From positions 1,984,001-2,048,000 of the forward strand of contig NZ_CP147505.1 of NCBI RefSeq assembly GCF_037201915.1: DNA of 64,000 nucleotides, read 5' to 3'. The stretch's first letter is position 1. Every line of letters starts with the position of its first letter. Both the position numbers and the translations under genes were made by a program. Positions 1-64,000 of this stretch are shown here, piece by piece. The notes under the pieces were generated by a model. It did not search any database. It was not told where the DNA came from and saw only the letters and a program-made list of their open reading frames with translations. Source of the stretch: Haloplanus sp. CK5-1. Lineage in GTDB: Archaea; Halobacteriota; Halobacteria; Halobacteriales; Haloferacaceae.

Positions 1-2513
1 CCGTCGGCGGCCGCGAGCAGCTCCTCCAACTGCGCGTCGAGGACGGCTTGGACGTCCTCGTTCTCGAGGAAGCCCTCGACGCCGCCGAACACCTCCTCGA
101 TCTGTTCGACGAGTGCTTCGGCGGCCTCGCTCTCGTCGGCGAACTCGGTGTTTTTCGCGCGGGTCGTCAGCACCTGCTTCGAGCGCGTGCCGTCGCGGTA
201 GACGGTGACGCCCTTCCCGCCGTGCTCGTAGATGTAGCGGTACACCTCGTCCATGTCCTCGATGGACGCCGAGTTGGGGAAGTTGCAGGTCTTCGAGATG
301 GCTGAGTCGACACCCTGCTGACACGCACACTGGACGGCGGCGTGTTGCTTCCCGGAGAGGTCGCCGGTGACCACGAACAGTTCGCCGATGGCGTTCGGCA
401 CCGTCTCCAGTCCCTCGACGCCGTCGAACGCGTTTGCGGCCATCTGCTCTTGGGCCTCCGCTTTCACCGCGTCGATGTCGAGGTCGTTGGCCTCCAGCGT
501 CCGCAGGAAGTAGTCGTCGAACTCGACGAGCATCTCGTCGCCCTGCACGTCGTCGGAGACGTTCTTGTAGTAGGCGACGTTGTAGATGGGCTCACAGCCG
601 CCGGTCGTGTTGCCGACCATCGAGGTGGTGCCGGTCGGCGCGATGGTCGTCGTGTTGTGGTTGCGGATCGGGTAGCCGTCGGCCCACTCGTCGGCGTCCT
701 CGCCGGTGTGGTGTTCGAACCACTCGCGATACCTCGTGGGGTCGGCGTACTTCGAGTCGTCCCAGTCGGCGAAGGAGCCACGGTCGGCGGCGAGTTCGTG
801 GGACGCCCGCTTCGAGCCGTGGTTGATGTGGGTCATCAACTGGCGGGCGACCTCGTTGCCCGTGTCGCTCCCGTAGCGGATGCCGAGTTGGACGTACAGT
901 TGGGCGAGTCCCATGACGCCCAGGCCGATCTTGCGCATCTCGCGGACCTTCTGCTCGATCTCGTCGACCGGGAAGTCCGACATGGTGACGACGTTCTCGA
1001 GGAAGCGAGTGCCGTACTCGATGCGGTGGTCGAACTCGTCCCAGTCGATCGCCGCCTCCAAGAACGCCTCGACCGCCGCTTCGGTCGTGTCGTACTCGTC
1101 CTCGTGGTGCTCGGCCCACACCCGCCAGTCCGGCGCGCCGGTGTCGGCGAGCGTCGAGAGGTTGATGTGTCCGAGGTTGCAGGCCTCGTACTCCTCCAAC
1201 GGCTGTTCGCCGCATGGATTTGTTGCAAGAATCCTATGACTTGGATTTTCTTCTATATCGAACGAATGCTTTTTGTTCACCCGTTCGAGGTAGATGACGC
1301 CGGGTTCGCCGTTCTCGTGGGCTCCCTCGACGATGTCCTCCCAGATCACCTCGGCCGGCATCGACAGTTCCTCGCCGACCTCGACGTACTCGCCGAGGCC
1401 GAACATATCGTACAGTTCCTTCGTCTCCGGGGTGGCGACGTGGGCTTCGCCGGTCCGGGGATTGGTGAAGGTGAACTCCTCGCCCGCCTGCAGCGCTTTC
1501 ATGAAGGCGTCCGTGATGCCGACGGAGATGTTGAAGTTGGAGAGGTGACCCTCGACGGCGTTGCGGAGGTGTTTGGGAACCTTCCCCTCGTCGTCGATGA
1601 GTTCACGGGCCTCCTCCAAGGCGTCCGCAAAGGAGTTGTGCGTGAAGTCGTCGGGGTCGTTGAGTCGGAGCGTGTGAGCCAGCGAGACGTCCTTGTTCTT
1701 GGCGTGGATGAACTGGATGACGTCGGGGTGGGAGATGCGCATGACGCCCATCTGTGCGCCCCGACGCGCGCCCCCCTGCGCGATGGTCTCGCACATCTGG
1801 TCGAAGGTGCGCATGAACGTGATCGGTCCCGACGCGATGCCGCCGGTCGAGCCGACGGGGTCGCCGTAGGGGCGGAGCCGCCAGAACGCGTAGCCCATGC
1901 CGCCGCCGGACTGGAACACCTGTGCGGCCTCCTTGGCCGTCTGGTGGATGTCGTCGATGTCGTCCTCGGGCGAGTCGACGAAACACGCCGAGAGTTGCTG
2001 GAGTTCGTCGCCCGCGTTCATCAGCGTCGGCGAGTTCGGCATAAAGGAGAGGTCCTCCATCAGCGTCTCGAACTCCGTCCGCGTCCCCTCGACGGTCTCC
2101 CGAACGTCCTCCGGCAGTTCCGGCACGACCGTCTCGTAGGCGAACTTGTTGACGTTGTACTCGGTGAGCGCCGTCTCCGCGTCCGCATCGGCCGTCGTCC
2201 CCGTACCGAACACCTCCTCGGCGAGTTCGTCCCGTCGAGGGTGGTCCGGCTTCAACTGGTCTGGCGTGACCGTGATCTCCGTCCCCTGCTTGCGCGCCTC
2301 GAACACCGCCTCCGCGAGGGCGATGTTCTTCGCGACGCGCGGGAAGAGGTCCTCCGGATCCTCGATCAGTTCCCCATTGGCGTCCTTCCGGAGGTACCGT
2401 GCTGGCAGGATGTTGTGGTACGCGTTGGCGGTGAGTCGCTCCTCGAGCGTCTCGCCGTCCGTGCGTTTGATCGGTAGTTCTACTTCGTCGGCGTCGAAAT
2501 CGTGCGTACTCAT
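1..2513 (-). CDS. nrdJ: Adenosylcobalamin-dependent (class II) ribonucleotide reductase, 3' end outside window
   Basis: Reduces ribonucleotides to deoxyribonucleotides in the cytoplasm using a cobalamin-generated thiyl radical. The minus strand is open from the ATG at 2511-2513 to the window edge (837 codons), starting MSTHDFDADEVELPIK. Visible family marks are SPTLMNAG (about residues 161-168), the first redox cysteine in LSACFVD (about 177), the substrate-site stretch GGGMGYAFWRLRP, the radical-site motif NPCGE with Cys at about 434, and PTGTTSMVGNTTGGCEP near 630-643. These are the class II/NrdJ hallmarks; no NrdB gene is seen nearby. The C-terminal tail is not in the window. Codons 412-434 are strikingly AT-rich compared with the rest (see the separate entry). 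Long ORFs on the opposite strand are codon-bias shadows. Start chosen because it gives the expected N-terminus; a TATA-like TTTACA lies about 120 bp upstream. Confidence 0.95.
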   Translation of the reverse strand, partial: MSTHDFDADEVELPIKRTDGETLEERLTANAYHNILPARYLRKDANGELIEDPEDLFPRVAKNIALAEAVFEARKQGTEITVTPDQLKPDHPRRDELAEEVFGTGTTADADAETALTEYNVNKFAYETVVPELPEDVRETVEGTRTEFETLMEDLSFMPNSPTLMNAGDELQQLSACFVDSPEDDIDDIHQTAKEAAQVFQSGGGMGYAFWRLRPYGDPVGSTGGIASGPITFMRTFDQMCETIAQGGARRGAQMGVMRISHPDVIQFIHAKNKDVSLAHTLRLNDPDDFTHNSFADALEEARELIDDEGKVPKHLRNAVEGHLSNFNISVGITDAFMKALQAGEEFTFTNPRTGEAHVATPETKELYDMFGLGEYVEVGEELSMPAEVIWEDIVEGAHENGEPGVIYLERVNKKHSFDIEENPSHRILATNPCGEQPLEEYEACNLGHINLSTLADTGAPDWRVWAEHHEDEYDTTEAAVEAFLEAAIDWDEFDHRIEYGTRFLENVVTMSDFPVDEIEQKVREMRKIGLGVMGLAQLYVQLGIRYGSDTGNEVARQLMTHINHGSKRASHELAADRGSFADWDDSKYADPTRYREWFEHHTGEDADEWADGYPIRNHNTTTIAPTGTTSMVGNTTGGCEPIYNVAYYKNVSDDVQGDEMLVEFDDYFLRTLEANDLDIDAVKAEAQEQMAANAFDGVEGLETVPNAIGELFVVTGDLSGKQHAAVQCACQQGVDSAISKTCNFPNSASIEDMDEVYRYIYEHGGKGVTVYRDGTRSKQVLTTRAKNTEFADESEAAEALVEQIEEVFGGVEGFLENEDVQAVLDAQLEELLAAAD
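1214..1280 (-). other. AT-rich codon patch over the nrdJ active-site motif
   Basis: These 67 bases are about 34% GC by hand count, inside a gene that is otherwise well above 60% GC. They encode, without any frame disturbance, RVNKKHSFDIEENPSHRIL followed by ATNPCGEQ. The patch ends exactly at the NPCGE radical-site motif. Ribonucleotide reductases are classic intein hosts, with inteins often next to active-site motifs. The patch may therefore be a gene-conversion or intein-homing/loss footprint from a low-GC donor. That origin is inference; the base composition is seen directly. Confidence 0.75.
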
Positions 2514-3012
2514 GTGTGCTGGTGGTCGGTTCGTGTGTCCCCCCGCCGCCGCCCCGACCCGGCGTCCGGCGTGATCCAACCGCTGACTCGAATCGCGTGG
2601 ATGACGATTACCCCAAGTGGAATCGGGCGTGTAAAGGCGTTGGTTCGGGTGTCCCAAGCCGCCGATATATCCGACTTCTATCTACTTTCTGATATCGGAG
2701 ACGGCGCGTGGCCGCCTGTACGGTAACATCAACGCTTCCGTACGCATATAACGGTATTCAGATCGAAGTGAAAGTGAAATACGAGTCCCGTAATTCGCAG
2801 ACACAACGCCGAAATGCACCCGAAGGGATGGGGGGTAAGTCGGCGGGTGCTGTGGGCGGCGACACTCCGAGCACCGCGGGACGATCGCTCACACACTACC
2901 GCCGTGAGCGCGTCTCACGATCGGATATATTCATATTCTGATATACAAGATACGGCTGCCCGACAGAACGCCGCCCACAGACTTATGCGCCCGCTGTGAG
3001 TCGTGTCATGAC
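2514..3012. promoter_or_regulatory. Divergent intergenic region between nrdJ and the small membrane gene
   Basis: About 500 bp with no convincing gene. It holds two AT-rich islands of similar make-up, around 2660-2697 and 2920-2950, each containing GATATAT followed by TCTGATAT. These paired similar islands in otherwise GC-rich DNA are candidates for promoter or regulator-binding sites for the divergent genes. A TTTACA box near 2632-2637 (read on the minus strand) could be a TATA element for nrdJ. Two short plus-strand reading frames here have no family features. Confidence 0.35.
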
Positions 3013-3207
3013 ATGTCGCTCACACCGCACGTCGTCGCCCAGCTGGGTGGGCTGCTCGGCGGACCGCTCGGACAACTCCTCCTGGCCATCGTCGCCGTCG
3101 GCGTCGTCGTGTTGGTCGGACGCGTCGTCCTGTCGGTGGCGTGGCGACTGGTGACCATCGCGGCCGTCGTGGTCGGCCTCCTGTTTCTGGCGTCGCTGTT
3201 CCTCTAG
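3013..3207 (+). CDS. Small two-helix membrane protein (64 aa)
   Basis: A 64-residue hydrophobic protein beginning MSLTPHVVAQLGG. Residues about 18-38 and 42-63 form two probable transmembrane helices rich in Val, Leu and Ala, linked by a short loop with Arg residues. No soluble domain is present. It runs towards the trp operon, and its TAG stop overlaps the trpG stop on the other strand by three bases inside a palindromic CTAG, so the two transcription units converge with no spacer. The start lies close behind an ACTTATG element, suggesting a leaderless or short-leader mRNA. I do not recognise a family; the coding call rests on the coherent hydrophobic pattern and the clean fit between neighbours. 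Confidence 0.6.
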   Translation: MSLTPHVVAQLGGLLGGPLGQLLLAIVAVGVVVLVGRVVLSVAWRLVTIAAVVVGLLFLASLFL

Positions 3208-3836
3208 GCGTGGGCGTCCGGCGTCCGCGCCGCCCGGAGGAAGTTGTCGATCACGTCGTGGCCGACCGCAGTCAGCACGCTCTCCGGGTGGAACTGTACG
3301 CACTCGATGGGGTGGTCGTGGTGGCGGATCCCCATGACTAGTTCCGTCCGCTCGCCGTCGTGTTCGTGGGTCGTCGTCGCGGTCACCGCGAAGACGTCCG
3401 GAACCGCCGTGGCCACCAGCGAGTGGTAGCGACCGGCGCGAAAGCCCGGTTCGAGGCCGGCGAATACACCCTCCCCGTCGTGGTCGACGGGGAAGGCCTT
3501 CCCGTGGATCGGTTCGGGGGCGTGGCCGACGGCCCCTCCGTAGGCGTAGACGGCGGCTTCGAGGCCGAGACAGACCCCCAGGGTCGGGATATCCGGACTC
3601 ACCTCTCGGAGGACGGCGGTGGTGACGCCAACGTCCCGGTCGTTCTTCGGGTGGCCCGGACCGGGGCTGATGACGATGGCGTCGGGATCGACGGCGCGGA
3701 CCTCCTCCAGGGTGGCCGTGTTCTTCCGTACCTCGACGGCGATGTCCTCGCCCGTCACCGGGTCGGGGTGGTCCGAGATGTACTCGACCAGGTTGTACGT
3801 AAACGAGTCGAAGTTGTCAATCACGAGGACGTTCAT
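3204..3836 (-). CDS. trpG: Anthranilate synthase component II (glutamine amidotransferase)
   Basis: Supplies ammonia from glutamine to TrpE for anthranilate formation, the first step of tryptophan synthesis. The protein (210 aa) starts MNVLVIDNFDSFTYNLVEY, the standard TrpG N-terminus. It has the oxyanion motif PGPGHPKN, the nucleophile in LGVCLGLEA, and the His-Glu of the triad in VQFHPESVLT. A longer in-frame extension upstream exists, but the ATG at 3836 overlaps the trpE stop as ATGA and matches the family start, so I use it. It is the last gene of the trpDFEG operon. Full length for the family; nothing unusual. Confidence 0.96.
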   Translation of the reverse strand: MNVLVIDNFDSFTYNLVEYISDHPDPVTGEDIAVEVRKNTATLEEVRAVDPDAIVISPGPGHPKNDRDVGVTTAVLREVSPDIPTLGVCLGLEAAVYAYGGAVGHAPEPIHGKAFPVDHDGEGVFAGLEPGFRAGRYHSLVATAVPDVFAVTATTTHEHDGERTELVMGIRHHDHPIECVQFHPESVLTAVGHDVIDNFLRAARTPDAHA

Positions 3837-5452
3837 CGCGTCACCTCCGGCGTCGTCTCGATGCGTTCGATGGCGTCGAGGACGCCACCCATCTTCTGTT
3901 CGGTCTCCTCGTACTCGCTCGCCGGATCGCTGTCGGCGACGATGCCCGCCCCCGCTTGGACCGTGATCCGGTCGGGGTCGCCACGCTCGACCGTCGCCGT
4001 CCGGATGACGATGGCGAACTCGACGTCGCCGGACCACGAGTAGTAACCGACGCCGCCGCCGTACACCCCACGGGAGTCGCGTTCGAGCTCGTCGATGATC
4101 TCCATGGCGCGCACCTTGGGCGCGCCGGTCAGCGTCCCCGCCGGGAAGGCCGCACGCGTCGCGTCGAAGGCGTCGAACGGTGGCGATCGCTCCCCGCCCG
4201 CACCGGGGTCGCTCGCGTCGGTGGCGAGCGTCCCAGTCACCGTCGACTCGATGTGCTGGACGTGGGAGTACTTCAGGACGTTCATGAACTCCTCGACTCT
4301 GACCGATCCCGGCTCCGAGACACGACGCACGTCGTTGCGCGCCAGGTCCACGAGCATCGTGTGTTCGGCCCGCTCTTTCCCGTCTGCGAGCATCTCGCCC
4401 GCGAGACGCCGGTCCTCGACCGGCCCCGATCCGCGGGGACAGGTGCCCGCGATGGGGTTGGAGACGACGCGGTCGCCCCGTACCGAGACGAGCGTCTCCG
4501 GACTCGCACCCACGATGGAACGGTCACCGTGGCGCAGGAGGTACATGTACGGCGACGGGTTGACGGCTCGGAGCGCCTCGTAGAGTCCGAGGGGGTCGAT
4601 TTCTCCCTCGAGTTCCCGCTTGCGCGAGACGACGCCCTGATAGATGTCGCCGTCGAGGACGTGGCGCTTCGCCCGCCGGACGGCGTCCTCGTACGCCTCG
4701 CGCGGGCCGACGCGCTCGCCCGTCCGGACGAACCCGCCAGTCTCGGGGACGTCCGCCTCGGCGAGCGTCGCGTCGACCGTGGTCGCCTCGTCGACGAGAG
4801 CGTCGTAGACGGTTCCTGCGTCCATGTCGGGGTCGACGACGGGCGTGAAGACGAGTTCGACCGTGTCCTCGACGTGATCGAAGGCGAGCGTCCGCGTCGT
4901 CAGGACGAACTCGGCGTCGGGGACGATCGGGTCGGGCCGGTCGACCCCCACCTCGTCGAGCCACAGGTCGTAGACGGCGTCGTAGGCGAGGAAGCCGACC
5001 AGTCCCCCGTCGAGATGCTGGCGATCGACCGACGGGAAGCCGACCCGGTCGAGGGCCGGGAGCGCCGTCCGGAGGGCGTCGAGGACGTCGGCACCGGCAT
5101 CATCGGCGCCCGCCCGGTCCGCCACCAGTTCCCCGGCCCGGCCGCCGAGTTCGTCGACGGTCACGTCGCTCCCGGTGACCGAGACGACCGCCTCGGGGTC
5201 GTAGCCCACGAAGGAGTAGCGGGCGTGCCGGTCGCCGCTCTCGCCCGAGGTGAACGCTCCTTCGGGGTCGCTCGACGGCGTCTTCTCCGCGCTCTCGAGG
5301 AGGAAGCCGTAGTCGCTCCGGTCGTCGAGGGCGGCGTACGCCGACAGGGGGGTCGTCTCGGCGTCGAGTTCGACGGCGAGGTGGGCGACGACCGGATCCG
5401 TTCGGCCGTCGAGGGCGTCGACGAAGTCCGCCCGGTCGGCGTCGGGCGTCAC
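3833..5452 (-). CDS. trpE: Anthranilate synthase component I
   Basis: Converts chorismate plus ammonia to anthranilate and pyruvate together with TrpG. The 539-residue product has the N-terminal regulatory motif LLES (about residues 51-54), which binds tryptophan for feedback inhibition in this family. It also has the C-terminal chorismate-binding signatures SNPIAGTCPRG, HTMLVDLARNDV, and GTLTGAPKVRAMEIID followed by GGGVGYYSW and QAGAGIVADSDP. It starts with GTG, overlapping the trpF stop as GTGA, and its own stop overlaps the trpG start as ATGA, so translation of the three genes is probably coupled. Long opposite-strand frames over this gene are compositional shadows. Confidence 0.96.
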   Translation of the reverse strand: MTPDADRADFVDALDGRTDPVVAHLAVELDAETTPLSAYAALDDRSDYGFLLESAEKTPSSDPEGAFTSGESGDRHARYSFVGYDPEAVVSVTGSDVTVDELGGRAGELVADRAGADDAGADVLDALRTALPALDRVGFPSVDRQHLDGGLVGFLAYDAVYDLWLDEVGVDRPDPIVPDAEFVLTTRTLAFDHVEDTVELVFTPVVDPDMDAGTVYDALVDEATTVDATLAEADVPETGGFVRTGERVGPREAYEDAVRRAKRHVLDGDIYQGVVSRKRELEGEIDPLGLYEALRAVNPSPYMYLLRHGDRSIVGASPETLVSVRGDRVVSNPIAGTCPRGSGPVEDRRLAGEMLADGKERAEHTMLVDLARNDVRRVSEPGSVRVEEFMNVLKYSHVQHIESTVTGTLATDASDPGAGGERSPPFDAFDATRAAFPAGTLTGAPKVRAMEIIDELERDSRGVYGGGVGYYSWSGDVEFAIVIRTATVERGDPDRITVQAGAGIVADSDPASEYEETEQKMGGVLDAIERIETTPEVTR

Positions 5453-6090
5453 GCCGGTACCTCCACGTCCGCCTCGCGGACGAACCGGGCGACTGCGTCG
5501 TGGTCCTTCCGCCCCCCGGTCCGCTCGACGCCGCTGGAGACGTCGACCGCGTAGGGGCCGACCGTCCGCACCGCCTCGGCGACGTTCGCCGGAGTCAGGC
5601 CGCCCGCGAGGACGACCGGCGTCGAGAGGTCGGTGACCAGATCGGCCGCCGCGTCCCAGTCGTGTGGTTCGCCCGTCCCGCCCGCGCCGGACTCGGTCGT
5701 CGAGTCGAGCAGGACGGCGTCGGCCACCTCGTCGTAGCGACGGGCGCGGTCGGCGTCGTCGGCGTCGACGGCGGTGATCACGTCCGCTCGCGCCTCACGG
5801 CGGACGTAACGGATCTCCTCGGCGTCGAAGTCGCCGTGCAACTGGATCGCGTCGGGCGCGACGGCCCCGGCGAGTTCGGCCGCTCGCGTCGCCGAGTCGG
5901 GCATCGACACCAGCACCGTCGAGAGGAACGGCGGCGCGGCGGCGATCAGGTCGGCCGCCCGATCGGGTTCGACCTCGCGGGGGGTGTCGACCGACACCTC
6001 GGCGAGGACGCCGACCGCGTCCGCACCGGCGTCGGCGACCGCCCGGAGGTCCGCCTCCGTCGTCACGCCACAGATCTTCGATCGGACCAT
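5449..6090 (-). CDS. trpF: Phosphoribosylanthranilate isomerase
   Basis: Catalyses the third step of tryptophan synthesis, the Amadori rearrangement of phosphoribosylanthranilate to the ribulose form. The 213-residue TIM-barrel protein begins MVRSKICGVTTEADLRA, where the Cys of KICG is the family's general base. Later come IQLHGDF, the acidic loop with DAVLLDS, and the phosphate-binding LAGGLTPANV followed by VDVSSGVER. Its ATG shares one base with the trpD stop (TGATG) and its stop overlaps the trpE start. Family-normal length. Presence of trpF next to trpD, E and G, without trpC, B and A, matches the split trp gene arrangement known from haloarchaea. Confidence 0.96.
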   Translation of the reverse strand: MVRSKICGVTTEADLRAVADAGADAVGVLAEVSVDTPREVEPDRAADLIAAAPPFLSTVLVSMPDSATRAAELAGAVAPDAIQLHGDFDAEEIRYVRREARADVITAVDADDADRARRYDEVADAVLLDSTTESGAGGTGEPHDWDAAADLVTDLSTPVVLAGGLTPANVAEAVRTVGPYAVDVSSGVERTGGRKDHDAVARFVREADVEVPA

Positions 6091-7085
6091 CAGGCACCCC
6101 GAAGGTCGTCGAGTTTCGCTGCCGCCGACCCGGAGTCGATGGCCTCGCGGGCGGCGTCGACGCCCGATTCGAGGTCGGCTGCCCGCCCCGCGACGTAGAT
6201 GGCTGCACCCGCGTTCGCGAGGATGATGTCGCGTTTCGGTCCCGTCACCTCGCCCTCGACGATCCCCCGGAGGTCCGCCGCGTTCGCCTCCGGACCGCCG
6301 CCCGCGACCGCCTCGATCGGTGCCCTGTCGAGGCCGAGGTCGGCGGGCGTCAGCGTGTACTCGGTCACCTCCTCGCCGTCGACCTCCGCGACGGTCGTCG
6401 CGTCATGGAGGGTGATCTCGTCCATCCCGGCACCGTGGACCACCATCGCCCGCTCGATACCCATCTGGGCGAGCGCACGCGCGAGAACTGGCACGAGGTC
6501 GGGATCGTAGACCCCGACCACCTGCGCGTCCGCGCCGGCGGGGTTGGTCAGCGGTCCGAGGACGTTGAACACCGTCCGCATTCCCAGTTCCTTCCGCGGA
6601 CCGATGACGGCCTTCATCGCCGGGTGGAAGACGGGCGCGAGCATGAAGCCGATCCCGTCGTGTTCGATGGCCTCCTCGACGGCGGGGGGTTCGGCCTCGA
6701 CGTCGACACCCGCGACCTCGAGGACGTCCGCGCTCCCCGACGAGGAGGAGACGGAGTAGTTGCCGTGTTTGGCGACCGCGACGTCCGCCCCCGCGGCGAC
6801 GATGGCGCTCGTCGTCGAGACGTTGATCGTGTCGTAGTCGTCGCCGCCGGTGCCGCAGGTGTCGACCAGCGGCGTCCGGTCGGGATCGATGGTTCGGGCC
6901 GCGTCGCGCATCCCCTGTGCGAACCCCGCAATCTCGGTCTCCGTCTCGCCTTTCGATCGGAGCGCCGCCAGCAACGCCCCGATCTGGGCTTCCGTCGCCT
7001 CCTCGAAGACGGCGCGGGCCGCGTCCCGTGCCTCGGTCCGTGTCAAGTCCTCTCCGTCGGTAACGCGTTCGATGTAGTCCTGCAT
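6090..7085 (-). CDS. trpD: Anthranilate phosphoribosyltransferase
   Basis: Transfers phosphoribose from PRPP to anthranilate, the second pathway step. The product from ATG 7085 starts MQDYIERVTDGEDLTR, the usual TrpD N-terminus. It carries the PRPP/anthranilate loop DTCGTGGDDYDTINVST, the KHGNYSVSSSSGSAD motif and GPLTNPAG, all diagnostic for the family. An in-frame ATG 33 bases further upstream would add eleven residues not typical of TrpD and would remove the promoter spacing, so I reject it. First gene of the trpDFEG operon; an AT-rich TATA-like region sits 25-60 bp upstream of the start. Confidence 0.95.
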   Translation of the reverse strand: MQDYIERVTDGEDLTRTEARDAARAVFEEATEAQIGALLAALRSKGETETEIAGFAQGMRDAARTIDPDRTPLVDTCGTGGDDYDTINVSTTSAIVAAGADVAVAKHGNYSVSSSSGSADVLEVAGVDVEAEPPAVEEAIEHDGIGFMLAPVFHPAMKAVIGPRKELGMRTVFNVLGPLTNPAGADAQVVGVYDPDLVPVLARALAQMGIERAMVVHGAGMDEITLHDATTVAEVDGEEVTEYTLTPADLGLDRAPIEAVAGGGPEANAADLRGIVEGEVTGPKRDIILANAGAAIYVAGRAADLESGVDAAREAIDSGSAAAKLDDLRGA

Positions 7086-7111
7086 GGATGGGCACCAGTG
7101 TATTGGTTTGG

Positions 7112-7145
7112 GATACAATGGACAAATCTATACATCTATTTAACG
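7112..7145 (-). promoter_or_regulatory. Probable trpDFEG promoter
   Basis: Read on the minus strand, this stretch contains TTAAATAG followed by TGTATAGATTTG in GC-rich surroundings. These are archaeal TATA-box-like elements 40-60 bp before the trpD start codon, implying a short leader. No transcription attenuator or classic operator could be recognised. Confidence 0.45.
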
Positions 7146-7270
7146 CTGTCGTCCGGGGGATCGGCAGACGACGCCGGGCACATAACTCCCTCGGAATCGT
7201 GGCGCGGGCCACCGTTCCGAAAGGTTCAATTACCGTGCCGGGGTAGCAGATGATGCGACGAACGACGGCC

Positions 7271-7345
7271 GGGTTGGTGGTCTAGTCCGGTTATGACACC
7301 TCCTTGACATGGAGGAGGCCGGCGGTTCAATTCCGCCCCAACCCA
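7271..7345 (+). tRNA. tRNA-Val (anticodon GAC)
   Basis: A full cloverleaf can be folded by eye: acceptor arm GGGTTGG pairs with CCAACCC plus discriminator A, then a D-arm with GTC and GAC stems, an anticodon stem CCTCC/GGAGG around loop TTGACAT (anticodon GAC, valine), a variable loop, and a T-arm GGCGG TTCAATT CCGCC. CCA is not encoded, as is usual in archaea. The gene sits at the border between core genes and the accessory region. tRNA genes are common integration targets, but I found no second copy of its 3' end in this window. Confidence 0.97.
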
Positions 7346-7408
7346 TTCTCTTAAGTCAACTACCCCAAACAGTCCGAACTCTGTCGTCTCCGACAGGGGG
7401 TGGTGGCG

Positions 7409-7519
7409 GTGAGCCGGACCGTCGAGGTCACCCCACCTATTTGTGAGTACTGCGGGTGCTTCATTGAGGATCGCGACCAATCCTGCCCGGCTCGCGATGA
7501 GGGGGTGTGTCATCCGTGA
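7409..7519 (+). CDS. 36-residue zinc-finger microprotein
   Basis: A GTG-initiated frame encodes MSRTVEVTPPICEYCGC followed by FIEDRDQSCPARDEGVCHP and a TGA stop. The Cys pattern CEYCGC plus later SC and VCH could bind a zinc ion. The stop codon overlaps the likely GTG start of the large replication protein by GTGA, the usual sign of translational coupling. That protein also begins with its own CxxC-type finger. Too small for homology judgement; called because of the Cys pattern, the open frame right up to the next gene and the overlap. Confidence 0.55.
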   Translation: MSRTVEVTPPICEYCGCFIEDRDQSCPARDEGVCHP

Positions 7520-10500
7520 CCCGCGACGAGCCTGTCGCGGAGTGTTTCCAATGTGGAGCGCCTGCAAGCGAATCGTTCGGCTCCGCGGCACTCTGTACGG
7601 ACTGTCTTGACGTCGTTGAGGCAGGTGAAAGCCCTCCTAAATCCGAAGAAAACCGGGGTCAAAACCAGCCGGAAAACGGAGAGAACGCCGAATCACATGT
7701 AGAGAATACCGCGCAGTCGGGCGAGTCTAATACTGGGGAGACAAATAATTTCGCTGATCCGGGTTCGGAGTACTACCCCGCTCCGAGCGTCGAGCAGGAC
7801 ACGTACCCTGACGACCTCCTTGATGTCCACCAGTGGCTCGCGTGGCTTCCCACCGAGGACGGACGGAAGGTCCCCCGCGCGCCGTACGTTCATCGCGACC
7901 ACCCAGAGCGGTTCGTCGATTCGCAGGATTCCGGGGTGTGGAGCGACTTCAGTACCGTCAAACACGCTGCCGATTGGGACGGCTTCGGTGTCGCGTTTGT
8001 CATTCAAAATCCGAACAACGACGAGTACGACCACGAGGGCGATCCGTACGTCCTCATCGACTACGACGACGTCCGTGACCCCGAGACTGGAGCGATCCAC
8101 TCCACCGTTCGCGAGCACGTCGACCGAGCCGACTCTTACGCCGACGTCTCGACGAGCGGGACGGGCGTCCACATCTTCTGTCGGGGCGAACTCCCTGATG
8201 GCGTGAAGGCCATTGAGGCCGCGCTCCCGCACGACGAACGGTTCCCCGACGCGGAGATCGAGGTCTACGACTCCGCCCGCTACTCCGCGATGACCGGCAC
8301 CCATCTTGTAGGGACGCCCGATCATACGACGGACTGCCAAGCGTTCCTCGAGGAGCTGGCCGAAGAGTTCGCGACGGTCGCCGAGGGCACACCCGACGAA
8401 CTCCTCCAAGAGCCCGAGAAGAGCGCCGAGGAGATCGGCGACATCGAGACGACCGACAACTTCCAAGACGTCCTCGACGCGATCCAGCACACCGGGCCGA
8501 GCGACATCCGGCTCAGGTCGACCATCACCCACGAACGTGCCGACGGGACGAAATCGATGGATCCGTCGTGGGCGCAGTCGAAGTCGGGAACCCGCCTCGC
8601 CGAGATCGGTGACGGATGGGTCTACCGGAAAGGGATGGTCGGCCTTGATGCCCTCCAGGTCGTCGCCCTCGAGGAGCGGATCATCTCCCGCGTCGACGAG
8701 TACCCAAGCGGCGAGGCCTTCTGGGACGCCGTCGACGCGCTACGGGATCGGGGAGCACACATCCCCGAGTACGAATCGAGTGAGTCGACGAGTACCCCCC
8801 GCGTCGTTGAGTGTGTGCCGCCGGCTGACGATCTGGAGCCGGTCGACATCGACGCCGTTCGCGAGCAGATTCGTGGCCCCATCTACGACGGCTTCGGCGA
8901 GCGCGACGACGCGCCGACCGTCTGCGCACACGATCCTGGTGCCGGCAAGACGACGACGGCCCACCTCGCGGCCGACGACCGCGACCGCTCGCTCTCGTTC
9001 CTCTTCGACAAGCACGCAAAGGCTCACGAACACCGCGCCGACGGGATCACCCCCGACGTCGATCTCCATCTCCGCGGAGCCTCCCAGCCGCGGGAGGACG
9101 ACTGTGCCCGCGTCGCCTACGAGGGCGAGACGTGCGACGAGCACGGCGACCCTTCGAACTGCCCGCGGATGTGCCCGCTTTACGACCTCCCCAAGGGCCA
9201 CGCCGAGCGCGAGGCGTTCGACGCCCTGGCGGCCGAGGTGGGGCCGGTCCGCGCCCACCTCATCCTCGAACCCCACGGTGGCGACGGCTGCGCCTGGATC
9301 GACGAGTTCGCCGACCTTGAGGGCGCCAACGCCGTCGTCGGGGTCCACGAGTACCAACGGCTCAAGACAGTCCGCAGTACTGGCGACGAGCCGCGAGACG
9401 TTCTCGTCGACGAGAGCCCCGGCGTGCTCGCCGACGACCGGCGGCTGACGGTTGGCGATCTCGTCCGGCTCGCGAACACCCTCGAAGACTGGCACGGCCG
9501 CGACCGCGTCGGCGAAACGCTCCGGCGGGTCGGCCGCTTCGCTCGCGACGTTGCTGACGCCTTGGTGGCGGGTGAAGACCTCGGCGCGATCACGCCGCCG
9601 ACACCGGTGGTCGACGACTACGAGAGCTACGACGCCGCCGCGGGGCACTACATGGAGTACGTCGAGGCGGACGACGAGGACAGCCGGACGGTCGAAGCGC
9701 TCGCGAGGGCGCGGCGGGCGTTCCTCGATCACCACCTCGGCGCGATTCGCGACCCGGACCGGGAGTGGGACGGGACGCCGCTCGCCTTTGACGCACTACT
9801 CGCCGCCGCGGCGACCGCCGGCCTCGACGAGGACCTCGTTCGGGCGGTGGCCGGGCGGCCGCTTGACCTCGACCGTTGTCCGGTGTGCACCTCGGAGCTG
9901 GAGTTCGGTGGTGGTGGTCGGCACTGCCCTGAGTGTTCCTGGAGCGAGCAGGAGGGCACCCTCATGGCCGGCGATCCCACGCCGGCGCGGATCCTTGCCT
10001 GGATCGACGCCGACCCACGTGACCCGGCCGAGGAGCCGGCACTCGTCCGCCGGCGACTTCCCCGCGTCGACGATCTCCCTGATGATCCGCTCGTCCTCGA
10101 CGCGACGGCGACGTCCGAGAGGATCGCCGCGCTCTACGGCGCCGACCAAGACGACGTCCAGATCGCCGGTGCCGAGCAGTACGCCCTCCCTGGTGCCCGG
10201 ATCACACAGATCCTCGACGGTCAGTATCACGCCTCGACACTCCGGAAGGCCGTCGACGAGGATCGGTCGACCGCCCGGCGCGTGCAGGCCCGCCTCGACC
10301 GTGCGGAGGTCGCCTACGACCGCACGCTCGTCGTCGGCCGCCAGGACACGCGGGATCTGTTTAACCTCCCTGATAACGCCCGGTTCATTCACTTCCACGC
10401 CGCCCGGGGGCTGAACTTCGAGGAGTGCGACGCCGTCATCGTCGTCGGTGCGCCCCACCCCGACATCGAGGATCTCCGCCGGGAGGCTGAACTCCTCGCA

Positions 10501-11313
10501 CAGGGGCGAGAGGACCTCCGTGTCGGCGGTATTGAGCACTCCACTCGCGGGGACTGTCCGAACCCGCCGATCTACCGGAAGCTCCGGTACACCGACGAGG
10601 AGGGGCGAGGGCGAGCCGTCGCGACCAAGCACTACACCGGTCTCGTCGGCGCGCTGTTCCGCGAGGCCCGGGAGAAGGAACTCGAACAGGTGATCCACCG
10701 GGTGCGGCCGCTGCTCACCAATCCCGAGGATCCTGTCGACGTCGAACTCCTCACGAACGTCCCGACATCGGTTCCAATCGACGAGGTGTGTACGCTCGAG
10801 GAGCTGGCTGAGACGCCGGCGGCAATGCTGCCGGTTACCGACGGCGCTCTCGATCTCGCCGAGACGCTCGCGAATATCGCTGCCGGTGAGGGCCCCGATG
10901 GCTTCCGTGCCGACGCCCTCGTTGAGCGAGATGGCGACGACGTCCGGTTCCGGATCCGGGAGGTCCACCGGGTCGCTCGCGTCACCGGACACGACGTGTG
11001 TGAGCGGACCGTCCGGCGCTGGATCGAGGACCTGCAGGATCTCGGCCTTGTCGACGCCGGCGACTACGCACCCCGCGAGGGTGTGCCCTATTCGGCCGAC
11101 GGAACCACTTTGACACGGGCGTTAGAGGTTCTAACGAATAACGCCGATGTCGAAGTGGCGGTAAAGCGCCGCTTGGCGGCTCTCGCGTCAGAACTCGACT
11201 CGGCAGCCGAGTGGCTACGCCGGGCGAGTGAACTTGTTGACCTTCGTGCCGGTGTCGATCCAGTATTGTCCGCTCCAAACGGAGGTGATCGACCGCCAGA
11301 CGACAGCGACTAA
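7516..11313 (+). CDS. Primase-polymerase / P-loop replication protein of an integrated element
   Basis: Large (about 1265 aa) multi-domain protein of the kind that starts replication on haloarchaeal plasmids and viruses. Residue numbers below count from GTG 7507; GTG 7516 is an alternative start that overlaps the upstream stop. Visible parts, in order: a zinc finger CFQC...CTDC (14-34), and a Prim-Pol-like domain with LIDYDD (about 184), SGTGVHIFC (about 220) and EVYDSARYSAMTG, matching the DxD, sxH and acidic motifs of archaeo-eukaryotic primases. These are followed by a Walker A motif DPGAGKTTTAH (about 478), a Walker B-like DVLVDESPG (about 631), a zinc ribbon CPVC...CPEC (about 791-812) and a C-terminal winged helix near 1150-1190 (CERTVRRWIEDL). 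The assignment as primase-helicase is from motifs only. It lies directly behind tRNA-Val, supporting an integrated replicon. Confidence 0.75.
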   Translation: MTRDEPVAECFQCGAPASESFGSAALCTDCLDVVEAGESPPKSEENRGQNQPENGENAESHVENTAQSGESNTGETNNFADPGSEYYPAPSVEQDTYPDDLLDVHQWLAWLPTEDGRKVPRAPYVHRDHPERFVDSQDSGVWSDFSTVKHAADWDGFGVAFVIQNPNNDEYDHEGDPYVLIDYDDVRDPETGAIHSTVREHVDRADSYADVSTSGTGVHIFCRGELPDGVKAIEAALPHDERFPDAEIEVYDSARYSAMTGTHLVGTPDHTTDCQAFLEELAEEFATVAEGTPDELLQEPEKSAEEIGDIETTDNFQDVLDAIQHTGPSDIRLRSTITHERADGTKSMDPSWAQSKSGTRLAEIGDGWVYRKGMVGLDALQVVALEERIISRVDEYPSGEAFWDAVDALRDRGAHIPEYESSESTSTPRVVECVPPADDLEPVDIDAVREQIRGPIYDGFGERDDAPTVCAHDPGAGKTTTAHLAADDRDRSLSFLFDKHAKAHEHRADGITPDVDLHLRGASQPREDDCARVAYEGETCDEHGDPSNCPRMCPLYDLPKGHAEREAFDALAAEVGPVRAHLILEPHGGDGCAWIDEFADLEGANAVVGVHEYQRLKTVRSTGDEPRDVLVDESPGVLADDRRLTVGDLVRLANTLEDWHGRDRVGETLRRVGRFARDVADALVAGEDLGAITPPTPVVDDYESYDAAAGHYMEYVEADDEDSRTVEALARARRAFLDHHLGAIRDPDREWDGTPLAFDALLAAAATAGLDEDLVRAVAGRPLDLDRCPVCTSELEFGGGGRHCPECSWSEQEGTLMAGDPTPARILAWIDADPRDPAEEPALVRRRLPRVDDLPDDPLVLDATATSERIAALYGADQDDVQIAGAEQYALPGARITQILDGQYHASTLRKAVDEDRSTARRVQARLDRAEVAYDRTLVVGRQDTRDLFNLPDNARFIHFHAARGLNFEECDAVIVVGAPHPDIEDLRREAELLAQGREDLRVGGIEHSTRGDCPNPPIYRKLRYTDEEGRGRAVATKHYTGLVGALFREAREKELEQVIHRVRPLLTNPEDPVDVELLTNVPTSVPIDEVCTLEELAETPAAMLPVTDGALDLAETLANIAAGEGPDGFRADALVERDGDDVRFRIREVHRVARVTGHDVCERTVRRWIEDLQDLGLVDAGDYAPREGVPYSADGTTLTRALEVLTNNADVEVAVKRRLAALASELDSAAEWLRRASELVDLRAGVDPVLSAPNGGDRPPDDSD

Positions 11314-11406
11314 TCCAACTGGCGACTCCGTGAATTGTCTCTGATAGCGGCGCAGACAGGCAAAGAAACCGCAACAGCGACATCCGTAGCAACTGGTACG
11401 AAGGGC

Positions 11407-11435
11407 CTGCTGAATAGAGAGGATGAGCTCAGCAG
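11407..11435. repeat. Palindromic repeat, R2-like single copy
   Basis: CTGCTGA and TCAGCAG form a 7-bp stem around ATAGAGAGGATGAGC. The core resembles the second half of the composite repeats described at 38567-38664. It lies in the otherwise empty 11314-11565 gap between the replication protein and the pilin gene. Confidence 0.5.
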
Positions 11436-11565
11436 AGCGAGTTTACTCTTTTCAGAGAATCGTCCTGTCAAACAAATGTTCATCGTGCATGTACAGATTA
11501 CATAATAATAGTACCAGACGATTATCCATCAGATATTACGATAGAATTTACATCATTTCTTGTTT

Positions 11566-12777
11566 TTAATTATTGCACGGAGAGTAACCCGCGATATTTT
11601 CGTTAGTACTGCCTTGTATACCTTGGCCACCACCACGATTATTATCAGTTATGCTTCCACCAGCGGAAACGTCGCCAGATACCTCAGCTCCTGAGTTCAC
11701 GTTCGCATTGCCGCCTGCCCGAATATTCCCGTCTACCTCAGCTCCTGAGTTCACGTTCACATTGCCATTGGCAATGATATCTCCAGTAACCGTGTTTCCA
11801 GAATTGATTTTCACATTACCAGTGACTGCAATGTCCCCGTTTCGATCTCCGTCGACATTTTCGTCTCCAGGCTCGCATTGAGGGGCGGTATTTGATTCGT
11901 CATCTTGCGACACCACTCCAACTCCTTGCTTTGCAGATGCTTGGCCCTCTGGGGCGGAGTCTATCCCGACAGTGTTGAAATTGAGAGCATCGGCATCAAC
12001 AGTCAGGACCACCCAGTAAATGTCTGACTCGCCGGGATATGATTCCGTTCCTTGGTATGAAAGCGTACTCGATCCCGATGTATCGATGGCCTCATCCCAG
12101 TACGTGGAACCATTCAGTCTGCTGGGTATTTTGATTGTAAGGTCACCCTCAAAGTCGCTGATATTTACACTGGCACTCTCGACTGGATACAGATTTAAGG
12201 TCACTCTACCAGTTGACGAAACGCTGAATTTGTTTTGTAGCGCGGTTACACGGGCTGTTTCATTCCCCGCGATGATATTTTGCTCTTGATAAATTGCGAT
12301 CCCTCCACCATTATTTCGTTCATCAAGATAGAGAACTGAATTTTCATACCATATTGGACCGATATCCAGTTCGTTATACCCATTTTGATATTCAAGGAAT
12401 CGAGTCGGTACTGTCTCTTGACCGTCACCAGACTGCTCCTCAATACGGATATCATATGATTGGCTTGTCCGTAATGTCCCAGACGGTGGGGGAGGATTAA
12501 CTGTGATTATTCGACTCGGATAGTTTGTCCCAAGTTCTACTGTCGGATACTGGGAAACATCCGCTTGTCCAGCCGTCGAAATGGAACTCCGGACATCAAC
12601 CATTCCATTTCGTACTTCTTGGAAATGCTGGAATTCAACTCCACTATTTTGTTGAGGAACGACATAAGCTTGGTAGCCTGCGAGCGTGATAATAAGAAAC
12701 CCAAAAAGCAAAATAAAGCCGATGAGTGGTGCTGCTCCTCGGTTATCCTGATTTAGTGAAGAATTGAATAAGGACAT
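11566..12777 (-). CDS. Pilin-like surface protein with C-terminal beta-helix repeats
   Basis: The 403-residue product has a type IV pilin-like N-terminus: short polar leader, RGAAPLIGFILLFGFLII and a 20-residue hydrophobic helix (about 16-37), then a secreted domain with many Ser, Thr and Asn. Residues about 305-370 are built of tandem units such as GNVKINSGNTVTGDI, GNVNVNSGAEVDGNI and GNANVNSGAEVSGDV, a bactofilin-like right-handed beta-helix pattern; the DNA of two units is nearly identical. The protein is probably anchored by its N-terminal helix with the helix-repeat tail outside the cell. A small membrane gene lies eight bases upstream on the same strand. GC is lower than in the core chromosome. 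Function could be surface filament or adhesin; not proven. Confidence 0.75.
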   Translation of the reverse strand: MSLFNSSLNQDNRGAAPLIGFILLFGFLIITLAGYQAYVVPQQNSGVEFQHFQEVRNGMVDVRSSISTAGQADVSQYPTVELGTNYPSRIITVNPPPPSGTLRTSQSYDIRIEEQSGDGQETVPTRFLEYQNGYNELDIGPIWYENSVLYLDERNNGGGIAIYQEQNIIAGNETARVTALQNKFSVSSTGRVTLNLYPVESASVNISDFEGDLTIKIPSRLNGSTYWDEAIDTSGSSTLSYQGTESYPGESDIYWVVLTVDADALNFNTVGIDSAPEGQASAKQGVGVVSQDDESNTAPQCEPGDENVDGDRNGDIAVTGNVKINSGNTVTGDIIANGNVNVNSGAEVDGNIRAGGNANVNSGAEVSGDVSAGGSITDNNRGGGQGIQGSTNENIAGYSPCNN

Positions 12778-12785
12778 CCGAATAT

Positions 12786-13052
12786 TTAGATTACCTCTTC
12801 ATTTATTTCTCTCCTCACCGGACTTAGAGCTGTTCGGAGATCCGCAGGACTCGGGCAAGTGTACAACAGCCAGTTGAGTCCGATGAGAAAGTGCAAATAA
12901 TATGGGTCAGAATGTTGTAGTTGGTTCCAAACTCCGACTTGGACAGCGATGCCCCCAAATATTCCTCCAATAAGTAATGGGGAGAGTGCGATGAGTCGGA
13001 TCGTATATATGTCTGGAGTGCAGTCGAGATCGATTTGTAATCGGAGAGGCAC
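12786..13052 (-). CDS. Possible small membrane protein upstream of the pilin gene
   Basis: An 88-residue frame starting MPLRLQIDLDCTPDIY with two hydrophobic segments (about 18-38 and 50-66), ending eight bases before the pilin start, so possibly co-transcribed. An overlapping frame in another register has no membrane pattern. The IS701-like element begins 50 bases upstream of its start, so the promoter, or a longer N-terminus, may have been cut off. Weak call. Confidence 0.35.
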   Translation of the reverse strand: MPLRLQIDLDCTPDIYTIRLIALSPLLIGGIFGGIAVQVGVWNQLQHSDPYYLHFLIGLNWLLYTCPSPADLRTALSPVRREINEEVI

Positions 13053-13103
13053 ATATGAGGTGAGTTTGACCGAAGTCGGAGAGACAGCTCTTGCAACTAG
13101 TAA

Positions 13104-14385
13104 ACTCAGCTTTGAACGTTGAAGTAGGAGCGTGACGTAGGCGGTAGCGAAAACGGATGATGCCGATTACGGACTTCTTGTCGTGCACGCACGTGTTCGA
13201 CGAGTTTGAGTCGTTGTCATCTGCGCAATGTCATCACGCGAAAACCTACGCCACCGGTCTTGTTGCGGCCAGCAACAAGACCGTGGCAGGCATCGCACGC
13301 GAAGTCCTTCCAGCTGGAGACAAACGCGCTCTCAACAAGTTCCTCACCGAGTACAACTGGGACGAACAGCAATTCAACCACGAACGCCTCGAAGAACTCC
13401 AAAAACACGGTGAAACACGCTGGTCAAAGGATGGCTACATTATCCTCGACGACACGATTACCGAGAAAGCCGGGGACGACGTCCCCGGCGTCGGCCACTT
13501 CTACGATCACGCTGAAGGTGACACTGTCTGGGGCCAAGACCTCATCTACGCCTTCTACGCCGACGACAAAACCGCCTACCCACTCACCTTCCGCCTCTAC
13601 GAAAAACAGGACGAAGACGACCAAAATCACGACACCAAGTACGATCTCGCCCGCGAGATCGTCACCGAACTCGAAGACGAGGTAGGTGTCCCGGCGGACA
13701 CCTACCTCTTCGACTCGTGGTTCGCCCACGATTCTGACCTTCCTGAACGCATCGAATCCTACGACAAAGACTGGATCGGCCCGCTCCGGAGCAACCGACA
13801 GGTGACCTACGCCGGCGAAGAGATCAGCGTCGATGCGCTGGCAGAGCGCATCGACACGGTCGAGCGTAACGTTGAGGACGAAACCTACCACATCTGGACA
13901 AAGAAGCTTCCCGTCTCCCAACTGGGAGACGTGAAGCTGGTCCTCGCTGAGAAAGAAACTGACGAAGAAAACGAAAAGAACCCGGTCAAGTACCTCGCCA
14001 CGAACAAGATCGACGCACCGACCGAGCACATTATCCGCTCCTACGGGATGCGGTGGCGCATCGAGACGTTCTTCGAGGACTCGAAGCAGGATCTCGGCTT
14101 GGGAGACTGCGAGATGCAGACCGACGAAGGTGCCAGTCGGCACTGGCACCTTCTGATGGCTGCCTACAGTCTCGTCCGTCTTGATCCCGACTTGAGCGCC
14201 TTGGGGACGGTTCGCTCGAAAGCGTCATCGCTTCGAGCGAACCTCGAACACTCCCTGAAAGAAGCCGTGTACAACCTTCTCTCGTGGGTTCGAGACAACG
14301 ATGATCGTAGCGTCGACGACCTGATGGAAGATATTGATCACCTCTTCGTTCACTCAACAGCCGACGCTAACGTTCAAAGCTGAGT
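13104..14385 (+). mobile_element. IS701-like insertion sequence, copy 1 (1282 bp)
   Basis: Ends carry the 17-bp inverted repeat ACTCAGCTTTGAACGTT (13104-13120 and its complement ending at 14385). A 5-bp direct repeat AGTAA flanks it at 13099-13103 and 14386-14390. One transposase gene fills the element. The same end sequence and the same transposase C-terminus occur again, in opposite orientation, from 63678 to the right edge. Confidence 0.9.
13157..14383 (+). CDS. DDE transposase, IS701-like
   Basis: 408-residue transposase that fills the element between its inverted repeats. Key features are the N-terminal helical region with ASNKTVAGIAREVLP and LNKFLTEYNWD, and the catalytic acids in IILDDTITEKAGDD, YLFDSWFAHD and RWRIETFFEDSKQDLGLGD. 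The DDTxxEKxG block followed by FYDHAEGD and a Y-A-D-x-K-x-A-Y-P-L-x-F-R-L-Y stretch is typical of IS701-type proteins. The stop is formed in the right inverted repeat. The identical C-terminal 94 residues are encoded at 63680-63964, so both copies are probably recent. Family name is from memory of the motif pattern; an IS4-superfamily DDE enzyme is certain. Confidence 0.88.
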   Translation: MMPITDFLSCTHVFDEFESLSSAQCHHAKTYATGLVAASNKTVAGIAREVLPAGDKRALNKFLTEYNWDEQQFNHERLEELQKHGETRWSKDGYIILDDTITEKAGDDVPGVGHFYDHAEGDTVWGQDLIYAFYADDKTAYPLTFRLYEKQDEDDQNHDTKYDLAREIVTELEDEVGVPADTYLFDSWFAHDSDLPERIESYDKDWIGPLRSNRQVTYAGEEISVDALAERIDTVERNVEDETYHIWTKKLPVSQLGDVKLVLAEKETDEENEKNPVKYLATNKIDAPTEHIIRSYGMRWRIETFFEDSKQDLGLGDCEMQTDEGASRHWHLLMAAYSLVRLDPDLSALGTVRSKASSLRANLEHSLKEAVYNLLSWVRDNDDRSVDDLMEDIDHLFVHSTADANVQS

Positions 14386-14469
14386 AGTAAATGCGTCACT
14401 TCATGAAAAATAATTGAAAAGATGGGGAAGCAAACCGCCAGAACGAACGTTTGAAAAAAGCTCACTATC

Positions 14470-15225
14470 ATGATTTTCGTTTCTCAGTACTTAAAATCAG
14501 TGGGCACGTTCAACCCCAAGATCAGCACGATGTTCGCGCACGCGAAGGTCGGCCTCAACGAACACTTGTTCGCATTCTACACTTTGCTCCGGTTCAACAC
14601 GAGCATTGGTCAACTTGACTCTGAATTTGACGTGTCGTACCGATCGCTTCGGCGGCGCGTCAAGCAGTTCGCCAGAACGCTCGACGCGCCAGCTATCTCT
14701 CTCGTTGGCGCCGTCGAAATCGACGGATTCTACGTGTCTGCGAGACTGAAAGACCGCGAGCGCGACTTCCAGTCACGCTTGTGTGATCTCTCGAAACGTG
14801 GTCGTGGAAGCTATGCCGATGACAAGCCACCAGTGTTCACACTCGCTGATCGCGGCAGCGATCAGCGATGCACCGACCCAGCGAAATCGGCTGACGAATC
14901 GACCATTAGACTCTTTCTCGACGACCGCGAAGAGGAGTCTCTGACTGTCTTCACCGACGGATTTCGAGCGTACGATCCACTCGAAGACGAGGAAGACTTC
15001 CAGCGAGAAGAGGAGATTCACGGCGATGGCGGATACGTCAATGGAGATGCACGCGTGAACAGCGGCGAGAGCCACAGTCGCGCCAGCGACGCGTGGCTCT
15101 CGCCGCATCAAGGTGTCTCGAAAGACAAATTCACATCCTACCTCAGAGTCTTTCAGTTTCGTCGGCGAATCTTCCGTAAACCCGGTCAGGAAGCTCTCAA
15201 AGAGGTTGTTCGAACTGTGCTCTGA
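14470..15225 (+). pseudogene. IS1595-type transposase, N-terminal zinc ribbon missing
   Basis: 251-residue frame that aligns with the catalytic part of IS1595/ISXO2-like transposases: MFAHAKVGLNEHLFAFYTLL, RFNTSIGQLDSEFDVSYRSL, catalytic VEIDGFYVSA and VFTDGFRAY, and the C-terminal signature VNSGESHS...WLSPHQGVSKDK...FRRRIFRKPG. Family members start with a CxxC zinc ribbon of roughly 40-50 residues, which is absent here; the frame starts abruptly just before the conserved helical part. The IS701-like element ends 80 bp upstream, so the 5' part was probably lost around that insertion. Inactive relic or truncated element; no inverted repeats identified. Confidence 0.75.
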
Positions 15226-15265
15226 CTCACACAACGTGCTTCCTATAGGCGTCCGTCAATATTGA

Positions 15266-15297
15266 TGTGACCTATACGCGCTGTGTATTCAGCACGG
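15266..15297. repeat. Palindromic repeat, R1-type
   Basis: Contains TATACGCGCTGTGTATTCAGCA, a copy of the first half of the composite repeats seen further right, but without a downstream partner. It lies in the gap 15226-15475 between the IS1595 relic and a small hypothetical gene. Confidence 0.55.
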
Positions 15298-15475
15298 CAG
15301 TCGAAACTTATCACTGCCTGAGAGTATCAACACAATCATCGATCTGGAAAATCGGCATACTGGAGCAACAATGCCCACGTGGATTGTAATGGGTCTTGAT
15401 CGCCTCGCCCCCTTTCAAATCGATGTAACCACCATCATAGCGGCTTTGTCGTCTGAGAGTCAGTCACACAGCAAA

Positions 15476-15826
15476 TCACAACGATACGACCCGGAACGGC
15501 TCGAAACGCTCGGTCGACTGTTGCTGTTCGCGCTGACGCTCTCGTTCTCGACGCTCGATCTCGTCCTCGGCAAGTGCGACGAGCGTCGCTTCGTCGACGT
15601 CGACGCCGGCATTCAGGGCTCGGCTGTCGTAGGGGCCGAGTTTCCACGTCGGTCCGCTGACGATCTCCTCGAGCTCGCTGTCGTCGAGTGACCGCATGAA
15701 CTTTCGACGCCGTCGACGGCGCCGCGCGAGTTCCTGCTTTGCTCGTCGAACCTTGCGCTCGTCGACTCCGTTCGCGATGATCCGTTCGAGGCGGCCATCA
15801 CCGAATTGCTCGATGGTTCCGACCAT
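15476..15826 (-). CDS. Hypothetical basic/acidic helical protein (116 aa)
   Basis: Starts MVGTIEQFGDGRLERIIANG. The middle is very basic (KVRRAKQELARRRRRRRKF), followed by an acidic half with SLDDSELEEIVSGPTWKLG and a charged helical C-terminus EDEIERRERERQREQQQ. Codon use and composition fit a true haloarchaeal gene. Downstream of the ribbon-helix-helix gene and the GC-rich repeat block on the same strand, so it may belong to a plasmid partition or regulation unit. I do not recognise a family; the Arg run suggests nucleic-acid contact. Confidence 0.55.
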   Translation of the reverse strand: MVGTIEQFGDGRLERIIANGVDERKVRRAKQELARRRRRRRKFMRSLDDSELEEIVSGPTWKLGPYDSRALNAGVDVDEATLVALAEDEIERRERERQREQQQSTERFEPFRVVSL

Positions 15827-15904
15827 GCAGGGTTACACGGGAACGAGGGATAAGAAGGGGGGAGACGTTTCACGCGAGGGGGGGTACGCGGGGACGCCCA
15901 CCCT

Positions 15905-16046
15905 CCCCAGTTGACGGGAGTCGGGGGTGAGTCGGACGTGGGTCGGACGTGGGCGAACCCGGGCGACACGTGGGACCCGGGGTGGGACCGACCTGGGCCC
16001 ACGTCCGCCCACCCCTATTGGTTGAGACCCCCCATTTGCCCCCCCC
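15905..16046. repeat. GC-rich block with tandem GTCGGACGTGG repeats
   Basis: An 11-base unit GTCGGACGTGG occurs twice in tandem (15931-15941 and 15942-15952). A related inverted copy CCCACGTCC lies at 15998-16006, among runs of C and CACGTGGG-like motifs. The block lies between two same-strand small genes, one encoding a likely ribbon-helix-helix protein. Iterated sites next to such a gene often act as operator or partition/replication sites in plasmids. No protein with family features is encoded in it. Confidence 0.5.
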
Positions 16047-16062
16047 AAGGACCCCCCAACGA

Positions 16063-16299
16063 CTAATCCTCCTCTTCAACCCCGACGATCGTCTCCCGCT
16101 CGATTGGGAGCCATGGTGTCGATAGTTCCGAAGCTGTCTCAGTATCTAAGTCGTCGGCGACCTGTTGCTTGTTCCGTAGATCAGCGAGATAGTGTTTCGC
16201 AGCGGCGTCGATGGCACCGGCCTTCGTGTTCTCACCAGTCGCTTCCATGAGCCGCCGGATGCGGTCCTCCCTCTCGTTGACGTCCATTCTTAAGCGCAT
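16063..16299 (-). CDS. Ribbon-helix-helix-like small DNA-binding protein
   Basis: From ATG 16299 the product is about 78 residues: MRLRMDVNEREDRIRRL followed by MEATGENTKAGAIDAAAKHY, an RHH-type pattern (short beta strand, two helices with a turn), then an acidic tail. A second start at 16287 is possible. A longer upstream frame has no conserved features and crosses a TATA-like region, so I do not use it. Such proteins repress their own promoters or serve partition systems; the iterated GC-rich repeats directly downstream are plausible sites. Function is inferred from the fold pattern only. Confidence 0.55.
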   Translation of the reverse strand: MRLRMDVNEREDRIRRLMEATGENTKAGAIDAAAKHYLADLRNKQQVADDLDTETASELSTPWLPIERETIVGVEEED

Positions 16300-16897
16300 A
16301 GTCTGAGGATGCACACCGGGAGTCTGGCGGTGGTTCGCTCGGGTTCCTAAACGTTTGATCTTTAAATACCTATCTCGATTGTCGGCGCAATCGGCAGCAA
16401 GTACCGACGCTTCGATGACGATTCTGCACACAAGACCAGATTTGCAACTGGTTCGGTACGCCGATTTGTGTGCACAACGAGGATATGCGATTCCTCTGTC
16501 TCTCACCCCATGGTCACACTCGTCTCAACACAAGAGGCCTGATCGATTTCACATCTGGACCATATCATATTGGTCGTAAATAGTGAATCAATAGGCTTTG
16601 CTTGGAGGTGAGAGTGACTCAAGCGAATAGGCAACTTGAGGCACACTTTTATGAATCTATCCAGACATCTGCAGGCTATGAACGCTTGGGACTGGTTAGG
16701 AATAGCATTGGTAATCGCGGGGGCTTTGATTTCTCTTACCGGTGTCGGAGCAGTCATCGGAATCCCACTTCTGCTACTCGGAATCATCATCGTGGTTCTG
16801 AGCCAGTTCACGAGTTTTCTCGTCGGCATTGGGCAATCCAGAAGTAGTGCGTCAGCACCAGGCTCAGCGTCGGCAAGTAACTCAGGCGTCCTCTACT

Positions 16898-17588
16898 GGT
16901 CGCGTTAAGTTAGAGGATGAGGCGGACGAGTTCTGAGTGCTTATGACAGAGTTCGACCGTCTCAACGGATGTATCGAGTAGATCGACTTGTCGTTTGTGG
17001 AGCGAAAGCGGACTCCCGAGTGGGCGATTCAACTGGGCATCCGGTGTCATCTCGCCGGTATGTCAACAAGGGATGCCAGTCAGTTTCTCGATGAGTTGGG
17101 AGTCCAACGCAGTCACGTCGCGGTTCACAACTGGGTGCACAAGGCCGATCTACAGCCGATGTCGACGGTGAGTGCGGATCAACTTGCGGTTGACGAGAAA
17201 GTGATCCGTATCAACGGCGACGACTACTGGCTGTACGGTGCCGTCGATCCCCAAACAAACGAAATCCTGCAGTTCAGGCTGTTTCCAGCGACGACGAAAC
17301 AGACGACGCGATGGTTTCTGACCGAGCTGCATCGGCAATATCGGCTAGATGGCGTCGAATTTCTCGTCGATGACGCCGATTATCTAGTGAACGTCCTCGA
17401 CGAAGACGGGTACCGATTCCAGATGATTTCACACGGGAATCGGAATGCCATCGAACGTGTCTTTTGGGAGATAGAACGACGGACCTCCTCATTTGCAACC
17501 AGTTTCAGCCATGTCGAACCACAGACAGCAGAATCGTGGCTCAAAGCCCTCGCCGTCCGGCACAATTCACGCCAAAGTTAACGCGACC
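16898..17588 (+). mobile_element. IS6-family insertion sequence, copy A (691 bp)
   Basis: Inverted ends GGTCGCGTTAA (16898) and TTAACGCGACC (to 17588). A perfect 8-bp target duplication CCTCTACT lies at 16890-16897 and 17589-17596, the size typical of IS6. It carries one transposase frame with an early stop codon. Confidence 0.93.
16943..17581 (+). pseudogene. IS6-type transposase with an amber codon at position 13
   Basis: The frame begins MTEFDRLNGCIE, then TAG (16979-16981), then IDLSFVERKRTPEWAIQ and an otherwise complete transposase: helix-turn-helix region STRDASQFLDELGVQRSHV, catalytic AVDEKVIRINGDDYW, FLVDDADYL and RNAIERVFWEIERRT. The intact relative at 43741-44376 reads NGCIDRIELGFVEREATP at the same place, so the stop replaces one codon. 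Translation could restart only at an internal codon (for example TTG 16988), losing the N-terminus. Probably inactive. Confidence 0.85.
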
Positions 17589-18186
17589 CCTCTACTCCGG
17601 CCGTGACCACGACACACTCACACCGAACTCATTTGACCACTACGATTTTGAACTCACGGAAGCCGCTGTTCTGGAATATACCGTTGACTCACTAACCGGT
17701 GAACCTCTCAATATCATACTCACAACGCAAGACGAGTTGGAGCGGTTCAATTACCGGGAAGATATTCGTAGACTTGAGAAGGGCTCCGAGTACGGGACGA
17801 CCAAAGCCGAAATTCGCACACGGCTGAATCCGGCACAGTACAGTATTATTGTGGATAACACTGGCAGGCTGGAAGGCACGAATAGCGGCAAGCCGGTGGA
17901 TTTCGAGATCGAATACGAAGTCAGATCATAGGCACTCACAAACTTGATCGCTTGGCGACCCTAAGTTTCCCCATCTTTATTATCTGGACATTACAAGAAA
18001 TCGGCCATGTCCGAAGCTGGCGTTCACTTCGAACTCTACCGCTATCTTGAGAACGCCATCGACGACGAACCGAACCGAGGCAACCGCACATACCAAGCGG
18101 TCGCCCCAGAATTCGGCGATGGAATTCAAGGCTACGCAGATCTTGTCCTCTTCGACTCCACGGACGAACCTGTTCTGGTTATTGAG

Positions 18187-19255
18187 GAGGGTGTCATAGA
18201 ACTCTTCTCACACCGTGATGATTGTGCTTCCCGGATTGTCTCCGCGTTCGTAGTTGGTGATTGCGACGACGAGGCGCAGACACAACGCGAGGAACACCTG
18301 CGCTCGTGCATGGACGCGGCCTCGGGCGTGCGTTCGCCCGAGGCCGCAGCCCTTGACTGATTCGTTGGTTCGTTCGACGCCACTCCGGCGGTTGTACGTC
18401 TCGTCTAGCGTTGATTGCTTCAGCTGAACGTCGTTGCTGTGTTTTTCAATGCGGTCTTCTACCCTGTACTCGATATCTTTCGGGTCGTCGGTGTTTCGTG
18501 GATTGTACGGAGCGACTGGCACGACCCCTGCGGCCAGCAGGTGGTCGTGCCAGTCGAGCGTGTCGTAGGCACTGTCTCCAAGCATCCACATCGGTTTCCC
18601 GACGGCGAGCGCGTCACGCGTGACGCGCATCGCCGTCTCTTCTGGTGCTTGTTTGCTCTCGGTGAACTCGGCTGCAATCGGGATCTTTTGCCCGGTTGAG
18701 ACGATCGTGCAGCCGTAGCCGTAGTAGTACTCGTCATCGGTTGGATCATAGCACTTCGATGCGTCTGGATCGGCGGGCATCGCTCTCACGTCGGTTGAAT
18801 CGATAGAATACGTCAAGTCGAGCAGGCCCCGCAAGGCGGCCTGCTCGACGAGATGGTCGAAGACCCGGTCAACAACGTGCTCAAGATCAGTGAGGAATCG
18901 ATCGACCGCGTCTCTCGACGGCGGTCGATCGAAGCTACAGCTGAGCCAGACAACGGTGTTGTTCAGTTCTCGTGCAACCGGACGGATACCGTAGATGTTC
19001 TTGTAATAGCAATGGAGAAAGCCACGCATCATCTCGGGCGGCTCAAGATCTCGTGTTCGCCCCGTCTCCGCCGGGGCGAACACGTCGAACCCTTCAAGAA
19101 ACTCGAAGGAGAGGTGCTCGAACAACGCCAACGTCTCCGTTTCCACGGCATTGAAGAACGATTCTACCGAAGGATCATCTTGCAGGGTCGCTGAACTCAT
19201 TCCACCTCAGCGTTCACCCTGCTCTTTGGTATGCGAACTGTTCTATGACACCCTC
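18187..19255 (-). mobile_element. IS5-superfamily insertion sequence (1069 bp)
   Basis: Ends GAGGGTGTCATAGAAC and its complement GTTCTATGACACCCTC form the inverted repeat. A 7-bp duplication TATTGAG flanks the element at 18180-18186 and 19256-19262. It encodes one transposase on the minus strand. Related inverted-repeat remnants occur at 41318 and 44669. Confidence 0.9.
18208..19200 (-). CDS. DDE transposase, IS5-like (330 aa)
   Basis: Intact transposase filling the IS that splits the restriction gene. It starts MSSATLQDDPSVESFF. Catalytic acids are seen in YSIDSTDVRAMPADPDASK, WMLGDSAYDTLDWHD and GVERTNESVKGCGLGR, and the C-terminus LCLRLVVAITNYERGDNPG is shared with the frameshifted relic at 44455-44693. 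A tyrosine-rich DEYYYGYGCTIV stretch follows the first Asp. Length and DDE spacing match haloarchaeal IS5-superfamily elements; the exact subgroup is not claimed. Confidence 0.88.
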   Translation of the reverse strand: MSSATLQDDPSVESFFNAVETETLALFEHLSFEFLEGFDVFAPAETGRTRDLEPPEMMRGFLHCYYKNIYGIRPVARELNNTVVWLSCSFDRPPSRDAVDRFLTDLEHVVDRVFDHLVEQAALRGLLDLTYSIDSTDVRAMPADPDASKCYDPTDDEYYYGYGCTIVSTGQKIPIAAEFTESKQAPEETAMRVTRDALAVGKPMWMLGDSAYDTLDWHDHLLAAGVVPVAPYNPRNTDDPKDIEYRVEDRIEKHSNDVQLKQSTLDETYNRRSGVERTNESVKGCGLGRTHARGRVHARAQVFLALCLRLVVAITNYERGDNPGSTIITV

Positions 19256-21032
19256 TATTGAGGCCAAGCGGCCCAGCGGAGATACCGCCCAACGAGAGAT
19301 CGATCCCTACGCCCCGTCCGTGATACGTCAGGCGTTCAACTACGCCGCTGAACTCGGAGCACCCTACTTCGCGACGTATAATGGCGACCGTTTCGTGCTT
19401 TTCCGCACCTTCGAGGAAGGCCGCCAGCTTCTCCAACGGTCGACGAAGTCCTACGTAGTCACGGGCGTCGAGAAATTCGCCGATACGATTCTCGACGAGA
19501 TAGCCCGACTCGAAGCGGACGAGAACAAATGGGACAGTCTTGACGACGCCTTCATTCAGCGTATCCGGAGCCTCCACGAGCTGATCACGCCAGAACTCGA
19601 AGCGGCTCTTGCAGATCGCCTCAGCGACGATGAGTCGTTCCGCGCCTCGTTCGTTTCGTGGGCGAACGCCCAAGGACTCGAATACGATGACGGGGACAGC
19701 GAGGATCGCGAGATGATCCGCGAGAACTTCGCTGAGCAGGCGGCGTATCTTCTGGTGAACAAGATCGTCTTCTACAAGATCCTCGAAAACTCCGACGCCT
19801 ACGGGGACGACATCCGGCCCCTCGCTGTTAGCATCCACCGTGTTCGCGCTGATTTAGAGGAACACTTCGAGGACGTCGTCGACGAGATCGCCTCGCTCGT
19901 AGAGGAAGACACTGAGCCGAACCAGATGATTCGCACCGAAAACTACCGCCTCGTCACGAGAACCCAGCACGCGCTTCGTGACGAACAAAAATGGAGTGTC
20001 TTCTTCAACGCGCCGGCGGTATACTTCGACATCGTCGGACAGGAAGACATCGTTTCCCTTTCGGAAGTTGCCGAGGTCACAAGAGGATTCACCAGCGGAG
20101 CAAACGATTTCTACTACGGACGGATGGAGGAGTGGGAAGAACTGGGCTTAGAGCAGTACACCGAACCCCTTCTGAAAGCCACGGGCCAAGTTGATCGAAT
20201 CCTATTTAATGACGACGTAGCCGACGAGTGGAGCTATTTGGAGATTCATGACCTCGTCAAGGAGGCGCTTAATGACGATGATGAATATCTTGATGTATCT
20301 GAGGCCGACCGAGTCAAAGAGTGGTTAGCGACGAACGGTCACACGGATCTCGCTGAGTACATCGAGTGGGGGGAGGATCAGGGATACCATGATCGACCCA
20401 CTACCTCCGCACGAGACATCTGGTTCGACCTCGGAGGTGCTGAAACAGCTCCAATCATTATGACTGATTTCACTTGGCGCGAACACCGAGTCGTGTGGAA
20501 TAACGTTGGGGCTCTTGGGAGTACACAATTCTACTACGTCGTACCGGACGATGATGTCGATCCGAAGGTTTTGTGTGGCATCCTCAACTCGCGGCTCGTC
20601 TGGTTGATGTCGGAACTCAAGCGCCGGTGGGCAGAGGGACAGGGTATGGCCCGATCCCGGCTGAAGGTCTACGAAACTGAACAGCTCCCCATCCCCGACC
20701 CGCGGGGACTCACAGTTGAAGAGCGAGAGCGCATCGTGGACTGTTTTGAGGCGCTGATGGACCGTGAGGTGGAACTCGGCGAAGACGCGTCTGTCGAGGC
20801 TACTGAGTCCGAACGAGATTCGCTTGATTCCGCGGTCTTGGAGCCCCTCGGAATGTCTGAACGGCTCGACGAAATCAAGGAAGGCGTTGAGCGTATGGTC
20901 GCAATGCGTGAGCAGGCCGCCGGCGAGGATACTAACGTACTCATTGAGCGGCCCGAGGAGACCGAAGTCATCGAACTTGAAGGCGTCTCGGAGGCCCGTG
21001 AGAGCACCACGCTCGGTGATTTCCAATAGCCG

Positions 21033-21998
21033 ATGACTAATCTATTTCTCGTCCCGGTGGGTGGCGACTGGATCGACCGATTCGAGAAGACGGTCGCTTC
21101 ACCGCTGTCGAACTTAGAGGATGCACCCGCCGAGTTACCACAAGAGTCGCCGGTTCGAGTATGGGGTACGACGGTTGGTGAGGACAGCAAGAAGCGGACG
21201 ACGTTCGAATCGATGGAGCCTGACGATCCGATTCTGTTCCTCCACGACGGCGAGTTCATCGCCTCTGGGCGGGTCGGTGAGACATTCGAAGACCCTGATC
21301 TCGGTGCGTGGCTCTGGGATTCACCGCAGAGTCGGTTCATTTACACCGTTGCCGACTACCAAGAGATCGCAGTCCCACGTCGGGAGGTATGGGAGATACT
21401 CGGCTATAGTCCAAACTACCCGCTCTACGGATTTTCGCGGACCTCAGACGACGCCATCAGTACTCTGCTTCAGACGTACAACTCGGTTGAGGAGGCGTTC
21501 CAAGACCTCCGCAGTGGCGAGATCGATGACGGCAGTCCCAGCCCGGACGAACCGACTGAAGATACCGAGGAAGACGAGGGAGAAAGCGAGGAGGTAGTCC
21601 GCGAGCATACGGAGATTCAGTGGTATCTCATACAACTCGGACTGGAACATGGATACGAGGTCTACGTCGCGACCAACGATCAAAACCGAACTTACGAGGG
21701 ACATCGGCTGGGTGAGGATTGCGTCGACAGCCTTTCACTTACTGGACTCGGTTTTGAACTTCTGGTAGTGATCGAGGGCGAACGCCTCGTCGCCCGTGTA
21801 ATCGAGCAGGAGTGCGAGCGCGAGCTGTGCCGGACCACTGCCACCATACCCCCATTCGAACCCCGAGGGACTGTGGTTCACCAGTGCGAGACTCCGCTCT
21901 GGCGTGAGCTGTTCTTGGTCCGATTGGTTCTCGACGATGGCGCGGCCTCTACGACGGTAGCCGACGTAGACAGCGTCGCCGTCATCCGAGACCCGTGA
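21033..21998 (+). pseudogene. EVE/PUA-like plus nuclease-like protein, 3' end replaced
   Basis: The first 235 residues look genuine: MTNLFLVPVGGDWIDRFEKT with an EVE/PUA-like fold pattern (DPILFLHDGEFIASGRVG, about residues 64-81), an acidic linker (170-190), then REHTEIQWYLIQLGLEHGYE and VYVATNDQNRTYEGHRLGE, the start of a domain seen in restriction-associated proteins. After SLSLTGL (about 21740) the frame runs antisense through a real minus-strand gene (DUF6166-like), so the original C-terminus, where that family has its nuclease acids, is lost. The gene begins four bases after the broken restriction gene and was probably its operon partner, for example as a modified-base reader. The frame stays open to 21998 only by chance. 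Confidence 0.65.
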
Positions 21999-22034
21999 CT
22001 GTACGTGCGAGCGTGGGTCGCTGATTCCACTCAT
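21735..22034 (-). CDS. DUF6166-like haloarchaeal protein (99 aa)
   Basis: From ATG 22034: MSGISDPRSHVQSRVSDDGD, then AVYVGYRRRGRAIVENQ and the characteristic block LALVNHSPSGFEWGYGGSGP with AQLALALLLDYTGDEAFAL and HYQKFK at the end. This pattern is known to me from small haloarchaeal plasmid proteins annotated DUF6166. A longer upstream frame lacks conserved features. It overlaps the 3' part of the plus-strand EVE-like frame, and this gene is clearly the real one in the overlap. Function unknown. A 7-bp stem hairpin (22060-22082) lies in the divergent promoter region shared with the Mrr-like gene. Confidence 0.75.
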   Translation of the reverse strand: MSGISDPRSHVQSRVSDDGDAVYVGYRRRGRAIVENQSDQEQLTPERSLALVNHSPSGFEWGYGGSGPAQLALALLLDYTGDEAFALDHYQKFKTESSK

Positions 22035-22152
22035 AGGTCGGTTCGCGGGCGGTTCGATCACCCCCGCACCCCTCTCGGGGGTCAACAAACGGGACGGCGC
22101 AGCGTTCGGCAACGTATTTGGTAGTTGCAACGTACTGTCCACATAGTTGAGG

Positions 22153-23517
22153 ATGGCTGTACTGGACGATCTCTCAGGGTTCGAGTTCGAGGACGTGATG
22201 GAGGACGTGTTCCGCAACCTCGGCTACGAGAACGTCCGCCAGGCCGACCGCACAGCTGACGAAGGTCGCGACGTCATCATGGAGGAGGTCGTCGACGGCA
22301 CGCGGCGCGCGATCATCGTCGAGTGCAAGCACACGGGGACGGTCGGGCGGCCGGTCGTCCAGAAACTCCATTCGGCGATCGCGACGTTCGACTTCGACGG
22401 CCCGAAACGCGGGATGGTCGTCACGACCGGACGGTTCACGAATCCTGCTCAAGAATACGCTAATCGCCTTCAGCAAAACGACGATCCCCATCCAATCGAG
22501 TTGCTCGATGGTGAGGATCTCCGGGAGATTGCCGGCGAGATCGGCCTCGACCTCTACAACGGTCGGATAGAGATTCTCTGCGACGAGACGCTACGTCCCT
22601 ACGACCCGGCCGCCGAGTTCGACACCCCCGTCGCGGAGGCGTTCCGCGACATCAAGAACATTGAGGCCGCCGACCTCCCAGAACCGCATTCGGCGGTGAC
22701 GTTCCGCCCGGTGGTCGCGGTCACTGCCGACACGAAAGCCGTCTTCGAGACGTCGGTGGGCGTCATCCACCGGATCAACGACCGGACCCGATTCGTTGTC
22801 CACGCCGAACGCGGGGAGCCGCAGGTCGTCGACCAGGATGTCGGGACGTTGGTCACGGAGAACCTCCACGCGACGGTCGAACTCGACACCGAGCAGTTCC
22901 GAGAGGTGTTCGACGATGTCGAGGAGAGCCGGTTCGGGCAGACCCAAACGGAGTACAAGGAGTGGGCCGTCGAGCGACTCCAGCAGTATCACACGACAAC
23001 GGTCTCCTACACTGGCGACAACAACGTCACGTATAACAAAACCTGTGAGCCGACCCGCTCGGATATCTCCGTCCAGTCGATCGAACCAGTGTACCTCCCC
23101 GAGGTTCGGCATATAACCGACATCCAGGAGTACACCTACCCCTACGAGTACTACGCGGCAGGCCCGTCAAGAGTGACTGCCGAGGACGGGATCCATCGGT
23201 GCGTCCACTGTGACACGAGCGGCGTCGACGAGACGTACACTTACTGTCCGAACTGCGGGGCGATCGCCTGCGACAGCCACATCGAGACCGAACGGCTCGA
23301 AGGGGAACCGGTCTGTACAGGCTGTGCAGTGACGGCACGGTTCGCACTGAAGACGAAGTACTTCTACGACGAGGAGAATCTCGAGGCGTTCCGGGAGGAG
23401 TATACCGAGATGCCGCTTCACGAGAAGGCGATGGAGAACAAGTGGATGGCCGGGGGGAGCGTGGTCGCGACGCTGCTTCTCGTCGTCGGACTCCTCGTCA
23501 TCGGCGGCATCATCTGA
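22153..23517 (+). CDS. Mrr-type restriction endonuclease with zinc ribbon and membrane anchor
   Basis: The N-terminal 150 residues form an Mrr-like nuclease domain: FEFEDVMEDVFRNLGYENV, DEGRDVIMEEVVDG, AIIVECKHTGTVGRPVVQKL (the E-x-K of the PD-(D/E)xK core) and GMVVTTGRFTNPAQEYA. The middle part has no recognised motif. Near residue 350-400 lies a zinc ribbon CVHCDTSG...YCPNCG...C...CTGC, and the C-terminus has one transmembrane helix (VVATLLLVVGLLVIGGII). The enzyme would cut foreign or modified DNA and may be held at the membrane. ATG 22153 is used; a TTG six bases upstream is also possible. It is intact, in contrast to its damaged neighbours. Confidence 0.85.
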   Translation: MAVLDDLSGFEFEDVMEDVFRNLGYENVRQADRTADEGRDVIMEEVVDGTRRAIIVECKHTGTVGRPVVQKLHSAIATFDFDGPKRGMVVTTGRFTNPAQEYANRLQQNDDPHPIELLDGEDLREIAGEIGLDLYNGRIEILCDETLRPYDPAAEFDTPVAEAFRDIKNIEAADLPEPHSAVTFRPVVAVTADTKAVFETSVGVIHRINDRTRFVVHAERGEPQVVDQDVGTLVTENLHATVELDTEQFREVFDDVEESRFGQTQTEYKEWAVERLQQYHTTTVSYTGDNNVTYNKTCEPTRSDISVQSIEPVYLPEVRHITDIQEYTYPYEYYAAGPSRVTAEDGIHRCVHCDTSGVDETYTYCPNCGAIACDSHIETERLEGEPVCTGCAVTARFALKTKYFYDEENLEAFREEYTEMPLHEKAMENKWMAGGSVVATLLLVVGLLVIGGII

Positions 23518-23530
23518 GCGGGCTCGGTGT

Positions 23531-24103
23531 TCACGCCGGCTCAGCGACCATCTCTTCGAGCGCGTGCTCAAGCGGTCCGTGGAACTGCCAGCTAGCCCGC
23601 TCGAAGGCTTCCTCTGTCGGGCCATCCCAGCGCGGGAACGCGGAGTGACCGCTCACCTTGACGGTCCACTCGGATGGCTCCTCGAACGGATTCCGTGTCG
23701 GAAGTCCGACGATGTAGAGGTATTCCTCGTCGCCGTGAATGCCGTCGGCCGGATTCTCGACGCCGTGCCCGAGCAGGAACAGTGGCTGGTCGAGGTGCTT
23801 CATATTGGTCGGCTCGAGAAGATCCGCTGGCTGCGCTGCATCGATTGTTCTGTCAGGATCACCATCCAGATACAGGTCGATCGTCGAGAGCTTGTCGAGG
23901 AACACGAACGTCGCCGCCGTGTAGGTTGGACCGCGTTCAGCGCGGGTCGCATCGAGCAGTTCCTTTAGTTGGGCGAGATCTCGTAGGACGCTCTCTGGGT
24001 AGCCGTCTGAATGGCGGTACACCTGTGCGACGCGCTCTGCATCATTTGGTTTGTCATCCTGGTCGACTCGTTGTACGAATCGGAGCTGACTTCGTGTCGA
24101 CAT
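23531..24103 (-). CDS. Hypothetical haloarchaeal plasmid-type protein (190 aa)
   Basis: Begins MSTRSQLRFVQRVDQDDKPN. No motif that I can name; it has a mixed alpha/beta composition with AATFVFLDKLSTIDLYLDGD and YLYIVGLPTRNPFEEPSEW in the middle, and no signal peptide or membrane segment. It is convergent with the Mrr-type gene and lies downstream of a GC-rich element and a decayed gene fragment whose intact relative sits in the same order at 32.2-32.7 kb. Composition and codon use fit a real gene. Function unknown. Confidence 0.65.
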   Translation of the reverse strand: MSTRSQLRFVQRVDQDDKPNDAERVAQVYRHSDGYPESVLRDLAQLKELLDATRAERGPTYTAATFVFLDKLSTIDLYLDGDPDRTIDAAQPADLLEPTNMKHLDQPLFLLGHGVENPADGIHGDEEYLYIVGLPTRNPFEEPSEWTVKVSGHSAFPRWDGPTEEAFERASWQFHGPLEHALEEMVAEPA

Positions 24104-24111
24104 CGATTACC

Positions 24112-24150
24112 GCCGGCACGAGTGCGCCGGCACCTATCGCCGGTGCTCTA
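24112..24150. repeat. Conserved GC-rich element, copy 1
   Basis: GCGCCGGCACCTATCGCCGG is shared almost base for base with 32230-32256. In both places it lies just upstream of a minus-strand hypothetical gene and downstream of the same protein family (a decayed fragment here). It includes a short stem (GGCACC/GGTGCT). Could be a shared leader or promoter-proximal element. Confidence 0.5.
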
Positions 24151-24175
24151 ATAAACATACTCAAATGTGTGCTCG

Positions 24176-24322
24176 CTAAACATCGTCTCTGTTCGACTCT
24201 GTGGCCTCCTTGACGGTGATCGTCAGGTTATGGCTCTCGCAATCAGCTTCGAAACCGACGGCGAAGGAATCCACCCCGCGAGCTGCGTGGGAGGTGCGGT
24301 GCTGTTTAGCCAATTCTGTTTT
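24176..24322 (-). pseudogene. 3' fragment of a paralogue of the 140-aa protein at 32286
   Basis: Translating the minus strand gives AKQHRTSHAARGVDSFAV then GFEADCESHNLTITVKEATE before TAG. This aligns with the C-terminus of the intact protein at 32286-32708 (LERHRAYHAAYESDAFAV, DFEADYASGDLTITVERA). Upstream the frame is closed by a TAG within a few codons, so only about 45 codons survive. It is a remnant of an ancestral duplication or of recombination between two plasmid-type segments. Confidence 0.7.
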
Positions 24323-24375
24323 CTAACAGGATCAGGTGATCTATTAAGAGCAGATAGTCGCAGGTGTGAATGAAA

Positions 24376-24795
24376 CTAATCTTCGATTTCGTCGAAGGAG
24401 ATCCCTCTGATACGATATTGATGTTTCCCTTCGATGTCTTTGCGACGAGTTGCCCGTTCTGAGTCGGTAATGATTAGTACTGGACTTGAGCGACCGTCTC
24501 GCCGGGCGTAATTCTTAAGATCTGGAATTGCTGCCGACACGGATGTTTCAACTTCGATTAATGACAAAGGAAACTTCCCGAAGAAATCTGCGCCCAGCAT
24601 CGAGAAATTGCGTATGTCAACAATGAGGTCTGGTGCTCCTGACTGTCCGTCGAAGTGGCGGCGATCCACCGACAAGTCTCCGAGTTTTTCTTCGCAACCG
24701 TTTTTCCGAACCACTAACTCCGCGTCATCGTACTTCTCTTTCAGACATTCGTACGTATCCGCAACGATCTCGTTGTGCTCGTAGGCATCAGTCAT
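24376..24795 (-). CDS. Small PD-(D/E)xK-like protein, fourth gene of the ATPase operon
   Basis: 139 residues starting MTDAYEHNEIVADTYECLKE. The middle reads GAPDLIVDIRNF then FPLSLIEVETSVSAAIPDL and PVLIITDSE, a strand-acid-strand-acid order like that of PD-(D/E)xK nucleases, although the usual Lys is replaced (E-V-E-T). This could be an active nuclease variant or a DNA-binding derivative. It follows the 521-aa gene after one base, so it is translated from the same mRNA as the ATPase and the two helical proteins. Function inferred only from fold pattern and context. Confidence 0.6.
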   Translation of the reverse strand: MTDAYEHNEIVADTYECLKEKYDDAELVVRKNGCEEKLGDLSVDRRHFDGQSGAPDLIVDIRNFSMLGADFFGKFPLSLIEVETSVSAAIPDLKNYARRDGRSSPVLIITDSERATRRKDIEGKHQYRIRGISFDEIED

Positions 24796-24796
24796 G

Positions 24797-26341
24797 TTAC
24801 GCGCCCTCGATCGAGATGGAGACTAAACCTTCATGCTTGAGGTCATGAATGACTCCAAGGACTTCCGTCTGGTCCATCTCTAAGTCATCAGAAATCGACT
24901 TGATTACATCGCTGTTCGCACCCTTGTTTGCTTCCCCATCTAATATGAACTCGAATACACTCGCTTGTGTTGGATCGAGATGGTCCTCAGTGATAATGTC
25001 CGTAATCTCGGTGCGGATCGTTCGGCACTTCCGTGCCTGGTGCACGAGGTTTTCGACAGTCTCTGCTCGGGATACGGCTAGTTCAACTTCATTGAGTGAT
25101 TGGGCTTTTTGATCGATTCCGAATATCTCGGCCAGTTCTTTTCCGGTTTGGATTTCATGTTCAATTCTATTTCTGAGGCCCTTGAGTTCCTGTTCTGCCT
25201 TTTCAATCAGTTCGGAGAAACCCTCCTGTGCTTCGTCGTAGTCCTCTATATCCCCACTGAGTATCTTGTCACGGGTAGCGAGAAGATCACTATGTTTAGT
25301 ATCAATTCTCGATAAGGACGTTTGGATAAAATCGAGCGACTCCGTCGAGTTATCGGGTACTCCAAATCGACTGACAGACTCGGTAGCAACGTCGTTCATC
25401 ACATCGAAAATAGAGAGGACCTCACGACAACCAGTAACTACATCATCAACAGTTTCGGCGGCTCGTAATCTGTTTTCTAGCTCATCTTGTCCGGTGTCGG
25501 TTGGAGAACCCACTGACACTTCGATCAGTAACTCGTATCGTTCGTGGAGTTCAGATACGACATTCCCGGCGTCTGAGAGAGTCTTGTCTGCTTCGAGGAC
25601 ACGCTCGCGAGCCAGTGTCGTGAACTGATCGAAGGCATTCGCGTCGTCGACAATTGATTGGATCCGGTCGAAGAGTAAATCATCAATACGGGTACGAACA
25701 CTCGATCCCAACGGCTCTGGGAGGTCACTGTTCCAGGGATACGGCCACCGCTCTGCAATATCTTCCAGCTCATCCGCGATATTATCAATCCTATCAACGT
25801 TACTTACATCGACCAGTTCTTCTTTGATCAACCGAGCTATTGAGGTGTGTACCGTCCCTCCATCAGCATTGATTGACTGCAAGGCGGTTTTTGCAGTGTC
25901 AATGGCTGAGTTAACTCGATCGACATCTTGTTCGACAACCTCAATCAACTCTTCTCTGATATTCTCATCAAGGGGGCCTGTTCCAGCGTTAACCAACCAA
26001 TCTTCGATATCTTCGACCGTTTTTTCAGCCTCGGGATGATGGAGGACACTTCGAAAGTCTGCCACAAAGTCCTCAAGAGCATCTTCGAATCCACCTGGTT
26101 TGAACGATGCGGAGCCCGCAACGAGATTTTCGAAGACATCTCCCAATGAGCGATCGAAGGCCTCTCGTACCATCTTCTGCTCTTCTTTGTCGAGATTATC
26201 CAGTGTCGACCTCGTTTCTTCGTCCAACTCGTCAAGGGTGTCTTCAAGATCATCCAATGCAGTCTTCTCGTCGTGGATGTCTTGCTCTACCTCTAGCGCC
26301 TTCTCAAGAGTGCTGAGGGTGTCTGGACTAGCATCACTCAT
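24797..26341 (-). CDS. Coiled-coil protein with C-terminal winged helix, third gene of the ATPase operon
   Basis: About 514 residues from ATG 26341 (MSDASPDTLSTLEKALE); an ATG 21 bases upstream is an alternative. Nearly all helical: an acidic coiled coil at residues 10-70, further heptad-like regions around 330-420, and a C-terminal winged-helix pattern (about 460-514: DPTQASVFEFILDGEANKG, EMDQTEVLGVIHDLKHEGL). No enzymatic motif is visible. Its start overlaps the end of the 551-aa gene by eight bases. Helical scaffold plus winged helix next to an ATPase suggests a complex that loads on or senses DNA, loosely like kleisin or MukE-type partners; that is inference. Confidence 0.7.
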   Translation of the reverse strand: MSDASPDTLSTLEKALEVEQDIHDEKTALDDLEDTLDELDEETRSTLDNLDKEEQKMVREAFDRSLGDVFENLVAGSASFKPGGFEDALEDFVADFRSVLHHPEAEKTVEDIEDWLVNAGTGPLDENIREELIEVVEQDVDRVNSAIDTAKTALQSINADGGTVHTSIARLIKEELVDVSNVDRIDNIADELEDIAERWPYPWNSDLPEPLGSSVRTRIDDLLFDRIQSIVDDANAFDQFTTLARERVLEADKTLSDAGNVVSELHERYELLIEVSVGSPTDTGQDELENRLRAAETVDDVVTGCREVLSIFDVMNDVATESVSRFGVPDNSTESLDFIQTSLSRIDTKHSDLLATRDKILSGDIEDYDEAQEGFSELIEKAEQELKGLRNRIEHEIQTGKELAEIFGIDQKAQSLNEVELAVSRAETVENLVHQARKCRTIRTEITDIITEDHLDPTQASVFEFILDGEANKGANSDVIKSISDDLEMDQTEVLGVIHDLKHEGLVSISIEGA

Positions 26342-27989
26342 CGTTGACCTCCATGTGTTCACTTAGAGTCTGAAGTTGGGTCCGTCTGCTTTCACGTTCT
26401 GTTTCGAGTTCGCCAATTTCACCAGCGAGCCGTTCCAGCTGATCAACAACTTGGAATACCTCGTCAATGTCTTGGCGTGCATCTGTTAACATTTCATCCC
26501 ACTCATCCTGAATATCGCGGATATCGTCTGCTTTATTCGAGAAATCAAGGCCAGGGAGTTCTGATTTCACTTCTTCGAGAACTGTCTCGCACCTTTCCTC
26601 GACCGTATCTTTTACAGCGTCTTTTCGCGGGAGATCGATATTCACCGAACTGGCCTCGATCGTCGCATATGCAGAGTCAATGTCGTCTATCTTCGTTTTT
26701 GTCCGGTCGGCGAGACTCTGGAAACGATTCGTGTGTTCGCCGAGGTCTGTTTCTCGGGATTCGAGTTCTTGACGTCGGTCGTCGATATTCTCCTGAAGGG
26801 TCGAATACAGACTAGAACGTCCCTCACGATCGTATCCAAGCACGAATTTTGCAGTGGGTTGTGAAATCCGGTCTGCGACCCGACAGAACTCTCGGAGATC
26901 ACCGACGACACTAGAGTCGTGTTGGATTTTCCCACTGGGATACACCGAGCTATGGTCTTCAATACGATCGTATACTGAATCGAGTTGATCGATCGTCTCA
27001 TCAAGAGATTCTTTTGCTTGGTCGTACTCAACATTGATTTTGTCTTTCTTATCTTGGATGACCTGAATCGCATCGACCATTCGAACTAGCAAGTCTGCGA
27101 GATTAGATCCAGTACCGTCATATTGGTTCGAGAGAACTCGAAGGAGGCCTGGCTCTTGCATGTATGTTGTTGCCAAATCTGCGCGAGGCGAAAGCCGGTT
27201 GAGTTTCGTTCGGAGATTTAGCGTATCGGCCTCCTCTGCCTTTTGAATCGCCGTGGTGAATTCCGAACGGAAGTCGTTCTGCCGCTGATCGTATCCGTAT
27301 TCAATGATACGCGTGTAACCACCCCCACCCCCCGAAATTGGGCCCAGATATTTTTTAGAGTCTAGACCTCGGTCACGCGCTGTCTCAAAGAACCTAAGAC
27401 ACCTATCTCGTTCTTCGGAAGCGGCACGTGCCAACAGTAGATAATCGACACGGGCGTTCTGGGAGGCTGTCAACCGATTCTCGAACAAATCGAATAGCTC
27501 TGTAGAGCTTTGATCTCCCAAGGTGACGGGAAAGAGTGTTTTGAGATTCTCCTGGAACTCGTCCGTCTGCTGTTCAATCCTCGTTGCGAAGTACTCGTTG
27601 AGCTTTTCGATGTAGTAATCAATTTTCCGAACACCCTCGTCGGCGATGTCGTCTCGACTGATCGTCTCCGGGATGGGGGCTGTCTGATCTAGTTCTAGTA
27701 GATTGTACAGAAGACTGGTCGCAAAGGTGTCCAACCGTCGTTCGTCGAGTGTTGTGACTTGGAGCTGATCGAGTTCGGCGGCTACTTGAATACGTTCGTC
27801 GCTGTTGGAAATGACCTCCTGAGTGGCAGTCTCGACATCCTGGATGTCGTCGTCGTTCCCGAGGAGTACGATCGCGAATATACAATTTGGCTCAAGCGCG
27901 TCTTTGGCGACTTTATCCTGTAAAAACGGCTGAACCAGGGATTCAAGCGCCGGCTCTTCGGCCGGAACGGGATAGAGTGAAGAGTTCAT
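26334..27989 (-). CDS. Long helical protein, second gene of the ATPase operon
   Basis: 551 residues, starting MNSSLYPVPAEEPALESLVQ. The N-terminal third has a possible alpha/beta unit (CIFAIVLLGNDDDIQDVETA). A Gly-rich loop GPISGGGGGYTRIIEYGY lies at about 210-227. The rest is mostly heptad-rich helix, strongest at about 315-350, 420-450 and 480-545 (QVVDQLERLAGEIGELETER). No Walker or nuclease motif is seen. It overlaps the ATPase stop by four bases (ATGA) and the next gene by eight, so stoichiometric expression is likely. I do not recognise a family. Together with the next gene it could form a heterodimeric coiled-coil assembly. Confidence 0.7.
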   Translation of the reverse strand: MNSSLYPVPAEEPALESLVQPFLQDKVAKDALEPNCIFAIVLLGNDDDIQDVETATQEVISNSDERIQVAAELDQLQVTTLDERRLDTFATSLLYNLLELDQTAPIPETISRDDIADEGVRKIDYYIEKLNEYFATRIEQQTDEFQENLKTLFPVTLGDQSSTELFDLFENRLTASQNARVDYLLLARAASEERDRCLRFFETARDRGLDSKKYLGPISGGGGGYTRIIEYGYDQRQNDFRSEFTTAIQKAEEADTLNLRTKLNRLSPRADLATTYMQEPGLLRVLSNQYDGTGSNLADLLVRMVDAIQVIQDKKDKINVEYDQAKESLDETIDQLDSVYDRIEDHSSVYPSGKIQHDSSVVGDLREFCRVADRISQPTAKFVLGYDREGRSSLYSTLQENIDDRRQELESRETDLGEHTNRFQSLADRTKTKIDDIDSAYATIEASSVNIDLPRKDAVKDTVEERCETVLEEVKSELPGLDFSNKADDIRDIQDEWDEMLTDARQDIDEVFQVVDQLERLAGEIGELETERESRRTQLQTLSEHMEVNDE

Positions 27990-29650
27990 CGGGGATCCTC
28001 CTGAATAGTGTCACCGAATTCTTGCAACCGATCTGATGCAGCCTGCATATTCTCCAGCATCGTAACTAGTTCCTGATACTGGTCGTCCGTGTTCGTTTCG
28101 TGTCCTGCAAAACTCAATCGTGGATTCGTAATGAGACTCGGGAATGCTAGACTCGGCGTCTTCAGGCCAATCGATACGTAAGAATCCATCGTGGAGGATT
28201 CGCTCGTCGAAAAGAGGTCGAAGAAGTCAGCGAAGTCTTGATATATATCTTGTGCGCTCATTTGATCAAGACTCTGCGTGACATCATAGAGGAACTCAAT
28301 AGTCTCCTCTTCCTCGTTACCTAATTCTTCAAGAGCAATATCGTGCATCCGGCGAACGAGCGGACGAAGGATCATATCAACAGCCCTATCTCCTTGTGCT
28401 GGGGCTGGACTCATGATCTGTCCGAAGACCATTTCTCCGTCTTCGTCAGCGATACTTTGGAGTACCCTCTCTCCAAATTGTGAGAGCTGCGAATCAGATA
28501 CTCCGGAGTGATACGCATCCAAGTCCGTTAATCCCTTTTCAATTGTTCTGTATACCTCTCCGACAGGTGTTAGATGTGTGTCACAAAGCGCGAAATCGGT
28601 AGCTTCTGACTGAAGTGCAGACTGGAAGGCCGCCGGTTCATCAAATTCGCTAAGCTGATGGGGTGAAGGAGTGGTGAGGAGGGCCGCGATACGATCGCGT
28701 GATTTGTTGCTGAGTTCGTCGAGATATGAGTCCAGACTCTCTCTATCCAAGACTTCAACACGGGAAATTTGTTGCGTTGCAATATCGAAAAGACGGTTGT
28801 AGTTGCCTTCAACACCGTCTCCGAGGTTAGCTTTTGCATCGAGAGCCGATTGTAGCCAGCCGGGGCGTCCCCGTGAGTGCCACCAAGCGTAGTTTTCGGT
28901 CCCGGCAGACAAGTCACGTTCGAGGATTTGGTGAACTTGTCTCGGACGGATAATCGGCAGATTGATGCTCTGGACTCGCCGCGCTTCTGCTTCACCAAGT
29001 TCGTGAGCGCTGGCGTAGCCAAACGCGCCGATCATGTATACTCGGGAAGTCCCTTTGTCAATTTCGTCGACGACCTCTCGGAGAGGGCCAGTCGTTCCTT
29101 CCGTGTGTTCATCTAGCCGTTTATATCCCTCTTCCATCTCGTCGACAAGAACAATGAGTTCGTTTTCCTTCGACGCAATCTGTTCAGGGTCCTCCACTCC
29201 AAGTTCCGAGAAATACTCGTCGGGAGTGGGTCGCTGGCGGGCTCTCGGTAGATAGTCGTCGGTATCGAAGGTCTCGTTCTGTTCGATCTTGTTGCGTATC
29301 TCTCGGAGCCTCTCGATACAGATATCCTCAAAGTATCCATGGAGATTCGATTGATGGATGATACCGTGTCCGTCGGCTTCGGCTCGCTGGACGAGTTCGT
29401 CAATGAGATCACTAAGATCAAGATAGATAGCTGGCTTGGCCTGGTCTTGCCAAGCATATCTGAATCCGTGTAGGAGTAGCAAGCTCTTGCCTGCCCCAAT
29501 AGCTCCCACGGCGTATGTGGCCTCAACTGGGTCGGGGAACTGTTCGATGTTCGCTTCGACCGTTTCTCGGCACAGTCTGTGTCTCTTAGTCAGGTCTTTC
29601 CACTCGACATTCAGCGTCGCTGTACGTTTTATCCCTCTACTTTTGCTCAT
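27986..29650 (-). CDS. P-loop ATPase, first gene of a four-gene operon
   Basis: 554 residues, MSKSRGIKRTATLNVEWKDL. Walker A is GAIGAGKSLLLLHG at about 49-62. Walker B is ELIVLVDEMEEGYKRLDEH near 165-183, where D-E-M-E carries the catalytic acid. A sensor-1-like strand VYMIGAFGYAS follows at about 204-214. This is an AAA+/STAND-type layout with the ATPase in the N-terminal half and a mostly helical C-terminal half. The family is not one I can name; it is not SMC-like because Walker A and B are only about 110 residues apart. The TATA box about 26 bases before the ATG makes the operon leaderless. It lies beside restriction genes, so a role in defence is plausible but unproven. Confidence 0.75.
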   Translation of the reverse strand: MSKSRGIKRTATLNVEWKDLTKRHRLCRETVEANIEQFPDPVEATYAVGAIGAGKSLLLLHGFRYAWQDQAKPAIYLDLSDLIDELVQRAEADGHGIIHQSNLHGYFEDICIERLREIRNKIEQNETFDTDDYLPRARQRPTPDEYFSELGVEDPEQIASKENELIVLVDEMEEGYKRLDEHTEGTTGPLREVVDEIDKGTSRVYMIGAFGYASAHELGEAEARRVQSINLPIIRPRQVHQILERDLSAGTENYAWWHSRGRPGWLQSALDAKANLGDGVEGNYNRLFDIATQQISRVEVLDRESLDSYLDELSNKSRDRIAALLTTPSPHQLSEFDEPAAFQSALQSEATDFALCDTHLTPVGEVYRTIEKGLTDLDAYHSGVSDSQLSQFGERVLQSIADEDGEMVFGQIMSPAPAQGDRAVDMILRPLVRRMHDIALEELGNEEEETIEFLYDVTQSLDQMSAQDIYQDFADFFDLFSTSESSTMDSYVSIGLKTPSLAFPSLITNPRLSFAGHETNTDDQYQELVTMLENMQAASDRLQEFGDTIQEDPR

Positions 29651-29670
29651 GCGTAATCATGTTGACAGCC

Positions 29671-29680
29671 TATTATAAAC
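29671..29680 (-). promoter_or_regulatory. TATA box of the four-gene ATPase operon
   Basis: On the minus strand, GTTTATAATA is centred about 26 bases before the ATG at 29650. In archaea transcription starts roughly 25 bases after the TATA box, so the mRNA would be leaderless or nearly so. The surrounding 29651-29700 stretch is AT-rich. Confidence 0.6.
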
Positions 29681-30128
29681 GTGCTTGATAAAATGTGGAC
29701 AATATGCCGCGACCATATAGTCCAAAATATCACTTCTGGAACGAGTGAACGCAGACGCTCAGAAGATCGCCCAATAACGACCAACGCTCTTCCGTAGGAG
29801 ATTCTTGATTGAATTCGCGCTTGAATCTCCATAGCTGTACGTGGCGTGGCCCCCGGCTCTCCGCAGAGAACTCAGTCCGAGACACTCAACGCGGAACCGC
29901 AAGAAGGCACGTCATCGACAATGTGCTACGCAAGAGCGAACGACCAATCTTTCAAAGGGAGATCGCTACTGAATCCAACTCTGGAACTTAATTCAAGATG
30001 TATAGTGAATGTGCTGACCTAACAGCTGTTTCACCCGTGGTTGAGTGAAAAGAACAAGGGCTGCTGTTGGCTGCATCCCCTGTATCCAGCACTTCAGTAT
30101 GGTCAGCTGTTGACCGGTTCGACAGGAC
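29681..30128. other. Gene-free stretch upstream of the ATPase operon
   Basis: No convincing gene: the few short frames have poor composition. It lies between the ATPase promoter and the stop of a zinc-binding protein gene, both on the minus strand. I see no insertion-sequence ends or strong hairpin here. Confidence 0.4.
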
Positions 30129-30764
30129 CTAGTAATCAACTCTCTGGGCTCGCGTAAGCGTAATAGACTCGATCTCTTCACGATGGATGTCCTCCTCAAG
30201 CCCGTTCTCACTCACTACTCGTAGCACTCCTTCAGGACCACCGCGAATCGCCTCGGCACCCGCCGCGAAGTACTTCGAGCGACCATCGTTACCCCAGACT
30301 TCGACGCGGATCTCTGCACCCTCAACGTCACTACCCCATTGCCGCTCAACATATATCTCCCAGCACTCGCTACAGACCGCTTTGGCCTGTTTCTCTAGAT
30401 TCCCGCTGAATGAGTCCGGTTCGAATGATAAGGAATGATGGAGTGCCTCGCTGCAAACGCACTCAGCCGACGTGATCTCTCCTCCCTCATCCCGTTCAAC
30501 TCGAACCAGACAGCCGTTTACGCCGGCCATAGAATCGTCGTTGAGATCAACGTATGGCCGATCAAGCCGATTCTGACAGTGTCGACACGTAATGTCCTCT
30601 GCTGTAACGTCTTCATCTAGTTCGAAGTGCTCTCCCTCGATCGGTAAGCGCACTTCATCACAGAGACTCGACCATCCGAATCCGGTACTCGGGGGCATAT
30701 GATTGTTGTAGAAGACGTGCGTAAGCTCGTCGTCAGTCGTCCAGCGATAGGGTGTCGGGTACAT
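30129..30764 (-). CDS. Zinc-binding hypothetical protein (211 aa)
   Basis: From ATG 30764: MYPTPYRWTTDDELTHVFYN. Two zinc-type Cys pairs are visible, TCRHCQNRL (about residue 60) and ECVCS...VCSECWEIYVERQ (about 103-135), followed by a beta-rich C-terminus with IRVEVWGNDGRSKYF. A 65-residue upstream extension of the frame is of poor composition and overlaps another gene's promoter, so it is rejected. The Cys pairs suggest a split zinc ribbon. It is the most downstream gene of a same-strand cluster of small zinc-ribbon proteins of plasmid type. Family not recognised. Confidence 0.65.
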   Translation of the reverse strand: MYPTPYRWTTDDELTHVFYNNHMPPSTGFGWSSLCDEVRLPIEGEHFELDEDVTAEDITCRHCQNRLDRPYVDLNDDSMAGVNGCLVRVERDEGGEITSAECVCSEALHHSLSFEPDSFSGNLEKQAKAVCSECWEIYVERQWGSDVEGAEIRVEVWGNDGRSKYFAAGAEAIRGGPEGVLRVVSENGLEEDIHREEIESITLTRAQRVDY

Positions 30765-30846
30765 AGCGTGAACACCCTCCCACAGAGACAATAAAACCGA
30801 CTCCAACGAGGGTCCGTCTGCGAGACGACAGTGACAATTGGTTTCC

Positions 30847-31242
30847 CTACGCAAGGTGGGAGACGTCTGCAGGCTCGTCGACATCGTCGAACTCGCCTCG
30901 CTCAACCGGCTCCCAGTCGTCGCCAGGTTCCGGACTCCACCAATCGACCTCGTAGGCACCCGGTGCGCCGAAGACCTTCACCCGCGCCGATCCATCCGGA
31001 ATGTCGCGACGGAGCTTCTCGTCAACGTGGAGATTCCAGGTCGAATCGGTGTCGAAGCAGGCGAGGACGGCCTCCTCGTAGCCGCGTGTCTCTCGGGATT
31101 CCTGGAGTTCGACCTGCGTGTTGCAGTTCTTGCAGAACACACCTTCGAACGGAATGTGACTGAATACCTCGTGCCCGCAGACGGGACACCAGAGGAACTC
31201 GAACAGTGCTTCGCTGTGCCGGTCGATGATTTCCAGACTCAT
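30847..31242 (-). CDS. Zinc-ribbon protein (131 aa), DUF7567-like
   Basis: MSLEIIDRHSEALFEFLWCP opens the protein; the zinc ribbon is CPVCGHE (19-25) with CKNCNTQ (about 37-43). The remainder is an acidic domain with EAVLACFDTDSTWNLHVDE and VKVFGAPGAYEVDWWSPEPG. From memory this resembles small haloarchaeal plasmid proteins listed as DUF7567, usually next to the following gene's family, as here. Probably contacts nucleic acid or protein partners through the ribbon; no activity is known. Confidence 0.7.
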   Translation of the reverse strand: MSLEIIDRHSEALFEFLWCPVCGHEVFSHIPFEGVFCKNCNTQVELQESRETRGYEEAVLACFDTDSTWNLHVDEKLRRDIPDGSARVKVFGAPGAYEVDWWSPEPGDDWEPVERGEFDDVDEPADVSHLA

Positions 31243-31320
31243 CTGTGTATCTGGCCCGATTGAGACGGGCCACCCATTCCGGCTAAGAAATAAACGTCAC
31301 CGCAGATACGCTCCCATCAA

Positions 31321-31686
31321 TCACCGTTCGGCGGCGTACACGATTCTCGAGGATGCTTCGTACCCACAGTTCCGGCACTCAAACCAGCGCTGGACCTTGG
31401 CGCCGTCAGCCGTTTTTCCACCGATTGCCACGTCGTTGTTCGGACACTCGGGACAACTCAGTTCGGGCGCTGGCCGTTTCCGGAGCTCGTCACGGAACGC
31501 TTTCGCGTCCTTCGTCTCGTACCCCCGCGACCACACTGGGTAGCCGTCGACGAGGATTACGCCACGCCACTTGTAACGGTAGGAGTCCGGTGCTCGGTGT
31601 AAGACCGCCCGAGCGCCGGTCTCGGTGTTTTGATACTCGAGTGTGGGCGTGCGGCTCTCGCGCTGCCAGTTTGTGATTTGAGGCAT
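31321..31686 (-). CDS. Zinc-ribbon protein (121 aa), DUF7568-like
   Basis: Starts MPQITNWQRESRTPTLEYQN. The N-terminal half is a small beta domain (TGARAVLHRAPDSYRYKWRG, GYPVWSRGYETKDA). The C-terminal half is a ribbon CPECPNNDVAIGG...FECRNCGYEASSRIVY, similar in layout to the TFIIS-type ribbon, where the last Cys pair follows a W/F. It begins three bases after the stop of the preceding gene-family member in the minus-strand cluster. From memory it matches a haloarchaeal family called DUF7568. Function unknown. Confidence 0.7.
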   Translation of the reverse strand: MPQITNWQRESRTPTLEYQNTETGARAVLHRAPDSYRYKWRGVILVDGYPVWSRGYETKDAKAFRDELRKRPAPELSCPECPNNDVAIGGKTADGAKVQRWFECRNCGYEASSRIVYAAER

Positions 31687-31689
31687 CTG

Positions 31690-32175
31690 TTAGAAGTGGA
31701 CGTCTGCGGGCACGATCCAGAGTTCTTCACTCTCCTCGAGGACTCGATCCAGCTGCTCACGGTGGCGAATACCGTTCGCGTATTCGTTGTACAGGAAGAT
31801 CGTCGGGCCGTCGTACGCACCGACCTGGTGGAAGGCGTGCCGGGCGAGGTCCTCGTCGCGCATAATCTCCTCGTCGGAGAGCTCCTCGATGGCTTCTTTT
31901 ATTCGGTCGAGGTTGCGCTCGAACTCTTCTTTCGTCGCCTCCCAGCCACGTTCGAGCAGGTCTTGGCCGTCATCGGAGTCGATGGGGGCCGCAGTCGGCA
32001 ACTCACCCCATCGCGCCTTCCCTGCAACGGATGTGTCCTCCTCGTCGAAGGTCACGTAGTAATCGAAAACGGCGCCGGCGTGTGGGTCCGCGCCGACCAG
32101 GCGGTCGAACACCGTCTTTCCGGTGGCCAGTGCGTCGTCGTGGGTCGATTCTTCTACCAGAGCGTAAATTACCAT
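31690..32175 (-). CDS. Hypothetical acidic helical protein (161 aa)
   Basis: From ATG 32175: MVIYALVEESTHDDALATGK; ATG 32181 two codons upstream is equally possible. Strands and helices alternate in the first half (FDYYVTFDEEDTSVAGKARW), then a long acidic helix (RNLDRIKEAIEELSDEEIM) and a C-terminal ATIFLYNEY-like stretch. It ends three bases before the DUF7568-like start on the same strand, so the two are co-transcribed. No known motif. The upstream leader contains the GC-rich element shared with 24112-24150. Confidence 0.65.
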   Translation of the reverse strand: MVIYALVEESTHDDALATGKTVFDRLVGADPHAGAVFDYYVTFDEEDTSVAGKARWGELPTAAPIDSDDGQDLLERGWEATKEEFERNLDRIKEAIEELSDEEIMRDEDLARHAFHQVGAYDGPTIFLYNEYANGIRHREQLDRVLEESEELWIVPADVHF

Positions 32176-32221
32176 GTGCATCTCGAACACCTCGAAACGC
32201 CGACGCACCGGGAATCGTTGC

Positions 32222-32262
32222 TCGCTCCAGCTGCGCCGGCACCCATCGCCGGCGCTCGAAAA
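32222..32262. repeat. Conserved GC-rich element, copy 2
   Basis: GCGCCGGCACCCATCGCCGG matches copy 1 at 24112-24150 with one or two changes. It lies between the 161-aa gene and its upstream neighbour, mirroring copy 1's position relative to the decayed fragment and the 190-aa gene. Confidence 0.5.
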
Positions 32263-32285
32263 ACTCTCCTCGTGACGGCGGATTC

Positions 32286-32708
32286 TCAGGACTCGTCCGC
32301 TCGTTCGACAGTGATGGTCAGGTCGCCCGACGCGTAGTCTGCCTCGAAGTCGACCGCGAACGCGTCCGACTCGTAGGCGGCGTGGTAGGCGCGGTGGCGT
32401 TCGAGCGAGCCAGTCGCCTTGAAGTGGAAGAACGCGGCCGCCGTGTAGGGCTTGCTCTGTGTTTCGACCTGCGACTCGACGGATGCGGGGAGCGCGATTT
32501 GGGGCGTTTCCGTGTCGATACTCGCAGCGAACTCCTTCGCTTCCTCGACGGTTGCTTGCGAATGTGCCGGTGTCTCGCCGGTCAGCACGTTCACCGGAGT
32601 TTCCGTGTCGTCGGTGAACAGGACGTCTTCGAAAGTGTGTGTTCCGAGGATCGCCTCGGGGCCTAGCTCACAGTCTTCGAATGGGTCGCTTGATGATTGC
32701 TCGGACAT
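32286..32708 (-). CDS. Hypothetical acidic protein (140 aa)
   Basis: MSEQSSSDPFEDCELGPEAI at the N-terminus, then a domain with AAAFFHFKATGSLERHRAYH and a C-terminal pair of strands DFEADYASGDLTITVERADES. A decayed paralogue survives at 24176-24322, showing that this family was present at least twice in the region. First gene of the minus-strand zinc-ribbon cluster. No catalytic motif recognised. Confidence 0.68.
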   Translation of the reverse strand: MSEQSSSDPFEDCELGPEAILGTHTFEDVLFTDDTETPVNVLTGETPAHSQATVEEAKEFAASIDTETPQIALPASVESQVETQSKPYTAAAFFHFKATGSLERHRAYHAAYESDAFAVDFEADYASGDLTITVERADES

Positions 32709-32927
32709 GGAATCACGAAGCCACAGTGGGGGCTCAAGCCATCAGCCCCCGATATACGGCTCCCGTTCACCCGACAGGTGACTGATCAACAGTTACTCGT
32801 CGATCGGTTCGAGCCCGCTAAGATCGGCATGCAGGACTTCGCCATCGCGAACGACGTACCGCTTTGCGAGGACTGGGATTCGACACTTCGTATACCCGGT
32901 CGTTTGGCCCCGTTGAAATCCTATAAG

Positions 32928-33263
32928 TTGATACTCTCGTCACTGAAACAGCCAATAGGTAGGACTGCATACGACGAACGCGGGCTATCCCCTCGAACAA
33001 TCGCCTACGAACTCGGTTTCTCGAAGAGCCGCGTGACCGTCCACATGGAACGCCTCGGCGTAATCCATCGGCACAGACATGAACAAACGCATCGGCGGCT
33101 CTACGACTAAGAGGAACTCTCACCCGAGGAAATTGCGGCCCGTGAAGGATTCAACTGTTCCCCGACTACCGTCCGGAAATGGCTCGCTCACCACGACCTG
33201 ATTGATTCCGACACCGAACAAATCGCCCACGGTCGCTTGGATAAACTCGGACAAGCAAACTAA
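32928..33263 (+). pseudogene. Double helix-turn-helix gene with a TAA nonsense codon
   Basis: One frame encodes two HTH motifs: AYDERGLSPRTIAYELGFSK with SRVTVHMERLGVIHRH, then LYD, TAA (33108-33110), then EELSPEEIAAREGFNCSP and TTVRKWLAHHDLIDSD to a final TAA at 33261-33263. The second motif reads on perfectly after the stop, so a single base change in a glutamate-like codon (GAA to TAA) is the simplest explanation. The start is uncertain; TTG 32928 is the nearest in-frame candidate, and the 32709-32927 stretch has no other gene. This may be a transposase-type or regulator HTH protein. Confidence 0.7.
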
Positions 33264-33322
33264 CCAATCGGCAATCTGTCCGATAACCTCTAAACAGTTC
33301 AGCCTAATCTTCTGATTAACAA

Positions 33323-34141
33323 GTGTCCCCTACCGACTCTCCCTCGACATTGGTCGATAATGAGCGGGGGGTGTCCCCAGTGATAGGGACGATACTCATG
33401 GTCGCAGTGACGGTTATACTCGCGGCTACTATCGGTACGTTTGTACTCGGGTTCGCTGGCGATTTAGCTCAAGGCGACCCGTTGGTCGACTTCCGAATGA
33501 ACCAAGACGGAACGACAGTCGTCCTCACCCATGCTGGTGGGGAGACTCTCGACGGAGAAAATGTGTACATCGTCTCTGATTCGAGCGGCTGGTTAGGTAA
33601 CTATGCCGGGACAAACGGAGAGGCTTGCGACACGACGATTTCAACAGTAAAACCGGGAACAGAGTGTCAAATTTCGGGAGCGCCAAGCGGTGAATTTGCC
33701 GTCGTTTGGCGGTCGAATGGCCGTTCTTCTATACTCTTCCAAGGTCGAGTCTTCGGTGATGGGTCTGCGTCAAACCCAACGCCGACACCGACTTCGACCC
33801 CGACCTCTACGCCGACTTCAACTCCCACGTCTACACCCACTGTGACCCCTACGCCGACACCGACACCAACAGCGACTCCCACACCCTCGAACAGCCCCCC
33901 GACAGCCGATTTCACGACTACCAGAAGAGGGAAGTCGTCTAACGTGGAGTTAGACGGGTCACCATCGAGTGACTCCGACGGGTCAATAGACTTGTATGAG
34001 TGGGATATTGGCGCAGATGGCTCGGTTGACTACACCGGTGAAACAGTCAGTAATGTCAACGTCCCGGCGGGGACGGACGTGAAACTGATAGTCACTGACG
34101 ACGACGGGGCTACCGACAGCATAACGAAGACGGTGAACTGA
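33323..34141 (+). CDS. Type IV pilin-like protein with TP-repeat linker and PKD domain
   Basis: GTG start, MSPTDSPSTLVDNERGVSPV. The archaeal pilin N-terminus RGVSPVIGTILMVAVTVILA is followed by a hydrophobic helix to about residue 45; pre-pilin peptidase would cut before the helix. Residues about 50-150 form a beta domain with a disulfide-capable pair (ACDT...TECQ). About 152-192 is a Thr-Pro repeat linker (TPTSTPTSTPTS and similar) that is probably glycosylated. The C-terminus is a PKD fold (SPPTADFTTTRR, SDSDGSIDLYEWDIGADGS, DVKLIVTDDDG). It would be a surface filament or adhesin subunit. It stands alone, with an IS5-type element downstream. Confidence 0.85.
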   Translation: MSPTDSPSTLVDNERGVSPVIGTILMVAVTVILAATIGTFVLGFAGDLAQGDPLVDFRMNQDGTTVVLTHAGGETLDGENVYIVSDSSGWLGNYAGTNGEACDTTISTVKPGTECQISGAPSGEFAVVWRSNGRSSILFQGRVFGDGSASNPTPTPTSTPTSTPTSTPTSTPTVTPTPTPTPTATPTPSNSPPTADFTTTRRGKSSNVELDGSPSSDSDGSIDLYEWDIGADGSVDYTGETVSNVNVPAGTDVKLIVTDDDGATDSITKTVN

Positions 34142-34217
34142 CTCCGATTCCCCCAGATGCAACGACAAGCACGCGGACGACGATGGTCTTCGTTAGTGAG
34201 TCGCCTACATCTAACGT

Positions 34218-35039
34218 TCAGAGTGCCTTGTCGATGTTGTGAGTGAGACAGCCGACAACGAGTTCACGGAACTGCTTCCACCAGTGTCGTGAGCGGATGA
34301 ATGCGCCATATTTCCGTTTAAGCCGAGAGTTTACCGTCTCGTTCTGGCTACGTTGACCGTAGAGGTTGGCGTCTAGTCGAGCGTTCCATGCCCTGTGAAG
34401 TGACGAAAACTCGCGGTGCTTGATGATCGGTCGAACACCAGTTTCACGGGCTAACGCGCGAACCTTCTGGTCGTCGTATCCCTTGTCACCAAGGAGAACC
34501 GTTACTTTCCCGGTATTCCGCTTGATAAGCGACGGTGCAATCTTCGAGTCGTGTTTTCGTGTCGTCGTCACGTGTAAGTCGATGATTGCGTTCACTCTCG
34601 TGTCCACGAGAAGTGTAACTTTCAACTGCTGAATCGTCAGCTTCGTTCGCTTTGTGTAGTGTTTTGAAGCGCGACTGCGGTCGAACCCAGAAGCGTCGAT
34701 CCCGACGACACCGTTGGTGGGGAGAAGTGTGACCGAGTGGTTGAGCAGGACGCGCCAAACCGCCATATCGAGCCGATTAAACGCCTTACATAGCGTCGAA
34801 GGTGACGGTAGTTCCTCAAGATTGATGGCATTCCGAATCCGTGGCATCTCGATAAGCTCGTCAAGCAACTCGCGGTAGGTTGTATTCTTCCGCACCTTGA
34901 GACAGAGAAGAACGATGTGCTGGTGAAGTGTATACCGCCGTTTCGAGAACTTCGATGAGTAGCGAGCGACAGTTCGCCGTGCTAAGTGGAACGCCTGCTC
35001 GACAAACCGGAGTAACCGCGACTTCGGGAGGGTCTGCAT
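34218..35039 (-). CDS. IS5-type DDE transposase (273 aa)
   Basis: MQTLPKSRLLRFVEQAFHLA; catalytic acids in GVVGIDASGFDRSRAS, VTVLLGDKGYDDQKV and RSQNETVNSRLKRKYGAFIR, with the Y-(2)-R-like spacing of the IS5 family. Complete length. One end may be GGCTCTGTTGAAATCC, read on the minus strand near 35075-35091, upstream of the gene. I could not find a convincing matching left end or target duplication, so the element boundaries are uncertain and the left side may be truncated. Confidence 0.85.
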   Translation of the reverse strand: MQTLPKSRLLRFVEQAFHLARRTVARYSSKFSKRRYTLHQHIVLLCLKVRKNTTYRELLDELIEMPRIRNAINLEELPSPSTLCKAFNRLDMAVWRVLLNHSVTLLPTNGVVGIDASGFDRSRASKHYTKRTKLTIQQLKVTLLVDTRVNAIIDLHVTTTRKHDSKIAPSLIKRNTGKVTVLLGDKGYDDQKVRALARETGVRPIIKHREFSSLHRAWNARLDANLYGQRSQNETVNSRLKRKYGAFIRSRHWWKQFRELVVGCLTHNIDKAL

Positions 35040-35187
35040 TCGGTCACACTACCGGGCGTATCTGTAACTCTTTGAGGATTTCAACAGAGCCGGTCGTTTG
35101 GATGTCGAATTCTTCGTCGCCGTCGATGTACTCAGCGAGCTGTCTGATAGGGAACAGCTTTTCACGTCGCCCGATGGAAATTCCGAT

Positions 35188-35985
35188 ATGGCTGTCCTGA
35201 ATGCCCTCCGCCGGACGCCGAGTGCTCTCCGCCGAAATCCGGTCGTGCTCGTCCCGATACTCGTGATATCGCTTTTCCAAATCCCACAGTTAGCCTTGCA
35301 GGCTGTCAACCCACTGCTCAGCAGCGTCGTCTCGCTCGGAGTGTCGCTCGTATTCCTCGTCGTTATGCCATTCTTCCAAGGTGGATTGATCGCGATGGCC
35401 GACGAAGCCCTCGATGGACGAACAGCACTGCAGACGTTCGTCGACGACGGGAAAGCCAACTACGTCTCCATCCTCGTCGCGTATCTCGCCCTGGTGGCGG
35501 TCAACTTCGCGCTCGGGATGGTCGCGTTCTTCGTCGCGCTGTTCGGCGGCATCTTCGTCATCGGAAGCGGTGGTCTCGAATCAGCCAGCATCGCTGTTCT
35601 CGCCGTCATGGGAATCGTTGTCGCCATCGTCGTCCTTCTGTATCTCCTAGCGCTCTTTTTCGTCCAATTCTACGGCCAGGCGATCGTGCTCGAAGATATG
35701 GGCGCGGTCGACGGGCTCAAACGCAGCGTGTCGGTCGTTCGTGAGCACCTGGTGAGTACGCTCGGCTACTCGATCCTCGTCGGAGTCCTCGGTGGAGTGT
35801 TCGGTGGTGTGTTCGGCGTGCTCTCGCTGTTGCTGTCACCGCAATCGGCAGCGGCGCTTCATCTCCCGGAGCTGTCACTCCCGCTCGTGGCCGTCGTCGG
35901 CCTCCTCGTCCTCGTGGTCGGGACGCTGTTCGGTGGATTCTTCGGAGTGTACTCCGTGTCGTTCTATCGAGAGCTCACAACGTAA
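35188..35985 (+). CDS. Multi-pass membrane protein (265 aa)
   Basis: From ATG 35188: MAVLNALRRTPSALRRNPVV. About six hydrophobic segments (near residues 18-35, 40-65, 92-118, 130-158, 195-220 and 235-260) with an interior FVDDGKANYVSILVAYLAL repeat-like region. The pattern matches haloarchaeal proteins with a DUF7847/glycerophosphoryl-diester-like membrane domain. Upstream extension of the frame overlaps the IS region and is rejected. It is followed nine bases later by the GIDE-like gene, and then by another membrane gene, forming a three-gene unit. Role not known; a membrane-stress or envelope function is possible. Confidence 0.7.
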   Translation: MAVLNALRRTPSALRRNPVVLVPILVISLFQIPQLALQAVNPLLSSVVSLGVSLVFLVVMPFFQGGLIAMADEALDGRTALQTFVDDGKANYVSILVAYLALVAVNFALGMVAFFVALFGGIFVIGSGGLESASIAVLAVMGIVVAIVVLLYLLALFFVQFYGQAIVLEDMGAVDGLKRSVSVVREHLVSTLGYSILVGVLGGVFGGVFGVLSLLLSPQSAAALHLPELSLPLVAVVGLLVLVVGTLFGGFFGVYSVSFYRELTT

Positions 35986-35994
35986 TCAGTCAGC

Positions 35995-36744
35995 ATGGTC
36001 TTCGGACTCTCCGGAAGTCAACTGTTCGGCGTCGGCCTCGCCGTCGTCGGGACGATCGTCCTCGCGTTCAGTGCGCGGTACGTCTGGCGTGCTACCAGCA
36101 TCTACCGGGCTGAGGTCGTCTCGATGCTCGGTGAGACGACTCCTGGGGCGCTCGTTCGTGTCTCCGGGACGGCCCAGCAGGGCGACGCCGACCTCCTGAG
36201 CGCGCCTTTCAGCGGGAACGACTGTCTTGCCCTCCGATACGCCGTCGAAGAACGCCGCTTGAGTCCGTTCTTGCTCCCCTGGTTCGTGACGATCCACGAA
36301 TTGGCGGGTTCGGATGCGTTCCGTGTGCGCACAGCCGAAGCCGATGTCGATATCGTCGAGCCGGCACGCACCGTGACACTCGAACGCGAAATCGTCGCGA
36401 CCGTCCCGCCGAGCGACGAGCCCCCCGAGCGCATCGCACGGTTCGAGCGGACCACTGACGCCGTCCCAGTGACGACGTACTGGCGATCCCCTCCATCGCT
36501 CGTCCGACCGCTCACGAGGCGTCTCTCGCTCGGGACTCGCCGCTACAGCGAACAGCGTGCGATGCCCGGCGATGAGGTCACTGTCGTTGGCCGTGTCACC
36601 GAGACTGGCGACGGCATCGACCCACTCGTCGTCTCCGATCGTCCGCCCAGCCAGACGCTCGTCCGGATGGCCAAGACGTCACTCGTCGGGGTCTGTCTCG
36701 GTGTGTTCAATGTCGCGCTGGGCCTCGTGCTCGTTTTACTCTGA
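35995..36744 (+). CDS. GIDE-domain-like membrane protein (249 aa)
   Basis: Starts MVFGLSGSQLFGVGLAVVGT with one N-terminal helix (about 8-27) and one C-terminal helix (230-249). Between them is an OB/beta region with VSMLGETTPGALVRVSGTAQ, FSGNDCLALRYAVEERR, and VTVVGRVTETGDGIDPLVVS. This order resembles the GIDE (BAM) side domain of MULAN-type E3 ligases, without the RING finger; similar proteins are widespread in haloarchaea. Co-directional with membrane genes on both sides at short spacing. A structural or sensing role at the membrane is likely. Confidence 0.7.
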   Translation: MVFGLSGSQLFGVGLAVVGTIVLAFSARYVWRATSIYRAEVVSMLGETTPGALVRVSGTAQQGDADLLSAPFSGNDCLALRYAVEERRLSPFLLPWFVTIHELAGSDAFRVRTAEADVDIVEPARTVTLEREIVATVPPSDEPPERIARFERTTDAVPVTTYWRSPPSLVRPLTRRLSLGTRRYSEQRAMPGDEVTVVGRVTETGDGIDPLVVSDRPPSQTLVRMAKTSLVGVCLGVFNVALGLVLVLL

Positions 36745-36785
36745 ACGACTCGATAACAGAACATCTACACCGACGGTTCGTCCAC

Positions 36786-37451
36786 ATGCTATCGATGCCC
36801 TCCACCACGAACCCTGTCGATCGACCTTCAGAGGCGGTCGATGTCGCTCAGCGATACCAGCGACTCGAACGGCCGCTCAGCTATGTGGTTGCGCTTCTCG
36901 TGGGGCTCGTCGTCGGCGCTGCATTCCTCCTGTTCTCACTGCTACAGGCAGTTCTCGTCGGGCTGCCCCTCGGCGCGCTGGTCCGTATTCCGGTGTTTCG
37001 GACCAGCGGCACCGCTCGACTGATTACAGACGCCGACCCCGAAACAGTCCGGGCCGACTTTGCGGGGGCAACCCCGCCCCCACTCGCTTTTCAGTGGGGG
37101 ATCGCCGACGCTGTACACACGACCGATGACGGCGCGACCTACGAGTTCTCGTACCTACTCGGCCTACGTTCTACCGAGATGACTGTCGAGACGCGCTCGA
37201 ACGCTCCCGATGGGGATCCAGATGGTGATATCGAACTGCTCGTGACCGCCGGCGGTCGGCCGTGGGGGACGTACACGGCCTCGATCAGACAGGACGACGA
37301 CCACACAGTCGTCGACGTCGACTGGACCTCGGATCGTCGGTTCGGCCTTCGACGGCTCCCACAGCAGTTCGTCGCCGAACGATACCGGGCTGACGCACTC
37401 GCTGCACAGGGCTATACGGTTGCCGAACGTGAGACCTCACTCCTGTTCTGA
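36786..37451 (+). CDS. Membrane protein with a SRPBCC-like soluble domain (221 aa)
   Basis: MLSMPSTTNPVDRPSEAVDV; two close helices at about 32-70 (VVALLVGLVVGAAFLLFSLL), then a soluble domain with SGTARLITDADPETVRADFA, YEFSYLLGLRSTEMTVETRS and a final amphipathic helix (FVAERYRADALAAQGYTVAE). This is the build of a START/SRPBCC-like fold with a membrane anchor. It forms the end of the three-gene membrane unit beginning at 35188. ATG 36795 is an alternative start. No catalytic residues stand out. Confidence 0.65.
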   Translation: MLSMPSTTNPVDRPSEAVDVAQRYQRLERPLSYVVALLVGLVVGAAFLLFSLLQAVLVGLPLGALVRIPVFRTSGTARLITDADPETVRADFAGATPPPLAFQWGIADAVHTTDDGATYEFSYLLGLRSTEMTVETRSNAPDGDPDGDIELLVTAGGRPWGTYTASIRQDDDHTVVDVDWTSDRRFGLRRLPQQFVAERYRADALAAQGYTVAERETSLLF

Positions 37452-38010
37452 CGTGTTGAAGATCGATCGGCGGTTGGTCGTGGTGCCCCGACATCGAGAG
37501 TTCCTGTCCCCCCGTGTCGAATCCGCGCTCGCCGAAGGCGTCGAGTGCACGTTCGTACGCCGCCTCCCCGTCGGCCGTATAGAGTGACGGCAGATTCACC
37601 CGGCGCTTGTAGGTCGACTCATCGTCCAGGTACGTGATAACGAGTCGTGGTCGTGTCAGCCCCTCCTCACCGCGTGTCGTCGAGACATCCTCGATATCGT
37701 CGAGCGGAATGCGATCAGGAGACCGGAATCCTCGAGCGTAGTTCACTCCAACGAGGATAGTGAGAATGCCGAGCAGTCCTGCGAGAAGCAGTCTGACTAC
37801 AGCGCGAATCGCGCTCACGAGCCAACTGATGGCAAACAGCAGTCCAGATACGTACCCGAGGAAAATCGCCTTGCGCCATCGCTCCTCGCTCTACCAGTAC
37901 CCCCAATAGAGCGAGCGGGCATACCCGACGGCAGACTCATCGAAGTGGACGGCATCGTCTGTGAGACGTGCGACTCCGCGCTTCGTTCTGAACGACTCGA
38001 TGGAGGGCAC
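37285..38010 (-). pseudogene. Membrane protein gene interrupted by an amber codon
   Basis: From GTG 38010 the frame reads VPSIESFRTKRGVARLTDDA, VHFDESAVGYARSLYWGYW, then TAG (37891-37893), then SEERWRKAIFLGYVSGLLFA and two membrane helices, followed by GFRSPDRIPLDDIEDVSTTRG and VNLPSLYTADGEAAYERALD. Upstream and downstream parts fit one protein. The conserved part ends near 37480; from there to 37285 the frame is antisense to the neighbouring plus-strand gene. A single C-to-T change (CAG to TAG) would explain the stop. Translation could restart at GTG 37818. Likely a recent pseudogene. Confidence 0.75.
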
Positions 38011-38093
38011 GAGAGACTATCGATGCCGAACCGTGGTGTGTGTTGTGATATATTGGATTGAGTGAGTTCTTAGAATTTGACACGGATCGTCTG

Positions 38094-38513
38094 ATGAATA
38101 TAGAGCTTCTATACAGCAAAAATAAACACATTCAATTTCAACAGCGAGGTGTGAAGTTCAATAAGCCCCTCCCGCTGGCTGTTCTGATTGGTTGCTGCAT
38201 TGGTGGTGGAGTTCACCGATACCTCCTTTCGGATTGGTTCTTTGTGTCAAGCATAGCAACGGTATACATCGGGATTACATACTTCATTTTAGCGTATGAC
38301 ATCACACTGCTCGGTGAACAGTTCATGTTCGATACTAGGTACGACAGGCTTGGCCATGCCGTCGGTGTCTTCGGATTGAGCATAGGTCCGTTAGCACTCA
38401 TAGAATATGTTGGTCTTCAAGGGTCTGAGGTTGTCGGCGTGCTAATGTGGTCGATTGGTATAATTGCGTATTTTATTATCATATCGAATGTACAGAGTCA
38501 ACCGCGGCAGTAG
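38094..38513 (+). CDS. Four-helix membrane protein (139 aa)
   Basis: From ATG 38094: MNIELLYSKNKHIQFQQRGV. Four hydrophobic segments (about 27-42, 52-72, 88-104 and 112-133), a central VYIGITYFILAYDITLLGEQ and no large loops. AT-rich compared with its left neighbours. Upstream TTG gives a slightly longer frame but with no gain in features. Unknown function; its right side carries the palindromic repeat unit at 38567-38664. It could be one of the cassette-like small genes of this region. Confidence 0.6.
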   Translation: MNIELLYSKNKHIQFQQRGVKFNKPLPLAVLIGCCIGGGVHRYLLSDWFFVSSIATVYIGITYFILAYDITLLGEQFMFDTRYDRLGHAVGVFGLSIGPLALIEYVGLQGSEVVGVLMWSIGIIAYFIIISNVQSQPRQ

Positions 38514-38566
38514 CGACTGGTGACGCACGAGTTGTCCATCGGTAGAAGCGGAAGCATCAGTGGTAA

Positions 38567-38664
38567 TTGCTGAATATGCGCTCTCTATACAGCAAAGGCT
38601 CGACAAACTACCCGATTGCTGTCAGCAAGGCGGTACGAGATACAGAGGATGCAGTCAGCAATGG
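38567..38664. repeat. Composite palindromic repeat unit (R1+R2), copy 1
   Basis: R1 is TTGCTGAATATGCGCTCTC followed by TATACAGCAA: arms TTGCTG/CAGCAA and GAATA/TAT around a GCGC core. After about 20 bases, R2 runs from ATTGCTGTCA through GGTACGAGATACAGAGGATG to GTCAGCAAT, with outer arms ATTGCTG/CAGCAAT. Total length is about 98 bp. Three further complete units have the same layout. Confidence 0.8.
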
Positions 38665-38775
38665 AACTGCGTTATTTTCTCCATCTAAATCCTGAAGCAA
38701 CCGGTAAAGCGTGCCTGCGAATTGAATGACCATGCCACCGACATCTATATCAGTATGAAAAAAGTATGAATGGAT

Positions 38776-39045
38776 ATGCCCGAACACAAACGGAAAGTCG
38801 GAAATCGGGGGCAGGTGACGATTCCGAAGGAACTGCGGGACCGTCGTGGTATTGAAGGTGGTGACGAAATCGAATTCGTCGAAGTGAATGACGAGATCAT
38901 ACTCAAACCGCCGACAGATGAGGAACGGCTTGCTGAAGGATATCGAAAGAGAGCCGAGCGGTCTCGTGAGTTGGCTGAAGAAATGGAAGAAGCATCGTCA
39001 GAAGCAACCGAGCATCTCGGTGACGCACCCGGCTGGAGCGAGTGA
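38776..39045 (+). CDS. mazE: MazE-like antitoxin (SpoVT/AbrB fold)
   Basis: From ATG 38776 (an ATG two codons earlier is also possible): MPEHKRKVGNRGQVTIPKEL then RDRRGIEGGDEIEFVEVND, the swapped-hairpin AbrB DNA-binding pattern. It is followed by an acidic helical tail (EERLAEGYRKRAERSRELAE) that would wrap the toxin. The toxin gene follows after 15 bases. Such antitoxins bind their own promoter with the toxin; AT-rich TATCAGTATGAAAAAAGTAT upstream is the probable control region. The palindromic repeat unit at 38567-38664 flanks the pair on the left and another at 39478-39576 on the right. Confidence 0.85.
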   Translation: MPEHKRKVGNRGQVTIPKELRDRRGIEGGDEIEFVEVNDEIILKPPTDEERLAEGYRKRAERSRELAEEMEEASSEATEHLGDAPGWSE

Positions 39046-39060
39046 ATTCTGGAGTCAACT

Positions 39061-39411
39061 GTGCAGGTACGCCGCGGCGACATTGTCATCGTTGAACTGA
39101 ACCCCACGAAAGGGAGTGAGCAGCAAGGAAAGAGCCGGCCCTGTGTTGTCATCCAGAACGATGTTGGGAATCAGTACTCATCGACAACCATCATCGCTCC
39201 ATTCACAACGCAGTACACGTCTGGAGACACGTACCCGTTCGAGGTGGAAGTACTGGCTTCGGATACTGCCCTCGATCACGACTCAGTGGCAGATCTAAGT
39301 CAAATCCGGGTTATCGACATCGACGAACGTGTGAAAAAGAATATTGGATCTGTCCCGTCATCGGACATGGTAAAAATCGACTCGGCAATCAAAGATAGCC
39401 TCGGCATTTGA
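39061..39411 (+). CDS. mazF: MazF/PemK-like ribonuclease toxin
   Basis: GTG start: MQVRRGDIVIVELNPTKGSE, QQGKSRPCVVIQNDVGNQYS, then TIIAPFTTQYTSGDTYPFEV, VADLSQIRVIDIDERVKK and IGSVPSSDMVKIDSAI. The RRGDIVIV and KSRPCVVIQND motifs, with the conserved Arg and Thr/Ser, are those of MazF mRNA-cleaving toxins; 116 residues is standard length. It forms an operon with the AbrB-type antitoxin 15 bases upstream. It would cut mRNA when the antitoxin is lost, thereby stabilising the surrounding DNA segment. Confidence 0.88.
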   Translation: MQVRRGDIVIVELNPTKGSEQQGKSRPCVVIQNDVGNQYSSTTIIAPFTTQYTSGDTYPFEVEVLASDTALDHDSVADLSQIRVIDIDERVKKNIGSVPSSDMVKIDSAIKDSLGI

Positions 39412-39477
39412 GCGAAAAGTTCCGTCAGTGTATAGTCTGTATTGACCGATCCGACCAGCTCGTTTTTTGAAGAGCTT

Positions 39478-39576
39478 CTGTGCGAGATACGCGCGCTCTA
39501 TCTTGCACAGCCTCAATATTCTATCTGATTGCTATCACAAACAGCGTGCAAGACTCAGAGGATGAAGTCAGCATGG
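39478..39576. repeat. Composite palindromic repeat unit (R1+R2), copy 2
   Basis: R1 CTGTGCGAGATACGCGCG...CTCTATCTTGCACAG has a 12-bp stem (CTGTGCGAGATA against TATCTTGCACAG). The R2 half runs from ATTGCTATCA through GTGCAAGACTCAGAGGATG to GTCAGCATGG. Length about 99 bp. The arms differ in sequence from copy 1 but remain self-complementary. Confidence 0.8.
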
Positions 39577-39820
39577 CGCGATTGTTTATCTCGAACGTGG
39601 TCGCCTGAACCATCTGGTAGGAGTGTATTGCGAATCTCACGGTGGCTTGCTTTTCAAAGATACAGAAGGCGATCAGGCCGCTATTATGAGTAGTGGGAAC
39701 CTTGGCCTCAGAGGTTCCCGAAGGCCCCAACCACGTGTGGAGGCCACCATTAATATAACTAATTATCATGCAACATAACCCCTTTGTCTACATCGACCGA
39801 ATCGAATTGATCAAAACTTC

Positions 39821-39851
39821 GTGCGAGATATGCGCCTTCCATCTTGCATAG
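39821..39851. repeat. Palindromic repeat, R1-type, next to the recombinase gene
   Basis: GTGCGAGATATGCGCCTTCC followed by ATCTTGCATAG; arms GTGCGAGAT/ATCTTGCAT. It lies about 70 bases from the recombinase stop codon. The rest of 39577-39920 holds no gene. Confidence 0.65.
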
Positions 39852-39920
39852 CCCTCAGATACCATAACGGACCTGTCAGGCGTAGGGCTACAGCATGTGG
39901 CGACAGCTCTATCGCTTCCT

Positions 39921-40625
39921 TCACCGGTGATGGACTTGCCGAAGAGCGTCGGCAGTGGCTCTCCCGGAGATGCGAATGTATTTTTGCGCTGTCGCCAGGT
40001 CGCTCCAGCCCATCAGCGCCTGGAGTGGAACGGGTGCGACCCCTTGATATGCGTGGTAGCTGGCAGCGGTCGCCCTGAGACAATGAGGATATACTCGACC
40101 CTCAATATCTGCGACCTCAGCGACAGCGTTCACTCGTCTGTTGACCGCGGTTCGTGACCGAGGAAACGCTTCGTACTCGTCTGTGAACCGTTCAAGACAC
40201 AACTCAAGCCGGAGCGACAGGTCAACCGGAATCGCCCGAGCTGAGGCGACTGTCTTCGGATGCCAGCGTCCCTTCATCGCCTCTTCCTGTGTGAGTTGCT
40301 CATTATGGGTGGTTTCCTGTGATGCCTGGCGGCGGCAATAGCCACACTCACAGGGTTCGTGTTGGGGAATGCGAAGCAGCATCCGATCCCAATCGAGCCA
40401 GTCGGCACGGAAGTGAGCGATTTCACCAGCACGCAATCCGAGTCGGCCAGCGGCAAGACACACGAACCGCGCCTGCAAGTCTCGCGGCTCTGGCAGTGAA
40501 CTACACGCTTCCAGGAGAAGTTCGAACTCCCGGTCTGTGAGCACATCCTCGTGGGTGTGCCGCGTGGTCAACGATTGTCGATGCTTCTGTGCCCATTCAT
40601 TCGACTGATCATAGTTGTCCGTCAT
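39921..40625 (-). CDS. Tyrosine recombinase/integrase, short form (234 aa)
   Basis: From ATG 40625: MTDNYDQSNEWAQKHRQSLT. Catalytic pattern of the Xer/phage-integrase family: Arg in RLGLRAGEIAHFR, HxxR-like box YPHCLRATAASYH, then GW in LMGWSDLATAQKYIRI with the nucleophile Tyr. A Cys cluster PCECGYCRRQ is inserted between the first Arg and the HxxR box. The N-terminal core-binding domain is very short, so this is mostly a catalytic domain. Such proteins integrate, excise or resolve DNA at short inverted-arm sites. Palindromic repeats lie on both sides of the gene (39821 and about 40684), which makes them candidate sites; that link is inference. Confidence 0.82.
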   Translation of the reverse strand: MTDNYDQSNEWAQKHRQSLTTRHTHEDVLTDREFELLLEACSSLPEPRDLQARFVCLAAGRLGLRAGEIAHFRADWLDWDRMLLRIPQHEPCECGYCRRQASQETTHNEQLTQEEAMKGRWHPKTVASARAIPVDLSLRLELCLERFTDEYEAFPRSRTAVNRRVNAVAEVADIEGRVYPHCLRATAASYHAYQGVAPVPLQALMGWSDLATAQKYIRISGRATADALRQVHHR

Positions 40626-40865
40626 CCACCACAAGAACGTTGCTCCCCGAATTGAAAGGCGACATATCGGTAACAAGTCAACTCAGCGCCCGCTGAATAT
40701 AGAGCTTGGAGCTTGCATCCAGCGCATCATATAGCTCAGTGACGAACTTGAGCACCTCCCTCACTACCGGAAAAATGATCTACTCAAGATCTGTCCCCCA
40801 AGTCAGAGCAGTGATCGTGTATAGTAGCCACAATACTTTAGTTAAACTAAGCACAGTATCGTGAT

Positions 40866-41237
40866 GTGTCTTCAGCGTCCAAATCAGTCACGTCTGACAC
40901 GTCTTCAGCCGGGGTCTACTCACAGTTAGAAATCATAGTAATCGGGCTACTGGTGATTACAGCCGCTACGCACCTGTATGCTGGGTTTATCGAGTCTGCA
41001 CCACCACTTCTACTGGCCGGGCTTGGATTTCTCGGAGGAATCGGGCTCTATACCTGGGGTTACAAGCGCTCGCTTCTTACGCTAGTGGCGATTCCGTATA
41101 CCGCGGTACAGATTCCACTGTGGTACGTAGCAAAGGCTGGTAGTTTCACGCTTGTCGGATATATTGACAAAGCTGTACAAGTCATTCTAGTCATTGCTCT
41201 GGTCGCCCTGGTGATTAGACAACGTCGGGAGCCGTAA
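40866..41237 (+). CDS. Four-helix membrane protein (123 aa)
   Basis: GTG start: MSSASKSVTSDTSSAGVYSQ. Four hydrophobic segments: EIIVIGLLVITAATHLYAGF (22-41), LLLAGLGFLGGIGLYTWGY, LLTLVAIPYTAVQIPLWYVA and VQVILVIALVALVIRQ. Helix spacing and short loops resemble DoxX-like or other small haloarchaeal membrane proteins, without specific residues to assign a function. Alone between the recombinase and an acidic small gene. A possible R1-like repeat around 40684-40722 precedes it. Confidence 0.65.
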   Translation: MSSASKSVTSDTSSAGVYSQLEIIVIGLLVITAATHLYAGFIESAPPLLLAGLGFLGGIGLYTWGYKRSLLTLVAIPYTAVQIPLWYVAKAGSFTLVGYIDKAVQVILVIALVALVIRQRREP

Positions 41238-41317
41238 TAATATCTTCAGCGCAAACCCAAAAAGATCCGTCTAGTGAGGTAGTTGTACTGAGCGGTTCCT
41301 GTTTGGTGTGAGAAGTC

Positions 41318-41332
41318 TTCTATGACACTCTC
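41318..41332. repeat. Solo inverted-repeat end of the IS5-superfamily element
   Basis: TTCTATGACACTCTC differs by one base from the terminal repeat TTCTATGACACCCTC of the element at 18187-19255. No transposase remains next to it, so this is a relic end. Confidence 0.5.
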
Positions 41333-41425
41333 TCGAAACTCCAAATAATAAACGTTGCGGCGAAAATAGGATTTTGAAAACGATAATATATCTTTATTTT
41401 TCCACAGCTCATATTGGTAGATGCA

Positions 41426-41656
41426 ATGGTAGTAGAAACAGCAGAGCTACAATCGGAACTCGAAGCAAAGGGAGAACTGATGCTCGCAGTCTCAGAATTC
41501 GACGAACCACTGGAGATGCATCTCCATGATACGGAGATTGAAGATGGTGTCATCACGATCGAATTGACCGATGGTGTCCTCACGTTCGATGTCGATGAAG
41601 TGGTGGCCTTCTGGCACCACACACACTCGTTCGCAGATCTCGGACTGGAAGACTGA
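41426..41656 (+). CDS. Small acidic hypothetical protein (76 aa)
   Basis: From ATG 41426: MVVETAELQSELEAKGELML, then AVSEFDEPLEMHLHDTEIED and TFDVDEVVAFWHHTHSFADL. Strongly acidic and beta-rich; the HLHD and WHHTH stretches give several His, possibly metal-binding. AT-rich leader with a TATA-like ATAATATATCTTTATT about 25-40 bases upstream, which supports a real, nearly leaderless gene. Family known to me only as small haloarchaeal hypotheticals. Confidence 0.6.
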   Translation: MVVETAELQSELEAKGELMLAVSEFDEPLEMHLHDTEIEDGVITIELTDGVLTFDVDEVVAFWHHTHSFADLGLED

Positions 41657-41837
41657 GTTCGCCGGCCGGTGAGTTACAGTCCGGCAGATTCAGTATAAAG
41701 CCAAGATAATCGACACACTACCCATCCAGATGTGGTGTGCCGGTCTATTGACGACTGGCAGATGAGGAACCGACCTGAGCGCGCTGGCTCTATCCTCTGT
41801 AGTGACCGACCATCGGTGCTCCATCCTACGGGTCAAT

Positions 41838-41870
41838 GAGTGCTGTATTCGCGCGGTGTATCTGTCACTC
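41838..41870. repeat. Palindromic repeat, R1-type
   Basis: GAGTGCTGTATTCGCGCGG then TGTATCTGTCACTC, with outer arms GAGTG/CACTC around a GCGCG core. It is the only structured feature in the gene-free 41657-41998 stretch. Confidence 0.55.
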
Positions 41871-41998
41871 CAATAGTGATGATATACTTAGATCATTTCC
41901 AGTCGAGTGACCGACCCCAAGGATCAGCACAGTAGCCTCGTTTGTTTTGGGGGGAGTTTTTTCAATCGACCGGTAAAGTGCAGGTGTGGGTCTTCGTC

Positions 41999-43198
41999 TT
42001 AGGAAGCGGTGAGTGCGGCAACGAGCCGGTCCGGTTCGGAGACGTGGCGGAGAATACGCATCGTTGCGTTAGTTTCGACAGTGACCGTGTCGCCATTTGT
42101 AGAGGTGACAGCAACGTCAGCAAGTGGGAGTGTCCACTGTGTAGCCCCCAATATGGGGGCGTATGCGGCGATGTGGCGGTCGTGGACTCGGTATTCGACA
42201 GCACCGTGGGTAAATAGGTACTCCGCGATCTTGACCGGCACGACCGGCAGTACGAGTAGCGGCACGGCCACGATAACCGGGATGAGTGCTGAACGGGCAA
42301 CTGAAAATCCACTAGTTGCCCCGAACAGTATCGCCAGCCCGCCGCCGAGGAAAACGAGAATCCATGCCGGGAGCAGCGCATCGTCCGTCACAGTTGCTCG
42401 GATTGCGCCCCGCCAGACAGCCGACTGCGAAGTCTCGACTACTGCTTGCGGGCGTCCCTCGGGAGAGACTGGCGGGTCTGGAGCGGGCTGGGGATCGGGA
42501 GAGAGTCGGAGCGCGGAGGCGACTCGGCCGGTCCAGTGGTCGAATTTTCCGGGTCGCTGACGCAAAAGCCAATAGCCAGCCCACCCGCCACAGATGAGTA
42601 GTGACTGTTGCCCAGTCGCCTCGGTCGAAACTTGACTCAGACCGATAAGAAGTGCCGAAACGAGGAGCAATTCCAGCGCCCGCCGGATGGGTGTATGAAC
42701 GCCGATGTCGGTGAATTGCCGGCGGCCAAAGTACACATCGCGGGTCTCAGTGGCGAGCGCCAGTCCGACGGCGGCTACCGACGCGGTGACCAGCGTCCCT
42801 CCACGCAAATCACTGACTGCTGATTCCGGTGTGATCACAGCAAGGCCCAACAGTGTCCAGAGATAGATGACAGCAACGACCCCGGTGAACACCGGGGTGT
42901 TCCGAGGATAGAGTGGGGGAAAGCGGCCCAACGATACGGCACCGTGGCGTGTACTAAGATCATCAACGGTCATCCCGTAGACGCCGAAGTCGTAATTGAA
43001 CGCTGCCTCACGTTCGGCGAAAAGTCCGATGACACCAGCCCATCCCACGACCACATAGCCCGCAAGCCAGAGTACGACGCCAAGCGTGTTCGCCGTAGCA
43101 CCAGCGGCGGCGGCGCCAGCCAGTACGAACGCTGCGCAAAGCGCCCAGAGCATGGCATGAGGGGGTGTCAGGCGGAGAGGAAGACTGGTTGTCACCAT
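41999..43198 (-). CDS. Multi-pass membrane protein with C-terminal beta domain (399 aa)
   Basis: MVTTSLPLRLTPPHAMLWAL; about eight hydrophobic helices in pairs (near 15-35, 40-60, 105-125, 135-155, 180-200, 275-295, 300-325) with a Pro-rich cytoplasmic insert (SPDPQPAPDPPVSPEGRP). The last 60 residues look like a PH-type or small beta domain (VEYRVHDRHIAAYAPILGAT, TVTVETNATMRILRHVSEPD). GC-rich, with chromosome-like codon use. No enzymatic motif. Possibly an envelope or transport accessory protein; downstream of it the 41657-41998 stretch is empty apart from the repeat. Confidence 0.65.
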   Translation of the reverse strand: MVTTSLPLRLTPPHAMLWALCAAFVLAGAAAAGATANTLGVVLWLAGYVVVGWAGVIGLFAEREAAFNYDFGVYGMTVDDLSTRHGAVSLGRFPPLYPRNTPVFTGVVAVIYLWTLLGLAVITPESAVSDLRGGTLVTASVAAVGLALATETRDVYFGRRQFTDIGVHTPIRRALELLLVSALLIGLSQVSTEATGQQSLLICGGWAGYWLLRQRPGKFDHWTGRVASALRLSPDPQPAPDPPVSPEGRPQAVVETSQSAVWRGAIRATVTDDALLPAWILVFLGGGLAILFGATSGFSVARSALIPVIVAVPLLVLPVVPVKIAEYLFTHGAVEYRVHDRHIAAYAPILGATQWTLPLADVAVTSTNGDTVTVETNATMRILRHVSEPDRLVAALTAS

Positions 43199-43274
43199 TC
43201 GAAGGTTCGCTGATAGCTCATTGTACGTTCAGGTATCGAGTCGGCGCCACAACCCGTGGTGCGCCCTTCTCCTG

Positions 43275-43475
43275 CTATGAACGATACCATCTCGGATTCC
43301 ATTTTTTCAGAACAAAGGTTGTAGCCGTTGCCACGGCGACACTCACCAGTAACACGATAATAGCGTTTGTCCATCGCTGTATTCCGGTCAAGCCGGTTCG
43401 ATACCAAGCGAACACGGCGACGGTGATGCCGATACCCGCAATAGCTGCAATCTCATCTCTACTCAAGCCAGCCAT
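43275..43475 (-). CDS. Small two-helix membrane protein (66 aa)
   Basis: From ATG 43475: MAGLSRDEIAAIAGIGITVA; helices at about 8-25 and 35-55, basic C-terminus KKWNPRWYRS. It begins two bases after the stop of the upstream small membrane gene (TGATAATG), so the two form a mini operon. An upstream frame extension would overlap that gene and is rejected. No recognised family. Confidence 0.55.
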   Translation of the reverse strand: MAGLSRDEIAAIAGIGITVAVFAWYRTGLTGIQRWTNAIIVLLVSVAVATATTFVLKKWNPRWYRS

Positions 43476-43477
43476 TA

Positions 43478-43684
43478 TCACGGTCCCCCATCCGAATATA
43501 CGCGGCTGTATAGCGTCCATCCGATCGCCGAGACCGCGACGATGACGCCGATAGCCGTAGGGATAGTGTCCGCAGAACCGTTGAACGACCAGTCAAAAAT
43601 CAGGTAACCGACGACGGCAATCAGCGCAATGAGAGCCCCGATGGCTCTGACCGCTGGTGAATCCGAACGACCTGCTCCGGGCAT
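43478..43684 (-). CDS. Small two-helix membrane protein (68 aa)
   Basis: From ATG 43684: MPGAGRSDSPAVRAIGALIA; helices at about 12-30 and 42-60 with a polar loop WSFNGSADTIPTA. First gene of a two-gene unit. The IS6-type element copy B begins 48 bases upstream of the start, so the native promoter may have been displaced or altered. Confidence 0.55.
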   Translation of the reverse strand: MPGAGRSDSPAVRAIGALIALIAVVGYLIFDWSFNGSADTIPTAIGVIVAVSAIGWTLYSRVYSDGGP

Positions 43685-43732
43685 ACGTGACCGACATCCG
43701 CGTGCGATATTAAATCCAAGGGCAGAGTTACC

Positions 43733-44430
43733 GGTACTGTTCAGATTAGTTGATTCCATGCGAAGGCGAACGATCGAAGCCACTCATTTGCAGTTTCTGC
43801 TTCGGCGTTACTGAAACAGTTCGAGAAGCTGGTAGTTCTTCGTTTTATCTCACGAAAGACACGTTCGACGCTGTTCCGATTTCCGTGGCGTTCGTATCTG
43901 AAATCGAGGCCGTGGCGACGGCACGCGTCGTTCAGAGGTTTCGCACCATCGACGAGAAACACCGCGTCGTCAACGTCGTGTTTCTCGCGTAATTCGCGGA
44001 AGAACGCGTAAGCGATTACGTTCGTTCTTGTCGGCTCAAGCTTTGTATGGAGTAATTCGTTCGTCTCTGGATCAACCGCGGCGTACAGCCAATACTGCTC
44101 GTCGTTGAGTCGGATCACCGTTTCATCAACCGCAACGTGATCCGGGCTTCGACCCTCTTCGGGCTGTAGATCTGCCTTGTGAACCCAGTTGTGAACGGTG
44201 GATCGTGCCCGCTCAACACCGAATATCTCAAGAATAGAGACAGTATTCGAAAGTGATAGTCCAGCAAGATGGAGCTGAATACTGAGCTTCATAAACAGCC
44301 GCGGTGTTGCCTCTCGTTCCACAAAACCTAACTCGATTCGATCGATACAACCGTTGAGGCTAGCGTTTTCGGGCATGGATCACTCAGAAAACGCTACGCC
44401 TCACCTTTCAATCCTTATCTGAACATCGCC
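43733..44430 (-). mobile_element. IS6-family insertion sequence, copy B (698 bp)
   Basis: Ends GGTACTGTTCAGATTAG and, on the other strand, GGCGATGTTCAGATAAG. A perfect 8-bp target duplication GAGTTACC lies at 43725-43732 and 44431-44438. The transposase inside is intact and distinct from copy A (different end sequence), so the two are different IS6 members. Confidence 0.92.
43741..44376 (-). CDS. IS6-family transposase, intact (211 aa)
   Basis: MPENASLNGCIDRIELGFVE; helix-turn-helix in LSLSNTVSILEIFGVERARS with STVHNWVHKADLQ. Catalytic residues are in VAVDETVIRLNDEQYWLYAA, AVFLVDGAKPLNDACRRHG and NRNSVERVFREIKRRTTSF. Full-length, no stop codons. IS6 elements move by cointegrate formation and leave 8-bp duplications, as seen here. 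It can act on relatives with matching ends, but copy A has different ends. Confidence 0.92.
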   Translation of the reverse strand: MPENASLNGCIDRIELGFVEREATPRLFMKLSIQLHLAGLSLSNTVSILEIFGVERARSTVHNWVHKADLQPEEGRSPDHVAVDETVIRLNDEQYWLYAAVDPETNELLHTKLEPTRTNVIAYAFFRELREKHDVDDAVFLVDGAKPLNDACRRHGLDFRYERHGNRNSVERVFREIKRRTTSFSNCFSNAEAETANEWLRSFAFAWNQLI

Positions 44431-44454
44431 GAGTTACCAGCCCTGAAACGTCGC

Positions 44455-44693
44455 TACGACTGATTATCTGACACACTGCGAGACGTACAACAACCGGACA
44501 GGAGTCGAACGAGCGATGCAGTCAAGGACTGCGGCCTCGGACACGTCCGCGCCCGAGACCGCGTTCACGCACGAACAGAGGTGTTCATTGCGCTCTGTCT
44601 CCGGTTCGTTGTTGCCACCACCAACTACGAGAGAGGAAACGATCCGGGCTTTGAGAAGCTATGAGATGGATTCTATGACAGGCTCTACTGAGC
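44455..44693 (+). pseudogene. 3' relic of an IS5-superfamily transposase
   Basis: Fragments match the C-terminus of the transposase at 18208-19200: ETYNNRTGVER, then after a frameshift DAVKDCGLGHVRARDRVHAR and LCLRFVVATTNYERGNDPG. The relic is followed by TTCTATGACAGGCTC (44669-44683), a diverged terminal repeat. The IS6-type copy B lies immediately upstream, so the upstream half was lost before or at that insertion. Confidence 0.75.
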
Positions 44694-44725
44694 AATCCGC
44701 TGACCAGAAAACCGGTGGCAGTCCC

Positions 44726-44820
44726 GCGCAAGATTCGCGCTGTGTATTCAGCAACACCTACAATTTGTTCTTGATCTCTGTCAATAGCGGCGTGCGAGAT
44801 ACAGAGCATGACGGCACCGT
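44726..44820. repeat. Composite palindromic repeat unit (R1+R2), copy 3
   Basis: R1 reads GCGCAAGATTCGCGCTGTG then TATTCAGCAAC. After about 18 bases the R2 half runs from GATCTCTGTCA through GGCGTGCGAGATACAGAGCATG to GACGGCACC. Length about 95 bp. Shares GTGCGAGATAC with R1 of copy 2. Lies between the IS5 relic and the IS1182-like gene. Confidence 0.75.
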
Positions 44821-44939
44821 AGAAAGGGTAGTCGATAAGTGACTAGAATCCATTGGATAACTCTGCTCTAACTTTGATCTATAATTTTCATAGGTTATTT
44901 ACATCAGCGTCCCGTTAAATCAATAAACTGGTTGATAAC

Positions 44940-46706
44940 GTGTTTAAAGAAAATAACGAGTATCAACAGGAAAAGCTATTTTCGCCTGTAAAGAACCTTT
45001 CTACCAGTATTGAAGAGAAATTACAAAATCACTGGTCAACTCATTTTCATCAACATATATTTACTCAGATAGATGAAACAAAGTTCGAGCGGCTATACCA
45101 CGACGGGTATAGCCGTCCGAACAAGCCCGTCAATGAGCTTGTCTCACTGGAGATTATCAAACACCTGCTTGGTCTCTCTGACGAAGAACTTGAATACGCC
45201 TATATCTTCGATTTTCGCGTCAGAAACGCACTTGGGAAAGAAACACTCGGCGACAACATCTGCCAAAAGACGTTCACCAATTTCCGCCGGCGGTTGATGG
45301 AACACGAAGAAGAGACTGGTCAGGATCTGTTACACGAGGTTTTCGAAGATCATCGCAACTATTTCCAAGAAGAGTTTGAGATCGATGCCAGTACGCAGCG
45401 GATGGATTCAACGTTTATCGAGGCGAACATCAAGCAACTCTCCCGTGTTGATCTCTTCGCCAAAGTTCTCCACAACTTCCTGTGCGATCTCCCTGAGGAG
45501 ATCGTACAGGAGTTGCCCGCTGGTATCGACGAGTTCGCAGACACCGATAACTTGGAACTGTCCTACCAGCTTGAACCAGGCGAGATTCCAGCAACCATGG
45601 AAACACTCGCTGAGCATACCGCGTGGCTTGTTGATCGGTTCGAAGATGACGATGAATACGCCGAGTTGGAGAGCTTTGCTCATCTTCAGCAGGTTCTCGA
45701 CGAACAGTGTTATCGCATTGCTGAACTCGAAGATGACGATGATGAGGACGATTCTGCTGACCAACGCCAGCCCGGTGACGACTCGTCACCGGACTGGCAA
45801 CCACTCCGAACGTACACCTCTCCCGAAGAGAGTACCAACACTGAACAAAATGAAGAAAACACAGGCTCATCCGGAGAAAACGCCGATGACCAGTCCGATC
45901 ACGTCGGGCTGAAAGAGCCCGACGAGATCGACAGTGGCACGATGCAAAACCCTCACGATGAGGACGCAACCTACCGCTCGAAGAACGGTGAGGACTATCA
46001 CGGATACAAGGCGAATGTAGCGGAGACGTGCAATGGTGAGAATCCATTCCGACTCATCACTGCGGTTCGGGTCGATACCAACAACACGGACGACGGCGAC
46101 CTCCTTGACGAGGACGTAACGACCCTCTCAACTGAGACTGGGTTACGTGACCTGCTCGTGGATGGCGGGTACACGCACAAGGAAGTAGAGAAGCGCTGCC
46201 GTGATCAGGAGATCACGCAGCACTTCTCTGGAATCGTCGGTCAACGGCCTGGAGCGGAAAAGATGTCGCTGGCTGCGCCGGAGTGGGACGGGACGAGAAT
46301 GGTTGCGTGTCCTGCCGGACACGAACCATTCGACCAGAACCACTACGAAACCGGTCGTATTTCTGGAAAGATGGAGAAGGAGTTCTGTGACGAGTGTCCG
46401 CACAGAGAGAGCTGTTTCGTCAAGGAACAACAGAAACACTATAGCTACGGTTTCAGAGAACGGCGGGTAGAAATTGCGCAGCGACGCAAGCGGTTAGATG
46501 ACCCGGCTGAACAGGAGTTTCTGAAGTTACGTGCCGGCGCTGAGTCGTTGATCAACGAGATGTATCACAAAGACGGGGAGAAAACGAAGTTCGCAGGAAA
46601 AATCAAGGTGAAAAACGGGTCAATAGCGAAAGCTATCGGGAGAAACCTGAAGCGAGCCTCCGGATTCTTGGAATCGGAGGCGAAGCAAGAGAAATCGGCG
46701 GGATAG
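44940..46706 (+). CDS. IS1182-type transposase (588 aa)
   Basis: GTG-initiated; MFKENNEYQQEKLFSPVKNL. N-terminal DUF772-like block (RPNKPVNELVSLEIIKHLLG, VRNALGKETLGDNICQKTFTN), first catalytic Asp in TQRMDSTFIEANIKQLSR, an acidic insert (residues 265-330), second Asp in LRDLLVDGGYTHKEVEKR, and a C-terminal zinc-type region (VACPAGHEPFD, CDECPHRESCFVKEQQKHY, RRVEIAQRRKRLDDPAEQEF, KTKFAGKIKVKNG). This is the layout of IS1182-family enzymes at full length. The frame is intact, but I could not define terminal repeats. A terminator-like hairpin follows about 90 bases after the stop. Confidence 0.85.
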   Translation: MFKENNEYQQEKLFSPVKNLSTSIEEKLQNHWSTHFHQHIFTQIDETKFERLYHDGYSRPNKPVNELVSLEIIKHLLGLSDEELEYAYIFDFRVRNALGKETLGDNICQKTFTNFRRRLMEHEEETGQDLLHEVFEDHRNYFQEEFEIDASTQRMDSTFIEANIKQLSRVDLFAKVLHNFLCDLPEEIVQELPAGIDEFADTDNLELSYQLEPGEIPATMETLAEHTAWLVDRFEDDDEYAELESFAHLQQVLDEQCYRIAELEDDDDEDDSADQRQPGDDSSPDWQPLRTYTSPEESTNTEQNEENTGSSGENADDQSDHVGLKEPDEIDSGTMQNPHDEDATYRSKNGEDYHGYKANVAETCNGENPFRLITAVRVDTNNTDDGDLLDEDVTTLSTETGLRDLLVDGGYTHKEVEKRCRDQEITQHFSGIVGQRPGAEKMSLAAPEWDGTRMVACPAGHEPFDQNHYETGRISGKMEKEFCDECPHRESCFVKEQQKHYSYGFRERRVEIAQRRKRLDDPAEQEFLKLRAGAESLINEMYHKDGEKTKFAGKIKVKNGSIAKAIGRNLKRASGFLESEAKQEKSAG

Positions 46707-46794
46707 TCGGGCAGACAATTCTGTTTGTCGCTGTCAGCTAGATCTTCTGTGGTGACGGCTCGCTTCCGGTGAGATATTCACTGGTGATTGGGGC

Positions 46795-46822
46795 GGGGTG
46801 TTCCCGGCGGAACACCCCTTTC
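46795..46822 (+). terminator. Strong hairpin followed by TTTC
   Basis: GGGGTGTTCC-CGGC-GGAACACCCC is a perfect 10-bp stem with a 4-base loop, followed by TTTC. It lies downstream of the IS1182-like transposase and also near the 3' end of the convergent 46911-47321 gene, so it may end either transcript. Archaeal termination mainly needs T tracts, so this is tentative. Confidence 0.4.
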
Positions 46823-46910
46823 TACGGTGCCCTCAGAGCATCCATCTTGTACCACGTACTCGACTGGATTCCGTCTGTGTGCTGGACTACCGATAGATAA
46901 ACACGGGTTT

Positions 46911-47321
46911 TCAACCGAACTGTGTGGAGTCTTGATACCGGGCGTCACCAAACCCGAGGAGTGGGTAGAATATGAATGGTAGAATCGCCAGTCCGAGCCC
47001 GAACAAGACTCCTTTGCCGAACTTGCCTGCTACGTCAATAGCGATTTTGAGCAACGCAATGAGGTTGATTACGGGTATGAATAGTAAGATCAACCACCAC
47101 CACGCATTCCCACTTACTTTGATCAGAACGTAGGTGTTGTATATTGGAATGATTGAAGCCCATCCCGGTTCGTCGGCCTTCTCAAAGGTTTTCCAAAACC
47201 CGGCAACTATCACGATGATGAGGGCCAACTGTACAACCAATCCGATGAGGCCACCGAGCAATTCGGCGATGCCGCCGCTACTATTCTGTAACGGAACAAC
47301 CAGATTCAGTATTGTTGTCAT
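46911..47321 (-). CDS. DUF5684-like membrane protein (136 aa)
   Basis: From ATG 47321: MTTILNLVVPLQNSSGGIAE. Four helices, with the characteristic order FWKTFEKADEPGWASIIPIY-N-TYVLIKVSGNAWWWLILLFI, PVINLIALLKIAIDVAGKFG and FGLGLAILPFIFYPLLGFGD. The GWASIIPIYN and LGFGDA motifs are those of DUF5684/signal-peptidase-like small membrane proteins in many prokaryotes. Function unknown. An R1-type repeat (47404-47430) stands upstream. Stand-alone gene. Confidence 0.8.
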   Translation of the reverse strand: MTTILNLVVPLQNSSGGIAELLGGLIGLVVQLALIIVIVAGFWKTFEKADEPGWASIIPIYNTYVLIKVSGNAWWWLILLFIPVINLIALLKIAIDVAGKFGKGVLFGLGLAILPFIFYPLLGFGDARYQDSTQFG

Positions 47322-47403
47322 CACCTGCACTGTTACTTTGCTGTCTCATAATACTTAGGTGGAAGTCGATTTGAAACCGGGTTAGGACCTTTTATCGATC
47401 AAT

Positions 47404-47430
47404 ACTGTGTACGCGCTGTCTATTCATCGC
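47404..47430. repeat. Palindromic repeat, R1-type
   Basis: ACTGTGTACGCGCTGTC followed by TATTCATCGC, with the GCGC core. It sits upstream of the DUF5684-like gene in the short gap before the split lipoprotein gene. No R2 partner found. Confidence 0.5.
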
Positions 47431-47528
47431 TTGGAGAATCATTTTATTCTGTAGCTGATAGGTCACCGAGTAACCGATGCAGAGATTGTATTTTGCAACG
47501 TGACGATTTTTCATCAGTTTCTGGCTGA

Positions 47529-48579
47529 TCATTCGATAGGTCGAATGGTCTCAATGACCCGACGCTGAGCTTCCCGAGCTGCTTCGGAACAAATTGATTC
47601 AGCGTTGATAGGTGCTGAGACTCGCATTCTGATTGGATTGGAGTTAGTAGGCAAAAAGATAATGCGGAGAGTAGAGTCCATGATACCTTTAAAAACACGG
47701 GAACCCTCTATAGAGAGGTCGTATTCACTTGTTAGCTCCTCTCCGAATTTTTGATCTGTTTCCATTGTCTCAAGATTTGATACGGATGTTGTACCAGTTC
47801 GAACTGTCAATGTCCAGTCATTAGCCGAACGGCCGATTTGCTCTGACCCTACTTTGACAGTGGCACCAGGTGTACCCTCAACTCCATCAACAGTGAATGT
47901 TGCAGCTGTTGGAACTTCGAACGGGAGGTGCCACTGCTGCTGTCGGCGATGCTGTATCGGTACCGACGGCGTCGCAGCCCGAAGCAGGTGTCCGCTGACG
48001 GTGGCGACGAGCGAAAATAGCGGGGATCGGCGCAACCGATGTCGGGACCGCGCCTAATGCGTTTCGTGGGTGTGGTCTCGCAGCCCGTCGGCTGTCTCGA
48101 AGCTCTCGTCACAGACGGCACACGTGTTGTGGTGCAGCGCAACGTGTTGGGTAACGCCGACGGCGGCGTCGAACTGTGCATCGCAGGTGGTGCATGAGTA
48201 TGCCATTGCAATATTAACTCACGAGAGATAGCATAAAAAGAGTTATTAAAAAGAGGGTGGGGAAAGTTGTGTGCGAGTATTAATTTTCGCCCGATTCTAA
48301 CTAATGCCCGACGGACAGCGGTGAAACGAGCGTCAGCGCAGAGGCGCAAAAACCAGCACTACGAGGACACTCGGAGGAATCGATTGGCGTAGCCCGGTGC
48401 CCGTTGGGCGATTTATCGACGCGCTTCTCTGTGTACGAGAGTGGGAGCGACGGGCATGCTCCACCTGATGCTTCCGTATTACCGTCACTACCCTCATTAC
48501 CACCGCCACCGCCACTACAGCCAGCGAGCACGACTGTTCCAATGGTACCCACACCTGACAACAGTGTTCTCCGTTGCAT
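47529..48579 (-). pseudogene. Lipoprotein gene split by an inserted segment
   Basis: The 5' part (about 48400-48579) encodes MQRRTLLSGVGTIGTVVLAG then CSGGGGG, a classical lipobox (LAGC) signal, and ACPSLPLSYTEKRVDKSP. The 3' part (47529-47915) encodes VPTAATFTVDGVEGTPGATV, GSEQIGRSANDWTLTVRTG and RMRVSAPINAESICSEAARE. Between them lies about 480 bp of GC-rich DNA with its own zinc-finger gene and no continuation of either part. I infer that the two parts were one secreted lipoprotein of about 190-200 residues, separated by insertion or recombination. No target duplication was found. Confidence 0.6.
48054..48206 (-). CDS. Double C2H2 zinc-finger microprotein (50 aa)
   Basis: MAYSCTTCDAQFDAAVGVTQ followed by HVALHHNTCAVCDESFETAD and GLRDHTHETH. 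Two C2H2 fingers: CTTC with H-x3/4-H (QHVALHH), and CAVC with H-x-H-x2-H (DHTHETH). Good codon use and an AT-rich upstream region (TTAATAACTCTTTTTATG) support a real, nearly leaderless gene. It lies inside the segment that interrupts the lipoprotein gene. Such short haloarchaeal zinc fingers are common regulators or adaptors; target unknown. Confidence 0.75.
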   Translation of the reverse strand: MAYSCTTCDAQFDAAVGVTQHVALHHNTCAVCDESFETADGLRDHTHETH

Positions 48580-48723
48580 GAGTCCAAATACTATTAACCA
48601 ATAATAAAATCATTGGGTAAATTATGATTGCACGGTTATCAGATCAGCATATCTCGTAGTATTATTATTTGATAAAGAATATCCATTCCTTTGCTCATGA
48701 GGTCGTGAGAAATACAAGATGAG

Positions 48724-48753
48724 TATGCTGAATATGCGCTGTCTATTCACCAT
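48724..48753. repeat. Palindromic repeat, R1-type
   Basis: TATGCTGAATATGCGCTGTC then TATTCACCAT; arms TGAATA/TATTCA around a TGCGC core. A possible weak R2 half follows near 48770-48790. It lies in the 48580-48860 gap between the lipoprotein start and the next plus-strand gene. Confidence 0.55.
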
Positions 48754-48860
48754 CTGCCGAATGAACTCTCTGTTTTCTGTCAGGGACTCTCTAATCATTC
48801 CGATCAGGGGAGACTGAGAGTCTGGATAACATCTTTGTGAGTGTGTGACTATCCCAAGAT

Positions 48861-49415
48861 ATGAACAAGTCCGATCCATCGCAGGTGCGCATTGAGGATC
48901 GGGAAGATGCACTCCGACTGTTGACGACGAGCGAGATCTCGCTGCCGGATGGATTGACAGTCAGGAAAGTTCGGGAGCGTGGCGCATGGTGGCAGATCAA
49001 TAAAGGGGACTTCAGTTTCCGTCTTGAACGGCACCCCTCTCCGCTGTTAGCTGCCTCAATAGCTGGAGGGCCAACACCTGCACGCTGGCACATTCGGACC
49101 CGCTATCGCTACCACCCCACCAGTGGCGAGTGGGAGGTGGCAGAGCTCACCCGCGAGTTCTCGTTCGATGCGACCCTCTTGATCGATTACGTATTTGAGC
49201 GCGGGGCAACACGAGAGCTCTGGCAGGACGCGGTTGCTCGAATTCAGGCGTCCGACGATCCTGAAACGGCGTTTGCTGAGGAGTTCGACCAGTTTATCGA
49301 GAGCTATCGCCAGCAGTGGCGTAACGTCCCTGCTGAGCAACGCACCGAGATGCTTGCCGTTCTTGAACAGGCTGCCCGCCACCGAGCAGGCATCGCTGAG
49401 GACGACTCGGAGTAA
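48861..49415 (+). CDS. Hypothetical protein (184 aa)
   Basis: MNKSDPSQVRIEDREDALRL; a beta-rich middle (LTVRKVRERGAWWQINKGDF, RWHIRTRYRYHPTSGEWEVA) and a helical C-terminal half (RELWQDAVARIQASDDPETA). No known motif, no signal peptide. First of two co-directional genes with a 102-bp gap. Possibly a partner of the coiled-coil protein that follows. I do not recognise the family. Confidence 0.65.
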   Translation: MNKSDPSQVRIEDREDALRLLTTSEISLPDGLTVRKVRERGAWWQINKGDFSFRLERHPSPLLAASIAGGPTPARWHIRTRYRYHPTSGEWEVAELTREFSFDATLLIDYVFERGATRELWQDAVARIQASDDPETAFAEEFDQFIESYRQQWRNVPAEQRTEMLAVLEQAARHRAGIAEDDSE

Positions 49416-49517
49416 GTTTCTAGGCGGCATACACTGGATGCGCTGACCGAAGGTCTTCTGAGGATTCCAGCCTGAATCGCCCGCAGACATTTAGCACCTG
49501 ACCCTCTCCATGCAGGT

Positions 49518-50510
49518 ATGTCGTTCCGAGTTAGCTGGCATAATCTCATCGAGCGGTTGGATGAGCTGCCAGAGGGAGCTACTCTCCGGACGCCGCTGTC
49601 CCACGACCGGTTTCGGATCACCGATGTCCAAGAGCACCGCGTCGTGATCCAGTTTATACATAGCGGTGACTCACAGCCGCTCCAGCAGGACCAATTCGAG
49701 ACACTATATCGCCGGATTACTGACTCCGAGGCGAGATTTGAGTTAGACCGACTCCCACCCAATGCGGACCCCTACCCAGCGGTGTGGAGTCTCCATCCAC
49801 GCTTTGAGATCGATGAGGATGCCGGCGTAATCGTCGAAAAGAACGGGCCGACCACTACCCAGATTCTCGACGCTGGGGATGAGCCAGAGAGTGAGGAGAA
49901 AGAGCGGACTGAGCCAGACTTGGACGTATATGCGGATGCACTCTTGCTGGCTGATGTACTGGAGCGACACGAGGTAACCACCCTCGAAAAAATAGATACA
50001 GACGTGTTAGTGAATCTTTACACGCTGCTCTCGGATGTCCAACGGAACGCCAACGACCTCCGACAGGATGTGAGCGATGTGCTTCTCAACCGGCTCCATC
50101 ACGATCAACCCGTCTCTGGACCGTTTGGGTCCGTCCAACGGACGACACGCAGAAATCGGTCGCTCAAACCCGATGAAGAGGTACTGGAAACGCTGGAAGA
50201 AGCCGGAATTGAGCGCGAGCGCGTGCTGGGCGTCGACCGGAGCAAAGTGGACGACGCAATTGAGGTCACAACCCTATCTGACAGTGACGTGTACGACATC
50301 GAAGAATCAGAGTATGTCCGGAAGGCCGAGGTTGACGAGGAACACAAAGAAACACGGTTGCAGGGGCTGAAAGACCAGCTGGCTGCTACAGAGGGGAGCG
50401 AGGCGGAAGAGCTCCGTGAGGAAATCAAAGAGCTTGAAAATCGGATCGCGGAGCTAACCGAATTCAAATCCGGCTCACAGTTTCACACAAATACCCGAGG
50501 AGGACCGTGA
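49518..50510 (+). CDS. Hypothetical protein with C-terminal coiled coil (330 aa)
   Basis: MSFRVSWHNLIERLDELPEG; an N-terminal domain with FRITDVQEHRVVIQFIHSGD, a stretch RRITDSEARFELDRLPPN that resembles a small globular fold, and then an acidic region. Residues about 145-185 form a helical bundle (ADALLLADVLERHEVTTLEK), and 280-315 is a strong coiled coil (EHKETRLQGLKDQLAATEGS, EAEELREEIKELENRIAE). Possibly forms dimers. No enzymatic residues visible. Gene order with the 184-aa gene suggests a joint function. Confidence 0.65.
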   Translation: MSFRVSWHNLIERLDELPEGATLRTPLSHDRFRITDVQEHRVVIQFIHSGDSQPLQQDQFETLYRRITDSEARFELDRLPPNADPYPAVWSLHPRFEIDEDAGVIVEKNGPTTTQILDAGDEPESEEKERTEPDLDVYADALLLADVLERHEVTTLEKIDTDVLVNLYTLLSDVQRNANDLRQDVSDVLLNRLHHDQPVSGPFGSVQRTTRRNRSLKPDEEVLETLEEAGIERERVLGVDRSKVDDAIEVTTLSDSDVYDIEESEYVRKAEVDEEHKETRLQGLKDQLAATEGSEAEELREEIKELENRIAELTEFKSGSQFHTNTRGGP

Positions 50511-50681
50511 TGAAACAGTGACCGTCGTCAGTAAGGACGTATGATGGTGTTTCTCACGAATGCATCCTCGAGTACGTGCAGGACGCATATTTGACTGCGG
50601 GACGAATTTCAGCGCAATCAGAATGATGATTCTGTAGCAGCTGGGTGATTGTTGGCTTGCCAGTAGTCTTCCGTGTTACAG

Positions 50682-50831
50682 CTACTGTGGCTGGACCGGC
50701 TCTTCGCATTCGTAGCACTCCGCAAAGAGGCGTTTTTCCTCTTCAACCTCATACTCGATGAGTATCGCTCCGGCTGGAACAGCCGACCCACAGAATGGAC
50801 ATGTACCGAGTTCCGACACTGCATTGGACAT
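50682..50831 (-). CDS. Zinc-binding microprotein (49 aa), DUF7837-like
   Basis: From ATG 50831: MSNAVSELGTCPFCGSAVPA then GAILIEYEVEEEKRLFAECY and ECEEPVQPQ. Two CxxC pairs (CPFC and CYEC) make a compact ribbon. From memory this is a common haloarchaeal small protein. An upstream extension of 20 residues looks non-coding. Stand-alone gene between hypothetical genes and bax1; no function known. Confidence 0.65.
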   Translation of the reverse strand: MSNAVSELGTCPFCGSAVPAGAILIEYEVEEEKRLFAECYECEEPVQPQ

Positions 50832-50945
50832 GATGTGATGAGTGACTTGGAGCGTGTGACAGGACTCCAAGTACCACAGTGATCTACGCACCCCGCTTTT
50901 GTATAACCAATGAGAGTCCAGCGGAAGTAATAGGCGAGATCAACT

Positions 50946-52298
50946 CTATTGCCGTGGTGAGAACTCAACTGCGTACTCCTTCACTAATTCAATCACATCG
51001 TAGACATGGATACCCGACTTGAACCACAAGACACGGTCATCCAGTCCATCGAAATCTTCAGACGAGCAGTCCAACCGCTCAGACACGGCGACAATAAGGT
51101 TGTCTCGGTCAGCGTTCCGTATCTTCGCCAGTTTTTCATTCAGATACTCGGGCGTCCAGAATCCGACAATCTCGAATACCACTCGGCGTCCATCAGGGTG
51201 TTCGATAGCGAAGTCCGGGAGCATTACCTCTGCTCCTAGATCCAGTACGTCATCCTCACGGACGAGTTGCCAGTCAGTGTTGGCACGTTCCCACTTTTGG
51301 GCAAGTGTGCGTTCCACATCGGAGTCAAAATCGCTCTGAGCCGAGTAGTGCGAGGAGAGTTCGTCCGTGTGGTCAAGCTCAAACGAGAGCGTTTGACTCG
51401 TTGCTCCTCCATCGTCATCAAGAATATCAGCTTCCATCTCCCAACGGTCGCACAACGGGAGAGCTGGAAGGAAGTTTGACATCCGTATTCCGTATTTCCT
51501 CGATTTCGAAAAAAGAGACGCTGCTCCATCCAGAATGGCCTCGTACCCGTCAGCAACGTCAGTACTGGAAACGCGGTTGCCGTTGGCGTCGATTGGATAG
51601 ATGCGGTGCATCAGCCCAAACAGTTTCACGTAGCTGAACACCGTCGCAAACGAGTCCCAGACTCGTACCCGCATCTCTGTCGCATCGTACAGTACTGCTT
51701 GTGCCAGAGCGAGATTGTAGCGTGTGAGAAGCCAATCGACCGTTATCGTATCCTCAGCATACGATTCCTCACTATCTCCAGTCAACCGTGTCGTGGTTGT
51801 CCCGTCGTCAGCCTTCTCATACTCATCGGACGTACGGTGTCCGAATCGTACAAGTCGCTTGTTCTCCTCTAAATCGGCGTACATGCCTCGGTAGCAGTCT
51901 TCGAGTGAGATTCCGAGCTGGTCAGCAACAGCACTGTACACCTCCAACTTTTGTGTGTCCTCACCGAGCGTGGGCTGACGTGCAATCGGGTACGAATCGT
52001 TCGCTTTCTCAAAAAGCCGCTGCCGGATCTCCTGTGGATCTACTGGTGCGACGGTTTCGAATTCGCACTCGTCTTTCAGGAGTTTCGCCAGCCCTTGTAC
52101 GATCTTGTAGTCCGTGTCTACGATAGTGAGTTGGTCTATCGTCTCCTCCAGCCTACCCTTGGATTGTCCGAGATGCTCCTCGAAGATTTGGATGAGTTCT
52201 GTTGCGGTCTCTCGGTACTGCTGGTCGTCCGCGTCGATGAACAGCGGGGAGATAGTTCCGTCGTACGTACGTGAGCGGGCGAGGTCAGCTGTCAGCAT
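50946..52298 (-). CDS. bax1: Bax1-type nuclease, XPB partner (DUF790 family)
   Basis: From ATG 52298 (MLTADLARSRTYDGTISPLF; an ATG two codons earlier is possible). It has the N-terminal DUF790 domain, with a central helical region ESYAEDTITVDWLLTRYNLA and LAQAVLYDATEMRVRVWDSF, and a C-terminal PD-(D/E)xK nuclease core: MLPDFAIEHPDGRRVVFEIV then GFWTPEYLNEKLAKIRNADR. Bax1 cuts at DNA bubbles and forks together with archaeal XPB. The start overlaps the end of the XPB gene, indicating translational coupling. Presence in accessory DNA suggests a mobile or extra copy. Family length is normal. Confidence 0.88.
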   Translation of the reverse strand: MLTADLARSRTYDGTISPLFIDADDQQYRETATELIQIFEEHLGQSKGRLEETIDQLTIVDTDYKIVQGLAKLLKDECEFETVAPVDPQEIRQRLFEKANDSYPIARQPTLGEDTQKLEVYSAVADQLGISLEDCYRGMYADLEENKRLVRFGHRTSDEYEKADDGTTTTRLTGDSEESYAEDTITVDWLLTRYNLALAQAVLYDATEMRVRVWDSFATVFSYVKLFGLMHRIYPIDANGNRVSSTDVADGYEAILDGAASLFSKSRKYGIRMSNFLPALPLCDRWEMEADILDDDGGATSQTLSFELDHTDELSSHYSAQSDFDSDVERTLAQKWERANTDWQLVREDDVLDLGAEVMLPDFAIEHPDGRRVVFEIVGFWTPEYLNEKLAKIRNADRDNLIVAVSERLDCSSEDFDGLDDRVLWFKSGIHVYDVIELVKEYAVEFSPRQ

Positions 52299-53694
52299 TA
52301 GCACTCACCCCTTTGCGTCGCCGTTCAGACACGTAGGTCTCCATCGTGTCTTCCGTGATGATTTCGTAGAGTCGGGCTGGCTGGCGGTCGTCTGTTGGAC
52401 GCAGAATCCGTCCCAGCCGTTGTGCGTACTGTCGTTTCGATGCACTTCCAGAGAGGATGACACCTACGTTTGCAGACGGTACGTCGATTCCCTCATCCAG
52501 CACCTGCGAAGTAGCAAGCATCGAGTACTTTCCTGTTCGAAATCGCTCTAGAATCTCTGTTCGCTCCTCAGTCTCGGTCTGATGCGTGATACAGGGAACA
52601 ACAAACTCTTGAGAGATCTCGTATGCAAACTCGTTGTTCGCTGTAAAGATGATGGTACGGTCGTCGTGGTGTCTCCTCAGCAGATTATCCAGCGTATCGA
52701 GTTTCTTTTCGGCGGTCCGAGCAATTTTCTCGGCTCGTTGTTTAGCGATGAGGGCGCGTCGCCCCTGCGGATCGTATGACGTGCGCTTGAGAAATTCCTG
52801 ATAGCCGCTCTCTTTCCAGAGATCAAAATCATGACTGTCGACGTAGTCGCGGTAAATCTGGTATTCCTCAGTATACTGCTCCCGTTCCTCATCAGTTAGT
52901 TCCACGCTGAGATGGAGCGTCTCGTACTCGCTGAGATACTCCCCGGCAAGTTCGTCGACTCCTTCTCGATACACAACCGTGCCCAACAGCTCCTCTAGTT
53001 CTTCATGTTTGCCGTCAGCACGCTCGTAGGTAGCCGTGAGTCCAAGTCGATACGGAGCAATCGTCATCTCAGGGATCTGTTGGTAGGTCGGTGCCGGAAG
53101 GTGGTGTACTTCGTCCACCACGAGAAGCCCGAACCGGTCGCCGTAGTCGTTGATATACCGGTACGCAGAGTCGTAGGTCGTCACCGTAATGTTGGTCACA
53201 TTGTGGCTTCCACCGCCCAAGACGCCGATTCCATCAGGGAGTTGATTCCCGAAAGCGTTTGTGAGAGTGGCGTGCCACTGGTTCATCAGGTCGATAGTCG
53301 GCACGACAACAAGCGTGCTGACACCAGCATCAGCAATTGCTTGGACGGCGAGAAACGTCTTTCCGCTTCCTGTGGGGAGGATCACACTGCCCTGACGGTT
53401 GTTATCCTGCCACGCTGAGAGTGCCTCCTGCTGGTAATCACGGGGTTCGATAGCGACAGAAGGCGTGAGATGGAACTTCGAGTACGCACGAGCCTCGTCT
53501 TCCAATTCAGTCACAGTTCCCATTGGCTGTTCAAGGCTGGCTTGCCCATCAGATCCACTCACCCACTCTCGAATGTCACGGTAATGGTGTGCCTGTGCTC
53601 GGTACTCATCAACACGGTCGTCCCACTCAGCATACGGCACAGACTCAGGAGCGTCTTCAACAAGGAGTGTCCCGTCATCAAACGAGAGACGCAT
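52285..53694 (-). CDS. xpb: XPB/Rad25-type DNA helicase
   Basis: 469-residue SF2 helicase. MRLSFDDGTLLVEDAPESVP; damage-recognition-like N-terminus, then the Q-like motif RDYQQEALSAW, Walker A VILPTGSGKTFLAVQA (about 105-120), DEVHHLP (194-200), GLTATYERADGKHEELEELL (motif III and the XPB RED-like loop), a thumb-like helical insert (260-330), and C-terminal motifs SQVLDEGIDVPSANVGVILS and YAQRLGRILRPTDD. Archaeal XPB opens DNA bubbles for Bax1 cutting in repair. Overlaps bax1 downstream; a small hypothetical gene lies upstream and may be in the same unit. Confidence 0.92.
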   Translation of the reverse strand: MRLSFDDGTLLVEDAPESVPYAEWDDRVDEYRAQAHHYRDIREWVSGSDGQASLEQPMGTVTELEDEARAYSKFHLTPSVAIEPRDYQQEALSAWQDNNRQGSVILPTGSGKTFLAVQAIADAGVSTLVVVPTIDLMNQWHATLTNAFGNQLPDGIGVLGGGSHNVTNITVTTYDSAYRYINDYGDRFGLLVVDEVHHLPAPTYQQIPEMTIAPYRLGLTATYERADGKHEELEELLGTVVYREGVDELAGEYLSEYETLHLSVELTDEEREQYTEEYQIYRDYVDSHDFDLWKESGYQEFLKRTSYDPQGRRALIAKQRAEKIARTAEKKLDTLDNLLRRHHDDRTIIFTANNEFAYEISQEFVVPCITHQTETEERTEILERFRTGKYSMLATSQVLDEGIDVPSANVGVILSGSASKRQYAQRLGRILRPTDDRQPARLYEIITEDTMETYVSERRRKGVSANADS

Positions 53695-53754
53695 TCAACT
53701 CTCTTTATGTAGGTCGGATACTTGTCGTTGCTGGAGTGGAGAACGAGGAAGTGA

Positions 53755-54114
53755 CTACACCGAAAGGTCGTCAGCGATTGAGCGCAATTCGCTCTTTGTT
53801 GGTCGCCTCCCGATCTCGACTCTACGGTCGCCAACCCAGAATCCGAACTGTTGGTGGTTAACATCGAAGTGGAGCCCACAGGAGACATCCGGGTCGGCTT
53901 GGTCGTACTCTGCCTTGCTCACGTTCTCACCATCTCGGAGTGTCTCTAAAAGGTACTCGGCAACGTGTGGGCGTTGCTTCAGTGCTAAGATATGGTCAGT
54001 TGCTACGTATTTTAGGACATCTTCACCTGTATCGTATTCATCGCCCATGAGATAGAACTCGCCCCTGTAATCGTGTGATTCGATGGTAACACTGAGAGCA
54101 TACGTCGCGGTCAT
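53755..54114 (-). CDS. Hypothetical protein upstream of xpb (119 aa)
   Basis: MTATYALSVTIESHDYRGEF; YLMGDEYDTGEDVLKYVATD, then YLLETLRDGENVSKAEYDQA and GFWVGDRRVEIGRRPTKSEL. No known motif. It is 60 bases upstream of the XPB gene on the same strand, with its own possible promoter, so it may be a third member of the XPB-Bax1 unit. Balanced composition, no membrane segment. Function unknown. Confidence 0.6.
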   Translation of the reverse strand: MTATYALSVTIESHDYRGEFYLMGDEYDTGEDVLKYVATDHILALKQRPHVAEYLLETLRDGENVSKAEYDQADPDVSCGLHFDVNHQQFGFWVGDRRVEIGRRPTKSELRSIADDLSV

Positions 54115-54175
54115 ATGCTACTATTACCGTTTTGAGACACAAGCATTACGACTGGGGTTTCTGTAGAGAGAACCA

Positions 54176-55036
54176 ATGGTGCCAGACAGACGATCAGATC
54201 CAATCGAAATAGGGGCGCTTGAACAGCAGTTAGCAACTGCTGACGATGGGGATGTGGCGGCACTCATGCAGGCAGTAGCAACGTATGAGGCTGGGCTATC
54301 GTCAGCACACGAACAAGGGGAGTCCGACCGCTATCAGGGGATTACCCGTGCGTATCGGGAACGACTCATCGCTGTGCTTGATGATGCTGTACTAGTGGAG
54401 GATTGGGAGTTGCTTGAAGAGTTTCTTGACGCCTATCACCCGGACACATCAGACGAGTTCCCCCATGTGACGACAGTCCTTCAGAATGTCACGGGTCGGT
54501 ATCTGATCCGGACCCGACTCACAGAGGGTGTAACAGAGATTCCAGTCAAATCGTTGGAGTTCTTCAGTTCAATTCTTGATCGTGTCGAAGGCGACGGATA
54601 CGATTTCATCAACGAGGGAGTCCATCCGTACGGTTGGGGGATCGGACATCCTGATCACGCTGTTGCAGACACCATTCACCAGCATGCCTCGAAGGACATC
54701 TTTATCGTAAATCCAATGCTCGAACATGCATTCTACGCGGACCAACACGCGGCTATCGACTTACTGGAACGAATCGTGAATGACGACAACATCAGCAGAA
54801 GCTTTGCCCATCCACGAGGAGAAATATCCGAAACCCGCCATCTTTTGGATGCACCCGCCGGAGCGGTGAGTGAGTTTTCGCCGACGATCCCGCGCTACTG
54901 GGAATGGCAGGAGGAGTTTGACTTCGAATTTAGGCTTGATGATGATGTTGAGCAACGGATACGGAAGCTCGTGAGTAACGAGGGACTGGATAATGAACTC
55001 TCGGGCGACTGGGAGATTGCTGACCTAACTCTGTGA
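54176..55036 (+). CDS. Hypothetical protein (286 aa)
   Basis: MVPDRRSDPIEIGALEQQLA. Helical N-terminal half (ALMQAVATYEAGLSSAHEQG, LIAVLDDAVLVEDWELLEEF), then a region with VTEIPVKSLEFFSSILDRVE and GVHPYGWGIGHPDHAVADTI, followed by acidic helices. The alternation of helical repeats suggests a scaffold, but no motif is conserved to my knowledge. Divergent from the XPB unit with a 60-bp shared promoter region. Function unknown. Confidence 0.6.
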   Translation: MVPDRRSDPIEIGALEQQLATADDGDVAALMQAVATYEAGLSSAHEQGESDRYQGITRAYRERLIAVLDDAVLVEDWELLEEFLDAYHPDTSDEFPHVTTVLQNVTGRYLIRTRLTEGVTEIPVKSLEFFSSILDRVEGDGYDFINEGVHPYGWGIGHPDHAVADTIHQHASKDIFIVNPMLEHAFYADQHAAIDLLERIVNDDNISRSFAHPRGEISETRHLLDAPAGAVSEFSPTIPRYWEWQEEFDFEFRLDDDVEQRIRKLVSNEGLDNELSGDWEIADLTL

Positions 55037-55113
55037 CCAGTCTCGGAATTGTACCATTACTCACGAGCCAATTTGCCAATATTTACTACTCTGACCCGTT
55101 AACACCGGATTGT

Positions 55114-55281
55114 ATGACAGACCTGATCGTCAATAGCGGGGTGCAGGATGCACTAGAAGACCACCCAGTTGCAGCAGATTTCTACGATGCTCTGGATGAA
55201 GAAGTAGCCGAACTTATTGAGGAAGCCTCCCGTCGTGCTGAAGCGAACGACCGCAAGACTGTCATGCCACAAGACTTGTAA
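55114..55281 (+). CDS. Histone-fold protein, DUF1931-like (55 aa)
   Basis: From ATG 55114: MTDLIVNSGVQDALEDHPVA then ADFYDALDEEVAELIEEASR and RAEANDRKTVMPQDL. The last 30 residues match the C-terminal half of histone folds (helix, R-A-x-A-N-x-R-K-T-V-x-P-x-D-L). The N-terminal half VNSGVQDALE with VAADFYDALDEE is typical of haloarchaeal DUF1931 proteins. A longer frame to 55033 would overlap the preceding gene and has poor composition. A small DNA-binding architectural protein; possible function with the XPB-Bax1 neighbourhood is only suggested by proximity. Confidence 0.7.
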   Translation: MTDLIVNSGVQDALEDHPVAADFYDALDEEVAELIEEASRRAEANDRKTVMPQDL

Positions 55282-55874
55282 CGGTCTGAGAGTTCACTAA
55301 CGATCCATTCTAGCCGAGTCAGTACAGCGCAAATCTGAGCATCCTGAGATTGTGAACTCCTGTGTAGTTGGACGAAGTGGTCCTGCTGTTGTGTGTACCA
55401 TCGTGATCGGTTACGGCAGTTGGGCAGAAGCAATCCTGAAAGAAACCCTAGGTCAATATCAAAGGACTACTGGTAGTTTCTCCACGCTGTGACCGTATAG
55501 TCGGAGGCGGACAACACGAGCCACGGCGTTCCATATTCAATAACTACTAGTAGATCGTGCTGACCCGAAAGTCGGTAGAAGACAGCGAGATATCGGTACA
55601 CTCAGCAGTTATCGGTGGAGATCGCATCCGGCTGTGGAATACAGGGGATGTACAGCGCTCGACGGTTACCATTGGAAGTGGTCTATGGATGGTATCACTC
55701 ACCGAGAGGCATTGTCATCAGAAACCCGACTGGAAGCGACTGCTGAATATAGAGGATGTATCTCACACGGAATCCAAACCGAAGTCAAACCACCCGTCCG
55801 GAACGCAGGTGCGAGCGCGGGTACGGATACCGGACGAGCGTTTCGACCGGGGCTGGCGGAGTGTGCTGCCGCGA
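55282..55874. other. Gene-free stretch with one weak palindromic repeat
   Basis: Short frames here lack family features. One R2-like palindrome, GACTGCTGAATATAGAGGATG (55738-55758) with TATCTCAC after it, is visible. No insertion-sequence ends were recognised. Confidence 0.4.
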
Positions 55875-56432
55875 TTAGCCCTCCGGCACGGCAGCCTGCA
55901 GTCCGAACCAGTGTTCGACGGTCCCGGTCGCGTCCGGAACGGGGACGAGTGACACCCGATTCGTGAACGAAGTGCCGTCCGCACGGTAGTTGCACAGTTC
56001 GACGGTAATCCCGTCCCAGCTCCGGGTCGCGTCTCGGAGGTCGGCGACGGTAGCGCGACCGGTGTCGGGCCCCTGTAACTGCCGCAGGTTCTCGCCACGG
56101 AGTTCCGACAGCGAGTACCCGGTCAGCCGGCGAGTTGCACGGTTCGCATACAGGACGGGATTATCGCGGTACGCCGGGCCGCTGAGCACGACGCCGAGCG
56201 GCGCATCCGCCAACGTCCACGCACGCCAGACGAGTCGCCTCGCGGGTGGCGCTACGCGTCCGATGGCGGACGGCGGATCGAACGTGTCCGGCTCCGTCCC
56301 GAGTCGGTCGGCGTCGAATCCGTGCGTGGCCGCGAGTCGGGTGACTGTCTCGCGAAACGAGCCGAGATCCGCGGTGAGCGTCTCGCGGAGCGTCGCGCGC
56401 AACGCCGGACGCGGTGTGGGCCCTCGATCCAT
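55875..56432 (-). CDS. PAS/LOV-like protein lacking the photo-active cysteine
   Basis: From ATG 56432: MDRGPTPRPALRATLRETLT. The C-terminal half is a LOV-type PAS domain: DNPVLYANRATRRLTGYSLS, then GENLRQLQGPDTGRATVADL and VELCNYRADGTSFTNRVSLV with VEHWFGLQ at the end. In photosensing LOV domains the motif is GRNCRFLQ; here the Cys position holds Leu (GENLRQLQ), so blue-light adduct formation is not expected, although flavin binding could remain. The N-terminal 60 residues resemble the region in front of bacterio-opsin-activator-like PAS proteins. No kinase or HTH output is attached. High-GC, chromosome-like. Confidence 0.8.
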   Translation of the reverse strand: MDRGPTPRPALRATLRETLTADLGSFRETVTRLAATHGFDADRLGTEPDTFDPPSAIGRVAPPARRLVWRAWTLADAPLGVVLSGPAYRDNPVLYANRATRRLTGYSLSELRGENLRQLQGPDTGRATVADLRDATRSWDGITVELCNYRADGTSFTNRVSLVPVPDATGTVEHWFGLQAAVPEG

Positions 56433-56604
56433 ACCGTCTCCTCCGTGCACGCGTTCATAACGGTAGCGACCGAGGAGCGCACGTCAGCGGGGCCAACTGA
56501 GACTGGCACCGGCTTTTATCACCCTGAGGCCGTGGTGGACATCATGCACCGCCGGACGCGGCCGGCTGGCTGGTACGGCTGCCGATGTCGTCGATGACAT
56601 TTGA

Positions 56605-57312
56605 ATCATAGCATATGGTAGCACCGACATAGCCGACTCGGGTGAATATTACCTCGACGCCGACCGACTCCACACGTTCGTCGACACGGTCAAGCGCACC
56701 GCCGAGGACCACGACGACGTTCCGGCCCTCCTGAGTGCGCTCCGGGACCCGTTCGCGGACCTCCTCGCGGCTGACGACTGGCTTCCCGACCGCTATCGCA
56801 ACCTCCCACTGGAGGGCTACGACAACAGGAGCGATATGGGCGGTGACATCGCACAGTGGCTACTCTACCGACAGAACGAGTCCCTCTCGATATCCAGCCT
56901 CGTCGTCCCGCCAGGTGTCGAGACGCCCGTCCACGATCATCTAGCGTGGGGGCTCGTGGGTCTCTATCAGGGCACTCAGCAGGAGACGTTCTTTCGCCGT
57001 GTAGACGACGGCACGGCCGACCAGGGGCACGCCGAACTCGAGCGAGTCGAGACGCGACGGGCCGGCCCCGGTGACTGCTACGAACTGATCCCGCCGGACG
57101 GCGACATCCACTCGGTCGAAACGACGTCGGACGTACCGAGCGTGAGTATCCACGTCCTCGGTGCCGACATCGGGTGTATCCCGCGGCACGCCTTCGATGC
57201 CGACGCCGATTCGGTGAATTTGTTCCAGTCGGGCTACACGAACGTCGACTGTGAGGAGATGGTCGACGACGACGGTCACGGGCACGTCCACACGCACGAC
57301 GAACTCCCCTGA
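56605..57312 (+). pseudogene. Cysteine-dioxygenase-like cupin gene without a usable start
   Basis: From ATG 56836 the frame encodes MGGDIAQWLLYRQNESLSIS, VPPGVETPVHDHLAWGLVGL, then GDCYELIPPDGDIHSVETTS and IHVLGADIGCIPRHAF: a cupin with metal-type H-x-H (HDHLAWG) and a second H. But residues upstream (frame open from 56605) are also conserved-looking: GEYYLDADRLHTFVDTVKRT, DVPALLSALRDPFADLLAAD, YRNLPLEGYDNRSD. No ATG, GTG or TTG precedes them; the upstream stop is at 56602-56604. So the gene has probably lost its start by a 5' junction or mutation. If translation begins at 56836, about 66 residues are missing. The enzyme would oxidise a thiol substrate. Confidence 0.65.
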
Positions 57313-57516
57313 GGTGGCGCACGGCGGTCACCGCCGCTCGGATCATGGACTCAGCGCATCGATATTCACTGTGATGACCGTCGGGAGCACTTACGCCGAC
57401 ATCCACAGCGACCATGGGGAGATCGAATTTCTCTCCCGATCACTCCACCGTTTGGCCACCCGGAGAGTCATCGAAACGGGTCCGAGAATTCGACGGGTGG
57501 GGCAGAACTCCCCGAG

Positions 57517-57700
57517 GGAGTAATCCTGGAAATCGACCCTAACGTCGGCGTCTACTCCGGGCGCGTCTACTACCAGCTCGGCGTTCCGAGCGATCTCCAC
57601 GCCCACATCTTCGCGGTGCGCCGCGTCGGCGGGTGTGTCGGATACAGTCCCGAGTACGCCTCGGACGACCGTCTCGTCCGGACCCCGTCGGCTACGACGC
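57517..57700 (+). pseudogene. Citrate synthase 3' relic
   Basis: The frame encodes VILEIDPNVGVYSGRVYYQL then GVPSDLHAHIFAVRRVGGCV and GYSPEYASDDRLVR, which aligns with the C-terminus of citrate synthases (PNVDFYSG-like, VYYxLGIP, IFAMSRxxGW, EDNRLIRP). Upstream coding is gone and the final RPRARYVG-like block is degraded. It is a leftover of a deleted gltA-type gene, lying directly before the flavoprotein gene. The rest of 57313-57772 holds no intact gene. Confidence 0.75.
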
Positions 57701-57772
57701 CGGGCACGCGGTTGCGCCGCCGCCGCAGCGTCCCGCCGCAATTTTACCTGTTACGCTCCTCAGAACGAATGG

Positions 57773-59182
57773 ATGAGTACCCACGTTGCAATCGTCGGTG
57801 CATACGGCAGCGCCGGAGTCGCGGCCGCACAGCGACTCGTCGACGTCGACGGCGTCGAGTTGACACTTGTCGACGATGGCGACCCCGGCGGCGGCCTCTG
57901 TATTCTCCGTGGCTGTATGCCCTCAAAGGAAGTCCTCTCGGCCGCCGAACACCGCTTTGCGGCCCGGCACGACCCCCGCCTCGACGGCCCGCTCCCCGAT
58001 GTCGACTTGGGGGCGGTCGTCGAGCGCAAGGACGAGCACACGAGCGATTTCGCCGCCCACCGGCGGGCCGCCGTCGAGGCGCTGACCGAGCGCGAGGGCA
58101 TCGAGTTCCGCCACGAGCCGGCGGCGTTCGTCGACGACCGGCGCCTCGAGGTCGGGGACCGGACGATCGAACCGGATTACGTCGTTGTCGCCACCGGCTC
58201 GACGGTCAGCCTCCCGGACCTCCCCGGCATCGACGATGTCCCCGTTCGGACCAGCGCCGACGTTCTTGACGCGACGGCCTTCGGTGACTCCGGCGTCGTC
58301 ATGGGCTTCGGTTACGTTGGGATGGAACTCGTTCCCTATCTCGCCGAGGCGGGTGGAATGGATCTCACCATCGTCGAACACGATGCCCGTCCGCTGGACG
58401 AGGCCGACCCACCGTTTGGCGACGCCCTGCTCGAATACTACCGCGAGGCGTTCGGCTTGACCGTCCTCACCGAGACCAACGAACGGCGCGTGGAACCGAC
58501 CGATGACGGTGGTGTTCGGTTGTTCGTCGACGGGGACGAGGAAGGGAGCGAGCGGGCCATCGAGGCCGACGAACTGTTCGCGTTCACTGGGCGTCGCCCC
58601 GCACTCGACGGGGTGGGACTGGAGCACACCGACCTCGACCCGGGTCCCGGGTGGGTCGAGGATACGATGCAAGCGCGCGACGACGACCGGGTGTTCGTCG
58701 TGGGCGACGTCAACGGGAGGGAACCCATCCTCCACGTCGCCAAGGAACAGGGGGTCACCGCCGCGGCGAACATCCGCGCCCACCGGGACGGCGACCTGCT
58801 CGAACCCTACGAGAACGTCCACCACCACGTCGTATTCTCCGGGCTCGGCGTTCTCCCATTCGCCCGCGTGGGCCACTCTGCGACGACCGCCCGGGAGGCC
58901 GGCCACGACCACGTCGTCGTGACGCGGGAGGCATCGAGCGACGGTGTCTTCAAAACAAAAAACGTCGCCGACGGCCTCGGGCGCTTGGTCGTCGGAACGG
59001 ACGGAACGGTGCTCGGCTGGCAGGGCCTTCACTACCACGCCGACGCGATGGCCAAGACGATGCAGGTCGCCGTCGAGTTGGGGCTGGATGTCCGCGACCT
59101 CCCGGACCGCGCTTACCACCCGACGACGCCCGAGATACTCGACGGGCTGTTCCGTGACGCTGCCGCTGAACTGGGGGACTAG
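57773..59182 (+). CDS. FAD-dependent pyridine nucleotide-disulfide reductase (lipoamide-dehydrogenase-like)
   Basis: From ATG 57773: MSTHVAIVGAYGSAGVAAAQ. FAD-binding start with an unusual GAYGSAG in place of GxGxxG. The redox-active disulfide is in GGGLCILRGCMPSKEVLSA (CxxxxC), followed by VVVATGSTVSLPDLPGIDDV, the NAD motif VVMGFGYVGMELVPYLAEAG and FVVGDVNGREPILHVAKEQG. The C-terminal dimerisation region ends in YHADAMAKTMQVAVELGLDV with a His motif AYHPTTPEI. 469 residues, family-normal. A longer in-frame extension upstream runs through the citrate-synthase relic and is rejected. Substrate unknown: dihydrolipoamide, mercuric ion or another disulfide. TATA-like ATTTTAC lies about 25 bases upstream, so it is nearly leaderless. 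Confidence 0.85.
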   Translation: MSTHVAIVGAYGSAGVAAAQRLVDVDGVELTLVDDGDPGGGLCILRGCMPSKEVLSAAEHRFAARHDPRLDGPLPDVDLGAVVERKDEHTSDFAAHRRAAVEALTEREGIEFRHEPAAFVDDRRLEVGDRTIEPDYVVVATGSTVSLPDLPGIDDVPVRTSADVLDATAFGDSGVVMGFGYVGMELVPYLAEAGGMDLTIVEHDARPLDEADPPFGDALLEYYREAFGLTVLTETNERRVEPTDDGGVRLFVDGDEEGSERAIEADELFAFTGRRPALDGVGLEHTDLDPGPGWVEDTMQARDDDRVFVVGDVNGREPILHVAKEQGVTAAANIRAHRDGDLLEPYENVHHHVVFSGLGVLPFARVGHSATTAREAGHDHVVVTREASSDGVFKTKNVADGLGRLVVGTDGTVLGWQGLHYHADAMAKTMQVAVELGLDVRDLPDRAYHPTTPEILDGLFRDAAAELGD

Positions 59183-59854
59183 CCTTCGCGTCGCCGCTGT
59201 GCGCCTGCACGAGCTTGATCAGCTGACCCGTGGTACAGTAACTCGTGGGCGCTACATCGGAGGACGTTTGTGATGTCCGTGGGGACGCGTTCCGGCCGAA
59301 TGGGAACTGAGACGCCACGTCCAGACCGCCGGACTCGCGACTGAGCCGTCCGGGAGATGCCGTTCGGCGGGGGCTCCGGGGGCCTCGGTGGCGGATACGG
59401 ACCACTTGAGGGTCATCCGTCGTCGATACAGCTCCGTCTGATAGCCCATCTGCTCTCAAAAATCGGCGATTAGATACTCAAACTCGGTCGGATCTATAGT
59501 AGCGTTTGGAACTGTTTGCACACCTGATCCTCAGACTGCATGCAATCAGGTGTGCGATGACTTACAAAGGCTACTATATTTCGCACAGTTTTGAGAGTAG
59601 CGCGTTCGCCATGCGTGCATGTATGTATGAGTGATAAATAGTGTAGACACTATCAGAAGCAGGTGCTACGTATCCTGCACAGGTAGGGATACGAGATAGA
59701 GCAGTACGCATAATGAGAAAGGGTGGGTCTGTGATAATCAATCACTCCACGGCTAAACTCGGCTCAGACGGGGTTCCTTTCCTGTGCTACTTTTCATTCG
59801 CTCACCACTTCTCAACTATTTCGTCGGAATCCAACGTTACGTGGAAGTACGTGG
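59183..59854. other. Gene-free stretch with a large inverted repeat
   Basis: No intact gene. The only structured feature is the 85-bp inverted repeat at 59495-59579 (listed separately). Short frames in the GC-rich part (59200-59450) are codon-bias shadows. Confidence 0.5.
59495..59579. repeat. 85-bp imperfect inverted repeat (MITE-like hairpin)
   Basis: Left arm TATAGTAGCGTTTGGAACTG, then TTTGCACACCTGAT, faces the right arm ATCAGGTGTGCGATGACTTA, then CAAAGGCTACTATA, across a 17-base centre. About 36 bases pair with some mismatches. The arm begins and ends TATAGTAGC/GCTACTATA. No clear target duplication. This is the structure of a minimal non-autonomous element or IS end pair. Confidence 0.7.
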
Positions 59855-60118
59855 CTACCCTCCCCGCTTGTCTCGGACAGTATGACCGTTAAGTTCTACA
59901 TCTTCAGGTAGTTCGTCTTCGTCAATTCCTACGTACCAAAGGTATTCCCCGTTTCCATCTTCAGCCGTGGCTCTGAAGATTACCGTATCTCCGTGGGCCA
60001 AGACGAGTGACTCGTACTCCTTATTTCTCCGCTTCCACATCTGCCACGCAGACATGAACGAATCATCTGATCCAGCGAACGCTTTAGACGTGATTTGTTG
60101 AATACAACTGTTGAGCAT
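59855..60118 (-). CDS. Small hypothetical protein (87 aa)
   Basis: MLNSCIQQITSKAFAGSDDS, then WQMWKRRNKEYESLVLAHGD, TVIFRATAEDGNGEYLWYVG and IDEDELPEDVELNGHTVRDK. The TVIFRATAEDGNGEYLWYVG stretch looks like two beta strands. AT-rich, with an AT-rich leader (60119-60160). Real by composition; no family recognised. It belongs to the accessory part, which resumes here. Confidence 0.55.
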   Translation of the reverse strand: MLNSCIQQITSKAFAGSDDSFMSAWQMWKRRNKEYESLVLAHGDTVIFRATAEDGNGEYLWYVGIDEDELPEDVELNGHTVRDKRGG

Positions 60119-60344
60119 ATCAAAGTATTTTATTATGCTTTATGAGCATTAACTGACTCTTTATTATCCCACTGATTAACACAGGTGATACATTGAGATT
60201 ACCGATGTACGACGAAACGTTGCTTTCGCTGAGGTCGTCGACCGGCTGAGTTACTACGAATGATTTCTCGTTGTGCGGTCACCACACCTGAGAACTGTTA
60301 GTAGTCCGCTCCGATGACGCAGCGGATACGCACCGGTTACCTGC

Positions 60345-60388
60345 CAGAAATAGTGTGACCGATACAGAGAGTGAATTCAGAGGATGAG
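60345..60388. repeat. Palindromic repeat, R2-type
   Basis: CAGAAATAGTGTGACCGATAC then AGAGAGTGAATTCAGAGGATG: an R2 half without a clear R1 partner. It lies in the gap between the 87-aa gene and the lipoprotein gene. Confidence 0.55.
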
Positions 60389-60462
60389 TCTCTCATAGAG
60401 GCGACTTATGAGGTGCTTTGTACTCACAATACCGGACACGGTACTGAACAGTCCGCTATGAG

Positions 60463-60858
60463 TTACCCTATCTGCACTGCAAATACGATCTGATCGTTCA
60501 GTAGAATGTGAAGCGGTTGACCGGCGTCATTCCACTCTTGACTCTCTGAGTAGGGTGATTCTCCAGTGTCGTCAGTATATGTGACTTCTACGTCGTAGTC
60601 ACTGTCCATTATCACCTCATTGTTGATTTTCTGTCTCGAATGGGGGTCCATATCGAGACTGTTGTCAATATTCGACGACTCGGCACCGCGTTGCGTGACC
60701 GTCACCTCAACTGTCCGCGATACCTCTGCTTCGTTATGAAGAATCACATCAGTCGCGCCTCGATTACTCCCGGGTCCATCAACACAGCCAGCAATTCCGG
60801 CAACACCGGCTATACCCATACCAGCAAGGAAGGTTCGTCGTGATCGCGTCAAACTCAT
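60463..60858 (-). CDS. Secreted lipoprotein with Tat-like signal (131 aa)
   Basis: From ATG 60858: MSLTRSRRTFLAGMGIAGVA then GIAGCVDGPGSNR. RSRRTFLAG is Tat-like and AGC is the lipobox, so the mature protein is a membrane-anchored lipoprotein. The mature part is beta-rich: DVILHNEAEVSRTVEVTVTQ, DSDYDVEVTYTDDTGESPYS and a final FAVQIG strand. Similar to haloarchaeal proteins that carry an immunoglobulin-like fold. Stand-alone gene between palindromic repeats (60345 and 60926), another example of a cassette-like arrangement. Confidence 0.78.
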   Translation of the reverse strand: MSLTRSRRTFLAGMGIAGVAGIAGCVDGPGSNRGATDVILHNEAEVSRTVEVTVTQRGAESSNIDNSLDMDPHSRQKINNEVIMDSDYDVEVTYTDDTGESPYSESQEWNDAGQPLHILLNDQIVFAVQIG

Positions 60859-60925
60859 ACACCGGGTTCGAAGCACTGCAGTAAAAGAGCCGTCTTTGCT
60901 TCAATCTCTCTTTGTGTCTATTTAG

Positions 60926-61020
60926 GTCCGACCGACTCGCGCCTTCTATCTTGCACTGACGCTATCGACCCATCCATTCTCTATCATAATCGTCGTGACC
61001 GACTCAGAGCGTGAGTTCAG
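60926..61020. repeat. Composite palindromic repeat unit (R1+R2), copy 4
   Basis: R1 GTCCGACCGACTCGCGCCTT then CTATCTTGCACTGAC. After about 20 bases the R2 half CTCTATCATAATCGTCGTGAC continues with CGACTCAGAGCGTGAGTTCAG. Length about 95 bp, the same layout as copies 1-3. Confidence 0.75.
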
Positions 61021-61126
61021 TACGAATCGCAGGGTGCGACTCGTTTGTATTTCGGGAACTTCGCGTGACAAAAATAGCGATTTGATGCACCACCACCTAT
61101 TACTCACAGCCGGGCTTCTCTCCTGT

Positions 61127-61222
61127 ATGGAAGCGAAGGAGTACGCTATCCTGTTCGTGTTAGACGTGTTAGCGACAGTAGTTGGGATCTTTTTGTATAT
61201 CGGTATTGGTGGTTCATTCTGA
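61127..61222 (+). CDS. Possible 31-residue membrane microprotein
   Basis: MEAKEYAILFVLDVLATVVG then IFLYIGIGGSF: one transmembrane helix over almost the whole length, after a charged start. The coding call rests on the helix pattern and its place between palindromic repeats. Very short, so low certainty. Confidence 0.35.
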   Translation: MEAKEYAILFVLDVLATVVGIFLYIGIGGSF

Positions 61223-61405
61223 CTGGCCAGGGAGAACTGACCGTTCCCTAACCTGTATCTGTCCGTCCTGACCAGATCGTGGGAGACTATCGCTAATGAC
61301 CGATTCGCGCGCTATCTCTCAAAAAGTACTCATGCTGGATATGACAAATAAAAGAGGATTTTTAGTCTTCCGGAATTTTATACAAGCTGGCTTTAAGAGT
61401 TTGAT

Positions 61406-61648
61406 ATGGCCTCTATTCCAGAACCACAGTCTGTTACAGACTACGTCGCAGATGGTGCACGTATCGCGGCAATCCTCCTTATTTGGGGTGTGCTTGCTGC
61501 GTTTTTCAGTTACGGTGTGACTGAACTCACAACCTCCTTTGAGCGAGTCTTTACGCAGCTTGGAGGGCTATTGGCGATAGTAGGCTTTCTCAATGCCCTT
61601 CTCTACATCCTCTATCGTACTGTCGATTACTGGTACGAAGCAGCGTGA
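61406..61648 (+). CDS. Small two-helix membrane protein (80 aa)
   Basis: MASIPEPQSVTDYVADGARI, helix AAILLIWGVLAAFFSYGVTE, then LTTSFERVFTQLGGLLAIVG and FLNALLYILYRTVDYWYEAA. Two helices with an amphipathic link. The AT-rich leader and TATA-like TTTTATACAAG before the start support a real gene. An R1-type repeat follows at 61673-61707. A second frame just upstream (61296-61520) overlaps in another register and has no features. Function unknown. Confidence 0.65.
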   Translation: MASIPEPQSVTDYVADGARIAAILLIWGVLAAFFSYGVTELTTSFERVFTQLGGLLAIVGFLNALLYILYRTVDYWYEAA

Positions 61649-61672
61649 CAATGCCACACATGTAGCGAACTG

Positions 61673-61707
61673 TTTGCTGAATATGCGCCTTGTATCTTGC
61701 ATGACGG
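61673..61707. repeat. Palindromic repeat, R1-type
   Basis: TTTGCTGAATATGCGCCTTG then TATCTTGCATGACGG: half of one arm type (TGAATA) and half of the other (TATCTTGCA), a hybrid form. Stands alone between two small genes. Confidence 0.6.
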
Positions 61708-61850
61708 ATAGAATATCATTAGAATCTGGTAGAAAGCGGGTAGGTTTCGCTCGTTATGATGGGGTGTAGGCTCGGTCTGTACGCAGCCAAGCTGTTCGTC
61801 TTGACTCAAGCCGGACAGACTAAACCAATCGGTACCTAATTGTATTCTGT

Positions 61851-62174
61851 ATGGAATCATTTATTGTAAGCGATGCTGCAGCGGACGTTTCGGATGATGA
61901 AGAGTCAATTGAAAAACTTCGAACTGATGCCGTCAGCCTCGAAATAATGACCTTTGAGGAGGGCGACGAGGATCCGATGCATGCCCACGGCGAAGATGAG
62001 ATCTATCATGTTGACTCCGGGAACGCAAAACTCAACGTTGAGGGAGAGACCCGCGATGTCTCTGCGGGTGACGTGATCCATCTTGAACCGGGAACCGATC
62101 ATCAGTTCCTTGAGTTTGAAGACAAACTTGTTATGACTGTGCTGTACGCTCCAGCTAAGGGATCGGCTGAGTAA
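61851..62174 (+). CDS. Single-domain cupin protein (107 aa)
   Basis: MESFIVSDAAADVSDDEESI. Cupin motif 1: MHAHGEDEIYHVDSGNAKLN (H-x-H-x4-E, about residues 44-51), motif 2: GDVIHLEPGTDHQFLEFEDK with a His. Metal ligands H, H, E, H are all present. A small cytosolic cupin of this length may bind metal or a small molecule; enzymatic activity is not evident. Short leader of AT-rich DNA. Stand-alone small gene in the repeat-bounded region. Confidence 0.85.
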   Translation: MESFIVSDAAADVSDDEESIEKLRTDAVSLEIMTFEEGDEDPMHAHGEDEIYHVDSGNAKLNVEGETRDVSAGDVIHLEPGTDHQFLEFEDKLVMTVLYAPAKGSAE

Positions 62175-62239
62175 GGCTCAGCCGTCTTGATATCAAGTTG
62201 TATCCGAGACAGATTCCTGTCAATAGTAGTGAAATCGTC

Positions 62240-62401
62240 CTAACCTAAATCAGTGAGTTGAATTGCCTCACCTGATGTAGTTGCGATCTGGCCAACGAAG
62301 GCCGTGGGCACTGAGCCCTGTGTGTAGCCGACGTTTTCATCTGCGAGCCACTGTGGGATAACGTCGTTGCCAAGGATGGGTCGTTCGCGAGCGGGTACCA
62401 T
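62240..62401 (-). CDS. Possible small hypothetical protein (53 aa)
   Basis: From ATG 62401: MVPARERPILGNDVIPQWLA then DENVGYTQGSVPTAFVGQIA and TTSGEAIQLTDLG. Plausible amino-acid pattern for a small beta-rich protein or the 3' end of a larger one whose upstream part is lost. A second longer frame in the same place has no features. The surrounding 62410-62794 stretch contains no clear gene. Weak call. Confidence 0.35.
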   Translation of the reverse strand: MVPARERPILGNDVIPQWLADENVGYTQGSVPTAFVGQIATTSGEAIQLTDLG

Positions 62402-62794
62402 ACTGAACAGAGTGCAACGTTCACACACATTCGAGGACAGCGGCGTGACACGGTATCACTCCGAGTCACACGAGGATATGAGGGGCGTCATTGATCTGAT
62501 CAAATGACCATGGAACCAATCGAAACGCAGTCTCCTCTACACACAGCGATCCCTGACACAACGTTAGTTTCAGGGGTGGTAGCCAATACCATACCTGTTG
62601 TTGGGGTACTCGCGTTCGATATGTTGGCCCTGTAGTTTCGGCATACACCGGTTGATGCAGACCGATAACCTCGTAGAGTTAGCCGAGGAGTATGCAGTGC
62701 AACCACGCAATTGGCTCGCTGTCTGTTCGCTGTTGCTGGGGCTGAAACGGTGGTACACAGTATATGGCCCTACACTCCAATCAACTACCTGCAG

Positions 62795-62917
62795 ATGAGA
62801 TTCAACAGGAAGCAGATAGCTGGCATAACCGCTGTGGCACTCACTGTAGTGTATAGCCTTCGCCGCTGGCGTGATGACTCCGCCACTGTAGACGACTCCG
62901 AGTTCGATCCTGAATAG
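62795..62917 (+). CDS. Membrane microprotein (40 aa)
   Basis: MRFNRKQIAGITAVALTVVY then SLRRWRDDSATVDDSEFDPE: basic start, one transmembrane helix (about 7-20), acidic tail. Typical layout of haloarchaeal membrane microproteins. It ends 43 bases before the AIM24-family gene and may be co-transcribed with it. Small size limits certainty. Confidence 0.45.
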   Translation: MRFNRKQIAGITAVALTVVYSLRRWRDDSATVDDSEFDPE

Positions 62918-62959
62918 ACGGCTCCAATTGCGGACTGATAACCGATCGAAATACCACCA

Positions 62960-63658
62960 ATGGACTACGAATTCTCACACCGACCGTCGTACACGCACTT
63001 GACCGTCTCACTACAACAGGGTGAATCAATCATCGCTGAACCCGGTGCGATGGTCGGTCACTCGACGACTGTTGATGTCGAGACTGAAACGAGCCGCGAT
63101 GGATTGCTCAGTTCAGCTAAATCGATGCTGGGCGGCGAATCGATGTTTACCAACACGTTCGTTGCCAGAGAGGGGTCAGGACAGGTTACCCTGGCACCGC
63201 CAACACCAGGAGACATGATGGCCCACGAACTCAGGAATGGAACACTGTATTCGACTGACGGGGCGTTTGTCGCCGGAACAGAAGGTATTGATATCGATTC
63301 GGAGGTCGGTGGTCTCAAATCGATGCTCAGCGGGGCCGGGATCACGCCGCTCGCACTGAAAGGTAGCGGCACAGTCTTTATTGACGCATACGGCGGCCTT
63401 GAGAAGTTAGAGTTGGCCGCAGGCGAATCGTACGTTCTGGATAACGAGCATCTTATCGCGTGGGATGACACGATCGAGTACTCCACTCGACGGGTTGGCG
63501 ATCTAAAATCAACGCTGTTGAGTGGTGAAGGGCTTGTCTTCGAGTTTACTGGCCCTGGGACAGCGTGGTACCAGACCCGTGATATGGACTCACTGGTGGA
63601 GGTCATCGCTCCGCGACTGCCGAATCAGGACTCAGGCAACGGCATTGAGTTGGAATAA
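62960..63658 (+). CDS. AIM24/TIGR00266-family protein (232 aa)
   Basis: MDYEFSHRPSYTHLTVSLQQ. Characteristic repeats of this beta-barrel-like family: GESIIAEPGAMVGHSTTVDV, TLYSTDGAFVAGTEGIDIDS, GGLKSMLSGAGITPLALKGS then GTVFIDAYGGLEKLELAAGE and YVLDNEHLIAWDDTIEY. Full-length, no signal peptide or membrane helix. Members have been linked to mitochondrial architecture in yeast (Aim24), but archaeal roles are unknown. Stops 19 bases before the right IS701-like element. Confidence 0.85.
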   Translation: MDYEFSHRPSYTHLTVSLQQGESIIAEPGAMVGHSTTVDVETETSRDGLLSSAKSMLGGESMFTNTFVAREGSGQVTLAPPTPGDMMAHELRNGTLYSTDGAFVAGTEGIDIDSEVGGLKSMLSGAGITPLALKGSGTVFIDAYGGLEKLELAAGESYVLDNEHLIAWDDTIEYSTRRVGDLKSTLLSGEGLVFEFTGPGTAWYQTRDMDSLVEVIAPRLPNQDSGNGIELE

Positions 63659-63677
63659 ATGGTTGCCTGAATGCAGT

Positions 63678-64000
63678 ACTCAGCTTTGAACGTTAGCGTC
63701 GGCTGTTGAGTGAACGAAGAGGTGATCAATATCTTCCATCAGGTCGTCGACGCTACGATCATCGTTGTCTCGAACCCACGAGAGAAGGTTGTACACGGCT
63801 TCTTTCAGGGAGTGTTCGAGGTTCGCTCGAAGCGATGACGCTTTCGAGCGAACCGTCCCCAAGGCGCTCAAGTCGGGATCAAGACGGACGAGACTGTAGG
63901 CAGCCATCAGAAGGTGCCAGTGCCGACTGGCACCTTCGTCGGTCTGCATCTCGCAGTCTCCCAAGCCGAGATCCTGCTTCGAGTCCTCGAAGAACGTCTC
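63678..64000 (-). mobile_element. IS701-like insertion sequence, copy 2 (partial, window edge)
   Basis: Begins with ACTCAGCTTTGAACGTT, the same end as copy 1, and encodes on the minus strand the same 94-residue C-terminus (GDCEMQTDEGASRHWHLLMA to VHSTADANVQS). The rest lies outside the window. Orientation is opposite to copy 1 at 13104-14385, so the two copies flank about 49 kb as inverted repeats. Confidence 0.9.

What the first reader, a model, noticed from the sequence alone, without database searches (positions are those of the whole stretch)
24376..29680. Four-gene ATPase / two coiled-coil / nuclease-like operon: candidate undescribed system
Genes of 554, 551, 514-521 and 139 codons overlap or touch and share a leaderless promoter. 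They encode a P-loop ATPase, two long helical proteins (one with a C-terminal winged helix) and a PD-(D/E)xK-like protein, inside a neighbourhood of restriction genes. None fits a defence or SMC family I can name. By analogy (inference), it may be a multi-protein DNA-sensing complex with an effector nuclease, functionally like Wadjet or BREX-type systems but of different make-up.
Basis: partly seen in the sequence, partly recalled or inferred. Interest (0 to 1): 0.8.

Follow-up and report, generated by a model that had tools for sequence, protein, structure and literature searches.

The report
Undescribed mobile ATPase–coiled-coil operon, likely defence
A salt-loving archaeon carries a compact four-gene cassette (an ATP-burning protein, two long helical proteins and a small nuclease-like protein) that no family library knows; it jumps between distant archaea as one unit and, in relatives, is attached to several different virus- or plasmid-restriction systems, so it is probably an unrecognised part of archaeal immunity.

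Summary
Four co-directional ORFs of 554, 551, 514 and 139 aa (window 29650-24376, minus strand) overlap or touch and sit behind one TATA box. None matches Pfam, NCBIfam, PADLOC or PHROGs convincingly. The block is a real unit: 93.6% DNA identity over 5.6 kb to a Natrialbaceae plasmid with different flanks, and purifying selection on all four genes. The gene order recurs in Haloquadratum plasmid PL100 and other haloarchaea. A second architecture fuses ATPase and first coiled-coil protein, in haloarchaea and one Firmicutes MAG. The family is sporadic: 11 of 392 order genomes, none of 11 congeners.

In relatives the ATPase/coiled-coil core abuts, or shares an operon with, DISARM DrmABC, AddAB-like helicase-nucleases, a Pbe-type system, type I RM or solitary DNA methyltransferases. 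The small protein occurs only beside the ATPase but is replaceable.

Two corrections. The ATPase is an AAA+/ORC-STAND-type P-loop protein, not SMC or BrxC. The 'nuclease' keeps PD…E but lacks the catalytic Lys in all nine homologues (ExE in eight), so catalysis is unproven.

Defence role likely; mechanism inferred; no experiment.

The parts
27986..29650 (-). ATPase (554 aa): Walker A GAIGAGKS (G54, K55), Walker B LIVLVDEME (D170, E171), invariant LR (R191), R225 and WWxxRGR (W256, W257, G261, R262)
   Evidence: AF2 pLDDT 77, best PDB fold hit 2QEN (P. abyssi Walker-type ATPase) E 4.6e-5, then ORC/Cdc6/DnaA/Avs3/RFC-type AAA+; weak nSTAND_NTPase5/AAA_16/ATPase_2 hits in family members
26334..27989 (-). 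CC1 (551 aa), long helical/coiled-coil protein; homologous to the C-terminal half of the fused long-type ATPase
   Evidence: hhalign A11 vs A14 probability 98.0, E 1.8e-13 over 497 columns; 4-nt overlap with ATPase in all six short-type loci
24797..26341 (-). CC2 (514 aa), long helical protein with a possible C-terminal winged-helix-like segment (about 470-510)
   Evidence: short- and long-type CC2 profiles match, probability 95.9, E 6e-9; winged helix only weakly indicated (DUF2250 E 0.18; F-93_WHD in one homologue)
24376..24795 (-). NUC-like protein (139 aa): signature RRx[FW]x4G[AV]PD ... PxLxExE ... D; alpha-beta4-alpha model; PD-(D/E)xK-like but without Lys
   Evidence: found only next to the ATPase, 7 of 7 hits in 392 genomes
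29671..29680 (-). TATA-like box GTTTATAATA, 21-30 nt upstream of the ATPase start (probable leaderless promoter)
   Evidence: sequence identical in L029
24123..29739 (.). extent of the transferred block: 93.6% identity to Natrialbaceae archaeon AArc-T1-2 plasmid, flanks rearranged

Best explanation
A horizontally moving anti-MGE (virus/plasmid) module built on an AAA+ ATPase of the ORC/STAND type and two coiled-coil subunits. Shown: four-gene unit, Walker ATPase, ATPase-CC1 fusion in other lineages, transfer as a block, purifying selection, coupling of relatives to DISARM, AddAB-like, Pbe-like, type I RM and methyltransferase genes. Inferred: ATPase and CC1 form one functional body, because they are a single protein in the long type. 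CC2 completes an elongated DNA-contacting platform. ATP binding/hydrolysis loads or moves this platform on incoming DNA. It then positions an effector, here the small PD-(D/E)xK-like protein, and in relatives apparently DrmABC, AddAB or PbeA/C.
For: Block conservation and order in haloarchaeal loci and a Firmicutes MAG. 93.6% DNA identity across families with shuffled flanks. dN/dS 0.07-0.20. Sporadic: 12 hits in 392, one of them false, and 0 of 11 congeners. Plasmid-borne twice. DISARM DrmA/B/C plus C5 MTase beside the core in L030, and DrmB/C-like genes with C5 MTase and a weak DrmE hit in L031. AddB/AddA beside it in L007 and L032. PbeA and an AAA_23/SMC-like ABC ATPase (PbeC-like) downstream of NUC in L036, NUC to PbeA translationally coupled. 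Type I RM and SIR2 (PDC-S25) in L033; N4/N6 MTase in L034/L035; C5-MTase-like gene plus nicking-endonuclease-like gene in L006. ATPase-CC1 fusion.
Against: No experiment; the defence role rests on context. NUC lacks the catalytic Lys and its fold match is not significant. Pyrodictiaceae homologues (L008-L011, L013, L015) sit in ordinary chromosomal surroundings, recurrently near the same HAD-like gene, which could mean a housekeeping role there. AddB occurs in 5 of 146 haloarchaea without a detected module, so that pairing is optional. DNA-binding by CC2 is not demonstrated.
Confidence: 0.55

Rival explanations
1. A plasmid or chromosome maintenance machine: an ORC-like ATPase with coiled-coil partners that organises, segregates or stabilises DNA, with no immune role.
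For: Two close relatives are on plasmids. ATPase fold resembles ORC/Cdc6/DnaA/RFC. Pyrodictiaceae relatives are in stable non-defence chromosomal places.
Against: Most haloarchaeal copies are not near replication or partition genes but beside restriction and defence genes; patchy presence with 0 of 11 congeners; no virus and few plasmid hits.
Confidence: 0.15
2. A STAND-type sensor that recognises an invader protein and triggers NUC as an abortive, self-harming effector.
For: Weak nSTAND_NTPase5 hits in 10 of 17 family members; Avs3 among the fold hits; small separate putative nuclease.
Against: No TPR/LRR-type sensor region was recognised; the effector is a separate gene and is missing in several loci; no catalytic Lys; no PADLOC model matched the ATPase.
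Confidence: 0.12
3. An accessory specificity or regulatory factor for neighbouring restriction-modification enzymes, inactive on its own.
For: Repeated adjacency to different MTase/restriction systems; in L030/L031 it lies beside DISARM-type genes and lacks NUC.
Against: In the window and on the two plasmids it travels as a four-gene block without an intact methyltransferase recognised beside it, and the window genome has no DrmA match.
Confidence: 0.13

Closest known systems
DISARM (DrmA/DrmB/DrmC with methyltransferase)
   Same: Core directly beside DrmABC and a C5 MTase in L030 and beside related genes in L031; restriction-like setting
   Different: Window genome has no DrmA match; ATPase, CC1 and CC2 are not DISARM subunits in PADLOC
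Pbe / CxC ABC-ATPase system (PMC6459918, PMC10853773)
   Same: In L036 the ATPase+CC1, CC2 and NUC genes run into a PbeA-type helicase with an ABC ATPase gene downstream; haloarchaeal
   Different: The module's ATPase is not an ABC-type ATPase; no PbeA or PbeC in the window block
BREX BrxC-BrxB-PglZ
   Same: AAA+ ATPase with partner proteins; BrxC complex 9ZLL appears among Foldseek hits at E 4e-3
   Different: No BrxC model hit; hhalign with BrxC/PglY does not align the ATPase domains; no PglZ/PglX/BrxL found in the block
Wadjet/MksBEFG (JetABCD)
   Same: Analogy only: ATPase, coiled coils, possible winged helix, possible nuclease
   Different: No SMC/ABC ATPase, no Toprim nuclease, no PADLOC hit
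CoCoNuT / McrBC type IV systems (PMC11090510)
   Same: Coiled coils, NTPase and nuclease-like parts; other restriction systems attached in the same locus
   Different: No McrB-type GTPase or McrC found by the libraries

Membership tests
AAA+/STAND P-loop ATPases | Walker A and Walker B motifs and AAA+-type fold | tested here: met
   G54, K55, D170, E171 invariant in 17 homologues; AF2 model matches 2QEN E 4.6e-5
AAA+/STAND P-loop ATPases | significant match to a named STAND or AAA family | tested here: inconclusive
   nSTAND_NTPase5 in 10 of 17 members, best E 1.5e-4, far below the curated cut-off for P0001
PD-(D/E)xK nucleases | PD ... (D/E)xK with catalytic Lys | tested here: not met
   P55, D56 and E81 invariant in nine; position 83 is E in eight and A in one; no Lys
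PD-(D/E)xK nucleases | alpha-beta-beta-beta-alpha-beta fold | tested here: inconclusive
   AF2 pLDDT 75, alpha-beta4-alpha; Foldseek: no hit under E 0.1; BsmI, VRR_NUC and Hachiman among the top ten at chance level
Wadjet (JetABCD) | SMC/MukB-like ABC ATPase plus Toprim JetD | tested here: not met
   No Jet or SMC model hit above chance
BREX | BrxC ATPase with PglZ/PglX or BrxL | tested here: not met
DISARM | DrmA, DrmB and DrmC in the locus | tested here: not met
   No DrmA match in G000; met only in the relative L030
Pbe (phosphorothioate-linked) | PbeA SF2 helicase and PbeC CxC ABC ATPase, with dnd genes | tested here: not met
   P0003 vs PbeC E 0.006 is a coiled-coil-level match; no helicase or ABC ATPase in the block
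DndFGH | DptF/DptG/DptH homologues | tested here: not met
   No hit in NCBIfam or PADLOC at E <= 1
Anti-MGE defence system | protects a host against virus or plasmid | not testable with these tools
   needs infection and transformation assays

The most novel reading that the evidence does not exclude
The ATPase-CC1-CC2 core is a previously unrecognised, general-purpose immune platform: a non-SMC, ORC/STAND-like motor with a coiled-coil scaffold that archaea (and some bacteria) attach to otherwise unrelated effectors (DISARM, AddAB, Pbe, RM, a Lys-less PD-(D/E)xK protein), which defines a new class of ATP-driven DNA-interference complex.
Probability: 0.3. Interest if true: 0.9.

Novelty: new variant of a known kind. 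Interest (0 to 1): 0.68.

Why it matters
Archaeal immunity is under-catalogued: about a third of archaeal genomes show no known system beyond CRISPR and RM (PMC12988326). This module is not matched by Pfam, PADLOC or NCBIfam, and in RefSeq its four proteins are 'hypothetical'. If it is the shared motor behind several restriction systems, it would link DISARM, AddAB-like, Pbe-like and methyltransferase loci and give one experimental handle on all of them. Even if it is a stand-alone system, it is a compact, recently transferred four-gene block that can be tested in laboratory haloarchaea.

Tried and rejected
(1) Pbe membership, suggested by PbeC E 0.006 for P0003: rejected, coiled-coil bias; PbeC is a CxC ABC ATPase (PMC10853773). 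(2) BrxC kinship: hhalign A9 vs A10 matched only a C-terminal helical stretch at probability 15. (3) Solved structures by sequence: only low-level coiled-coil and P-loop matches, none for NUC. (4) Viral contigs and phage records: no relatives. (5) G222 hit (E 9.6e-4) rejected as a CobW-type P-loop protein. The five weak hits at E 1e-7 to 1e-9 in another family of the phylum cover only the Walker region and were not counted. (6) NUC versus the viral fold library: nothing significant. (7) Exclusive AddAB partnership: rejected, since AddB is found in 5 of 146 genomes without a detected module. (9) Literature searches for this combination found nothing describing it (papers read in part: PMC12458937, PMC4158269, PMC11090510, PMC12988326), but only open-licence papers are held.
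Full report
CHECK OF THE OBSERVATION. The four genes are present exactly as described, on the minus strand: ATPase 29650-27986, CC1 27989-26334, CC2 26341-24797, NUC-like 24795-24376. They overlap or touch (-4, -8, +1 nt). Shine-Dalgarno-like GGAGG stretches precede CC1 and CC2, while the ATPase has none and instead a TATA-like GTTTATAATA 21-30 nt upstream, conserved in the closest relative. That fits a leaderless transcript; it was not measured. The CC2 start is most likely the ATG (514 aa). GC is about 50% here against 60-72% in the first 12 kb of the window.

NOTHING IN THE LIBRARIES. PADLOC, Pfam, NCBIfam and PHROGs return only sub-threshold, coiled-coil or P-loop matches for the four proteins. 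RefSeq annotates the orthologues on two plasmids as hypothetical proteins.

THE BLOCK IS A UNIT. In 392 genomes of the order, 12 hit the ATPase profile; one is a false P-loop hit, leaving 11. None of 11 congeners has it. The nearest relative, on plasmid NZ_CP127176.1 of Natrialbaceae archaeon AArc-T1-2 (L029), matches window 24123-29739 at 93.6% DNA identity over 5.6 kb. The genes that flank it in the window lie in a different arrangement there. So the four genes plus promoter moved together, fairly recently, between families. dN/dS is 0.113, 0.127, 0.198 and 0.067 for ATPase, CC1, CC2 and NUC: all four are under purifying selection. The same four-gene order is in Haloquadratum walsbyi PL100 (L005) and in L006.

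TWO ARCHITECTURES. In a second clade (L007, L012, L014, L032-L036, and Firmicutes MAG L016) the first protein is about 1020-1090 aa. Its C-terminal half is homologous to CC1 (hhalign probability 98.0, E 1.8e-13, 497 columns), and its CC2 partner matches CC2 (probability 95.9, E 6e-9). Helical composition inflates such scores somewhat. But in L016 a single-sequence search with CC1 also hits the fused protein (E 1e-6), and order and overlaps agree. A tree of the ATPases gives the haloarchaeal short and long types as two supported clades.

THE ATPase. Walker A and B and a WWxxRGR motif are conserved in 17 homologues, with the key residues invariant. The AF2 model (pLDDT 77) best matches 2QEN, an archaeal Walker-type ATPase (E 4.6e-5), followed by ORC/Cdc6, Avs3, DnaA, RFC, RuvB and BrxC at E 1e-3 to 1e-2. 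Ten of 17 members hit nSTAND_NTPase5 weakly. I place it in the AAA+/ORC-STAND assemblage. It is not an SMC ATPase, and BrxC/PglY profiles do not align with it.

THE SMALL PROTEIN. It is found only beside the ATPase (7 of 7 in 392 genomes). Its signature is RRx[FW]x4G[AV]PD ... PxL[IVF]E[VIL]E ... D, with small departures. The model is alpha-beta4-alpha. This looks like a PD-(D/E)xK protein in which the Lys is replaced (ExE in eight of nine, EVA in one). Foldseek gave no significant hit; BsmI, VRR_NUC and Hachiman are in the top ten but at chance level. A BamHI-like ExE active site is possible (own knowledge), and a non-catalytic DNA-binding role is equally possible. It is absent in L030, L031 and L014, and its place is taken by an unrelated small protein in L034/L035. 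L030 and L031 form a clade nested among NUC-bearing short types, so NUC was probably lost there.

PARTNERS. L030: DrmA (E 5e-164), DrmB, DrmC, then ATPase-CC1-CC2, then a C5 MTase and a MutY-like 'nicking endonuclease'. L031: genes of matching size and sequence start to DrmB and DrmC (DrmA-like gene cut by the locus edge; not scanned), the core, a C5 MTase and a gene with a weak DrmE match. L007 and L032: AddB- and AddA-like proteins, the L007 AddA-like one with UvrD and PDDEXK_1 domains. L036: NUC overlaps a 103-aa ORF that overlaps a PbeA gene (E 3.5e-165); an AAA_23 ABC ATPase follows after 242 nt, and a D12 MTase is nearby. L033: HsdM/HsdS and a PDC-S25 SIR2 gene. L034 and L035: N6/N4 MTase. 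L006: a gene starting like the L030 C5 MTase, a nicking-endonuclease-like gene and a borderline EcoRII-C-like gene. L014: VWA, PP2C and kinase genes. Background rates: DrmA in 16 of 126 and AddB in 5 of 146 genomes of the order, so both are uncommon and immediate adjacency is unlikely by accident, although defence genes cluster.

MECHANISM (inferred). ATPase and CC1 act as one body; CC2 completes an elongated assembly; ATP cycling loads or moves it on incoming DNA; the partner (NUC here, other helicase/nuclease systems elsewhere) does the damage. I give about 0.7 to a role against mobile DNA in haloarchaea, and 0.3-0.4 to this specific working scheme. The main doubt is that Pyrodictiaceae homologues (L008-L011, L013, L015) lie in ordinary chromosomal surroundings, so part of the family may do something else.

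NOVELTY. No held paper found by my searches describes this combination, with the limit that only open-licence papers are searchable. I rate it a new variant of a known kind (multi-gene ATP-driven restriction-like systems), with a real chance that it is more.

Noticed in passing
L036:2-9612: A single run of genes joins the long-type ATPase, CC2 and NUC to a 103-aa ORF, PbeA and an ABC ATPase (PbeC-like): a composite of this module with a Pbe/CxC system; D12 methyltransferase nearby.
   Followed up: partly
L008-L011, L013, L015 (Pyrodictiaceae): Homologous ATPases in Pyrodictium/Hyperthermus relatives, followed by a ~370-aa helical protein where the contig is long enough; several lie near the same HAD-like phosphatase gene, suggesting a stable, possibly non-defence role.
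   Followed up: partly
L005:11830-14208: CC2 of Haloquadratum PL100 is 792 aa because its middle region appears duplicated.
   Followed up: no
L034:4139-4786 and L035:4049-4699: The NUC position is taken by a different 215-216 aa protein; the L034 copy has no Pfam match; possibly an alternative effector.
   Followed up: no
L007:49-3684, L032:10335-13868, L083-L085: AddB/AddA-like helicase-nuclease pairs in haloarchaea, the AddB-like member without any Pfam match above cut-off; also found without this module.
   Followed up: partly
window 50946-53694: XPB-type helicase next to a DUF790 protein (Bax1-like pair).
   Followed up: no
window 38770-39411: Probable toxin-antitoxin pair: an AbrB/MazE-like protein followed by a MazF/PemK-like protein (by eye).
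   Followed up: no
window 18208-21029: A transposase gene abuts a 594-aa C-terminal fragment of an Eco57I/TaqI-type restriction-modification enzyme: probably a truncated system.
   Followed up: partly
L014:3017-7764: VWA, PP2C and protein-kinase genes (TerY-P-like set) beside a long-type copy that lacks NUC.
   Followed up: no
L086: A relative from another part of the phylum with ATPase (apparently frameshifted or split) followed by a CC1-like gene.
   Followed up: no
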